Positions 1 through 44,942 of a stretch of DNA of 44,942 nt are shown piece by piece. A program made the position numbers and the translations under genes. The stretch comes from Laspinema palackyanum D2a (GTDB taxonomy: Bacteria; Cyanobacteriota; Cyanobacteriia; Cyanobacteriales; Laspinemataceae). The notes under the pieces were generated by a model. The model was not told where the DNA came from. It ran no database searches and saw nothing but the letters and a program-made list of their open reading frames with translations. Where the stretch lies: the NCBI GenBank assembly GCA_025370845.1, contig JAMXFF010000001.1, positions 231,120 through 276,061 of the forward strand, given 5' to 3'. Position 1 is the first letter of the stretch. Every line of letters begins with the position of its first letter.

Positions 1-5
1 TGGTG

Positions 6-33
6 GCGTTAGTTGGCGATCGCCAACTAACGC
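6..33. repeat. 28-bp perfect palindrome with HIP1 core
   Basis: Bases 6-33 read identically on both strands with no spacer, with arms starting GCGTTAGTTGGC. The HIP1 octamer GCGATCGC sits at 16-23. It lies beyond the 3' end of trmFO, directly next to a copy of the AGTCGTTAC palindrome family. As RNA it could form a strong hairpin with a small loop; a role in ending the trmFO transcript is possible but no T-tract is visible inside the window. Confidence 0.6.
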
Positions 34-34
34 G

Positions 35-57
35 GTAACGACTGAAGTCGTTACTAC
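35..57 (-). repeat. Single copy of the short GTAGTAAC palindrome
   Basis: Nine-base arms GTAACGACT and AGTCGTTAC flank a GA spacer. Read on the minus strand the unit begins GTAGTAACGACTTCAGTCG, the same sense as the copies near 21.2, 21.5 and 44.8 kb relative to the gene upstream of each. It lies 27 bases past the trmFO stop codon, so it would be in the 3' end of that transcript. Confidence 0.7.
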
Positions 58-83
58 AAACATTTTCCCGACAGCACGAAGGA

Positions 84-1430
84 TTATGTAGTCAGCGCCG
101 GAATTTTCACATCCAGGCGAGTGCGCCAACTGGCTAGGTGAGACAAGGACCGATCGCGATATTTACCATACCGTTCTGGTTTGCTCTTGATTTTCTGCGG
201 AAACGGCGGCAAAATCCCGAAGTTGGGGGGCATGGGTTGGAAGTGTTTGGGGGAGGCGGAACTGATGAAGGAAAACAACGCCCCCATCATGGTTGTATAA
301 GGCATCCACACGGGTTTTAATCCTTGTGCTAGACGGGCGGCATTGGTTCCGGCTAACCAGCCTCCGGCAGTGGCTGCGGTATAGCCTTCGGTGCCGGTGA
401 GTTGTCCCGCAGCTAGGAGGGTCGATCGCCCTTTAAACTGTAAGGTTCGGTCCAACAATTGGGGAGAATTAATAAAGGTATTGCGATGCATCACTCCCAT
501 GCGGACAAATTCGGCATTTTCTAATCCGGGAATTAACTGAAAGACTCGCTTTTGTTCTCCCCATCGTAAATTGGTTTGGAATCCCACCATGTTCCAAAGT
601 TGTCCCGCTTTGTCTTCTTGGCGCAATTGCACCACGGCATAAGGCCGATTTTCGCTGCGCGGGTCACTTAATCCCACAGGTTTAACGGGACCATAACGCA
701 TGGTATCTTCCCCGCGTTTTGCCATTTCTTCAATGGGTAAACAGGCTTCAAAAAATTTCGAGGTTTCTCGGTCAAAGTCTTTTAATTCCGCTTGTTCGGC
801 TTTGCACAATTCCTGCCAAAAATGCAGGTATTGTTCTTTGTTCATGGGACAATTGATATAGTCGGCATCCCCTTTGTCATACCGGGAGGCGCGGAAGGCG
901 ATATCCAAATTGATGGAGTCACCGACAACGATGGGACTGGCTGCATCAAAAAAGCTCATGTATTCCATGCCGGTGAAGCGCTGCAAGTCGGTGGCGAGGG
1001 CGGTGGTGGTGAGGGGTCCGGTAGTGAGGACGACGATGCCATCTTGGGGAATTGCGGGGGCTTCTTCGCGCCGGAGGTCGATTAAGGGGTGATTGGCAAG
1101 GGTTTCGGTGAGTTCATGGCTGAAGACGCCGCGATCGACGGCGAGGGCTCCACCGGCTGGGACTTGATGGCGATCGGCAGTGCCGATGACGAGGGACCCG
1201 AGTTGGCGCAGTTCTTCATGGAGTAATCCGGCTGCCCGATCGCTCGCTTTGGCCCCAAAGGAGTTGCTGCAAACCAGTTCAGCAAATTCCCCAGTATGAT
1301 GGGCGGGGGTCATTTGCACGGGTCGCATTTCATAGAGGACGACGGGGACCCCAGCCCGGGCGATTTGCCACGCGGCTTCAGTGCCTGCAAGTCCGGCACC
1401 AATGACTGTAACGGGTTGTTGGTCGTTCAT
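84..1430 (-). CDS. trmFO: tRNA m5U54 methyltransferase, folate/FAD dependent (TrmFO)
   Basis: TrmFO makes 5-methyluridine at position 54 in the T-loop of tRNA, using methylenetetrahydrofolate as carbon donor and reduced FAD as reductant. The 448-residue length is normal for the family. The N-terminus has the FAD-binding Rossmann motif [12 protein letters not shown] (residues 11-22) followed by YEMRP. Cys54 in [11 protein letters not shown] matches a conserved family cysteine, and the central segment FFDAASPIV and the NCPMNKEQY block are typical. The start ATG at 1430 has AGGAG about 13 bases upstream, which is rather far. It lies 111 bp downstream of the protease gene on the same strand and might share its transcript. 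Identity is firm. Confidence 0.96.
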
Positions 1431-1541
1431 AAAAACTCTGAAAACTCCTGAGATTGGGGAATAGGGCGATCGCTCGCATGAGCAAGGGAAAATGAGCCTA
1501 GGGCCTAAGATTCGGGGGTATCCTCCAGTTTGATATTCCCT

Positions 1542-3047
1542 TCAAATTATATTTAACCACTGGGTGATCAGTCGGGGTGCGGGTAAGACGATCGCCAAAA
1601 ACAGGGCGATCGCTACTAAGCCCAAAAAATCCCGGCGATTATCCAGTTCGCTGACATCATTCAGGGCCGGGGAATCCACAATTGGCATGAAGAATAACAG
1701 AATGGCCCAAATAATCCATCCCCGTTGCACCCAAGAGAGTCCGAGGAAGGCAAACCGGGTGAATTGACTAATCCGGGCGGCTTGCACCTGCCCAAACATG
1801 GCATGAATGATATGTCCCCCATCCAATTGACCCACGGGAATCAGGTTTAAGGCGGTGGCGATTAACCCAATGTATCCGGCAACGGCAACGGGATGTAAAT
1901 TCAGGGCACTGGTGAGGGTGAGTTGCGACCCCAGGGCGAGTTTACTCACCAGGGTGAGAATGAGGGAACTTTTTGGGTCTAAGGCGGTGATTTGGAACAT
2001 TCCGGCGTTCTCTGGGATGGGGACGACGGTGGAATGAACCAATCCCCACCACAACAGGGGGAGGGTGACGATGAATCCCGCCAGGGGACCGGCAATACTG
2101 ATATCAAACAAGACTTTTCGATTCGGCATGGGCGACTGGATTTGGATGAACGCCCCGAAAGTGCCTAACAAAAAGGGGAAGGGAATAAAATAAGGCAGAG
2201 TTGTCTTGATTTTATAAAATACTGCGCTCAGATAGTGACCGGATTCATGGATACCCAGGATGAGCATCAGGGCGAGGGCATAGGGTAATCCCTGAAGTAA
2301 TAAACTGGGGTCGGATTGCAACTCCTCTAAGGAAAATCCCGCCAGTTCAGTTCCGAACCAACTGGTGGTAAAGAGGGTGATCCCGGCGAGGGAGAGGGCG
2401 ATTAGGGGTTTGTTTAAGTCATTGGTGGAGGCGGTTTGTTCCGGATTGGGAACGAGGATAAAAAAGGGTTGACCTTTGAAATCTTCCTGAAAAATAATTA
2501 AGAAGCGATCGCCGAATTTGTCTTCGATTTTGGCGCGAATTTTTTGATAGGCAGACTCCGGGGGCGATCGCAACTGACCCCGACAGATTACCGCTTGCGG
2601 ACGATAATCAATCTGATGCAGGGCGTACACCGTCCAATCAAAACAATCCCGCAGTTCCTGTTCTTCCCCATCATTCAGGGCGCGTAATTCCTGGGCACTG
2701 GCGGGAGGACGTACACGAGATACCGCTTTGATTCCGGCAGATTCCCGGGCGGGATCAACTCCTGAATCCTGTTCTAATGGGGAGGGCATATCCCGGCGAC
2801 CCCAGAAAAAGAGTATCCAGTAGATTAGGGGCGACACCACAAATGAACCGAGGGCGACTTCAGTGGGTAAGGGACTGTCTTCGCCATGAATGACAAACCA
2901 AACCATCCACAGGAATGCGGGGGCCATTAATGCCAACCACAACACCCAAAGCGGGGTGCGCGTCAGGTGTGCCACACGCTGCCGCAAGATAATGTATGTA
3001 ATAAAACCTAGAAGCAGTAACCAGAGAATCATGCTATGCCCAAACAA
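1542..3047 (-). CDS. Site-2 protease family membrane metalloprotease, EGY-like
   Basis: An intramembrane zinc metalloprotease of the S2P (M50) family, 501 residues. The zinc motif HESGH is at 267-271 and the second site motif, PVGQLDGGH, places the third metal ligand at Asp409. An N-terminal pair of membrane helices, a soluble domain (about 110-215) and a hydrophobic C-terminal half with several helices match cyanobacterial and chloroplast EGY-type proteases; substrates are not known from sequence. Start choice: TTG at 3047 has AAGGA (minus strand; TCCTT at 3058-3062) 10 bases upstream, so I prefer it to the ATG at 3032, which has no good ribosome site. Either start leaves essentially no gap from the divergent gene beginning at 3036. 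Confidence 0.88.
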   Translation of the reverse strand: MFGHSMILWLLLLGFITYIILRQRVAHLTRTPLWVLWLALMAPAFLWMVWFVIHGEDSPLPTEVALGSFVVSPLIYWILFFWGRRDMPSPLEQDSGVDPARESAGIKAVSRVRPPASAQELRALNDGEEQELRDCFDWTVYALHQIDYRPQAVICRGQLRSPPESAYQKIRAKIEDKFGDRFLIIFQEDFKGQPFFILVPNPEQTASTNDLNKPLIALSLAGITLFTTSWFGTELAGFSLEELQSDPSLLLQGLPYALALMLILGIHESGHYLSAVFYKIKTTLPYFIPFPFLLGTFGAFIQIQSPMPNRKVLFDISIAGPLAGFIVTLPLLWWGLVHSTVVPIPENAGMFQITALDPKSSLILTLVSKLALGSQLTLTSALNLHPVAVAGYIGLIATALNLIPVGQLDGGHIIHAMFGQVQAARISQFTRFAFLGLSWVQRGWIIWAILLFFMPIVDSPALNDVSELDNRRDFLGLVAIALFLAIVLPAPRLITQWLNII

Positions 3048-3692
3048 CCACGGGCTGTCCTTGATAATATTTTTGCCTTTTCTCCCAATCGAGAGACCCT
3101 AGGCGCGACAGCTTATCTTATTGTAGAAAACAACGCCAATATCCTGGTAGATTGTCCCCCCTGGGATGAATCGACGGAGGAATTCCTGACTCAGCAAGGG
3201 GGCGTGCAGTGGCTATTTTTGACCCATCGGGGAGGAATTTCCAAAGTCAAGGAAATTCAAAAGGCAACGGGCGCTCAAGTAGTGATTCAAGAGTGGGAAG
3301 CCTATTTACTGCCGGAATTGACGGTGCAGACATTTGAGAAAGATTGTACCCTGAGTCCCCATTGTCAGGGAATTTGGACCCCCGGTCATTCCCCTGGGTC
3401 CTCCTGTTTATATTATGGGGGTCACGGTGGGATGTTATTCGTGGGGCGGCATTTGCTTCCGAATGCTCAGGGAGAACCGATGCCCTTGAGAACCTCTAAA
3501 ACCTTTCACTGGACCCGCCAAATTCAGTCCGTTAAGGCGCTGCAAGAGCGATTTACACCGGAGAGCTTGCACTATATCTGTCCCGGGGCGAGTACGGGCT
3601 TTTTACGGGGCAAACGGGTGATTGAGTCGGCTTATGAGCATCTGGCGGCGATCGATGTTCAGGGGTTGAGGGAGTTGGAGCCTGTTCTGTGA
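3036..3692 (+). CDS. Metallo-beta-lactamase-fold protein with reduced metal motif
   Basis: 218 residues with the layout of an MBL-fold hydrolase: a first strand ending ILVDCPP, the segment WLFLTHRGG where active enzymes have HxHxDH, then TPGHSPGSSCLYY carrying the later metal-ligand histidine, and LFVGRHLLP where an aspartate is usual. The first metal site therefore appears incomplete; I believe this reduced form also occurs in cyanobacterial and plant relatives, so it need not be a broken gene. Substrate unknown. The ATG at 3036 is the only usable start: an in-frame stop lies at 3018-3020 and no other start codon follows closely. The 5' end overlaps the start of the divergent protease gene by 12 bp. 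A mosaic repeat cluster begins just after the stop. Confidence 0.75.
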   Translation: MPKQPRAVLDNIFAFSPNRETLGATAYLIVENNANILVDCPPWDESTEEFLTQQGGVQWLFLTHRGGISKVKEIQKATGAQVVIQEWEAYLLPELTVQTFEKDCTLSPHCQGIWTPGHSPGSSCLYYGGHGGMLFVGRHLLPNAQGEPMPLRTSKTFHWTRQIQSVKALQERFTPESLHYICPGASTGFLRGKRVIESAYEHLAAIDVQGLRELEPVL

Positions 3693-3700
3693 GCAACTCA

Positions 3701-4057
3701 CCCGGCGGGGGGGGGTTCAAACCCCCGCCTAACAGCAACACCCGGCGGGGGTTCAAACCCCCGCCTAATAGCTAAAGTCGGTTGAAACCGACTGAAAACA
3801 CCAGGGGATAAAACTTGCAGTCGGTTAAAACGGACTAAAAACACAACGCGATAAGACTTGCAGTCGTCTTTAGACGACTTTAGCTATTAGGCGGGGGTTT
3901 GAACCCCCGCCGGTGTTGAGAATGGTGCAAGATGTCAGTTGAAACCGACTGAAAACACCAGGGGATAAAACTTGCAGTCGGTTTTTAACCGACTTTAGCT
4001 ATGAGGCCGCCAATCGATTTATCCCCCGCTGGTGTTGAGAATGGTGCAAGATGTCAG
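3701..4057. repeat. Mosaic cluster of palindromic repeats, copy 1
   Basis: This gap of about 410 bases is filled by short palindromes of a few types: arms GGCGGGGGTT/AACCCCCGCC around CA; AGTCGGTT/AACCGACT around GA or TTT; and GTCGTCT/AGACGAC around TT. They are nested. A perfect 37-bp inverted repeat has arms 3744-3780 and 3875-3911 enclosing a 94-base centre. A non-palindromic 27-base motif starting GGTGTTGAG and ending GATGTCAG occurs at 3912-3938 and again at 4031-4057, closing each half of the cluster. The same modules recur near 10.75-11.22 kb. The cluster follows a plus-strand gene, as copy 2 does. Confidence 0.85.
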
Positions 4058-4102
4058 TAAAATGCAACCCAATAGTGCGTGTCCTTGAATTTGGTAAAAA
4101 TC

Positions 4103-4567
4103 ATGTCCGTTGCAACTCCTTACTCGAACGCGCCTGATGTCTCAACCGAAGATTATTTAGTCGTCGGTTTGGCAACTTGTTTTCTGAAGCAAGATGGGGA
4201 AGTCCATCAGGTCAAAATTGTAGAACCAATCCCTTCGGCGGCTTTAGAAGCGATTCTCAAGGGAATTCCTACCTCGTATGAAATGGCTTGTGCCACTACC
4301 CTGGGGACAGTTTTAGAGGGTGAACAGCCGAAACTATTGCCCGAGTTTCCTGCTGATGCTCAATTCTGTGATGATTTTGTAGAACGGGCGATTTCGACGG
4401 TTCGCACCTATCAACATCGTCCTGAAGCTTGCGAGGCGATCGCGATCGGGTCAACTTATCGTGAATTGAACTATTCTGTGGAGCGCAAGCGGGTTCTGAA
4501 TTCCGATAATATTGTCCGTACCGAGGATAATGTTAAGCAACATGAGTACACTCATAAGGTTTTGTAA
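4103..4567 (+). CDS. Conserved hypothetical protein of cyanobacterial type
   Basis: 154 residues from the ATG at 4103; a GTG at 4079 would add eight residues but has no better ribosome site. The protein is soluble, with no signal peptide or membrane segment. It begins MSVATPYSNAPDVS and contains the block AILKGIPTSYEMACATTLG and a Tyr/Arg/Lys-rich C-terminus. I do not recognise a catalytic motif. It looks like a small protein family of cyanobacteria, but I cannot name a function. It stands alone between a repeat cluster (ending 46 bases upstream) and a 17-bp inverted repeat that could end or protect its mRNA. Confidence 0.75.
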   Translation: MSVATPYSNAPDVSTEDYLVVGLATCFLKQDGEVHQVKIVEPIPSAALEAILKGIPTSYEMACATTLGTVLEGEQPKLLPEFPADAQFCDDFVERAISTVRTYQHRPEACEAIAIGSTYRELNYSVERKRVLNSDNIVRTEDNVKQHEYTHKVL

Positions 4568-4627
4568 TTCATCAGGATAGGGTGAGTTCGGCTTTAACCC
4601 GATGACTTACTTCTCCTGAAACCTTCA

Positions 4628-4678
4628 AAAATGAGGGATAAATTGTTGTTGCAGTGGTAATAATTTATCCCTCATTTT
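4628..4678 (+). terminator. 17-bp inverted repeat after the 4103 gene
   Basis: Arms AAAATGAGGGATAAATT (4628-4644) and its exact complement (4662-4678) enclose a 17-base loop. It starts 60 bases past the stop at 4567. The stem is AT-rich at both ends with a GAGGG core, and no T-run follows, so it is not a textbook intrinsic terminator. It could instead stabilise the 3' end of the mRNA. The rest of the gap to 4822 is AT-rich with no gene seen. Confidence 0.5.
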
Positions 4679-4822
4679 AATATTAAAATCACATAAAATA
4701 TTAAATTATAAATTTTTCAAATTAGTTCGATTGGCTCTATTGTTGTTTAAAATTTGTTTTGAAATGTGCCAGAAATCTCATAAAATCAGAATCAGGTGAT
4801 GCTGGATTGACTGGAGGGATAC

Positions 4823-5260
4823 ATGGAACTGATGACGGAACGAATTGAATCGATTAAGGCGGGAGCAATCGGGGGATTGTCTGTGGCAGTCGCCTGGGGA
4901 GTGACGAGTTTGGGGAATCAGTTGATGTTATCCTCTGGGGTTGAGAGTTGGGCGATTTTTCCTGAATGGCAGCGGTTGTGGTTGAGTGGCGCAAGTGCGG
5001 GAGTTGCCGGTTTTTTGTTTGGGGTAACTTATCGTTATATTATCCGGGACGATGTGAATCCTCATTTGAAATCTGGGGCGGTATTTGCCTTTGGTTTAGT
5101 GCGAGGATTGGCTCAAGTTGAGGTGGGATTAAGTAATCCGAATACTCTGTTGCCGGTGGCGGTGATGGCGAGTGAAAGTATTTTAATGTTTGCGGTGGCA
5201 AGGGTTCTATTAGATGCGGCGATCGCCCGTCATTGGGTTAAGCCTTTTTCTAGTTTTTAA
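4823..5260 (+). CDS. Conserved small integral membrane protein
   Basis: 145 residues with about four hydrophobic stretches: roughly 14-30 (AIGGLSVAVAWGV), 52-70 (WLSGASAGVAGFLFGVTYRY), 82-96 and 108-132. Glycine and alanine are frequent in the helices, as in tightly packed membrane proteins. No known enzymatic motif is visible. The ATG at 4823 has a strong ribosome site (GGAGG, 4811-4815), so the gene is well supported. Neighbours are unrelated and it appears to be a single transcription unit. Function unknown. Confidence 0.78.
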   Translation: MELMTERIESIKAGAIGGLSVAVAWGVTSLGNQLMLSSGVESWAIFPEWQRLWLSGASAGVAGFLFGVTYRYIIRDDVNPHLKSGAVFAFGLVRGLAQVEVGLSNPNTLLPVAVMASESILMFAVARVLLDAAIARHWVKPFSSF

Positions 5261-5588
5261 AGCGCCTGATCCAAGGCACAGGGGAGGGAATTGGATATGA
5301 CTTTTGGGTTTAATTTTATGGGGGAACTCGACCCTAACCCTCCTTACAACGGTAGATTTTTTAGGGAGTGTCCCCGGGTATAATACTGAGTGGATAGACT
5401 CCATTATAGCCAATTGAATTAAAGGGGTCCCTATTCGCTTGTTTCCTCTGATTCCCGACCCCTTACTTCTACATCCCCTGACTCTACCCCTCAATACTTG
5501 TTAATCGTAAAAAACCTACGGTTGTAAGTCTCCCCTATCTGCGCCATCTCTCTTATCTCCTTCATCCTCTCCAACTTCTCCATCTGAA
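5261..5588. other. Intergenic gap between convergent genes
   Basis: About 330 bases between the plus-strand membrane protein and the minus-strand adenylate-forming gene. No convincing gene or strong hairpin is seen. A perfect TATAAT at 5379-5384 is present, but there is no -35 box at the right distance and no plus-strand gene downstream. Confidence 0.5.
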
Positions 5589-7181
5589 TTAGTCCTGTTC
5601 ATCCAGTATCCGTTCCAATGCCACGCGATCGACTCGGCGGGGGTAGCGTTTATCCATTGGGATTTTTTCAACGACGCGCAATGCTTCTACATTGGCCCAT
5701 TGTAGGGATTCTAGGACGGAGGATAAACTGCGTTGAGATGAGGTGCGATCGCCACTTTTATCAGCCATTTCTACCACTAAAGTCCGCTGATAGCGATAGG
5801 AAAAAAACGCGATCCGTTGGACTTCCCGATTGTAATCCACAGCGCATTCTACAGTTAGGGGATAAATCACGCCGAATTTATCCTGAATGCAATCTTGGCA
5901 GGGTCCAAGTAACCACAATCGTCCCTGGGAGTCTAAATATCCCGCATCTCCAGTCCGATGCCATTGTTGTTCCCCGACTCGAAAGTTCATGGGTTCGTCC
6001 CCGAGTTCGTTTAAGGTTCGGGTGATGAAGCGATCGCCTTGCAAGACAATTTCTCCGGGTTCTGCGCGAGGGCGACAGGTGGCTTCAAATTCGGCTTGAT
6101 TTTGATAGGGGGCGACGGGTGCGCCCCATTGGTTGGGGATAATTCTTAACTGAATATCTGGGGCGGGTTTGCCCACGAGTAAGCCTTTTCCCCTCTGCAT
6201 TTGACTAACGTCGCTGGCTTCAATTTCTCGGCGAGAGAGGCTGGCGATCGCAGCAGTTTCTCCATAAATTGCGATAATTTCTGCTTGGGGTGCAATTTGA
6301 TTCACTTGATTGAGCAGACTGGGCAAAACTGGCGTTCCCCAAATAAATATTTTATACGAAGGAGTTAATAATTCTCTTTTTTTAATCAACGCCTCGATTA
6401 GGTTCTCAACTAAGGTGGGAGAAGCCGCAATCCGAGTGGGATAATATTTATTAACAGCATCAATAATCGGTTTGGTTTGATGAATTAAAGGCTGTTTTGT
6501 TTTGAATTGAGGCAATAAGCTAGTCAGCCCTAAGCCTATATTAATTAATCCGAGAAGCGGTTGGAGGGTAATATCTATTTCTCCCGGATGAGTGAGGAGA
6601 ATTTCCGATAGGGATTTTTGCTGTAAGATTAAATGATCATGAGTCAATTCAATAAATTTTAATTGGTCATATAATCCCACTGTCGAGACGATTACTGCTG
6701 GAGTTCCTGGCTCAATTTCGGTAATTTTAGGGTCTGGTTCTAGGGGTTGTGCTCTTTGCCAAGAAATTAGAGTGGGGAGGGAAAATCCGACGGTAAATTT
6801 AAGCGAAATTTTGCGAAAAGCCCGGGAGAAAAACCGCCCAATTAAATTTTTGGTGGTGGTAATGACGGCTTTGGGACGGCACAAGGTACAGGCGCGATCG
6901 AGTTCATCCGACGGGGCATCGGGGTCGAGGATTAAGGCGATCGCACCGAGTCTAAAAATGGCAATCAACGCGACATAAAAATCGGTTGACAGCGGCAGCA
7001 TGAGCAAGATGGTATCTCCCCTCTGCATCCCTTGTTGTCGCAACAGGGTCACTCCCCGACGCGCCCTCAACTCCAACTCAGCAAAACTCACCCTGCCCCT
7101 TGCACCGCGTCGCATCTCCAGGATGGCGGGAGTCTCTGGGGTTTCTTCAACTTGTTTGTGTAGAATTTCGGCAATATTCAT
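5589..7181 (-). CDS. AMP-binding (adenylate-forming) enzyme with altered motifs
   Basis: 530 residues with the overall fold of the acyl-CoA synthetase/adenylation superfamily: an N-terminal block (GMQRGDTILLMLPLS, FRLGAIALILDPDAP), the later motif IYGETAA, and the hinge-region motif RTGDAGYLDSQGRLWLLG. Two key sites are unusual. The phosphate loop, normally TSGTTGxPK, reads IVSTVGLYDQLK (about 164-175), and the C-terminal GK(V/I)DR motif reads RRVDR, so the catalytic lysine is an arginine. Relatives may include fatty-acid ligase or OleC-like enzymes; I infer a fatty-acyl substrate only from general resemblance. A non-adenylating or changed activity is possible. Start ATG at 7181. It is divergent from pyk across a 634-base gap. 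Confidence 0.8.
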   Translation of the reverse strand: MNIAEILHKQVEETPETPAILEMRRGARGRVSFAELELRARRGVTLLRQQGMQRGDTILLMLPLSTDFYVALIAIFRLGAIALILDPDAPSDELDRACTLCRPKAVITTTKNLIGRFFSRAFRKISLKFTVGFSLPTLISWQRAQPLEPDPKITEIEPGTPAVIVSTVGLYDQLKFIELTHDHLILQQKSLSEILLTHPGEIDITLQPLLGLINIGLGLTSLLPQFKTKQPLIHQTKPIIDAVNKYYPTRIAASPTLVENLIEALIKKRELLTPSYKIFIWGTPVLPSLLNQVNQIAPQAEIIAIYGETAAIASLSRREIEASDVSQMQRGKGLLVGKPAPDIQLRIIPNQWGAPVAPYQNQAEFEATCRPRAEPGEIVLQGDRFITRTLNELGDEPMNFRVGEQQWHRTGDAGYLDSQGRLWLLGPCQDCIQDKFGVIYPLTVECAVDYNREVQRIAFFSYRYQRTLVVEMADKSGDRTSSQRSLSSVLESLQWANVEALRVVEKIPMDKRYPRRVDRVALERILDEQD

Positions 7182-7815
7182 CGCTCAAGGAGTGGGATAA
7201 AGGCAGGCGTTGATTTGCCATTTTAAGCCAGCATCGCTGCTGGAAACTACATCGGCATCCCCATCGCCACCGGATTTAAGGGTTGGACAAAAACCGTTTG
7301 GATTGGGCTATTTTAGAAATATATCCTATGACTTGACCCCTTGGGAAATACGAACGGCCAATTTAACAGAGATACCACGAAGGCGATCGCGGAGCCTCTA
7401 ACCGGAGAGGGAGGTGGGGAGTTCGGGGGGATGGGGAGGTTGGGGGAGATGGGGAGGTTGGGAGAGAAATGGAATCGATTAATGTCAGTTTACTATCGAA
7501 CGAGAAGATAAAATGCAAATTTTTATTATAATTTTAAACCCCATGATAAAAGTTTATTTTTAATGATAAAAAAGCCAAATGTTGGGGAAGTCGGTGCAGG
7601 ATTGGCTGGGCCAACGGAGCAGATGTATCCTGCGTCACATTTAGCCCTCCCCATTGAGATTAAAATTTTCAATTAATGGCCTGGGTCCGGATTTGATTCC
7701 ACTCCAAACAGGAAAACCTGCCCTGATCATACCTGAGCAATATCCGGAATTATAATAAAAATTCGGTTAAACTGCTAACTGATGTCGTGCATTCCTCTCT
7801 AATCGGTTTAATTTT
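7182..7815. other. Divergent intergenic region with G-rich tract
   Basis: No gene is seen. A small hairpin (CCAGCA/TGCTGG, loop TCGC) lies at 7228-7243. A purine-rich G-run tract spans about 7408-7471, built from a 9-base theme GGGGAGGTT or GGGGGAGAT, the same theme as near 28.8 kb, and it has enough G-runs to form a G-quadruplex. The last 250 bases are AT-rich; TATAAT at 7751-7756 could be the -10 box of the pyk promoter, though no matching -35 box is clear. Confidence 0.55.
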
Positions 7816-9237
7816 ATGCGTAAAACGAAGATTATCTGCACTCTCGGTCCTGCTAGTTGCGATCGCAAGACCATCACAGAAATGGTTCTAGCGGGAATGG
7901 ATGTAGCTCGCTTAAACTTCTCCCACGGCGACTATGCCACTCACGAACAAAATATCCGCACCATTCGCGAAGTGTCCGCCGAATTAAATAAACCGATCGC
8001 GATTATGCAGGATTTACAAGGTCCGAAAATCCGAGTCGGAGAAATGGAACCTGGGGTTGTCCTCCATCCTGGGGATCCAACCATCATTACGATGCTAGAG
8101 GTACTCGGGAATGCTCAACGCTTTAGTTCCACCTATAAAGGATTAGCCGATGATGTTAAAGAAGGAGATTTAATCCTCATTGATGATGGTCTGATTTGTA
8201 TCCAAGCTAATCGGATTTATGAAAAAGAAATTTACGGAACCGTAATTTATGGGGGTCCGGTCAAAAGCCACAAAGGAATTAACCTTAGGCATTCTTCAAT
8301 TTCTGCTCCAGCAATGACTCAAAAAGATATTGAAGATTTGAATTTTGGTTTGGAGCAAAACATTGATTATGTTGCCCTCTCTTTCGTTCGGGAAGCATCG
8401 GATATCAAAGAAGTAAAAGGGGCAATTAGGCGCAAAGACAAATACGCTCATGTTATTGCTAAAATTGAGCGTCATGAAGCCTTAGATTGTTTAGATGAGA
8501 TTGTAGAAACGGCAGATGTTGTCATGGTAGCTCGTGGAGATTTAGGGGTAGAAATTCCCTTGGAACGGGTTCCTACCCTCCAAAAATCGATTTTACAAGC
8601 CTGTTGGACTCATCAAAAACCTGTGATTGTCGCCACTCAAATGTTAGAGTCCATGATTCACAATCCGCGCCCGACTCGTGCGGAAGTCTCGGATATTGCC
8701 AATGCGATTTATGATGGAGCAGATGCTCTGATGCTGTCGGGAGAAACGGCAGTGGGAGATTATCCCATTGAATCCGTGAGGACAATGGCGCTGATTGCAG
8801 AAACTGCCGAGGAGCAGTTAACCACTTCCCGACAATATGTGACGGGAATTGAGGCATATCCGATTGGTAACTCGGTGGTTCATGCGGGCTGCCAACTGGC
8901 TGAAAATCTCCATGCCAAGGCGCTAATTTGCTTTACCGAACATGGATTCACGGCTCGGTTGTTGTCGAAATATCGCCAATCTATTCCAGCGATCGCGGTG
9001 ACAACCGATGAGTTTATTCAACGGCGCATCGCTCTATATTGGGGTTTACAATCTTTGCAACTGGAAGAGGTTTCTAATACGGATGAAATGATTGTTTTAT
9101 TAGAAAAAACAGTCCTTGAACAAAAATTAGTCGAAAAAGGAGACCTCGTGGTGATTATTGCCGGTTTACCCCTTCCCATTACCGGCGTCACTAACTTGAT
9201 TAAAGTGCATCGGATTGGGGAAAGTTATGCAGTTTAG
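7816..9237 (+). CDS. pyk: Pyruvate kinase
   Basis: Catalyses the last ATP-forming step of glycolysis, phosphoenolpyruvate plus ADP to pyruvate plus ATP. The 473 residues start at once with the barrel motif RKTKIICTLGPAS, then MDVARLNFSHG and MQDLQGPKIRVGE. The active-site region IAKIERHEALD and the metal-binding MVARGDLGVEIP follow, then ATQMLESMIHNPRPTRAE, the family signature. The C-terminal domain ends with normal length, without the extra PEP-utiliser domain that some bacterial and cyanobacterial paralogues carry. There is no strong ribosome site before ATG 7816. A 13-bp hairpin follows the stop by 43 bases. Confidence 0.97.
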   Translation: MRKTKIICTLGPASCDRKTITEMVLAGMDVARLNFSHGDYATHEQNIRTIREVSAELNKPIAIMQDLQGPKIRVGEMEPGVVLHPGDPTIITMLEVLGNAQRFSSTYKGLADDVKEGDLILIDDGLICIQANRIYEKEIYGTVIYGGPVKSHKGINLRHSSISAPAMTQKDIEDLNFGLEQNIDYVALSFVREASDIKEVKGAIRRKDKYAHVIAKIERHEALDCLDEIVETADVVMVARGDLGVEIPLERVPTLQKSILQACWTHQKPVIVATQMLESMIHNPRPTRAEVSDIANAIYDGADALMLSGETAVGDYPIESVRTMALIAETAEEQLTTSRQYVTGIEAYPIGNSVVHAGCQLAENLHAKALICFTEHGFTARLLSKYRQSIPAIAVTTDEFIQRRIALYWGLQSLQLEEVSNTDEMIVLLEKTVLEQKLVEKGDLVVIIAGLPLPITGVTNLIKVHRIGESYAV

Positions 9238-9280
9238 GGGCAAAAAACAGGACTTTCGCAATCTTTCCCCCTAAACCCTC

Positions 9281-9315
9281 AATGTAGAGGCGAGAAAGCG
9301 AATCGCCTCTACATT
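9281..9315 (+). terminator. Hairpin after pyk (GTAGAGGCG repeat family)
   Basis: Arms AATGTAGAGGCGA (9281-9293) and the exact complement (9303-9315) enclose a nine-base loop, followed by ATGG and TTTT. It is a reasonable intrinsic terminator for pyk. The GTAGAGGCG arm also appears in a hairpin at 11079-11106, so the element is a dispersed repeat used in a 3' position. Confidence 0.6.
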
Positions 9316-9432
9316 ATGGTTTTAAAGCGATGAAACAGCAGTAAACGGTTGGAACCCTCGCTTCCCTTCTGTTGAATTTGAGAATAAACGGTTTAAAATA
9401 GGTGGCAGTCCAGTCAATTGGGAATCAATTCG

Positions 9433-10596
9433 ATGCGTTTACCTCAAAAATTAATGCTGCTCGGGTCTGGCGAACTTGGGAAAGAGTTTACGATCGCCGC
9501 TCAACGTCTCGGGAATACCGTCATTGCCGTCGATCGCTATGCCAATGCTCCGGCGATGCAAGTGGCGGATTATTCTGAAGTGATTTCTATGCTGAATCCC
9601 GACGATTTGGAACGAATCGTCAATCACTATCAGCCCAATTTTATTATACCAGAAATTGAAGCCATTCGCACGGAAAAATTACTCGAATTTGAGAAAGATC
9701 GCGGCATTGTTGTCATTCCCACGGCGAAGGCAACCAACTACACGATGAATCGCGATCGCATTCGGGAACTCGCTCATCGAGAATTAGGCATTAGAACCGC
9801 TAAATATGCTTATGCCACTACCTTAGAAGAATTAATCGCCGCTTCGGAACAAATCGGATTTCCTAATGTGGTAAAACCTGTGATGTCTTCTTCGGGAAAA
9901 GGACAATCTACCGTTCGCGATCGCAGCGAAGTAGAAGCATCCTGGAACTATGCGATCGCAGGTTCCCGAGGGGATACTCAAAAGCTAATTGTTGAGGAAT
10001 TCATTGAGTTTGAACTGGAAATTACCCTGCTGACTATCCGCCAGTGGGATCGTCCCACCTTGTTTTGTCCGGCGATCGGTCATCGTCAGGAACGCGGCGA
10101 CTATCAAGAATCCTGGCAACCGGCAGATATTTCACCGGAACGAATCCAAGAAGCGGAGGCGATCGCGCAAAAAGTCACCGATGCTTTAGGCGGTGCCGGT
10201 ATTTTCGGCGTCGAGTTTTTTATCACCCAAAATGAGACGATTTTCTCAGAACTCTCCCCCCGTCCCCACGATACCGGCATGGTAACCCTCATTTCCCAAA
10301 ATCTCAACGAATTTGAGCTGCATCTCAGAGCTATTTTAGGGTTACCTATTCCCAAAATTGACCAATTGGGTCCTTCTGCGAGTGCGGTGATTTTAGCCCA
10401 AGAGCATTCGGATTCAATTTCTTATCAAGGGGTAGCTGATGCCCTCATCGAACCGGATGTTGATTTAAGATTATTTGGTAAACCCGATTCTCGTCCCTAC
10501 CGCCGCATGGGAGTCGCTTTGGCAAAAGGTCAAACCATTGCAGAAGCTAGGGCAAAAGCAACCCGGGCAGCTAATACGGTGAAAATTGGCAAATAA
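9433..10596 (+). CDS. purT: Formate-dependent GAR transformylase (PurT)
   Basis: Joins formate to glycinamide ribonucleotide using ATP, the third step of purine synthesis, in place of the folate-dependent PurN. The 387-residue protein has the ATP-grasp layout: N-terminal [13 protein letters not shown], the purine-pathway motif [14 protein letters not shown] in the ATP lid region (about residues 150-165), and the Mg2+/ATP site FGVEFFI...[19 protein letters not shown]. The C-terminal part RRMGVALA is typical. I chose ATG 9433, with GGGAA eight bases upstream, rather than the TTG at 9418 that adds five residues. It is separated from pyk by a hairpin, so probably has its own promoter. A possible hairpin terminator follows at 10685-10702. 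Confidence 0.96.
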
Positions 10597-10684
10597 TACC
10601 CAAAAAAGCCTAGGCGATCGGTACAGGAAGGGGGAAAAACTGGGGTTTTTGACAAAATTTATGCCCCTCAACACCCAATTTGGG

Positions 10685-10702
10685 CCAAAACCCTGGTTTT
10701 GG
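10685..10702 (+). terminator. Possible hairpin terminator after purT
   Basis: CCAAAACC (10685-10692) and GGTTTTGG (10695-10702) form an eight-base stem around CT, 88 bases after the purT stop. A weak T-rich stretch follows (CTTCTTTAATT). The distance and the tiny loop make the terminator role uncertain. Confidence 0.35.
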
Positions 10703-10754
10703 TTACTGCTTCTTTAATTGGGTACTGATGCCCTAAATCCAGGACTCGCAAAGC

Positions 10755-11222
10755 GACAACCGGCCGCCAATCGTTTAAACCTAACAGCTAAAGTCCGTTG
10801 AAACCGACATCTTGCAGCAGTGGCGACAACCGGCGGGGGTTAAAACCTAACAGCTAAAGTGGCGACAACCGGCGGGGGTTAAAACCCCCGCCTAACAGAA
10901 TCAAGTCGGTTGAAACCGACTGAAAACACCACTGTATCAGACTTGCAGTCGGTTTTTAACCGACTTTAGCTGTTAGGCGGCCAATCGTTTTAACCCCCGC
11001 CGGTTGTCGCCAGTGTATCAGACTTGCAGTCGGTTTTTAACCGACTTTAGCTATTAGGCGGGGGATAAATCCCCCGCCGTAGAGGCGCTTATAAAAGCGC
11101 CTCTACAGGCTAAAAGGTTTAAACCCCCGCCGGTTGTTGAGAGTCGTCTTTAGACGACTTTAGCTATGAGGCCGCCAATCGTTTTAACCCACCCCGGTGT
11201 TGAGAATGGTGCAAGATGTCAG
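10755..11222. repeat. Mosaic cluster of palindromic repeats, copy 2
   Basis: The gap after purT holds the same modules as the cluster near 3.7-4.06 kb: AGTCGGTT/AACCGACT palindromes, GGCGGGGGTTxAA-type palindromes, GTCGTCT/AGACGAC (11143-11158), and fragments reading CGGCGGGGGTTAAAACC repeated in tandem near 10830-10885. A GTAGAGGCGCTT hairpin (arms 11079-11090 and 11095-11106) is inserted among them. The cluster ends with the 27-base motif GGTGTTGAG...GATGTCAG at 11196-11222, identical to both copies in cluster 1. The order of modules differs, as expected of repeated shuffling or conversion. Confidence 0.82.
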
Positions 11223-11594
11223 AAAGCCGGATTCGGGATCACTCTGTCTGGGGGATGAGGGATAAATCTCTCTAGTGAGGGAGCCGGTTTTTCCTTTTAT
11301 TGTCGCATAATATTACCAGTTTCTAAATAAACCCTCCTACTATCGGCGTGTCTTAGTCTTGGCTTCTGTCAAGACTAAGCATTCTTTCATTGCTTTAGCT
11401 ATTCAAATCCAAAACCCTATTTTAAAGAAATTAAAAACCCCTTTCCATTAATAAAAATAATTCTTGAAAATTTTAGCTATTTTTGTTGTTTTTTCAGCGT
11501 TTACATCGTTAAAAATATTGTCCATATATTGCCTAATTAAATAATGAATCAAGGCAATCAATTAGAAATTCATCACTCAGGAGAATCCCTTAAA
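11223..11594. other. AT-rich leader of the repeat-protein gene
   Basis: About 370 bases without a convincing gene. The sequence turns strongly AT-rich from 11400 on. AGGAG at 11579-11583, eleven bases before ATG 11595, is the probable ribosome site and decides that start over the in-frame ATG at 11544, which has none. Confidence 0.5.
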
Positions 11595-12515
11595 ATGTTT
11601 AACCCTTTAAAAGTCACCTTAACTTTGATGACCTCTGGAGTCTTAGCCTTAATGCTCCCGGTTTCCAAGGAAGCGATCGCCCAAGAATATCCAGGCTGTT
11701 TTATGATTGATTCTTCCGGTCAAGCGAGGAATCTCAACAATCTCTGTGAGCCCCCATTGCAAACAGCTACACCGGGCGGCCAAGTTCCCGGACAAGGGGT
11801 CAATGTCCCAGGGGGAGAGGCAGTAGCACCCGGTCAGGTCCAAACCCTCCCTGATGGCACGACTATTCAAACCCTCCCCGATGGGACGACTATTCAAACC
11901 CTCCCCGATGGCACAACGGTGACAAATGGGACGGATTCTAACCCGATTCAAACAGTGCCAGGGACCCCCCAAGCTATTCCCACTCCCCAGCAAGTTCCCG
12001 CCGGAACTCCCATCCAGCAGGTTCCCGCAGGAACTCCCATCCAGCAGGTTCCCGCAGGAACTCCCATCCAGCAGGTTCCCGCCGGAACTCCCATCCAGCA
12101 GGTTCCCGCCGGAACTCCCATCCAGCAGGTTCCCGCCGGAACTCCTATCCAGCAGGTTCCCGCCGGAACTCCCATCCAGCAGGTTCCCGCCGGAACTCCC
12201 ATCCAAACGACTCCTGGGGATTTTCAAGTCAATCCTGGAGTTCAGCAGCAAGTCAATCCCGGAGTTCAGCAGCAGCAAATTGGTCCGGGAGTTCCACAAC
12301 CGACGATTAATCCCGGAGTTCAGCAGCAGCAAATTGGTCCGGGAGTTCCACAACCGACGATTAATCCTGGAGTTCAGCAACCGACGATTAATCCCGGAGT
12401 TCAGCAGCAGCAAATTGGTCCGGGAGTTCGGCAACCGACGATTAATCCCGGAGTTCAACAACCGACGATTAATCCCGGAATTCGGATCCAGCCGGTTGAT
12501 ACTCAGGTTCAGTAA
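11595..12515 (+). CDS. Secreted Pro/Gln-rich tandem-repeat protein
   Basis: 306 residues. A signal peptide (residues 1 to about 30, charged start, hydrophobic VLALMLPV, cleavage after AIA) precedes a short Cys-containing segment (PGCFMIDSSGQ...NLC). The rest is repeats: three TLPDGTTIQ-like units, eight units of QQVPAGTPI, then a longer NPGVQQQQIGPGVPQPTI family (about residues 214-297). The composition suggests an extended, exported or surface protein; no enzyme domain is present. The DNA of the eight units is nearly identical (12001-12203), so copy number may vary by slippage. The unit length of 27 bases keeps other frames open as well; those are artefacts. Function unknown. Confidence 0.8.
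   Translation: MFNPLKVTLTLMTSGVLALMLPVSKEAIAQEYPGCFMIDSSGQARNLNNLCEPPLQTATPGGQVPGQGVNVPGGEAVAPGQVQTLPDGTTIQTLPDGTTIQTLPDGTTVTNGTDSNPIQTVPGTPQAIPTPQQVPAGTPIQQVPAGTPIQQVPAGTPIQQVPAGTPIQQVPAGTPIQQVPAGTPIQQVPAGTPIQQVPAGTPIQTTPGDFQVNPGVQQQVNPGVQQQQIGPGVPQPTINPGVQQQQIGPGVPQPTINPGVQQPTINPGVQQQQIGPGVRQPTINPGVQQPTINPGIRIQPVDTQVQ
11988..12203 (+). repeat. 27-bp coding tandem repeat, eight copies
   Basis: Eight in-frame copies of a 27-bp unit beginning CAGCAGGTTCCCGC encode QQVPAGTPI. They differ at very few positions (CCC/CCT in Pro, GCC/GCA in Ala, one CAA for CAG). Such identity suggests recent expansion. Confidence 0.9.
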
Positions 12516-12661
12516 GCCTAGCGATCGCACCGGGGGGAACCCTCCTCTCATCTGGAATCCGGTTTTCATCGGTCTATAAAAACCGGATTCCGTATCAGGC
12601 GTATGATAGAGAGAGACCTTCCACCCCTATACTGATAAATTCCGTGTCAGTCAATCGCACT

Positions 12662-14437
12662 ATGAGCCGCAAGCATTCAGGGCATCCCTTGGGGCGTCTG
12701 CTGGAATATGGACATCAATATCGCGTTCAAATCTGGCAGGCGATCGCCTGTTCTATTCTCAATAAACTGTTTGACTTGGCGCCTCCGGCCCTGATTGGGG
12801 CGGCAGTGGATGTGGTTGTTAATGAAGAAACCTCTTTCGTTGCCCGATTTGGAGTGACCGATGTCTTCGGACAATTGCTGCTTCTCAGCGGGCTTACCTT
12901 TATTGTCTGGGTGTTGGAATCGGTCTTTCAGTATGCTTACGATCGCCTCTGGCGCAATCTCGCCCAAACCTTACAACATGATTTACGCCTGGATGTTTAT
13001 CGCCACTTACAAGACCTCGATTTAGCCTATTTTGAGGAGCGTTCTACCGGCGGGTTTATGTCTATCTTAAACGATGATATTAACCAATTAGAGCGCTTTT
13101 TGGATGTCGGGGCCAATGAAATTCTCCAGGTAATCACAACGGTGATTATCATTGGTACAGTCTTTTTTGTGTTAGCGCCGTCGGTAGCCTGGATGGCACT
13201 GTTGCCCATGCCCTTTATTATCTGGGGTTCGATCGCCTTTCAGAAATTGCTCACCCCTCGCTATGCCGAAGTTCGAGAACAGGTCAGTTTGCTCAATAGC
13301 CAACTCAGCAATAATTTAAGTGGAATTACCACGATAAAAAGCTATACGGCTGAGGTTTATGAAAGCAAACGCATCGGACGGTTGAGTGAAAATTATCGCC
13401 AAAGCAATCGACGAGCCATCGCACTGTCTGCGGCATTTATTCCCTTAATTAGAATCATCATTCTTGTAGCTTTTACCGCTACCTTGTTGTTTGGCGGTTT
13501 AGCTACGGTAGAAGGAAATCTCGCCGTAGGGACTTACAGCGTTTTAATCTTTTTAACGCAACGGTTATTATGGCCGTTAACGCGCTTGGGTCAAACGTTA
13601 GATTTGTATCAACGGGCAACGGCTTCTGTCGCCCGCGTGATGAATTTATTAGATACACCGATCGCCACCCATCCAGGGAATAAACCGTTACCGATTCAGA
13701 CAGTACGGGGTGAAATTCAATGGCGGAATGTTAGCTTTGCTTATTTTGAGCGCAATCCGGTGATTAATCAGTTATCCCTAGAGATTCCTGCCGGAAAAAC
13801 CATCGCCTTAGTTGGGGCGACAGGTTCGGGAAAAAGTACGGTGGTGAAGCTGTTGCTGCGACTGTATGAAATTCAGTCGGGAAGTATTACCTTAGATGGG
13901 ATAGAATTGCGCGATATTCAGTTGCCGGATTTGCGACGGGCGATCGGATTAGTCAGTCAGGATGTGTTTTTATTTCATGGGACTGTTGCTGAAAATATCA
14001 TTTATGGCAGTTTTGATGCCAGCTATGAGGATGCAATTGAGGCGGCAAAACTAGCAGAAGCCCATGATTTTATTATGGAACTGCCCCAAGGGTATGACAC
14101 CATTGTAGGGGAGAGGGGGCAGAAGCTTTCTGGGGGACAGCGACAACGGTTGGCGATCGCCCGGGCATTGTTGAAAAATCCGCCGATTTTGATTTTAGAT
14201 GAAGCGACATCAGCGGTGGATAATGAAACCGAAGCGGCGATCGGACGTTCTTTGGAACGGATTACTCAAAACCGGACGACGATTGCGATCGCCCATCGTC
14301 TCTCCACCATCCGAAATGCCGATTGCATTTATGTCATGGATCGGGGAGAATTAGTAGAACGCGGCACTCATGAGGAACTCCTGGAACGAGGAGGGATTTA
14401 TGCAGGGTTATGGCGTGTGCAAATGGGTTTAAAGTAA
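12662..14437 (+). CDS. ABC exporter, fused membrane and ATPase domains
   Basis: A type I (MsbA-like) half-exporter, 591 residues from ATG 12662. A membrane domain of six helices occupies about residues 20-310. The ATPase domain has Walker A GATGSGKST, a Q-loop in LVSQDVF, the signature LSGGQRQRLAIARAL, Walker B ILILDEATSAVD and the H-loop AIAHRLST. It should work as a dimer in the inner membrane, exporting a lipid or small molecule; the substrate is not shown by sequence. A GTG at 12644 would add six residues; neither start has a clear ribosome site. The next gene begins 35 bases later on the same strand and may be co-transcribed. Confidence 0.93.
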   Translation: MSRKHSGHPLGRLLEYGHQYRVQIWQAIACSILNKLFDLAPPALIGAAVDVVVNEETSFVARFGVTDVFGQLLLLSGLTFIVWVLESVFQYAYDRLWRNLAQTLQHDLRLDVYRHLQDLDLAYFEERSTGGFMSILNDDINQLERFLDVGANEILQVITTVIIIGTVFFVLAPSVAWMALLPMPFIIWGSIAFQKLLTPRYAEVREQVSLLNSQLSNNLSGITTIKSYTAEVYESKRIGRLSENYRQSNRRAIALSAAFIPLIRIIILVAFTATLLFGGLATVEGNLAVGTYSVLIFLTQRLLWPLTRLGQTLDLYQRATASVARVMNLLDTPIATHPGNKPLPIQTVRGEIQWRNVSFAYFERNPVINQLSLEIPAGKTIALVGATGSGKSTVVKLLLRLYEIQSGSITLDGIELRDIQLPDLRRAIGLVSQDVFLFHGTVAENIIYGSFDASYEDAIEAAKLAEAHDFIMELPQGYDTIVGERGQKLSGGQRQRLAIARALLKNPPILILDEATSAVDNETEAAIGRSLERITQNRTTIAIAHRLSTIRNADCIYVMDRGELVERGTHEELLERGGIYAGLWRVQMGLK

Positions 14438-14472
14438 TCTAACCATCAAATTGGAACGCAAGAGAAATATAA

Positions 14473-14910
14473 ATGACTGGTTTTTTACCGGGGAATCTTC
14501 AGCCCGAAAAAGAAGAGGACCGATGGCGGCATGAGTTAGCGGATTTTGCCAGAGCTCACCAACAGGAATTAGCCGCTCTTTCCTGGGGCCTGTGGCTGGA
14601 AAATCAACATAATGGCAGTGTGATGGGAATCGACTTGAAACCCACACCGCATTTTGTTTACTGCCCAAAAGAGGCGGTCCTTAAACTCAATGAAACCGTG
14701 GGGAGTTTTTTACAAGAAGTTGTGGGAATTGTCGAGGGGTTTAATCCTGAGACGGAGGTTCTCCTCGTGGGGATTAATCAAGGGCAGTTAAAGGTGATAG
14801 AATTTGTCACCGATCCACCCCCTCCCCAATGTTTTGAAACCGTATCTGCGGATGTGGATACATTATTGGATCGATTAGAACAGGGTCTACAAGAACGGGT
14901 CAAAGGGTAA
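14473..14910 (+). CDS. Conserved hypothetical small soluble protein
   Basis: 145 residues with no signal peptide or membrane segment. It contains WGLWLENQHNGSVMGIDL and PTPHFVYCPKEAVLKLN, then a C-terminal half that looks like a beta strand plus an amphipathic helix (DVDTLLDRLEQGLQERVKG). I know of no assigned function. It follows the ABC exporter by 35 bases and might be in the same transcript; its stop is 3 bases from the stop of the convergent kinase gene, so there is no room for a dedicated terminator. Confidence 0.72.
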   Translation: MTGFLPGNLQPEKEEDRWRHELADFARAHQQELAALSWGLWLENQHNGSVMGIDLKPTPHFVYCPKEAVLKLNETVGSFLQEVVGIVEGFNPETEVLLVGINQGQLKVIEFVTDPPPPQCFETVSADVDTLLDRLEQGLQERVKG

Positions 14911-14913
14911 GCG

Positions 14914-16035
14914 TTACGCGACTGGGTTGAGGGGAAGGGTAACAGTAAACGTTGTCCCTTGACCCAGTTGGCTTTCCACGATAATTTGACCGTGATGCAA
15001 ATCCACGGACCTTTTGGCGATCGCCAATCCCAACCCAGTTCCAGGAATTGTTCCCACATTAGAAGCGCGAGAAAATGGCACAAACAGGGTATTGATTTCT
15101 TCGGGGTCAATGCCAATTCCGCGATCGCAGATTTGGAACACCACCACCTCTGGCTGAAAAGATAGGGTAATCAAAATTTCCCCTCCTGCGGGAGAATACT
15201 TAATCGCATTCGCAATTAAATTATTGAACAGATGCCACAGTAATTTTTGGTCCAGGTAGGCGATCCGGGCTTCTCCTTGTTGCGTAAAAATTAGGCGATA
15301 TTCATGTCCTGCACTCAATTGAAAGGTTTCCACAATCCCCTCGCAAAATGACGCCACATTTAAAGGGGCAGGGTTTAAGCAGATTTTTTGAAAATCCGCC
15401 TTGCCAAATTTTAAAATATCTTCCAGTAACTGGTTGAGGCTTTCCGTTGCCATCACAATTTGTTCAAGATGTTTTTGGGTTTTTTCCGGTGGCCAATTAT
15501 CCACATACTCCTGAATCAATTCCGCTGAGGATTGAATCGCCGTCAAGGGATTGCGAAATTCATGGGCCGCCATTGATAAATACTGAGATTTGATTTGGCT
15601 CACTTCTTCGGCCTTATAACGCTTCGTTTCAGCAGTAGAAACTGCTTTTTTAATCTCCAATTCTGCCTGATGTCGGGATAGAGAAATTTCGATGGTCACC
15701 CAGAGTTCAGTTTCCCGAAAAGGTTTGAGAATGTAGCCCAAAGGCTGAGTCACCTTCGCCCGTTTTAAGGTATTTTCATCTGCATAAGCGGTCAAATAAA
15801 CCACCGGAATTTCTAAGGTTTCCCGAATTTGATCCGCTGCCATAATCCCATCCATCATCCCTTGCAGCATGATATCCATCAACACCAAATCCGGCTGATG
15901 AATCGCAGCAGCAGCGATGGCTTCTTCTCCCGATGCTACGATATCCACCACCTCATATCCCATTTTTTCTAGGCGGAGGGCGATATCTTCGGCAATAATG
16001 GCTTCATCTTCTACAACCAGAATTTTAGGTGACAT
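14914..16035 (-). CDS. REC-HisKA-HATPase histidine kinase
   Basis: 373 residues with a receiver domain first (residues 1-120, phosphoacceptor Asp54 in VLMDIM, conserved Lys in YILKPF), a short coil, the histidine motif AHEFRNPLTAI (His158), and a C-terminal ATPase with NNLIANAIKYS, DRGIGI and GTGLGLAIAK. It carries no sensor domain and no DNA-binding domain, so it probably receives phosphate or partners through the REC domain and passes a signal on. Its kinase core resembles that of the kinase at 24472. It lies 144 bases downstream of another kinase gene on the same strand and may be co-transcribed. Start ATG 16035. Confidence 0.93.
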   Translation of the reverse strand: MSPKILVVEDEAIIAEDIALRLEKMGYEVVDIVASGEEAIAAAAIHQPDLVLMDIMLQGMMDGIMAADQIRETLEIPVVYLTAYADENTLKRAKVTQPLGYILKPFRETELWVTIEISLSRHQAELEIKKAVSTAETKRYKAEEVSQIKSQYLSMAAHEFRNPLTAIQSSAELIQEYVDNWPPEKTQKHLEQIVMATESLNQLLEDILKFGKADFQKICLNPAPLNVASFCEGIVETFQLSAGHEYRLIFTQQGEARIAYLDQKLLWHLFNNLIANAIKYSPAGGEILITLSFQPEVVVFQICDRGIGIDPEEINTLFVPFSRASNVGTIPGTGLGLAIAKRSVDLHHGQIIVESQLGQGTTFTVTLPLNPVA

Positions 16036-16179
16036 GACAGGTTTTCCCCAACTTTAATCGGTATGATGAGACAGAATTCCTGTCTCTCAAGTTTTGTGTC
16101 AATTATAAAACTGAAATCGTCTCGGGTAAAGCAAAAAGCGGTTAGATCTTGAACCCGTTTGCGGGTCCTCGGAACAGCC

Positions 16180-18375
16180 TTAAAGACCTTGAGGAGAGGG
16201 AAAGGTAATTTGAAAGCAAGCTCCGTGACTATTTTTAATATCCAGGGTTCCCCTTAATTGTCGGGTCAAAGCACGGACTAAGCGCAGTCCTAAAGAATTG
16301 GTTTTTTTGAAGTCTAGTCCGTCGGGTAAGCCTCGACCCGTATCCCGCACCATCAGATTTAATTGCTGATTAGCTATTTCTGTAAATTCAATAAAGATGG
16401 TTCCTGAGTCCTGCTCAGAAAAGGCGTGTTTGAGGGAGTTTGAGACCAGTTCATTCAGTAACAATCCACAGGGGATTGCGGTGTCTAAGTTGAGACAAAC
16501 ATTTTCAATCCGCAATTTTAAGCGAACTTTTTGGGGGCTAATATTATAGCAAGAGAATAAGTTGCTGGTCAGACTTTCAATGTAATCATCAAAATCAATT
16601 TTGGCGAGGGTGTCCGAGTGGTAAAGTTTTTCATGAATCAAGGCCATTGAAGCAATCCGGTTTTGACTATCGCGTAAAATCGATAAAATTCGCGGTTCTT
16701 CAATATAAGAACTTTGCAGGGAGAAGATACTGGAAATCACCTGTAAGTTATTTTTAACCCGATGATGCACTTCCTTGAGCAGGAGTTCTTTTTCTTCGAG
16801 GGAGGCTTTAATTTGGCATTGAGCTGTTTTGCGATCGCTCAGTTCAACTTGCAGCCGTTCGTAGAGTTCCGACTGCTGAATGGCGATCGCCAGTTGAGTG
16901 GCTAAAGAGGCTAAAAGGTCAATTTCCCCGGTTTGCCACTGCCTCGGTCCCGAACATTGATGGGCGATTAATAATCCCCACAGGGTGTCTTTTTCGACAA
17001 TCGGAACGACCAGTTTGGCTCGGACTTCAATGGTTTTCATAAACTCCACCAAACAGGGTAAAGTCTGTCCGGAATCCCGGTCACCTAAAGCACAAATTCG
17101 TCCTTCGATATACCGTTGGTAATTTTCTGGGGGAAATACTTCTTCGGGGAAAACCCGATTTAAGACTTTCAACCAACCAGGTTTGACTGCTTCGGCGATC
17201 GCACTGCCGGTCCCATCCGCCCAAACCCGATACACGAGCACGCGATCGCACCCGAGCACCTGCTGGACTTCCTCCACAGTGGTACTCAAAATTGTGTTTA
17301 AATCCAAGGATTGGCGAATTCGTTGGGCGATCGCCCCGAGCAACCGTTCCCGTTCCACCTGTTGCCGCATCGCCACTTCCGCCTGTTTGCGATCGCTGAT
17401 ATTCAACATCACCCCATCGGCAATCACATCCCCATTTTCCATCCAAGTATAATGAGTATTATCCTGCACCCACTTCAGTTTTCCCGAGGCACTAATGATC
17501 CGAAATTCCTGATGTTCCAGGGGTTTTTGCGTTTTGCCTAAAGAGGTGATCCGCTCACGAAACCCCTCGCGATCGTCCGGATGGACCCGGCCAAATAATC
17601 CCCACAAATCCGCCATCGCATCCATTGGGTCAATTCCTGTGAGTTTCTGAATGCCATCGCTGATGAAAGGCACTGTAATTCGTCCATCGGTGCGAATAAT
17701 CGCCCGATACATCACCCCGGGCAAATTGGCGGCGATCGCTGAAAATTGGCGATCGCGTTGTTCCCTGCGGGCAATTTCGATTTCCAACCGTTCCACCGTC
17801 CGGGCTAATTCCGCCGTGCGCTGTTGCACCAAGGCTTCTAGGGTTTGATTTTCGCGATCAATGTTAGAAATCAATTGATCCCGTTCCTGCTCCGCCTGTT
17901 TTTGCTCACTTATATCTTGTACGAGAGATAAAATCGAAATCGGACGTCCCGCCTCATCTAACAAAGCGGAATTATGCCACTCACACCAAATAACTTTTCC
18001 GGCTTTTGTATAATTGCGGTAGCAAACAACATTATGAGATTCTTTTCCTTCAATGAGGCGATCCATAGCTTCGGCAACTAAGGGTTCGTCCTCGGGATAG
18101 TTACAAGGCCAATTTTGCCGAGGAATACCCATCACCTCTGCCGCCTTCCAACCCAGAATTTTTTCCGCTTGGTAAGACCATCGCTTCACCCCGAACACAC
18201 AATCCCACTCGATCGCCCCTAGGGGAAAGTTTTCCACATGAAAGGTTAATCTCTCATAAGCCTGCCGCAGTTCTTCATCCTCAGATAGCACACTCTCTGG
18301 GCCCTCCAAAGGAGGACGGGTGGGGGCGGCCCAATTAGTCAAACGGTTCTCCGGCTGTTGGCTAAAATTTTGCAT
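16180..18375 (-). CDS. PAS-PAS-GAF histidine kinase, HisKA_2 class
   Basis: 731 residues from the ATG at 18375, chosen because AGGAAGG lies immediately upstream on the minus strand; the frame stays open to 18525. Two PAS domains (about 45-160 and 212-335) separated by a coiled coil, a GAF domain (about 355-505), then a HisKA_2 motif [14 protein letters not shown] (His537/538) and ATPase ([19 protein letters not shown]). The GAF domain contains Cys441 in [10 protein letters not shown], at the place where cyanobacteriochromes attach a bilin, but the histidine that usually follows is Leu. No effector domain; likely signals to a response regulator elsewhere. It precedes the REC-kinase gene on the same strand. 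Confidence 0.93.
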
Positions 18376-18720
18376 TCCTTCCTTCCCGAACTCAATCCCC
18401 TGAATGTTTTCACGACACCTATCTCGATGGGCAGTTGCTTTCCTCGGGACCTCCAACCCAGGACCCCCAAAATATCGGGGGTCGAGTTTTGGTCCCTGGC
18501 GGATACCGGATTGGCCCTTCACCATCCGGGTTTCTGGACTCCTGATCCAGGGGAGTCTGCTGATCCCTGGCTTTCAGGACAAAGGACCAAGAGATTTTAC
18601 GTCAGGGGTAGCACTGCCTGCATTCCCTAATTTTAGGGTTTGCTATCTCTTTACATTCTGTCTCGAAAAAGTCTCAGTTGCCAAACTTTTTTGGCAACTG
18701 GGGAACAGCAGAGGATCAGT
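18376..18720. other. Gap upstream of the PAS-PAS-GAF kinase
   Basis: The frame upstream of the kinase start stays open to 18525 but reads an unlikely peptide. Nothing else is seen here apart from the hydrolase terminator at its right end (18665-18700). Any promoter of the kinase should lie in this stretch; no clear boxes were recognised. Confidence 0.4.
18665..18700 (-). terminator. Intrinsic terminator of the alpha/beta hydrolase
   Basis: An 11-bp perfect stem (CAGTTGCCAAA 18675-18685, complement 18690-18700) with a four-base loop, read from the minus strand and followed by a T-run (AAAAA on the plus strand, 18666-18670). It starts about 20 bases past the hydrolase stop. This is the cleanest terminator in the window. 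Confidence 0.8.
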
Positions 18721-19608
18721 TCAGAGTTTGGACCATTCCAGAATGTGATCCGCACTCAACTGGGGTTGTTCTAAATGGGGAACGTGACCACAGTTGGGAA
18801 TCCAGATCAGCTTACTTGAGGCGATCGCATCGGCGAACTTGTCAGCATCCGCTGTTCCCAAAATTTGGTCATTTTCTCCCCATAAAATCAGCGTCGGTTT
18901 CTCGATCTGCTCAATTTTATCCGCTAAAAAGTTGTAACCCCCGCTTTTGGTAAAGGCGATCGTGCCCCGATCCCACCCCGGCATCTGCAAATGGAGACTC
19001 GCACAAGCGGAGGCATCCGCCGAAGCTAACGCGCGATCGCAATACGCTTTTAGACTGATTTGTTGGCGAATTCGCGGATTTCTTAAAAATTGGGTCGCCA
19101 AATACCCCAGGGGGGGAAACATCATTTTCCCCATCGCCGGGCCCTTGGCAAACCCAGCACTATCAATTAACACCAATTTTTGCACCGCATTCGGGTAAGA
19201 TAGGGTAAAATCCAGCGCCGCTGCACCCCCCATTGATACCCCAACTAAAATCATCGGCTGTTGAATTAACTGGGTCCAAAACTCATATAAATGGGTTTTA
19301 ATCGCCGGGGGTGTAATGGGAATTTCCGGCAGGCGATGGGTAAATCCAAAACCTAATAAATCCATCGCCCAAGTTTCGTGATGCGCTGACAGCAACGGCA
19401 GCAACCGGCGAAACTCAAACACGGAACTATCAAAACCATGTAGCAACAAAATCGGCGGTCCCCCCCGACCTTCGCGAACGAAACTCGTGGGAATCGGGCG
19501 ATCGCATAAGGAGGTCAGGACATCCTGACATTCGATTCTCTGGGCCAGGGCGATCGAAGTGGATTCAGTCAAAAACTCAACATCAGACGGCAGAAAACTC
19601 GGGAACAT
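18721..19608 (-). CDS. Alpha/beta-fold hydrolase
   Basis: 295 residues from ATG 19608 (a GTG at 19647 would add 13). The fold is clear: ILLLHGFDSS forms the oxyanion region, the nucleophile Ser is in LVGVSMGGAA, the acid is the Asp in LWGENDQILG, and the catalytic His is in IPNCGHVPHLEQP. A cap region lies between about 165 and 225. The family covers esterases, lipases, haloalkane dehalogenases and others, so the substrate cannot be assigned. No signal peptide, hence cytoplasmic or peripheral. A strong terminator follows. Confidence 0.9.
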   Translation of the reverse strand: MFPSFLPSDVEFLTESTSIALAQRIECQDVLTSLCDRPIPTSFVREGRGGPPILLLHGFDSSVFEFRRLLPLLSAHHETWAMDLLGFGFTHRLPEIPITPPAIKTHLYEFWTQLIQQPMILVGVSMGGAAALDFTLSYPNAVQKLVLIDSAGFAKGPAMGKMMFPPLGYLATQFLRNPRIRQQISLKAYCDRALASADASACASLHLQMPGWDRGTIAFTKSGGYNFLADKIEQIEKPTLILWGENDQILGTADADKFADAIASSKLIWIPNCGHVPHLEQPQLSADHILEWSKL

Positions 19609-19696
19609 AATTTTGATAGAATTCAAAAAGTGTCGGTTGAAAGACACTCAATCAACGGTAAACTAAAAATAGCACGTCAAAGCAGCAATTAAAATT

Positions 19697-21196
19697 ATGG
19701 TTTCCATCGCTCCCACACTCACAGATCTTCCAAAATTAGAGGAATTTGCCCAAGGATTACCCAATATTTGCGGGTGGGAAAATGCAGTTCGTTCCGTGGT
19801 TCAACGCAACGAACCTGTATTCTTGCCTATTACAAACATCCGATTAGAAGACATTAGTGCTGCATTTGCGATCGCCTTGCATATGCACCAACCCACCATC
19901 CCTGCCGGACCCAATGGTGAATATATCGGCCATTTGCAATATATGTTTGAACATACCGGCGAAGGGGATAATCACAATGCCGGACCCTTCTCCTGGTGTT
20001 ATAGCCGCATGGGTGAATTCATCCCCGAACTTATTGCCAACGGTTGTAATCCCCGAGTCATGTTAGATTACTCCGGCAATTTATTGTGGGGATTGCGACA
20101 AATGGGACGCCATGATGTCATCGATAGTCTCAAACGCATCACCTGCGACCCCCAATATTATCTCCATGTCGAATGGTTAGGAACCATGTGGAGTCATGCC
20201 GTAGTTCCCTCCACTCCCCTGCCGGATCTCAAACTACATATTCAAGCATGGCAACATTATTTTGCCTCAATTTTTGGCTGGGAAGCCCTCGCCCGAGTCA
20301 AAGGATTTTCCCCACCAGAAATGCACCTGCCGAACCATCCGGATACCCTCTTTGAGTTTATCAAAGCCCTCAAAGAAAGTGGCTATCGCTGGATTATGGT
20401 TCAGGAACATTCCGTAGAAACCTTAGAGGGTCATAGCCTCGGATACAAACATCTTCCTCACCGCCTCATTGCCCGCAATTCCCACGGGGAAACCACCAGT
20501 ATCACCGCCTTAATTAAAACCCAAGGGTCTGATACTAAATTAGTGGCTCAAATGCAGCCTTATTATGAAGCCAAAACCCTGTCTAAACAGCAAATTGGTT
20601 CCGTCAACGTTCCGCCCATTGTTACCCAAATTGGCGACGGAGAAAATGGGGGAGTGATGATGAATGAATTCCCCGATGGATTCAAACGCACCACTTATGA
20701 AATCGCCCAAAATAATGGGGGTAAATCGGGAACCGTTGCTCTGAATGGGACTGAATATTTAGAACTGATTGAAGCCGCAGGCTGTTCTCCAGAAGATTAT
20801 TCCCCTTGTCAAGCGGTGCAACAACATAAAATCTGGCAACGACTTGATCCAGAGAATGTCACCCCGGAAAAAATGGCCGAGGCGATCGCACAGTTACAGC
20901 AAGAAGATCATCAATTTCATGTAGATGGTTCTTCCTGGACAAATAACCTCAATTGGGTGCAAGGCTATGAGAATGTAGTCGGACCGATGAATTCCCTCAG
21001 CGCCTTATTTCATGAAAAAATTGACCCGTTACTGGGAGATGAAACCCTCACCCAACAACCGCGCTATCGTCAAGCCTTACTGAACAATTTGCTAACCCAA
21101 ACCAGTTGTTTCCGCTACTGGGGACAAGGAATGTGGACCGACTTTGCCAGGTCCATTTACAATCGGGCGATCAATCAGTTAAACAACGACTTCTAA
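19697..21196 (+). CDS. Glycoside hydrolase family 57-like protein
   Basis: 499 residues. The N-terminal part has AIALHMHQPTIPAGP, resembling the first conserved GH57 motif (HxHxP), and a later Glu in GFSPPEMHLPNHPD lies where the GH57 nucleophile might be. A further block, IGDGENGGVMMNEF, resembles the acidic motif of the family. GH57 enzymes are alpha-amylases, branching enzymes and 4-alpha-glucanotransferases with a (beta/alpha)7 barrel, so a role in glycogen or another alpha-glucan is plausible but not shown. No signal peptide. No clear ribosome site at ATG 19697. Palindrome repeats begin eight bases after the stop. Confidence 0.72.
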   Translation: MVSIAPTLTDLPKLEEFAQGLPNICGWENAVRSVVQRNEPVFLPITNIRLEDISAAFAIALHMHQPTIPAGPNGEYIGHLQYMFEHTGEGDNHNAGPFSWCYSRMGEFIPELIANGCNPRVMLDYSGNLLWGLRQMGRHDVIDSLKRITCDPQYYLHVEWLGTMWSHAVVPSTPLPDLKLHIQAWQHYFASIFGWEALARVKGFSPPEMHLPNHPDTLFEFIKALKESGYRWIMVQEHSVETLEGHSLGYKHLPHRLIARNSHGETTSITALIKTQGSDTKLVAQMQPYYEAKTLSKQQIGSVNVPPIVTQIGDGENGGVMMNEFPDGFKRTTYEIAQNNGGKSGTVALNGTEYLELIEAAGCSPEDYSPCQAVQQHKIWQRLDPENVTPEKMAEAIAQLQQEDHQFHVDGSSWTNNLNWVQGYENVVGPMNSLSALFHEKIDPLLGDETLTQQPRYRQALLNNLLTQTSCFRYWGQGMWTDFARSIYNRAINQLNNDF

Positions 21197-21204
21197 CCGT
21201 CCAA

Positions 21205-21389
21205 GTTCGTAGTAACGACTTCAGTCGTACTTCCCCGTTCGTAGTAACGACTTCAGTCGTTCTTCCCCGTTCGTAGTAACGACTTCAGTCGTACTTCCCC
21301 GTTCGTAGTAACGACTTCAGTCGTACTTCCCCGTTCGTAGTAACGACTTCAGTCGTACTCTTAGTTCGTAGTAACGACTTCAGTCGTTT
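21205..21389 (+). repeat. Six-unit palindrome array, plus sense
   Basis: Units start at 21205, 21237, 21269, 21301, 21333 and 21364, mostly 32 bases long. Each contains GTAGTAACGACTTCAGTCG, whose core is a near-palindrome (arms AACGACT/AGTCGTT or with GTAC-type ends, spacer TC). Spacers between cores are short and nearly identical (TACTTCCCC). It lies directly after the stop of the GH57-like gene and would be the 3' end of its mRNA. Confidence 0.9.
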
Positions 21390-21476
21390 CCTCATGCAGC
21401 AACAACCAGCAGGGTTTTAAATTATCGCTGATTTGTGGGGTTTAATGGCGATCGCAAGTGGGTTTTATGGAGAAGA

Positions 21477-21564
21477 GAACGACTGAAGTCGTTACTACGA
21501 ACTAAGAGAAGAACGACTGAAGTCGCTACTACAAACGGAAGAGAACGACTTCAGTTGTTACTAC
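21477..21564 (-). repeat. Three palindrome units, minus sense
   Basis: Three copies (about 21477-21502, 21511-21536, 21543-21564) of the same family as at 21205, in inverted orientation, so that each reads GTAGTAAC first on the minus strand. The last copy overlaps the end of the prolyl oligopeptidase gene: the last base of its AAG codon and the TAG TAA that follow belong to the repeat. Its central two bases are GA rather than TC on that strand. Confidence 0.88.
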
Positions 21565-23630
21565 TTAGCTGGGATATCCATCTCTAAGGTTCGGACTAGA
21601 AATGCCCACTTATCGGCGGCTTCCTCGATGATTTTAGCGGTGGGTTTTCCGGCACCATGTCCCGCTTTGGTTTCAATGCGAATCAGGACTGGTGCCGTTG
21701 AGGTATGTGCTTCTTGTAAGGCAGCGGCGAACTTGAAACTATGTGCGGGAACAACGCGATCGTCATGATCCGCTGTGGTAATTAACGTCGCTGGATAGGC
21801 GGTACCGGGTTTGAGGTTATGTAAGGGAGAGTAGGCATACAAGGCTTTAAATTCATCGGGATTATCCGGGGAACCGTAATCGGAACACCAGGCCCAACCG
21901 ATGGTAAACTTGTGGAAGCGTAACATATCCATGACGCCAACCGCAGGGAGGGCGGCAGCGAATAGGTCCGGACGTTGTGTCATACAGGCACCGACTAATA
22001 ATCCGCCATTGCTGCCACCGGCGATCGCCAGTTTTTGGGGTCGCGTATAGTTCTGTTCGATTAACCACTCAGCAGCAGCAATAAAATCATCAAACACATT
22101 CTGTTTATTTAGCTTCGTCCCCCCTTGATGCCAATCTTCTCCGTATTCTCCCCCACCCCGCAGATTCGGAATAGCAATGATGCCGCCTAGTTCCATCCAG
22201 ACGACTTGGGAGACGGAAAAACTCGGGGTGAGGGAAATGTTAAATCCGCCATATCCATACAAATAGGTCGGATTATTCCCATCCCGTTGGATTCCCTGTT
22301 TATGGATGATGAACATCGGTACTTGGGTGCCATCTTTACTGGTGTAAAAAATTTGCTCCGTTGTATAGTCATCGGGGTTGAAGTCTACCTGGGGATTCCG
22401 ATAAACGGTGCTGGTTCCGGTCACCATATCATAACGATAAATGGTGGGAGGTGTGGTAAAGCTGGTGAAACTATAAAAGGTTTCGCTGTCGTGGCGTTTG
22501 CCGTTAAATCCACCGGCAGAACCAATTCCCGGTAATTCGACTTCCCGGATGAAGGAACCATCGAGGTTAAATAGCTTAATTTGACTGCGCGCATCTTTGA
22601 GATAATCAGCGACAAACTGATTATTTAAAAGGCCGATGCTTTCTAAGGTTTCGGGCGCTTCGGGAATCAGTTCGTTGCGATCGCCGGTGCGGATATTCAG
22701 AGCAATCACCCGTCCTCGGGGTGCATTCAAGTCCGTTTGAAACCAAAACAAATCCCCTTCTTTATCGATAAATCCATACTGAGCTTCAAATTCGGTAATT
22801 AATTCGATAACTTCAGCATCAGGATTAGTTAAGTCTTTGTAAAAGACCAAGTTTTTCGAGTCGGTACCGCACCAGACGGAGATAATCAGAACTGTGCCAT
22901 CTTCACTGACACCGCCACTAAATCCCCACTCTTTTTGATCCGGACGATGATAGATTAAAATATCATCGGATTGGGGAGTGCCGAGGCGATGGTAGAAGAG
23001 TTTTTGATAATAGTTAACATCTTCATATTGGCCTTTGGTGTTGGGTTCATCATAGCGACTGTAGAAAAACCCTTGATGGTCGTGAGTCCAAGAAGCGCCA
23101 GAAAATTTAATCCATTGGAGATAGTCGGATAAATCTTCGCCGGTTTCAATGTCGCGAACTTTCCACTCTTGCCAATCGGAACCGGAGGAAGAGAGACCAT
23201 AAGCCATGAATTGAGCATTTTCACTAATGGCGATACCCGCTAGGGCGATGGTACCATCTTCAGAGAGCTTGTTGGGGTCAAGCAAGACCCGAGGTTGATC
23301 CTCAAGGTGATTGAGGACATAGAGAACGCTTTGGTTTTGGAGTCCATCGTTTTTAAAATAAAAATACCGACTGCCTTTTTTAAAGGGGATGCCGTATTTT
23401 TCATAATCCCAAAGTTCCGTCAAGCGATGTTTGAGGCGATCGCGTTGGGGAATTTCGTTAAGATAAGCAAAGGTGACCGTATTTTGCGCTTCTACCCAAG
23501 CTTTGGTTTCCTCAGCGTCAGGGTCTTCCAACCAACGGTAGGGATCGGAAATCTGGATACCGTGGTAGTCATCCACGATATCGCCTTTATGAGTATTGGG
23601 ATAGCTGAGGGTTCCGTCGAAATAGGACAT
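21561..23630 (-). CDS. Prolyl oligopeptidase, S9A family
   Basis: A serine peptidase that cleaves after proline in short peptides, 689 residues, the normal length. The N-terminal two-thirds forms the beta-propeller that screens substrates (DPYRWLEDPDAEETKAWVEAQN near the start is typical). The C-terminal hydrolase has the nucleophile Ser540 in AGGSNGGLLV, the acid in ADHDDRVVP and the His in AGHGAGKPT. No signal peptide, so cytoplasmic. ATG at 23630. The stop codon lies inside a copy of the palindromic repeat, so the extreme C-terminus may have been changed by the repeat. Confidence 0.96.
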   Translation of the reverse strand: MSYFDGTLSYPNTHKGDIVDDYHGIQISDPYRWLEDPDAEETKAWVEAQNTVTFAYLNEIPQRDRLKHRLTELWDYEKYGIPFKKGSRYFYFKNDGLQNQSVLYVLNHLEDQPRVLLDPNKLSEDGTIALAGIAISENAQFMAYGLSSSGSDWQEWKVRDIETGEDLSDYLQWIKFSGASWTHDHQGFFYSRYDEPNTKGQYEDVNYYQKLFYHRLGTPQSDDILIYHRPDQKEWGFSGGVSEDGTVLIISVWCGTDSKNLVFYKDLTNPDAEVIELITEFEAQYGFIDKEGDLFWFQTDLNAPRGRVIALNIRTGDRNELIPEAPETLESIGLLNNQFVADYLKDARSQIKLFNLDGSFIREVELPGIGSAGGFNGKRHDSETFYSFTSFTTPPTIYRYDMVTGTSTVYRNPQVDFNPDDYTTEQIFYTSKDGTQVPMFIIHKQGIQRDGNNPTYLYGYGGFNISLTPSFSVSQVVWMELGGIIAIPNLRGGGEYGEDWHQGGTKLNKQNVFDDFIAAAEWLIEQNYTRPQKLAIAGGSNGGLLVGACMTQRPDLFAAALPAVGVMDMLRFHKFTIGWAWCSDYGSPDNPDEFKALYAYSPLHNLKPGTAYPATLITTADHDDRVVPAHSFKFAAALQEAHTSTAPVLIRIETKAGHGAGKPTAKIIEEAADKWAFLVRTLEMDIPAK

Positions 23631-24471
23631 ACACTTAGGGAATTAAGGAGTGTATTCTAGTGTAGCGTTTTGCCTAAAGGATTGAAGCATTGCCGGGGAC
23701 TGTGACGGCTTTTGTACCTACGGACCATCCCCGGGCGATCGGCACCGATTGGGTCCAAGGATCCCCGTCCCCAATCAAGAACCCTCTTGAGGGAGGAATC
23801 GGGACAGAATCGCTACAGGTGCGGGGGATGGCAACCGAGACGGCCATTTTTCAGTCCGAGGCAGTAACTCGGATTCCTCGACCCTAGGCGATCGGTTATG
23901 ATATCCAAATTTTCTACCCTATCGAGTCAGAATCGAGAGAATTCAATTGCAATTGCAATTGAGTTCTATTCGTCACCGAACTGTTCCCCACTCCATGTAA
24001 CCTAACAAGATAGAAGAGGAAAACATCTGGTGTAGAAGCGGCTTAATGGTAGGGTGGGGTCTAAATCCTCCGGGGTGACGCCCCCTGCTGCGGTAGCCAC
24101 TCTCTGAGGCTCTAACTGATCCGGATTCAGAGCGGCTAGGGTTAAGGGTTTTCGGAAACCGATGACCTTTCCTAGAGCATCTACGGAATGGACATCGGGG
24201 AAAAATGCTCTGTTGTTTACTCCGGTCTGGAGGGATCCTAAAGAAAGTGGGTATCGCCCCTCGGTCGCCTGTATCAATAAATCCAGGAATTGTCCGTGGC
24301 GAGGGCTACATAAATTAGATTGAGGGAAATGCTTTCACCTGCGACTTATTTAGAATACAAGCTAAAGCAATTGGGTAGCCAAGAATGGGAAGTATAAAAA
24401 AGCCTTTTTGAATCAAACCCGTATTCGAGTAAAGTTGACCCTTTCTTTTTTACAGTGCTACATTTTTTACT
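23631..24471. other. Long gap upstream of the REC-GAF-PAS kinase
   Basis: About 840 bases without a gene I can defend. A perfect 20-bp palindrome (23943-23962) is made of three tandem CAATTG blocks. A 91-codon minus-strand frame (24002-24277, TTG start) encodes a peptide with a few conserved-looking stretches but no recognisable domain and no ribosome site; it may be a gene remnant. The 24300-24471 part is AT-rich and should hold the kinase promoter. Confidence 0.45.
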
Positions 24472-26955
24472 ATGGCTAAAATCCTAATTGTTGATGATGA
24501 CGTAACCGTGCAGCTCGTCCTCCAGGACTTACTTGAAAGCGACGGACATCGCATCACCGTGGCCTCTGATGGGACCGAGGGCTTGCGTCTGGCTAGAGAA
24601 CTGGAACCTGACTTGATTGTTTGCGATTGGATGATGCCCGGATTGGATGGATTAGAAGTCTGTCAGAAAATCAAGTCTGACCCTGAACTTGCGCCGATGT
24701 TTTTCATCCTGCTCACTGCGCGAGAAGAAGTGGGCGATCGCATCAAGGGACTCAACACCGGAGCCGATGATTTTCTCTCCAAACCCATCGAAACCGAAGA
24801 ATTTTTAGCGCGAATAAGGGCTGCCTTACGATTGCATGGCTTAACCCAGGAACTCAGCCAAGCCAATCAGCAGTTAGAAGCCTTAGTCGAGGTGCAGCGC
24901 CGACTCCTCGCCTTTAAAGGAGACACCACCACGGATAATAGTCTCAGCTACCCCTACACAGAAATTCTTAAACCCTTGGGAGAAGCGGCTCATGCCAGTC
25001 GAGTCTATCTCTGCCAAAATCCGCCCCTATCTGTATCTCTGGGGAATTCCTCGCCAACCGCTCACTCCCCGCTGTTGGTGGCCCAATGGAGTTGTGAAGA
25101 GTTAAAAATTAAACCCGGATCCGACACCACTCCCCAACCGGCGCAATGTTTCTCCTTAAAGGCACCGGTGCTGATTGAGCGGTGGGTATCTCTGTTAGCG
25201 CGAGGAGAAGTCATTGCCGATGTTGTGAGTAACTTTCCCGACTCTGAACGGGAAATTTTAGAACAATCGGGAATTCAATCCCTGCTGATTTTGCCCCTGA
25301 TTGTGCATGGAGAATTCTTTGGATTTATTCGCTTTGACAACTGCACAGAACCTCGGGTCTGGTCCGAGTCAGAAGTCTCCATCCTCCAAGCTGCTGCCGC
25401 CGCCGTGTCTCTTCATAAAGAGCGGGCCTTGGCGGAAGTGGCCCTGCGGTCTTCGGAAGCGCGCTATCGTGCCATTGTTGAAGATCAAACCGAACTGATT
25501 TGTCGGTTTGCACCGGATGGCACCCTGACCTTTGTCAATGATGCCTACTGTCGCTATTTCGGTGTGAGTCGCAAAGAACTCATGGATGGATCGGTGGTCT
25601 CTTTGATCCCCGATATGGATCGCAACCCCGTCGCCATGCCGGTTGTCACCCGGGAACGCCGGCTCGTCCTGAGCAATGGAGATGTGCGCTGGCAACAGTG
25701 GACCGATCGCGCTATTTTTGACGCCCAAGGGGTGTTGAGTGAGTTCCAAGCCGTGGGACGAGATATCACGGAACGTAAATTAGCCGAAGCAGCGGTCCAA
25801 GCCAGCGAGGAACGGTTCCGCCAGTTAGCCGAAAATATCGAAGAGGTCTTTTGGATCAGCGATCCAGACTATAGCCAAATCCTGTACGTTTCCCCCGCTT
25901 ATGAGGAAATTTGGGGACTAGAACGCCAGGAATTGTATGAGAAACCCACCGCCCGGTTAGATGTGATTCATCCCGACGATCGCCAAGCTGTCCTGACCGG
26001 ATTGATGCCGTTAGATCGCCTCGATCGCGAATATCGGATCATTCGACCTGATGGTTCTCTTCGCTGGATTCGCGATCGGGGCTTTCCCATCCGTGACGAA
26101 GAAGGAAAGATCTACCGCATTGCCGGAATTTCTGAAGATATCACCGAAATCAAACGCGCTGAAGAACAACTCCGTCATGCCTTGGCGAAAGAACGAGAAA
26201 TCATGGAATTTAGAACCCGCTTTGTTTCAATGGTTTCTCACGAATTCCGCACCCCCATGACCACCATTCTTTCTTCCGCTGATTTACTCGAATATTATTT
26301 AGAGGAATGGCCCCATGACAAACTGGATAAAAAGTTTCAAGCCCTCCATCGCATTCAATCGGCTACAGTGAACATGACCCAATTACTTGAAGATGTCCTG
26401 TTCATTGGACGGGCCGAAATGAGTCAACTCCCGTTTAATCCCCGCCCCGTTGATTTGGTTCCTTTTTGTGAGGAAATTGTAGAAGAATTCAAATTTTCTT
26501 CCACGAAAAAATACAGCATTAATTTTGTTAAACATTACTCCCGAGATTTTTTGAGCAATAAAGGCTTAAAGCCTTGTTTCGACGAAAAATTATTACGCTA
26601 TATTCTTAATAATTTGCTTTCCAATGCGATTAAATACTCCCCAGAGGGAGGAGAGGTTTATTTTGAATTAACCTGCACCGAAACCGATGTGATTTTTATG
26701 ATTAAAGACTCAGGAATTGGCATTCCCTCCGAGGAAATCCCCCGTCTCTTCCAAACCTTCCACCGTTGCGGAAATGTCGGGAATATCCCCGGTACAGGGT
26801 TAGGATTGGCAATGGTGAAACGCAGTACCGACTTACATGGCGGAGAGATTTCCGTCAAAAGTGAGGTAGGATTCGGGACGGCATTTACCGTTAGGCTTCC
26901 TTTGTATAGCCGACAACGAGAAGAGGATTCAAGTTCACAACAAGTTGGATCATGA
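24472..26955 (+). CDS. REC-GAF-PAS-PAS histidine kinase
   Basis: 827 residues. Receiver domain at 1-120 (Asp52 in VCDWMMPG, Lys in FLSKPI), a coiled coil, a GAF domain (about 160-315), two PAS domains (about 325-435 and 445-560, each ending DITERK or DITEIK), then HisKA with SHEFRTPMTTI (His590) and ATPase (NNLLSNAIKYS, DSGIGI, GTGLGLAMVK). The GAF lacks the cysteine of bilin-binding types. The kinase core resembles that of the kinase at 14914. No DNA-binding domain. The gene appears to be a single unit with about 120 bases to the next gene. No ribosome site seen before ATG 24472. Confidence 0.94.
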   Translation: MAKILIVDDDVTVQLVLQDLLESDGHRITVASDGTEGLRLARELEPDLIVCDWMMPGLDGLEVCQKIKSDPELAPMFFILLTAREEVGDRIKGLNTGADDFLSKPIETEEFLARIRAALRLHGLTQELSQANQQLEALVEVQRRLLAFKGDTTTDNSLSYPYTEILKPLGEAAHASRVYLCQNPPLSVSLGNSSPTAHSPLLVAQWSCEELKIKPGSDTTPQPAQCFSLKAPVLIERWVSLLARGEVIADVVSNFPDSEREILEQSGIQSLLILPLIVHGEFFGFIRFDNCTEPRVWSESEVSILQAAAAAVSLHKERALAEVALRSSEARYRAIVEDQTELICRFAPDGTLTFVNDAYCRYFGVSRKELMDGSVVSLIPDMDRNPVAMPVVTRERRLVLSNGDVRWQQWTDRAIFDAQGVLSEFQAVGRDITERKLAEAAVQASEERFRQLAENIEEVFWISDPDYSQILYVSPAYEEIWGLERQELYEKPTARLDVIHPDDRQAVLTGLMPLDRLDREYRIIRPDGSLRWIRDRGFPIRDEEGKIYRIAGISEDITEIKRAEEQLRHALAKEREIMEFRTRFVSMVSHEFRTPMTTILSSADLLEYYLEEWPHDKLDKKFQALHRIQSATVNMTQLLEDVLFIGRAEMSQLPFNPRPVDLVPFCEEIVEEFKFSSTKKYSINFVKHYSRDFLSNKGLKPCFDEKLLRYILNNLLSNAIKYSPEGGEVYFELTCTETDVIFMIKDSGIGIPSEEIPRLFQTFHRCGNVGNIPGTGLGLAMVKRSTDLHGGEISVKSEVGFGTAFTVRLPLYSRQREEDSSSQQVGS

Positions 26956-27077
26956 TCTTAACCCGGTTGTTGGGATCCGTCCTCGCTAACTGTTACATCT
27001 TCGTGAATTTTTGGGAAGTGGAAATGACTTGCTGACGGGTCTGTACGGGTGCTTGCTTTTCTGATAAACTATTACTT

Positions 27078-28205
27078 ATGATGACTGAATACTTTGCAAC
27101 TGTTGCTCGGGGTTTAGAACCCATTGCTGCCCAAGAATTAGAACGGTTAGGTGCTCAAGACGTTCGTCCGGACTTTACAGGCGTCCATTTTTCTGGCGAT
27201 CGCGCTTTACTTTACCGGGTTAATTTGTGGGGAAGAACTCTGTTTCGCGTTCTCGTTCCGATCCGAGAATTTTTCTGTCCCAATGCTGAAATGCTGTATC
27301 GAGAAATCCAGTCTATTGATTGGGAGGAGTATCTTGATCCTGGTAATACCTTGGCGGTAAATTGTACCGGCAGCAATCAGAAACTGAATCACACTCATTT
27401 TACAGCGTTACAGGTCAAAAATGCGATCGTAGACCAACAACGCGATCGCACGGGGGAACGGTCTACGGTGGATCCGAAGGACCCTGATTTGTTGCTGAAT
27501 CTGCATATTCATGGCGATCGCGCTATTCTCAGTTTAGATAGTTCGGGAAACAGCTTACATCGGCGCGGATATCGTCCGGCAATGGGAACTGCACCCCTCA
27601 AAGAAACCTTAGCTGCGGCTATTTTAGAACTGGCTGAATATTCCCCAGAACAGACCTTTTTAGACCCCTTATGTGGGTCCGGTACTTTACCCTTAGAGGC
27701 GGGTTTAAAGGCGTTAAATATTGCACCCGGATTGTTTAAAGAACGGTTTGGATTTATGAGTTGGCGCGATTTTGACCTAGAACTTTGGCAAGAAATCCGC
27801 CAAGAAGCCCTAGAAGGTCAAAAAGAGGAATTAACGGCCCCCATCTACGGCAGCGATCGCGATCGCTCTGTGATCCAACAAGCGTATCTCAATGCTGAAA
27901 ACTGCGGATTAGATGCTCATGTTCACTTTTCCATCCAAGAATTTTATCACCTCGAACCCCCTGCGGAAACTGGGATTTTGATTTGCAATCCTCCTTATGG
28001 AGAACGTCTCGGGGAAGTTCACGAACTGGGTGATTTTTATAAATCGATGGGAGATATTTTAAAACAGCGTTTTACCGGATGGACCGCTTATATTTTATCG
28101 GGCAATAAAGAACTCACCAAAAAAATCGGGCTTAAATCCTCAAAACGCATTCCCGTTTACAATGGTTCCTTACCTTGTACGTTACTCAAATATGAAGTGT
28201 ATTAA
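27078..28205 (+). CDS. RlmL-type 23S rRNA guanine-N2 methyltransferase
   Basis: 375 residues: an N-terminal THUMP domain (about 1-160, ATVARGLEPIAAQELERLGA at its start) followed by a Rossmann-fold methyltransferase (UPF0020). The SAM-binding motif is FLDPLCGSGTLPLEA and the catalytic NPPY is at 304-307 (CNPPYGER). This matches the RlmL half of E. coli RlmKL, which makes m2G2445 in 23S rRNA; the RlmK half, a second methyltransferase, is absent, as in many bacteria. Exact target base is inferred, not shown. ATG 27078 is followed by a second ATG. Cytoplasmic. Confidence 0.92.
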   Translation: MMTEYFATVARGLEPIAAQELERLGAQDVRPDFTGVHFSGDRALLYRVNLWGRTLFRVLVPIREFFCPNAEMLYREIQSIDWEEYLDPGNTLAVNCTGSNQKLNHTHFTALQVKNAIVDQQRDRTGERSTVDPKDPDLLLNLHIHGDRAILSLDSSGNSLHRRGYRPAMGTAPLKETLAAAILELAEYSPEQTFLDPLCGSGTLPLEAGLKALNIAPGLFKERFGFMSWRDFDLELWQEIRQEALEGQKEELTAPIYGSDRDRSVIQQAYLNAENCGLDAHVHFSIQEFYHLEPPAETGILICNPPYGERLGEVHELGDFYKSMGDILKQRFTGWTAYILSGNKELTKKIGLKSSKRIPVYNGSLPCTLLKYEVY

Positions 28206-28263
28206 CTTCAAAGCCAGATGGTTTGGCAGGGGAAATCCGTTGGAAACCCCCTACCGGTTTTAC

Positions 28264-28686
28264 TTAGTCTTTCTCGATTTTAACCGAGAGGATTTTATCT
28301 TTAGCCCGAATAGAGTTGACGACATCCATATCTTCGGTTTTACCAAAAACCGTATGTTGTCCATCTAAATGGGGTTGGGGAGAGTGGCAAATAAAGAATT
28401 GACTTCCCCCGGTATTGCGTCCTGCATGGGCCATTGATAATGTACCCGCTAGATGTTTGTTGGGGTTAATTTCACAATTGATTTTATAACCCGGACCCCC
28501 CGTTCCTGTTCCATTGGGACATCCCCCTTGGATCATGAAATTGGGAATCACCCGATGGAAGATTAATCCATCATAAAACCCACTTTCAGATAATTTGATA
28601 AAATTATCTACCGTATTCGGGGCATCTTTATCGAACAGATCCAGATGAATCGTTCCTTTGTCGGTTTCCATAATGGCACGAGGCAT
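28264..28686 (-). CDS. Peptidyl-prolyl cis-trans isomerase, cyclophilin
   Basis: A compact cytoplasmic cyclophilin of 140 residues that speeds proline isomerisation in protein folding. Motifs: [14 protein letters not shown] with catalytic Arg, then [25 protein letters not shown] split over the active site. The tryptophan that binds cyclosporin in human CypA is His here, as in many bacterial PpiB-type enzymes. The start is well set: AAGGAG lies seven bases before ATG 28686. No signal peptide. It converges with the RlmL-type gene, with 58 bases between the stops. Confidence 0.95.
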
Positions 28687-28957
28687 AGGTTTCTCCTTGA
28701 ATTGATTCAGATTTAAGGGCGTTCTCAGTGGACCGATCGCCCATGACAGACCTATATTACCTTAGAGCGTCGGTTGTTGGGGAGGATGGGGAGGATGGGG
28801 AGGATGGGGAGGATGGGGGAGATGGGGAGGATGGGGGAGATGGGGGAGATGGGAAGAGGGGGAGATGAATTTTGGGGGTTCATCTTTGCCGAGGATGATG
28901 TTGATGGGTGCGGGATTGTTGTACTCTAATCATTACCGAAAAAATCCGAGGAAAATT
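28687..28957. other. Divergent intergenic region with 9-bp G-rich tandem repeat
   Basis: Between the cyclophilin (minus) and HTH (plus) genes. At about 28777-28866 the plus strand carries nine to ten tandem 9-mers, GGGGAGGAT or GGGGGAGAT, a strong G-quadruplex candidate. The same theme occurs near 7408-7471, also between divergent genes. The ribosome site GAGG at 28948-28951 decides the HTH gene start at 28958. A shadow ATG at 28865 falls in the repeat. Confidence 0.75.
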
Positions 28958-29680
28958 ATGGATAGCGAACAAACTCAAGAAATTCTCAGGTTGCGGGAGA
29001 AAAAATTGACGCCGAAGCAAATCGCCCGCAAAATGGGGTTGAAAATCTCCGATGTTACCGTGTTTCTGAAAGAACAAGCGGAACAAATGGCGATCGCCCG
29101 TAAGGAATCCGGAGAATTACCCCCGGTAGTCGAGTGTTTAATCAATGCCAATTGCTTATCCAGACTGTTCCCTGAAAAAGGGGCGATCGCCACCCAATCT
29201 GAGGATGATTTAGACACCACAAACGACCCGGGTATGGCGATTGTAACGGTGACGCGATCGCCTGCATTTAACCGCTTTATTGTCTGTACTTACCTCGTGG
29301 ATTATTGGTGTTTGGGGGTCAAAGATGCCTCGGGACCGCGCAAATACAATCGCAGTGAATATCAAAAAATTGCCTCTTTGTATTATGACTCGTTCATCGG
29401 GGGTTCTGAGAAAATTTCATTATCTCAGGCTCAAGCCCTTGTCTGGGGTGCGGTTGAATATGCGGAAACATTAGGCTTAAAACCCCATCATGATTTTGAA
29501 CAAGCCAAAGAACAGTTAGGGGAATGGGATGGAGAACTGAAACTCGAATTTGGAAAAAACGGCAAGCCATTCTATACGAGCGGACCCTACGATAATTCAG
29601 CCTCAATTATTAATGCCTTGAATAAATCCGTGGGTGAGGGGAATTATCATTATATGATGGGGATGGACCCTGGACTATAA
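28958..29680 (+). CDS. Helix-turn-helix protein of unknown function
   Basis: 240 residues from ATG 28958, which has GAGG six bases upstream; the frame extends to 28865 but that part is repeat-derived. Residues about 5-32 (LRLREKKLTPKQIARKMGLK) look like a resolvase- or sigma-type helix-turn-helix. After a linker, a larger domain holds VCTYLVDYWCLGVKDASG and ALVWGAVEYAETLG; I have seen similar segments in uncharacterised bacterial proteins but cannot name the family. DNA binding is likely from the HTH but the role of the C-terminal domain is unknown. It converges with the TenA-family gene. Confidence 0.75.
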   Translation: MDSEQTQEILRLREKKLTPKQIARKMGLKISDVTVFLKEQAEQMAIARKESGELPPVVECLINANCLSRLFPEKGAIATQSEDDLDTTNDPGMAIVTVTRSPAFNRFIVCTYLVDYWCLGVKDASGPRKYNRSEYQKIASLYYDSFIGGSEKISLSQAQALVWGAVEYAETLGLKPHHDFEQAKEQLGEWDGELKLEFGKNGKPFYTSGPYDNSASIINALNKSVGEGNYHYMMGMDPGL

Positions 29681-29701
29681 TTTCCGTGGGTTTTTGGGGT
29701 T

Positions 29702-29729
29702 GTCAAGGGGGTATGAACTCCCGCTTGAC
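29702..29729. terminator. Imperfect hairpin between convergent genes
   Basis: GTCAAG/CTTGAC ends enclose a partly paired centre (GGGGGT/ACTCCC), 12 bases from the stop at 29741 and 22 from that at 29680. It may end both transcripts. On the minus strand it looks like a decayed version of the GGCGGGGGTT-type palindrome. Confidence 0.4.
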
Positions 29730-29740
29730 TACCCCGAGAC

Positions 29741-30364
29741 TTAGCTGGCATTAAATGCCATTTGCCAAAATGCCTTTTCAAATTGAGCCACAGTAATCAC
29801 GGTTTGTTCCGCGTCTTTCTGAACCTCCGGTGAGGCATCAGCGAGCATTTCATCGGCTTGTTGTTCTAACAATTTGACATAATCGGTAAAGCCCGGATTT
29901 CCCCAGCGATCGGCAAATTCGGTATAGGGTTCCGGCATGGGTCCGGGCAATTGCCACCCTTGATTATAAGCCAACTCCACCGCCCATAATCCCGTTGCTT
30001 GCACGGCATAAGGAGTCCGGGCCAGATTTTCTAAAAACTGGCTGTATTCTTCACAAGTGCGCTGTTTAGCGACATCCAAGGATAAATTCCGTTCGGCGGC
30101 TTTGACTTGAAACCAATTTAATTCATCTTTTAGGGCAGTTAATCCCCCTAACAGCACATCAAAATGATGGCGAGGAGCAACGGATAAAATCCGGGCTAAC
30201 ATCCGCGTAAATTCTACCACAAATTGATAATCCTGCACCAGCCAAGTATTAAATTGCTCGGGGGTAATAGTGCCTTGTTTACACCCCTCCAAAAAAGGAT
30301 GCACCGTGGCTTCCTGCCAAAGCGGTTGATGGTTTTTCAGAATTTCTTGACAGGTCATGGTCAT
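29741..30364 (-). CDS. TenA-family protein (thiaminase II-like)
   Basis: 207 residues with the all-helical TenA/haem-oxygenase-like fold. Motifs WLVQDYQFVVEFTRM near residue 42, and the C-terminal FEKAFWQMAF containing the catalytic-type Glu. TenA hydrolyses thiamine breakdown products in a salvage route. The active-site cysteine of the TenA_C class is not seen in its usual block, which reads TGLWAVELAYNQGW; this suggests a TenA_E-type or a related enzyme, so the precise reaction is open. An ATG two codons on (30358) is also possible. Nearest upstream neighbour is the ABC-F gene on the same strand, 92 bases away. Confidence 0.85.
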   Translation of the reverse strand: MTMTCQEILKNHQPLWQEATVHPFLEGCKQGTITPEQFNTWLVQDYQFVVEFTRMLARILSVAPRHHFDVLLGGLTALKDELNWFQVKAAERNLSLDVAKQRTCEEYSQFLENLARTPYAVQATGLWAVELAYNQGWQLPGPMPEPYTEFADRWGNPGFTDYVKLLEQQADEMLADASPEVQKDAEQTVITVAQFEKAFWQMAFNAS

Positions 30365-30456
30365 AAGTTCAAGAGAATAAACAACAGGTTAAGGGTAAAT
30401 AACTGGGGGACAAAATTGCCCCACTGCTCCTCAAAATTGCTGGACAAGGGGCTGTT

Positions 30457-32412
30457 TTAATTATTAGAATAGGCACTTTCTATTTCAGCCAATTCCATCC
30501 ATCGTTCCGTGGCAACTTCGATTTCATGAGCCAAATCTTGAACCTTTTGATGGAGTTTTTGCACTTCGGTGACAGCCCCAGGTTCGGCGCGATAGAGTGC
30601 TTTTTCCGTTGCGGCTTTTTCCGCTTCCAATTCAGCAATTTTGGTTTCGAGTTGCTGATACTCTCGCTTCTCCTTAGAGGACAGTTTGCGCTGGCGATTT
30701 TTATCCCAACTGACCCGTTCAGACTTGTCAACGGTGGCGGTTTGGGAGTCCTGTTTTTTCTCGGGTTGGCTGGCTGCTGCCAGACGTGAGGCTTCTGCGG
30801 CTTCGGCTTTTTGGTAGTCGAGATAAACCGTATAGTTGCCGGGGTACTGCCGGAGGTTACCGCCTTCTTCTAAGGCAAAAATGGTATTGACGGTGCGATC
30901 GAGAAAATAGCGATCGTGGGAAACAACGATCGCACATCCGTTAAAGTCTTCCAGGTAATCTTCTAAAACCGATAACGTCTGCACATCTAAGTCATTGGTG
31001 GGTTCGTCCAAAATGAGAATATTCGGGGCACTCATCAAGACGCGCAGTAAAAACAGTCGGCGTTTTTCTCCCCCGGAAAGTTTATGAATGGGTAAATATT
31101 GTTGATTCGGGGGGAACAGAAACCGTTCTAACATTTGGGAGGCGGTAATTTGCAGTCCGTCGGCAGTTTTGACTAATTCGGCTTCTTCTTTGACGTAATC
31201 GATCGCCCGCTGATTTTGATCCGCCGCGTCTAGTAAATCATCACAATGTTGGTCAAAATAACCGATATGGATGGTACTGCCAATCTCTACAGTTCCTGAA
31301 TCGGGGGCAAGACGTCCGGTAATGATATCCAATAAGGTGGATTTGCCGATGCCATTTTTGCCGATAATCCCGATGCGATCGTCAGGACTAAATTTATAGG
31401 AAAAGTCTTGGATTAGGGTGCGATCGCCATAGGATTTCCTGACATTTTCTAGCTCGATCGCCTTCTTGCCAATCCGCCGACTAGCAGTAGAAATTTCCAC
31501 CTTCCCTAAACTCTGTTTAAACTCCTTATCCTGGAGGTCCATCGCCCGACCAATCCGCGCTTTTTGCTTGGTACTGCGGGCTTTAGGTCCGCGACTCAGC
31601 CATTCTAATTCCCGGCGCAATAGCCCATAATGTTTGCGTTCCTGACTGGCTGCCGCTTCTTCGGCGAGGGCTTTTTTTTCTAAATAATAAGAATAATTTC
31701 CGTCATAAGTGTAAAGTTCACCGCGATCGAGTTCGATAATCCGATTGGTGACGCGATCGAGAAAATAGCGATCGTGGGTAATCAGCAAAATTGCACCGCG
31801 AAAGCTATTTAAGTAACTCTGTAACCACTCCACGGAAATCGCATCCAGATGGTTTGTCGGTTCATCCATCAGCAGCACATCGGGATCGCTGAGTAAAGCG
31901 GCAGCCAGGGCGATCCGTTTGCGGTATCCCCCGGAAAGGGTCCCGATTTGAGCGTCAAAATCTTCAATTCCTAACTGACTGAGGATAATTTTGGCTTGGG
32001 TTTCCAGTTCCCATGCGCCACTGGTTTCCATCTGGTGCATGACTTCCGATAACCGCGCCATCAACGGTCCATCTTCCGGGTGGCGGGCAATTTTGTGACT
32101 GAGGTCCTCATATTCGCGGACCAGGTTCATGCGATCGCCACAGTCGGCAAAAACCTGTTCTAATACCGTCCGGTTTTCATCGAGATCCGGTTGCTGCGGG
32201 AGATACACGATTCTCACCCCAGAATTGACTAAGATTTGCCCCCCATCCACGGGTTCTAAGCGGGCAATCATTTTCAATAGGGTAGATTTGCCAGATCCAT
32301 TTGTGCCGATCAAGCCAACTTTATCGGTGGGATTGAGGCTAAAGCTGGCATCCCGGAGGATTTCTTTAATGCCAAAATCTTTTTTGACGGATTGCAGGGT
32401 AAAGATGCTCAT
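30457..32412 (-). CDS. ABC-F ATPase, Uup-like
   Basis: 651 residues, two ATPase domains in tandem and no membrane segment. First domain: Walker A GTNGSGKSTLLKM, signature LSGGYRKRIALAAALL, Walker B VLLMDEPTNHLD. Second: GKNGIGKSTLLD, LSGGEKRRLFLLRVL, ILILDEPTNDLD. Between them lies the P-site tRNA-interaction motif region, and the C-terminus is a charged coiled coil (REYQQLETKIAELEAEKAA), typical of Uup and YfmR. ABC-F proteins act on ribosomes, easing stalled states. ATG 32412 has AAGGA five bases upstream, better than the TTG at 32415. Confidence 0.93.
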   Translation of the reverse strand: MSIFTLQSVKKDFGIKEILRDASFSLNPTDKVGLIGTNGSGKSTLLKMIARLEPVDGGQILVNSGVRIVYLPQQPDLDENRTVLEQVFADCGDRMNLVREYEDLSHKIARHPEDGPLMARLSEVMHQMETSGAWELETQAKIILSQLGIEDFDAQIGTLSGGYRKRIALAAALLSDPDVLLMDEPTNHLDAISVEWLQSYLNSFRGAILLITHDRYFLDRVTNRIIELDRGELYTYDGNYSYYLEKKALAEEAAASQERKHYGLLRRELEWLSRGPKARSTKQKARIGRAMDLQDKEFKQSLGKVEISTASRRIGKKAIELENVRKSYGDRTLIQDFSYKFSPDDRIGIIGKNGIGKSTLLDIITGRLAPDSGTVEIGSTIHIGYFDQHCDDLLDAADQNQRAIDYVKEEAELVKTADGLQITASQMLERFLFPPNQQYLPIHKLSGGEKRRLFLLRVLMSAPNILILDEPTNDLDVQTLSVLEDYLEDFNGCAIVVSHDRYFLDRTVNTIFALEEGGNLRQYPGNYTVYLDYQKAEAAEASRLAAASQPEKKQDSQTATVDKSERVSWDKNRQRKLSSKEKREYQQLETKIAELEAEKAATEKALYRAEPGAVTEVQKLHQKVQDLAHEIEVATERWMELAEIESAYSNN

Positions 32413-33095
32413 CAAATTCCTTTATACGGCACAGACTCCTGCTTTGTATTATCCCTCAGTCTTTGCCTCGTGGGTAGTGCTTCAGGCTGAATCTGCCTGG
32501 AATCCACTGCTGCCCAGGACCAGAAACCCTGTTTTTCTACAAAATCTCAGGCAATCAGCCACAAATCCATCGCAGAAACCCGGTTTCTCATTTTAGGTGA
32601 AATCTCTGGGGTGAGGGGTCCGATGGCTGCCCTGCTACGGGTTAGGGATCGGCGCATTCCGAGACTAAATTAGGGAAAACAGTATGAAGAGCCAATCTAT
32701 CATCATACCATTTCTCGTTTTTTATTTTGCAATAGTTTTATTGATAAATATTGATAATTTCTAAAACTGCAAAGCAATAGAATTAAACTAGCTTGGACTC
32801 AAAGGGTTTGAGATCTCCCAATTGGGTGAGATTGTTAATCCGGCCTTGAGGCATCCCTTAATTTAGGTCTACCTGGGGAGTGTTTTTTTGCCTCCAGGTA
32901 GATGAGAGGCTGATGTATAGGAAGCTGACCCAAGCCGTGGCGATCGCCTTTCCTGATCTACATCAGGGCTTAAATCTCCCCTCTTCTGTAGGGGCAAAAA
33001 AGCCAAAACCCTTCTAGGACCAAGAGTTGCCACTCATTGGACATGGGTACACGACGGGACCATTCCCCCTCGAAAAACCGAAACACAGGTGCGCT
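32413..33095. other. Divergent gap between ABC-F and the fusion gene
   Basis: About 680 bases with no gene seen. Palindromes: AGAAACC/GGTTTCT (32574-32588, centre C), and a hairpin with arms TCTACCTGG (32868-32876) and its complement (32894-32902) around a T-rich loop. Neither has a clear role. The frame of the fusion gene extends to a TTG at 33027. Confidence 0.45.
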
Positions 33096-34148
33096 ATGAA
33101 CCAAGACACTCTAAAAACTCAAATCACCCCCGATCGCGAGGCGATTCAACTCTGGCTGCAACAACAGCCTCCCCACCAACGCCGCGATCGCCGCTTATGG
33201 GTCAAAGAGTTTTTAGCGTTTGTCGGGAAACCTCTGGCGGTGGTTACCTTAGCTGATGTCCGGGCCTTTGCTCAAACCCTCGCCGCCCGTCGCATCCCAC
33301 CCAAACAAGCTCAAGCGCGATTGTCCGTAATCAAGTCGCTGTTTGCCTATTGGTATCGTCAGGGGCAGTTGCCGGTGAATATTCCCCTTCAACATTGGCC
33401 CAAAGTCCGGGTTAAGGGACAGTCGCCTTCGAGTTCAGCGATTCTCCTCGGGATGCTGTCTGATTTAGGATCTACCCTCAGACAGAGATTTGGGCGAAAG
33501 TCCCGGAAACCCGCCACCCGTCAGAAGCAGGCCGCGTTCTGGGGTGGAGTCTGTTTGGCGGGGGTGGCGTTGGTGATTCCCGCTCATCTCAACTCTCAAG
33601 CGGAAACCACGGAAGAAGTCACAATTCCCCAGCCTGCGCCCCAAATTCGACGCCAAAGGGTGGCAAACCTCAAGGCAGCTCAGGTCCAGGCTTTTCTCGA
33701 TACGATCGCCTGGGCGGAAGGCACTGCCGGTCCCAACGCCTATCGGATGCAGTTTACCGGGAGCAAGTTTGCGAGTTTTCAGGATCATCCCCGGGAAATC
33801 AAATGTGGGTCTAGCTACGGGTCCCGACTTTGTTCCGATGCCGCAGGCAAGTATCAGTTTCTGAGTACCACTTGGGACCCCCTGGCTAAAAAAATAGGCG
33901 CGTCTGATTTCTCCCCTACGAATCAAGACCGCGCCGCGATCGCCCTGTTGGATGAATATGGGGTCTTAGAAGATATTGAGGCGGGTTCCTTCGCCTATGC
34001 GGTGATCCAGTTGATTCCCGTCTGGCCTTCCCTTCAGGATGTGGGCAATGGCGATCGCGCCCGGGCGATCGCCCGCTTGGAACAGGTATATCAGAAAAAA
34101 TTACGGAAGCATTCTTTTCAGCAAGCAGCGTTCCAGAAAAATAATTAG
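33096..34148 (+). CDS. Fusion: recombinase SAM-like domain, membrane anchor, GH104 muramidase
   Basis: 350 residues from ATG 33096. Residues about 10-105 match the core-binding (SAM-like) N-terminal domain of tyrosine recombinases: WVKEFLAFVGKPLAVVTLAD, a helix ending ARLSVIKSLFAYWYRQGQLP, then HWPKV. The catalytic recombinase domain is missing. A basic linker leads to one membrane helix (about 147-165). Residues about 195-315 match lambda endolysin R, GH104: FLDTIAWAEGT with catalytic-type Glu208, SFQDHPREI, AGKYQFLSTTWDPL and FSPTNQDRAAIALL. Cys237 and Cys246 could form a disulphide. So the muramidase should be periplasmic and the DNA-binding-like part cytoplasmic. Physiological role unknown. 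TTG 33027 would add 23 residues. Confidence 0.88.
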   Translation: MNQDTLKTQITPDREAIQLWLQQQPPHQRRDRRLWVKEFLAFVGKPLAVVTLADVRAFAQTLAARRIPPKQAQARLSVIKSLFAYWYRQGQLPVNIPLQHWPKVRVKGQSPSSSAILLGMLSDLGSTLRQRFGRKSRKPATRQKQAAFWGGVCLAGVALVIPAHLNSQAETTEEVTIPQPAPQIRRQRVANLKAAQVQAFLDTIAWAEGTAGPNAYRMQFTGSKFASFQDHPREIKCGSSYGSRLCSDAAGKYQFLSTTWDPLAKKIGASDFSPTNQDRAAIALLDEYGVLEDIEAGSFAYAVIQLIPVWPSLQDVGNGDRARAIARLEQVYQKKLRKHSFQQAAFQKNN

Positions 34149-34708
34149 CAAGCACTATTGGTCCGGCTAGTTAATATTTATTAATATTTTATTCAATGTA
34201 CTCCCTGTAAGGATTTGACCATCGTTACAGACCTCTGCCCACCCATTTTATCTTGGAAATTTCTCCCCCGTTGTTAACCCCAATGATAGAGGGGTTCTCG
34301 GGAAATCTATTCCCATTAATCTCTGCCCTCCGGGGGAGCATTTACTTGAGTCAGTTTGACAGAATAGTAGGTAAGGTAACTCGAAGCTAGGAGTAATCGC
34401 ATCAATTAATAACAGGGTTTAGTCCCCTCGGACTAACATTGCGAATTGCTGAGAAGATAGGATTAAAATAACCCCGTTTCGGGCCACAGCCCTTGAACCC
34501 TGAATCAAGGGGACTATCCATTACCTCGGTCAACGACCTGCACTATTTAAAGATTCTTAACAATTTTTTCTAGGACTTAACTTAAAATTGCGGGTCTTCA
34601 GGGTGTTCATTGCCATCGCACAGGTAGAGTCCAAAGCCGAAGAGAAATTTCAGCGTTTTAGGCCCGGCGATCGGCGAACTGAAGAGACAAAAATTAAGGA
34701 GAATATCC
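34149..34708. other. Gap upstream of the TPR protein
   Basis: About 560 bases with no gene seen. One small perfect hairpin: CCCTTGA (34490-34496) and its complement (34505-34511) with an eight-base loop. The ribosome site AAGGAG precedes ATG 34709. No phage-type attachment or further lysis gene is visible next to the fusion gene. Confidence 0.45.
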
Positions 34709-35140
34709 ATGAAAGGCATTTATAATATAGTCACTGTTTTAGCCATTAGTTTAGGAATAGGGATAGCCCCCCCTGCCCTTGCAGAAAATTTATCTGAGCC
34801 TTCTGTCCGGGAATCCCAGAGCGTGATTGAAGTCGATTCTTATGACTTTGTAGTGCTCGCAGAAGGGGCCCTGGAGGTGGGAGATTATCAAAATGCCATT
34901 TTCCATGCTAACCGGGCGATCGATATCGAACCCGGTTTAGGAAATGCCTATCTGATCCGAGGACAGGCCCGCGCCTATCAAGGGGAAATCCAAGTGGCGA
35001 TCGCGGACTTAGAAAAAGCGGCCCAGGTTTACCGTCAGAACAACAATCAAGTCGGTTATCTCCTGGCACAACAATATCTGCGGGACTTGAATGCGCCGAG
35101 TTCTCCTCAAGCCTTAACCCTTCCGGACCTCACCCCTTAA
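34709..35140 (+). CDS. Secreted small TPR protein
   Basis: 143 residues. A signal peptide (about 1-25, TVLAISLGIGIAPPALA, cleaved after ALA) and then TPR-type repeats: AEGALEVGDYQNAIFHANRAI and GNAYLIRGQARAYQGEIQVA fit the helix-turn-helix pattern, followed by a third partial unit. Such domains bind partner proteins in the periplasm or thylakoid lumen. No enzymatic motif. AAGGAG lies eight to ten bases before ATG 34709. It stands alone, between the fusion gene and a small membrane protein. Confidence 0.85.
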   Translation: MKGIYNIVTVLAISLGIGIAPPALAENLSEPSVRESQSVIEVDSYDFVVLAEGALEVGDYQNAIFHANRAIDIEPGLGNAYLIRGQARAYQGEIQVAIADLEKAAQVYRQNNNQVGYLLAQQYLRDLNAPSSPQALTLPDLTP

Positions 35141-35321
35141 TCGGGACCAGAGTCCGGCGATCGCTTCCTGAGTCCGGGCGATCGCTCCCCCTGCCCATGC
35201 CCGGATGCGATCGCCCTCCCGGAATGACCCTGTATAACTCCCCCTCTCGGAGCAAATATCACCTGTTCACCAGATTCCCGCCAATTTTCAAAATGTTCCT
35301 TGTCTGCAAAGGATAATCTTT

Positions 35322-35690
35322 ATGACTCTCAAGGCGACCCCAGCCGAATTACATTCCCTGCAAACCCTAGTAAATCCAATAAACCAGGCCGCCGAACAAA
35401 TCCACACCCTCCAGCGTCGCGCCCTAGGTGCGATCGTGATTACCCTCCTCTTGCTCATCCTCACCTATACTCTGGATGTACTGTCCGCTTGGGCCTCTAT
35501 CGCCACCTCAACGGCCCTCTCAACCTTGTGTTTATTAAACATGGTCGCCACCACCCTGACCCTACTCACTGGCGTAGCAGGCATCGGGGCCGCCATGACC
35601 TTTGTCTCCTATCGTGCTAAGGTGCTGCGGTGCATTTCCCCAAGAGGAAGGACAACAGGACCCCTGGCTCCCTCCTCATTCAATTCCTAG
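35322..35690 (+). CDS. Small membrane protein, two helices
   Basis: 122 residues. Two long hydrophobic stretches, about residues 36-60 and 66-92, separated by a short loop, with an N-terminal amphipathic helix (LHSLQTLVNPINQAAEQIHTL). AAGGA eight bases before ATG 35322 and the hydrophobic pattern support this frame over an overlapping one at 35300. Function unknown. A terminator-like hairpin with a T6 run lies about 100 bases downstream. Confidence 0.65.
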   Translation: MTLKATPAELHSLQTLVNPINQAAEQIHTLQRRALGAIVITLLLLILTYTLDVLSAWASIATSTALSTLCLLNMVATTLTLLTGVAGIGAAMTFVSYRAKVLRCISPRGRTTGPLAPSSFNS

Positions 35691-35760
35691 TCAACCCCCC
35701 TCTCAAAGCTTTTTTAAAATTAGGTCCAAATCCGGGGGTAAAAAGTCGTTTTTATCTCTT

Positions 35761-35820
35761 AGCCCGCGCTTCTCGGGCTTCCTCCGCAAATGCCCCACCC
35801 TTGAGGGTGTGGGTTTTTTC
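35761..35820 (+). terminator. Paired hairpins with T-tract
   Basis: A hairpin AGCCCG/CGGGCT (35761-35779) precedes a second one with arms CCCACCC and GGGT(GT)GGG around TTGA (35793-35813), followed by TTTTTT (35814-35819). The second looks like an intrinsic terminator with a two-base bulge. It probably serves the small membrane protein gene 70 bases upstream. Confidence 0.6.
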
Positions 35821-36558
35821 GGGGAATTTTTTCTTTTTTAGGCCAATCTCCGGGGGATTTATTACCCAGAATTTCGCCGATCGAGCAATAGCTAGGGCCT
35901 TTTCTTCCCTCTGCGGGTTAATCAATCGGATGAGGTTTTCCAATCGCGATCGGGTTGCTCAATCCCTCCGATTCACCCCAGGCAGTTTCTGCCCTTCCCC
36001 CATCAAAATTTCCGCCGATAAAGATGAGGGAAAAAAGGTTGTCAAAAGGGGCTTTATCCTGTAAAATTACTCTTTTAAATCGGTCCAAGCCGATTGAGTG
36101 GGTTACTCTAATTGGCAGGGTCGCCCCGGTACAGAATGTTAGAAGAAGGGATGGAGACCCGCTAAGAGAGGGAATCACACAAATCAAAATAACCCAAGTC
36201 CGTCCCTGTGCCCGTTGCGGACCCTAACTCCCTTAATTCGCGATGGGCCGTCCCTGAAGAATTGTAAAGATATGTAAAATATCCTTTCAGGATCTAGTAA
36301 ATTAAAATAAATTGAACACTTTTTAGCTTGGCTTTACTTCCCTCTCAAGCCTATCACTGGGGTCTACATATTATTAAACTAAGCTCTATCCGGATAAAAA
36401 TAGTCAACCCATCCCCGGGGAACATCTTAAAATTTTACCGATTTAGGGTTGCTCAATAAAAACCGTTAGTTTCTTGGAAATAAATCCAACCGATTCAAGC
36501 CGGTTGAGTTCCAAGGGAAAGGACAGTATAAACTGAAGTAAGTAAGCATAGATAGAAC
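35821..36558. other. Gap upstream of the large hybrid kinase
   Basis: About 740 bases. Overlapping open frames on both strands have no ribosome site or recognisable protein and are judged non-coding. Two related short motifs, AAATCGGTCCAAGCCGATT near 36077 and CCGATTCAAGCCGGTT near 36490, are imperfect inverted repeats. The promoter of the kinase operon should be here. Confidence 0.4.
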
Positions 36559-39500
36559 ATGAATTTAACCCGGATTCATATTATTGAAAAAAACTCGTTA
36601 ATGATCGCGCCAGATACCGGGGCGAGTGAGGCGATCGCCCTCATGAATCAACAGCGTTCCAGTTGTGCATTAGTCGTGGAGAATCATCAGGTAGTCGGCA
36701 TTTTGACCGAGGGCGATATAGTCCGAATGACCGCCGAGGCGATCGACCTTAACAGCGTCAAAGTTGCAGCAATTATGACCCGTGATCCAGTCGGGATCGT
36801 GGTTTCCGCTGAGTTAGATATTTTTTCCGTATTATCAACCCTGCGCCAGCACAAAATTCGCCACTTACCGGCTATGGATGAGTCCGGAAATATCCTGGGG
36901 GTGATTACCCAAAATACTATCCGCCAAGCCCTTCAACCCACAGATTTATTAAAATGCCACCAAGTCGCTCAGGTAATGAGCGATCGCGTGATTCACTTAC
37001 CCCCGACCGTTTCTCTGAGGGAAATCACTCAAAAAATGACCCGAGAGCAGGTCAGTTGTATTGTCATTGTTGACCCCAACCATCACTCAGGAACGATACC
37101 GCTTGGTATGATTACCGAACGGGATATCGTTAAATTTTGGGCTTCAAATTTAAACTTAGCAGAAATTGTCGCCTCCGAGGTCATGAATACCCCGTTGCTT
37201 GCGATTAAACCCGGGGATTCCTTGTGGGATGCTCATCAATTAATGGAAAAACATGAAATTCGCCGCTTAGTGGTGGTGAATGAATCGGGAAATTTAGCAG
37301 GCATACTCACTCTAACCAGCCTGTTAGAAGCCCTCGACCCGATTGAAATGTACAAAACCCTAGAGGTGTTAAAAGAGCAAGTGAATCGCGGAGGGATTGA
37401 GCTAAATCAGTTAAACGAACGCCTCCTGGAGGAAATTGCCCTGCGAGAACAGGAATTGCAGGAACGGTCCCGACTTGAGGGGGAATTGAAAGTCGCCCGC
37501 GCCGAGGCAGAAGCCGCCACAAATCGGGTGACGGATCTCCTGGAAAGTATTACGGATGCCTTCTTTTTTCTGGATTTCCAGTGGCGATTTACTTATATTA
37601 ATCCCCAAGCCGAATTGCTCTTTCAAAAACCTCTCAAAGAACTCCTGGGTCAAAGTCTTTGGGTGGAATTTCCCGAAGCGAGGCAAGGGAGATTTTATGA
37701 AGAATATCACCGGGTTGTTGCGGAAAACATTAGCCGGGAATTTTTGGAATTTTATCCCCCCATGAATCGCTGGTTTAACATTCATGCTTATCCCGCCCAG
37801 GAGGGGATTTTGGTGTATTTTGAAGATGTTACAGAGCAGATTCAAGCCGAAGCCTCTCTAAAAGAAAGCGAACAGTTTTTACGCAGCATCTATGAAGGGG
37901 TAGAAATGGCGATTTTTATTGTGGATGTCTTGGCAGATGGCACGTTTCGCTACTTTGATAGTAATCCCACCCATGAACGGATTTGGCAGATTTCCGCAGA
38001 AGAAATGACCGGGACCACTCCCGAACAGTTGTTGCCTCCATCCGTCGCTGAGGAGGTGATGCAGCGGTATCGCCACTGCATCGAAACTAGAGAACGGATA
38101 ACCTATGAAGAAAAGCTACCCTTAGAGGGCCAAGAAAGTTGGTGGTTGGCCCACTTAAGCCCAATTTTTGACAGTAGCGATCGCATTTACCGGCTGATTG
38201 GGACGAGTTTTAACATCACCGATCGCAAGCAAGCGGAAATTGCCCTGGAACAGCAACTCAAGCGCGAGCAATTACTCAATGCCATTCAAGACCGGATTCG
38301 TTCCTCCTTGAATTTAGAAGAAGTTTTAACAACCGCTGCCCACGAAGTCCGCCAATTTTTATCGAACGATCGCCTGTTAATTTATCGAGTTGATCCCGAT
38401 GGCACCGGCATCGTGGTTACCCACTCGTCCGACCCCCTTGCACCTGAGATTAACGGGAATACTTTTCCCCAGGAATGCTTTAGCCCACAGGAACTGGACC
38501 GTTACACTCAGGGGGAAATTGTAGCCATTGAAAATACCGAGTTAGTCACAGATTTCCCTTGTCTAGCGGTATTAATAAAAACCCTCAAAATTAAGGCTCA
38601 ACTGGTCATTCCGATTTTAAAAGAGCAAAATTTGTGGGGTTTACTGATTGCCCATCATTACCGCAGTCCCCGAGAATGGCATTCCTCGGAGATAGAATCC
38701 CTGCGCTCTATTGCCGGACAACTGGCGATCGCCGTTCAACAATCCATCTTATTTGAGCAAGCCAAGGCTGAACTAATTGAGCGTCAAAAAGCTGAAGAAG
38801 CTTTGCAAGCCAGCCAACGCTTCGTGCAGAATATCGCGGATACTTCTCCCAACCTCTTATATATTTACGATATTTTAGAACAGAGGAACATTTATGTAAA
38901 CCGAGAACTCGCCAAAATGTTGGGCTATTCTGATGAAGAAATTTCCAAATTTGGGCCTAATTTGTTAACATCCCTGATTCACCCCGAGGACTTGGACAAA
39001 ATTCCCGAACATTTTCAAAACCTCTCCCAAGCGCAAGAGGGAGAGATTTTTGAACTGGAATATCGGATCAGAAATAGTCAGGGAGAATGGAGCACGGTTT
39101 TAGCTCGGGAAACGATTTTCTCCAGAACAGAAGAGGGCATCGTCAAGCAACTTTTAGGCACAGCAACGGATATTACCCACCTCCGGGAAAGTGAAGCCGC
39201 CTTGCGGGAAAGTGCCGAACGGGAAAAGGCAGTCGCTTCCGCAGTCCAGCGGATTCGTCAATCCCTAGATTTAGGGACAATTTTTGCGGCAACTACGGAA
39301 GAATTGCAAGGATGTTTAACCTGTGATATTGTGGCGATTTACCGTTTTAATCCGGATTACAGTGGCGAGTTTGTTTCGGAAGCCGTCACATCACCACGAG
39401 TTTCAGTCTTGCAAAGAAACCACCAATCCCTGTACCTATCCGCGCAACCGGATCCCGAGCAACTTTGCCAGATGCAAGTTCTGATTAATTCTTGTGTAGA

Positions 39501-41298
39501 GTGGCAAGATACCCATCTGATTCAGACTGGAGGGGGTGATTTTAAGCGAGACGAGAATTGCTTGGTGGTGGAAGATATTTATCAACGCAATTTTAGCCCT
39601 TGTTACTTAGGACGATTAGAAGAATTTCAGGTTAGAGCTTACATGATTGTCCCGATTTTTTGCGGCTCAAAACTGTGGGGATTGTTAGCCGCTTACGAAA
39701 GCGATCGCCCGAGACAATGGCAACCGAGCGATCGCAAGATTGTCATCCAAATTGGCAATCAATTGGGGGTTGCCTTGCAGCAAGCGGAATTGCTCGAACA
39801 AACCAAGAAGCAATCAGAAGCCCTCCAAAAAGCGGCGATCGCAGCGGATGCGGCGAACCAAGCTAAAAGTGAATTTCTCGCGAATATGAGTCACGAATTG
39901 CGAACCCCACTGAATGCGATTCTAGGATTTACCCAACTGATGAATCGCCATTCATCCGATCGCCCCCAACACCAGGAACACTTGAGAATTATCAATCAAG
40001 CCGGAGAACATTTACTCTCGTTAATTAATGATATTCTGGAAATGTCAAAAATTGAAGCGGGGAGAACTATTTTTAACCCGACTTCCTTTCATTTAATTTC
40101 TTTACTCCGAAACCTAGAAGCAATGTTGAAGGTTCAAGCCCAACTCAAAGGCTTAACCCTAAATTTTGAATTGGATAAAAATTTGCCGCCAGTAATAATT
40201 TCTGATGAGAGCAAGTTGCGGCAGGTTTTATTTAATATGTTAGGGAATGCGATTAAATTCACGAACTCGGGTGGGGTGACCTTGCGGGCCAAACACGAAT
40301 CATATTTAAACAATAATTCCCTAAATAATTCCCCGATTTTCTCGGAAACACCATCAAACCTTTGCATTGAAATTGCCGATACCGGAGCTGGCATTGCGCC
40401 GGAAGAAATGATTCAGCTATTTGAACCCTTTTCCCAAACCGAAACGGGCCGCAAATCCCAGCAAGGCACAGGATTAGGATTGCCGATTAGTCGCAAATTT
40501 GTTCAATTAATGGGAGGAGATATTCACGTCCGCAGCACCCAGGGAGTCGGAACGGTGTTTAGCTTTAAGATTCAAATTGTGGAAATCAACGCGCTCCCAG
40601 AACCTTCGGTTCAAACCCCTGGACAAGTGATTGGGTTAGACTGTGATCAGGAACGCTATCGGATTTTAGTCGTCGATGATGCGGTTAATAATCGGCGGTT
40701 TTTAGTGACCCTGCTTTCCGAGATCGGGTTTGAGGTCCGCGAAGCCGAAAATGGTCAAGAGGCGATCGCCCTCTGGTCCAGTTGGGAGCCTGATTTGATT
40801 TGTATGGATATGCGGATGCCCGTCCTAGATGGTTATCAAGCAACCCAACAGATTAAAGCGAGTCTGAAAGGGCAGGAAACCGTGATTATCGCGCTGACTG
40901 CCAGCGCTTTTGAAGAAGAAAGGCAAGGGATTTTAGCTTGCGGTTGTGATGATTTTCTGCACAAACCGTTTCGAGAAGAAGTCCTCCTAGAAAAAATATC
41001 CAGTCATCTAGGGGTTACCTATCGTTATGCACCAAAAAATCCTCCCTGTACCCAAGAATCTTCCTCTAAATCTAACCTATTAAATCGACATGAAATTAAA
41101 AAATATTTATCTCAAATGCCCTCGGAATTTGTCACAAATCTTTATCAATTTGCTTCGCAAGGTTACGATGAAGGAATTTTTGAATTACTGGAATTCATCC
41201 CATCAGAAAATAGCTCTCTCGCTCATACCTTGAGAGAATTAACCAAAAATTTTGATTTTGAAATGATTATTGAATTAACTGAACAGGAGGAGGCATGA
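36559..41298 (+). CDS. Multisensor hybrid histidine kinase, CBS-PAS-GAF
   Basis: 1579 residues. Order: two CBS pairs (about 1-125 and 130-265), coiled coil (270-325), PAS (about 325-430), PAS (about 437-560), GAF (about 575-730), PAS (755-880), GAF (about 890-1075), HisKA SHELRTPLNAI (His1112), ATPase (LFNMLGNAIKFT, GTGLGLPIS), receiver (Asp1417 in CMDMRMP, Lys1469 in LHKPF), and an 80-residue helical tail. The CBS domains should bind adenine nucleotides. The first GAF has Cys640 and Cys668, the second Cys1015 in SPCYLGRL, both near bilin-attachment positions. No membrane segment. Its stop overlaps the start of the next gene by ATGA, so the pair is one operon. Start ATG 36559. Confidence 0.94.
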   Translation: MNLTRIHIIEKNSLMIAPDTGASEAIALMNQQRSSCALVVENHQVVGILTEGDIVRMTAEAIDLNSVKVAAIMTRDPVGIVVSAELDIFSVLSTLRQHKIRHLPAMDESGNILGVITQNTIRQALQPTDLLKCHQVAQVMSDRVIHLPPTVSLREITQKMTREQVSCIVIVDPNHHSGTIPLGMITERDIVKFWASNLNLAEIVASEVMNTPLLAIKPGDSLWDAHQLMEKHEIRRLVVVNESGNLAGILTLTSLLEALDPIEMYKTLEVLKEQVNRGGIELNQLNERLLEEIALREQELQERSRLEGELKVARAEAEAATNRVTDLLESITDAFFFLDFQWRFTYINPQAELLFQKPLKELLGQSLWVEFPEARQGRFYEEYHRVVAENISREFLEFYPPMNRWFNIHAYPAQEGILVYFEDVTEQIQAEASLKESEQFLRSIYEGVEMAIFIVDVLADGTFRYFDSNPTHERIWQISAEEMTGTTPEQLLPPSVAEEVMQRYRHCIETRERITYEEKLPLEGQESWWLAHLSPIFDSSDRIYRLIGTSFNITDRKQAEIALEQQLKREQLLNAIQDRIRSSLNLEEVLTTAAHEVRQFLSNDRLLIYRVDPDGTGIVVTHSSDPLAPEINGNTFPQECFSPQELDRYTQGEIVAIENTELVTDFPCLAVLIKTLKIKAQLVIPILKEQNLWGLLIAHHYRSPREWHSSEIESLRSIAGQLAIAVQQSILFEQAKAELIERQKAEEALQASQRFVQNIADTSPNLLYIYDILEQRNIYVNRELAKMLGYSDEEISKFGPNLLTSLIHPEDLDKIPEHFQNLSQAQEGEIFELEYRIRNSQGEWSTVLARETIFSRTEEGIVKQLLGTATDITHLRESEAALRESAEREKAVASAVQRIRQSLDLGTIFAATTEELQGCLTCDIVAIYRFNPDYSGEFVSEAVTSPRVSVLQRNHQSLYLSAQPDPEQLCQMQVLINSCVEWQDTHLIQTGGGDFKRDENCLVVEDIYQRNFSPCYLGRLEEFQVRAYMIVPIFCGSKLWGLLAAYESDRPRQWQPSDRKIVIQIGNQLGVALQQAELLEQTKKQSEALQKAAIAADAANQAKSEFLANMSHELRTPLNAILGFTQLMNRHSSDRPQHQEHLRIINQAGEHLLSLINDILEMSKIEAGRTIFNPTSFHLISLLRNLEAMLKVQAQLKGLTLNFELDKNLPPVIISDESKLRQVLFNMLGNAIKFTNSGGVTLRAKHESYLNNNSLNNSPIFSETPSNLCIEIADTGAGIAPEEMIQLFEPFSQTETGRKSQQGTGLGLPISRKFVQLMGGDIHVRSTQGVGTVFSFKIQIVEINALPEPSVQTPGQVIGLDCDQERYRILVVDDAVNNRRFLVTLLSEIGFEVREAENGQEAIALWSSWEPDLICMDMRMPVLDGYQATQQIKASLKGQETVIIALTASAFEEERQGILACGCDDFLHKPFREEVLLEKISSHLGVTYRYAPKNPPCTQESSSKSNLLNRHEIKKYLSQMPSEFVTNLYQFASQGYDEGIFELLEFIPSENSSLAHTLRELTKNFDFEMIIELTEQEEA

Positions 41299-43193
41299 AT
41301 TACGCTCTAGGCGAATTAAATAAGCCCCGGGAATCCCAAAACAATCGCCCGAATATTTTGGTAGTGGACGATACTCCAGATAACGTGCGCCTATTGTCCT
41401 CTGTATTGACTGATAATGGCTACCGGGTTTGTAAAGCCTTGAAGGGAGACATGGCTTTAACCGTCTGTAAAAATGCCTTGCCCGATTTAATCCTGCTGGA
41501 TGTGATGATGCCGGGGATGGATGGTTATGAAGTTTGCAAATGCTTGAAGCAGCAGGAAAGCACTCGCCACATTCCCGTGATTTTTTTAAGTGCCTTGAAT
41601 GAGGTGGAGGATAAAGTCAAAGCCTTTGAAGCCGGAGGGGTTGATTATATTTCTAAACCCTTCCAAGAAGCCGAGGTTTTATCCCGAGTTCAAACTCATC
41701 TAAAGTTACGGCAACTCCAGATTAATCTTGAAGAAAAAAATCTTTGTCTACAACAGGAAATTACTGAGCGCCAACAGGCTCAACGCTCTTTGGAGGTCAG
41801 TGAAGCAAAAAATCTGGCATTGGTCAATGCGATTCCCGATGTGATGTTTCGCATTGGCGAGGATGGATTTTTCTTAGATTATCGGAGCCCCTCTTTAAGA
41901 GAGCCTGATGATCGCGAAGAGAGTTCAGGGAATCCCACCAATTATTCCCTCCAGAAGAGTCAGGATTTGACGCCCCATGTTTTTCCGATTTGCGAATCAT
42001 TAGCTGCTGATTCGAGTTTCGTAGGAAAGCATATTAATCAGGTTTTATCCGATGATTTAGCTATTTGGATTATGCATTATGTCCAGCAAACCCTCCTGAC
42101 TTCAGAAGTCCAGCTTGCGGAGTATATTCAACGGGATAAAAATCAAGATCGGTGGGTGTCTTATGAAGTTCGCTATGTCAAAAGTGGCCCATCCGAGGTG
42201 CTGGCGATCGCCCGGGATATTTCCTCCCGCAAACAGGCTGATGCCGCCAAACTCCAGGCAGAAGCCATCATGCGCCATCAAAAGCAAAAAATCCAACAAG
42301 CCTTAACGGATCTGCAAGAGGCTCAAGTCAAATTGGTTCAAAATGAAAAAATGGTCGGCTTGGGTCAATTAGTCGCCGGAATTGCCCATGAAATCAATAA
42401 TCCGGTTAATTTTATCTATGGAAATATCTCTCATGTTCAGAGTGCCATTTCTAATTTAGTCAATCTTCTGGAAATTTATCAACAAGAACACCCTCCCAAT
42501 GAGAAGGTGTGCAAAGTAATGGAAGAGTTGGATTTTGATTTTTTAACGGACGATTTAAGAAAAATGATGACTTCAATTGCCGCTGGAGCAGAACGGATTA
42601 ATCAAATTGTTTTGTCCTTGCGGAAGTTTTCTCTCATGGATGAAGCCGGAGTTAAAAAAGTTGATATTCATGAAAATTTAGAAACGACTCTGGTTTTATT
42701 GAAGCACCGATTTAAAATAGCTGATGAACAAGAGATTGAATTGATTAAAGAGTATGGAGAAATCCCGCCCATTCTCTGTTATCCAGGCGAACTGAACCAA
42801 GTGTTTTTTAATCTCTTAAATAATGCGATCGATGTTTTAAGCGATATTTTACCCGATCGCCTCAAATCTCAGAAAGCCAATCCCAACGCCCCTGATTTCG
42901 TGCCTTCGATTCGGATTTCTACGGCGTTAACCGATCGCCAAACCCTGTTGATTCGGATTAAAGATAATGGTCCCGGAATCAGCGAATCTGGGCGATCGCG
43001 CTTATTTGACCCCTTCTTTACCACCAAACCCGTTGGCAAAGGCAGAGGATTGGGACTCTCGATTAGTTACCAGATCATCGTCCAAAAACATGGAGGACAA
43101 CTCTCCTGCAATTCCACCCCAGATCAAGGCGCAGAGTTCGTGATCGAACTTCCCCTGGTGCAATCCACCACAGACCCCGGGGGAGTTCCCTAA
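41295..43193 (+). CDS. REC-PAS histidine kinase, coupled to the upstream hybrid kinase
   Basis: 632 residues. Receiver at about 18-135 (Asp69 in LILLDVMMPG, Lys in YISKPF), coiled coil, PAS (about 165-310), coiled coil, then the histidine motif GIAHEINNPVNFIYG (His365) and ATPase (FFNLLNNAIDVL, DNGPGI, GLGLSISYQI). The motif HEINNP is of the NtrB-like group. The ATG at 41295 lies inside the preceding gene's end (ATGA) with a very strong AGGAGGAGG site (41285-41293), so translation is coupled. The likely role is to take phosphate from the upstream kinase through its receiver and then control its own kinase domain. No output domain is present. Confidence 0.94.
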   Translation: MNYALGELNKPRESQNNRPNILVVDDTPDNVRLLSSVLTDNGYRVCKALKGDMALTVCKNALPDLILLDVMMPGMDGYEVCKCLKQQESTRHIPVIFLSALNEVEDKVKAFEAGGVDYISKPFQEAEVLSRVQTHLKLRQLQINLEEKNLCLQQEITERQQAQRSLEVSEAKNLALVNAIPDVMFRIGEDGFFLDYRSPSLREPDDREESSGNPTNYSLQKSQDLTPHVFPICESLAADSSFVGKHINQVLSDDLAIWIMHYVQQTLLTSEVQLAEYIQRDKNQDRWVSYEVRYVKSGPSEVLAIARDISSRKQADAAKLQAEAIMRHQKQKIQQALTDLQEAQVKLVQNEKMVGLGQLVAGIAHEINNPVNFIYGNISHVQSAISNLVNLLEIYQQEHPPNEKVCKVMEELDFDFLTDDLRKMMTSIAAGAERINQIVLSLRKFSLMDEAGVKKVDIHENLETTLVLLKHRFKIADEQEIELIKEYGEIPPILCYPGELNQVFFNLLNNAIDVLSDILPDRLKSQKANPNAPDFVPSIRISTALTDRQTLLIRIKDNGPGISESGRSRLFDPFFTTKPVGKGRGLGLSISYQIIVQKHGGQLSCNSTPDQGAEFVIELPLVQSTTDPGGVP

Positions 43194-43879
43194 CCGGCGA
43201 TCGCTCACCCACTCAACCTTCGCTCCGTCGCCGAATCGAAGAGACCTCTTCCCAAACCCCTGCGAAGACCCCACGCCAAGAGCACAGGGAGGTATCAGGA
43301 ATCAATATTCGGATACTCCCTGAAGGGGAACTTTTTACCGGAGACCCTTTCAGATACTCCATCCCCCTAAGGGTTAGGGCCTTCTTCCCGGGGGTCCATC
43401 GATACCCTAGAGGAGAATCTCTAATCCGACGGGGAGCAATTTAAAGTCAGGAATTTTTAATTTTTGAGTCAAAAAATCGTTTTAACCGTCATGATCCCCC
43501 TCGAATTCAGCCAATTCTAGCCTTTAGGCCCTCCAGAGACCACTCCATTGTCACAGGGGTCAAATGACTCGCATCACATCATCTGGATCGGGTTTAATTC
43601 ATAATAGAAGCATTTAGGGAAACCTCAAAACAATAGGTGGACTGGGTGTCCTCCTAAACCGAATGGAACCCAGCCATTTCAATCTCGAAATCCGCCTTGG
43701 CAATGAGTGGGTTTCACCCCTGATGTTCCCCAGGCGGGATGTCGCTCCAACCTCCAAGCCCAATCCAGAGGGAAAGGCGATACACCCCCAATTCTGGGGG
43801 GGTCCGATCTTAAAAGCCCTCTGAGTGGTCAAGAGCCCTGCCCCAACTTTAAGACTTAGTTTGATTGAGAAGACGGAAG
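43194..43879. other. Gap upstream of the HD-domain gene
   Basis: About 690 bases. No convincing gene, hairpin or repeat was recognised on either strand. An in-frame TTG at 43865 precedes the HD gene but the ATG at 43880 is preferred. Confidence 0.4.
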
Positions 43880-44734
43880 ATGTTTAATTCAACAGCACTA
43901 CTCATTGAAGCTTTCGTGGAACGCCTGCAAGAAGGCTACCATCGGACCTACGGAGGATATAAACCGGATTACGCAGAAATCCTGGCTTGGGCCGGTGGTA
44001 TGGCATTAGAAAATATTGCCAACAGTGATGCCCTCTATCACAACGTAGAACATACCATTTTGGTCACATTAGTCGGGCAAGAAATCCTGCGCGGTAAACA
44101 TATTCGAGAAGGCGGCGTATCCTGCGAAGATTGGCTGCATTTCATTATTTCCTTGTTGTGTCATGATATTGGCTATGTCAAGGGAGTCTGTCGCCAAGAT
44201 GAAGATAGCAAACGACTCTATGCCACCGGCAGAGATGGTTTGAAAGTACCCATTCCCTTTGGCTCGACCGATGCCAGTTTAACCCCCTATCATGTCGATC
44301 GCGGCAAACTTTTCATCTCCGAACGTTTCGGAGGCCACCGCCTCATTGATGCAGAAATCATTAAACGTAATATCGAACTCACGCGCTTTCCCGTTCCGGT
44401 AGATGAAGATCATAAAGATACTTTTAATTATGCTGGAATGGTTAGAGCGGCAGATTTGATTGGTCAATTAAGTGATCCCCGCTACTTGCAAAAAATTGCG
44501 GCCTTATTTTATGAATTTGATGAAACCGGAGCCAACAAAAAACTCAACTACCGCCATCCCGGAGACCTTCGACGGAACTATCCCAAATTCTACTGGCATG
44601 GCGTTTTTCCCTTTATTACCCAGGCTCTGGCTTACCTAAATTTGACCCAACAAGGTAAACAAATTGTGGCTAACCTCTATGCCAATGTCTTCAAAATAGA
44701 ACATGAAGACCAGCAGCTTTCTGAGGTGGCCTAA
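43880..44734 (+). CDS. HD-domain metalloprotein, Npun_R2479-like
   Basis: 284 residues from ATG 43880. The HD fold is shown by YHNVEHTILVT (first His ligands) and LLCHDIGYVKG (His-Asp pair), followed by HVDRGKLFISERF and later AADLIGQLSDPRYL. This fits cyanobacterial HD proteins of the Npun_R2479 type, which may act as metal-dependent phosphodiesterases or phosphohydrolases; the substrate is not known and cyclic nucleotide cleavage is only inferred. No membrane or sensor domain. It is a single gene; palindrome repeats of the GTAGTAAC family follow in its 3' region. Confidence 0.88.
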   Translation: MFNSTALLIEAFVERLQEGYHRTYGGYKPDYAEILAWAGGMALENIANSDALYHNVEHTILVTLVGQEILRGKHIREGGVSCEDWLHFIISLLCHDIGYVKGVCRQDEDSKRLYATGRDGLKVPIPFGSTDASLTPYHVDRGKLFISERFGGHRLIDAEIIKRNIELTRFPVPVDEDHKDTFNYAGMVRAADLIGQLSDPRYLQKIAALFYEFDETGANKKLNYRHPGDLRRNYPKFYWHGVFPFITQALAYLNLTQQGKQIVANLYANVFKIEHEDQQLSEVA

Positions 44735-44830
44735 ACCTACCCTGACCACCTCCCATCCAACCTCATCCCAAATCATCCTTCAACAGGGGAAGGACAAACA
44801 ATAAAAGGGAAATTGCTAATGCTCAACCGG

Positions 44831-44942
44831 ACGACTTCAGTCGTTCTATTTCTTAGTTCGTAGTAACGACTTCAGTCGTTCTATTTCTTAGTTCGTAGTA
44901 ACGACTTCAGTCGTTCTATTTCTTAGTTCGTAGTAACGACTT
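44831..44942 (+). repeat. Palindrome array, plus sense, cut by the window end
   Basis: A partial unit from 44831, then full 35-base units at 44856-44890 and 44891-44925 and the start of another at 44926. Each contains GTAGTAACGACTTCAGTCG and a spacer reading TTCTATTTCTTA, identical between units but unlike the spacer in the 21.2 kb array. It follows the HD gene by 97 bases. Confidence 0.88.

What the first reader, a model, noticed from the sequence alone, without database searches (positions are those of the whole stretch)
33096..34148. Tyrosine-recombinase DNA-binding domain fused across a membrane helix to a lambda-R-like muramidase
The sequence shows a core-binding (SAM-like) recombinase domain (about residues 10-105) without its catalytic partner, a basic linker, one membrane helix (147-165) and a GH104 muramidase domain with its Glu208 and two cysteines. 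Established: the recombinase domain grips DNA, and GH104 enzymes are periplasmic-side peptidoglycan transglycosylases. Together this would let a wall enzyme be tied to DNA or to a recombination complex on the other side of the membrane, for example in septum or DNA-uptake biology. I do not know a described system with this layout. No neighbouring phage lysis genes are present, so a domesticated phage enzyme is an alternative.
Basis: partly seen in the sequence, partly recalled or inferred. Interest (0 to 1): 0.82.

Follow-up and report, generated by a model that had tools for sequence, protein, structure and literature searches.

The report
Recombinase-derived domain on membrane muramidase
A cyanobacterial gene really does join the DNA-gripping half of a mobile-element recombinase, through one membrane helix, to a cell-wall-cutting enzyme; the fusion is old and kept by selection, and the recombinase part has probably been reused as an inner-face docking module rather than kept as a DNA clamp.

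Summary
Window 33096-34148 (+) encodes an intact 350-aa protein: tyrosine-recombinase core-binding (CB) domain, basic linker, one probable membrane helix, and a lambda-R-type (GH104-like) muramidase with its catalytic Glu. It is no assembly error: I read the same single-ORF fusion in 57 of 388 genomes of the order (three families); two more carry it split, as derived copies. Within the genus both domains are under purifying selection (dN/dS 0.20 and 0.23). The fused CB domains are separated from 90 free recombinase rows by a 99/99 branch.

The DNA-tether reading is weakened. Three positions kept in 90/90 free recombinases (T/S28, Y/F32, T/S71) survive in 14, 2 and 6 of 57 fusions, while fold positions stay (56-57/57). 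Net positive charge has risen, so non-specific DNA binding is not excluded. Best reading: a RodZ-like bitopic protein whose borrowed DNA-binding fold docks the muramidase to a cytoplasmic partner.

A parallel: two other genomes have a related membrane muramidase whose cytoplasmic part is a truncated, active-site-dead IS6/IS240 transposase. Unrelated mobile-element DNA enzymes thus ended up in such envelope proteins at least twice.

The parts
33096..34148 (+). whole gene: CB domain - linker - membrane helix - muramidase, 350 aa plus stop
   Evidence: intact homologues in 57 of 388 order genomes
33132..33383 (+). tyrosine-recombinase core-binding (SAM-like) domain, residues 13-96
33384..33533 (+). 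basic linker, residues 97-146; fast-evolving in its 106-146 part (dN/dS 0.39)
33534..33590 (+). probable membrane helix, residues 147-165, N-in by charge
   Evidence: hydropathy and charge only
33681..34115 (+). lambda-R-type muramidase domain, residues 196-340
33717..33719 (+). codon of Glu208, aligned with the conserved E of the lambda lysozyme EGT motif
   Evidence: 59 of 59
33804..33833 (+). codons of Cys237 (33804-33806) to Cys246 (33831-33833), likely periplasmic disulphide (inference)
   Evidence: 57 and 59 of 59

Best explanation
The gene makes a bitopic inner-membrane protein. The C-terminal muramidase sits in the periplasm and cuts glycan strands. The cytoplasmic end is a tyrosine-recombinase core-binding fold that lost its catalytic partner and most of its recombinase-specific surface, and now works as a docking module that places the wall enzyme (at the divisome, elongasome, septal pores or nucleoid edge), much as the DNA-binding-type fold of RodZ binds MreB instead of DNA. 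Shown here: domain make-up, conservation, selection, one origin of the fused CB domain, loss of signature residues, retention of the muramidase Glu. Inferred: topology, enzyme activity, docking role. Unknown: the partner.
For: Fusion kept in 57 of 388 order genomes in three families. CB domain as constrained as the muramidase within the genus (dN/dS 0.20 against 0.23). Fold positions kept (W20 56/57; F39, F58, S81, L82, K45, P46 57/57) while T/S28 (14/57), Y/F32 (2/57) and T/S71 (6/57), present in 90/90 free recombinase rows, are lost. Muramidase Glu kept 59/59. Layout and size match RodZ: 337 aa, N-terminal DNA-binding-type domain, basic linker, one helix; its HTH binds MreB, not DNA (PMC6946637, one passage read). 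The IS6-type fusions show the same course from another fold: dead active site, membrane helix, muramidase.
Against: No partner, localisation or activity is known. Net charge of the CB domain rose (mean +7.6 against +3.6 over the same columns), with new Arg/Lys at 29, 63, 65 and 66, which would suit DNA or anionic lipid. Which CB residues touch DNA is inferred from conservation, not from a solved complex. No gene neighbour is shared by all families, so there is no hint of the partner.
Confidence: 0.5

Rival explanations
1. DNA tether: the CB domain still binds DNA, now non-specifically through a positive surface, and links the chromosome or incoming DNA to local wall cutting.
For: Fold intact; net charge higher than in free recombinases; precedent that a dead recombinase can stay a DNA binder: MrpR of phage SPbeta (PMC10516654, passages read).
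Against: Loss of T/S28, Y/F32, T/S71 and of basic residues at 24 (25/57 against 81/90), 74 (18/57 against 64/90) and 88 (12/57 against 69/90). MrpR keeps a second, catalytic-type domain, which is absent here.
Confidence: 0.25
2. Transmembrane regulator of the ToxR/CadC layout: the muramidase senses wall fragments and the cytoplasmic domain regulates genes.
For: Bitopic layout with a DNA-binding-type fold inside and a glycan-binding domain outside.
Against: The catalytic Glu is kept in 59 of 59, so it looks like an enzyme and not only a sensor; recombinase signature residues lost.
Confidence: 0.08
3. Inert cap: any cytoplasmic stub would do, and the recombinase piece is just the leader that happened to be fused in front of the membrane helix.
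For: Related muramidases have very different N-termini: short basic tail plus helix (L018, L019), signal-peptide-like starts (L020-L022), several hydrophobic stretches (L119-L121).
Against: dN/dS 0.20 in the CB domain and invariant fold positions across families show that the domain itself is selected.
Confidence: 0.1
4. Chimera or frameshift: two genes joined by a sequencing or assembly error.
For: Two genomes (G331, G363) have the two parts in separate, overlapping frames.
Against: 57 genomes with the intact fusion; the split copies nest inside the fused clade.
Confidence: 0.01

Closest known systems
Bacteriophage lambda lysozyme R (GH104)
   Same: Homologous enzyme domain with the EGT Glu.
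   Different: R is a soluble endolysin; here it is tethered, carries two conserved Cys (237, 246; not aligned to Cys), and lies in a chromosomal neighbourhood.
XerC/XerA-type tyrosine recombinases, cyanobacterial lineage with the 'LW.HG' and 'KPL..VTL.D' motifs
   Same: N-terminal CB domain homologous over 92 columns.
   Different: No catalytic domain; positions 28, 32 and 71 lost.
RodZ
   Same: Bitopic protein of about 340 aa with a DNA-binding-type cytoplasmic domain, basic linker and one helix (PMC6946637, passage).
   Different: HTH fold instead of CB; no muramidase domain (recalled).
MrpR (YopR), repressor of phage SPbeta
   Same: Recombinase fold whose recombinase function is lost (PMC10516654, passages).
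   Different: Soluble DNA-binding repressor with both recombinase domains.
IS6/IS240-transposase - helix - muramidase fusions, L023 and L024
   Same: Same order: dead mobile-element DNA enzyme fragment, basic linker, helix, muramidase of the same family.
   Different: Unrelated N-terminal fold (PF13610 at 5.9e-11 and 3.5e-12); 2 of 388 order genomes.

Membership tests
Tyrosine recombinase / phage integrase | CB (SAM-like) domain | tested here: met
Tyrosine recombinase / phage integrase | C-terminal catalytic domain with the R..H..R..H..Y set | tested here: not met
   hhalign aligns only the CB part; residues 196-340 are muramidase; Pfam shows no catalytic integrase domain
GH104 / lambda R muramidase | sequence and fold homology | tested here: met
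GH104 / lambda R muramidase | catalytic Glu | tested here: met
   Glu208, 59 of 59
GH104 / lambda R muramidase | lytic transglycosylase activity | not testable with these tools
   needs enzyme assay
Phage lysis cassette | neighbouring holin, spanin or other phage genes | tested here: not met
   Of 8 flanking proteins, 6 have Pfam hits (ABC-F-like, TPR, TENA, cyclophilin, methyltransferase, histidine kinase) and none is phage-like; 2 have no hit
RodZ | bitopic layout with DNA-binding-type cytoplasmic domain and basic linker | tested here: met
   (helix by hydropathy)
RodZ | XRE/HTH cytoplasmic domain | tested here: not met
   no HTH family in Pfam up to E 1; fold is CB
RodZ | binding to MreB | not testable with these tools
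   needs interaction assay

The most novel reading that the evidence does not exclude
Cyanobacteria have recruited decommissioned DNA enzymes of mobile elements at least twice, from unrelated folds (tyrosine-recombinase CB domain; N-terminal half of an IS6/IS240 transposase), as cytoplasmic modules of membrane proteins, in both cases on the same kind of muramidase, so that wall cutting is steered by a domain that once handled DNA. This would be an unnamed kind of envelope protein that couples nucleoid or cytoskeleton to peptidoglycan cleavage.
Probability: 0.35. Interest if true: 0.82.

Novelty: new variant of a known kind. Interest (0 to 1): 0.64.

Why it matters
Wall hydrolases must be told where to cut. 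This protein appears to carry its own cytoplasmic guide, and the guide comes from a mobile element. It is a directly testable case of how recombinase and transposase folds are tamed into cell-biology parts, in filamentous bacteria whose growth and septal pores depend on local wall cutting. I found no description of this architecture in four searches of the open-access library (listings only); subscription papers and preprints were not searchable.

Tried and rejected
Chimera or frameshift: rejected (57 intact copies). Prophage endolysin: rejected for this gene by its neighbours; 0 of 550 matching phage records and 0 of 125 matching plasmid records cover 80% of the protein, and none of the 80 viral loci kept out of 545 matches the CB part. 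Chance SAM match: rejected. Gene neighbours as clue to function: flanks differ between families; I found no partner common to all. Separate muramidase lineages for the CB-type and IS6-type fusions: the best tree keeps them apart, but the AU test does not reject one clade (p 0.485), so only the two N-terminal domains are certainly of separate origin. Foldseek gave no match at E<=0.001 for the CB model. One mixed alignment (A5) was discarded because the recombinase rows aligned to the muramidase part. No Rfam match in the window.

Rows dropped: CB matches under 70 residues and identical CB sequences before the CB tree; muramidase rows under 110 residues, above E 1e-15, identical or over 88% alike before the muramidase tree, 170 to 102 rows. 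The CB tree and charge count used the 47 fusions read by then; one search used all 57. The 90 free recombinase rows were taken from loci found with recombinase queries or the CB profile; they were not each checked for catalytic residues. Both trees have few columns and unsettled bootstraps. One of the 57 fusions (L053, G366) has an altered start in place of the first CB helix. Three papers searches gave nothing used for the argument.

Full report
What is there. The window lies in a 7.4-Mb genome held as 116 contigs. The named relatives found with the gene are Phormidium pseudopriestleyi, Laspinema olomoucense and an Oscillatoria (90, 88 and 88% identity), so this is a Laspinema-like cyanobacterium (filamentous: recalled). 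ORF 33096-34148 is open, and its ATG is conserved at the same place in all 7 genus members read.

The N-terminal domain. Single-sequence Pfam scores fall short of the curated cut-offs, so I tested the family. SAM_4 hits 10 of 15 diverse N-domains at E<=0.01. Against seven full-length cyanobacterial tyrosine recombinases, hhalign aligns 92 columns at 99.6% probability, E 2e-24, inside their CB part. By profile the only PDB sequence match is XerA, weak at 0.003. AlphaFold2 with recombinase rows gives a four-helix domain (pLDDT 79.9); Foldseek ranks XerA first, followed by integrase N-domains, lambda Int and Cre, but with no E-value under 8e-3. In a phylum sample of 386 genomes the N-domain profile is bimodal: 9 matches at 131-146 bits, each the fusion, and 32 matches at 45-74 bits in ORFs of 218-331 aa; the 218-aa one, read, is a shortened recombinase.

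The C-terminal domain. Lambda lysozyme is the closest solved structure by sequence, profile and fold (TM 0.82 on the target). Pfam lists no family for it; PHROG 90 endolysin scores 1.8e-29. Glu208 is kept in 59 of 59.

The membrane helix. Hydropathy peaks at 147-165 (1.79); in the seven CB fusions tested the peak before the muramidase is 1.40-2.12, with 6-12 K/R in the 25 residues before and 2-3 after. This is modest evidence: peaks inside the CB domain reach 1.39-1.56, and the full AlphaFold2 model is below pLDDT 50 from 107 to 189.

Age and distribution. In the order sample of 388 genomes I read the intact CB-helix-muramidase ORF in 57: families f1 8, f2 41, f20 8 (47, 10 more). In the class sample of 388 the full-length matches were four genomes of the same order; the list was cut near E 1e-14, far below any fusion's score. 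Two genomes (G331, G363) have the gene in two overlapping frames, parting at an A/K-rich junction; both nest inside the fused clade, so they are derived or draft errors. G005, an 87%-complete member of the genus, lacks the gene beside the TPR gene, where unrelated sequence lies; its other flank ends at a contig edge inside the ABC-F gene. Seven of eight genus members have it. In G009, of another genus, the ABC-F gene is again next door.

Selection. Among 7 genus members, dN/dS (Nei-Gojobori) is 0.20 for the CB domain, 0.13 for the helix, 0.23 for the muramidase, 0.39 for linker 106-146 and 1.0 for residues 1-11. The CB domain is not a decaying relic.

Origin. In a 139-row CB tree the 47 fused rows and the two split copies are separated from 90 free recombinase rows by a 99/99 branch. 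In a 102-row muramidase tree the 15 CB-fused rows form one group (93/83) and the two IS6-fused rows another (100/98); holding both together is not rejected (p 0.485).

Does it still bind DNA? I compared 57 fusions with 90 free recombinase rows. Fold positions are kept: W20 56/57; F39, F58, S81, L82, K45 and P46 57/57. Positions present in 90/90 free rows are lost: T/S28 14/57, Y/F32 2/57, T/S71 6/57. Basic positions fall too (24: 81/90 to 25/57; 74: 64/90 to 18/57; 88: 69/90 to 12/57). Against my reading, net charge over residues 13-96 is higher in 47 fusions (mean +7.6, range -2 to 11) than in 90 recombinase rows (mean +3.6, range -1 to 10), with more Arg/Lys at 29, 63, 65 and 66; the rows are related, so the p-value printed there is not independent evidence. 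Recombinase-style recognition is probably gone; non-specific binding to DNA or anionic lipid is open.

The parallel. Two order genomes (G039, G030; L023, L024) carry a muramidase of the same family, behind a basic linker and helix, whose cytoplasmic part is the N-terminal half of an IS6/IS240 transposase (PF13610 at 5.9e-11 and 3.5e-12, match ending at profile position 66-75 of 139). A search of 388 order genomes found these two full fusions only. It also found, in 14 genomes of family f13, ORFs of 189-229 aa with the same transposase part; the 11 that I read all have a strong hydrophobic helix (2.14-3.16) near the C-terminus and no muramidase. In all 13 membrane-linked copies read, the first catalytic Asp (WRVDE in 5 of 5 free transposases, two of them identical) is Val or Ile; by eye, the Arg-Trp pair at the end of the HTH is in 5 of 5 free and 0 of 13 membrane-linked copies. 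In 7 of 7 f13 neighbourhoods the next gene downstream on the same strand is one family of 419-459 aa, which Pfam names O-antigen ligase in the two tested. The 13 membrane-linked copies fall on one side of the tree at 94/95, unstarred and with long branches. I take this as a second case of a dead DNA enzyme reused in an envelope protein.

Mechanism. The layout equals that of RodZ, whose HTH domain binds MreB and not DNA and whose linker is basic (PMC6946637, one passage read). MrpR shows the other possible fate, a recombinase fold kept for DNA binding (PMC10516654, passages read). Weighing lost signature residues against raised charge, I put docking at 0.5 and the DNA tether at 0.25.

Membership. 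It is not a tyrosine recombinase (no catalytic domain), not a RodZ (no HTH match) and not a phage lysis gene by context. Its enzyme half belongs to the lambda R / GH104 kind by sequence and fold, with activity untested.

Noticed in passing
L023 (G039:C19) and L024 (G030:C123): Membrane muramidases whose cytoplasmic part is a truncated IS6/IS240 transposase with its first catalytic Asp lost; a second, unrelated mobile-element domain on the same kind of enzyme.
   Followed up: yes
L345-L347, L349, L351-L356, L358 and neighbourhoods L363-L369 (family f13): A stand-alone protein of about 190-230 aa, dead IS6-type transposase part plus membrane helix, in 14 genomes; in 7 of 7 neighbourhoods it precedes a gene that Pfam calls O-antigen ligase (2 of 7 tested).
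   Followed up: partly
window 32517-32590: A roughly 70-bp dispersed repeat next to the gene, ends resembling AGAAACC/GGTTTCT, with 17 further copies at 74-82% identity in the same genome (40 of 191 candidates scored, so a lower bound) and matches in related genomes.
   Followed up: partly
L110 (G331:C133) and L127 (G363:C457): The fusion gene is split into two overlapping frames at an A-rich junction in two draft genomes of one genus: draft error, decay or frameshifting not decided.
   Followed up: partly
L002 (G000:C116:46314-46730) and relatives L029-L031, L033, L035: A second, divergent muramidase of about 220-250 aa behind one N-terminal hydrophobic stretch, with a match in many order genomes and no added domain; it forms its own clade.
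   Followed up: no
window 36559-41298: A 1579-aa hybrid histidine kinase with CBS, PAS, GAF and receiver domains downstream; also present beside the TPR gene in G005, where the muramidase gene is missing.
   Followed up: no
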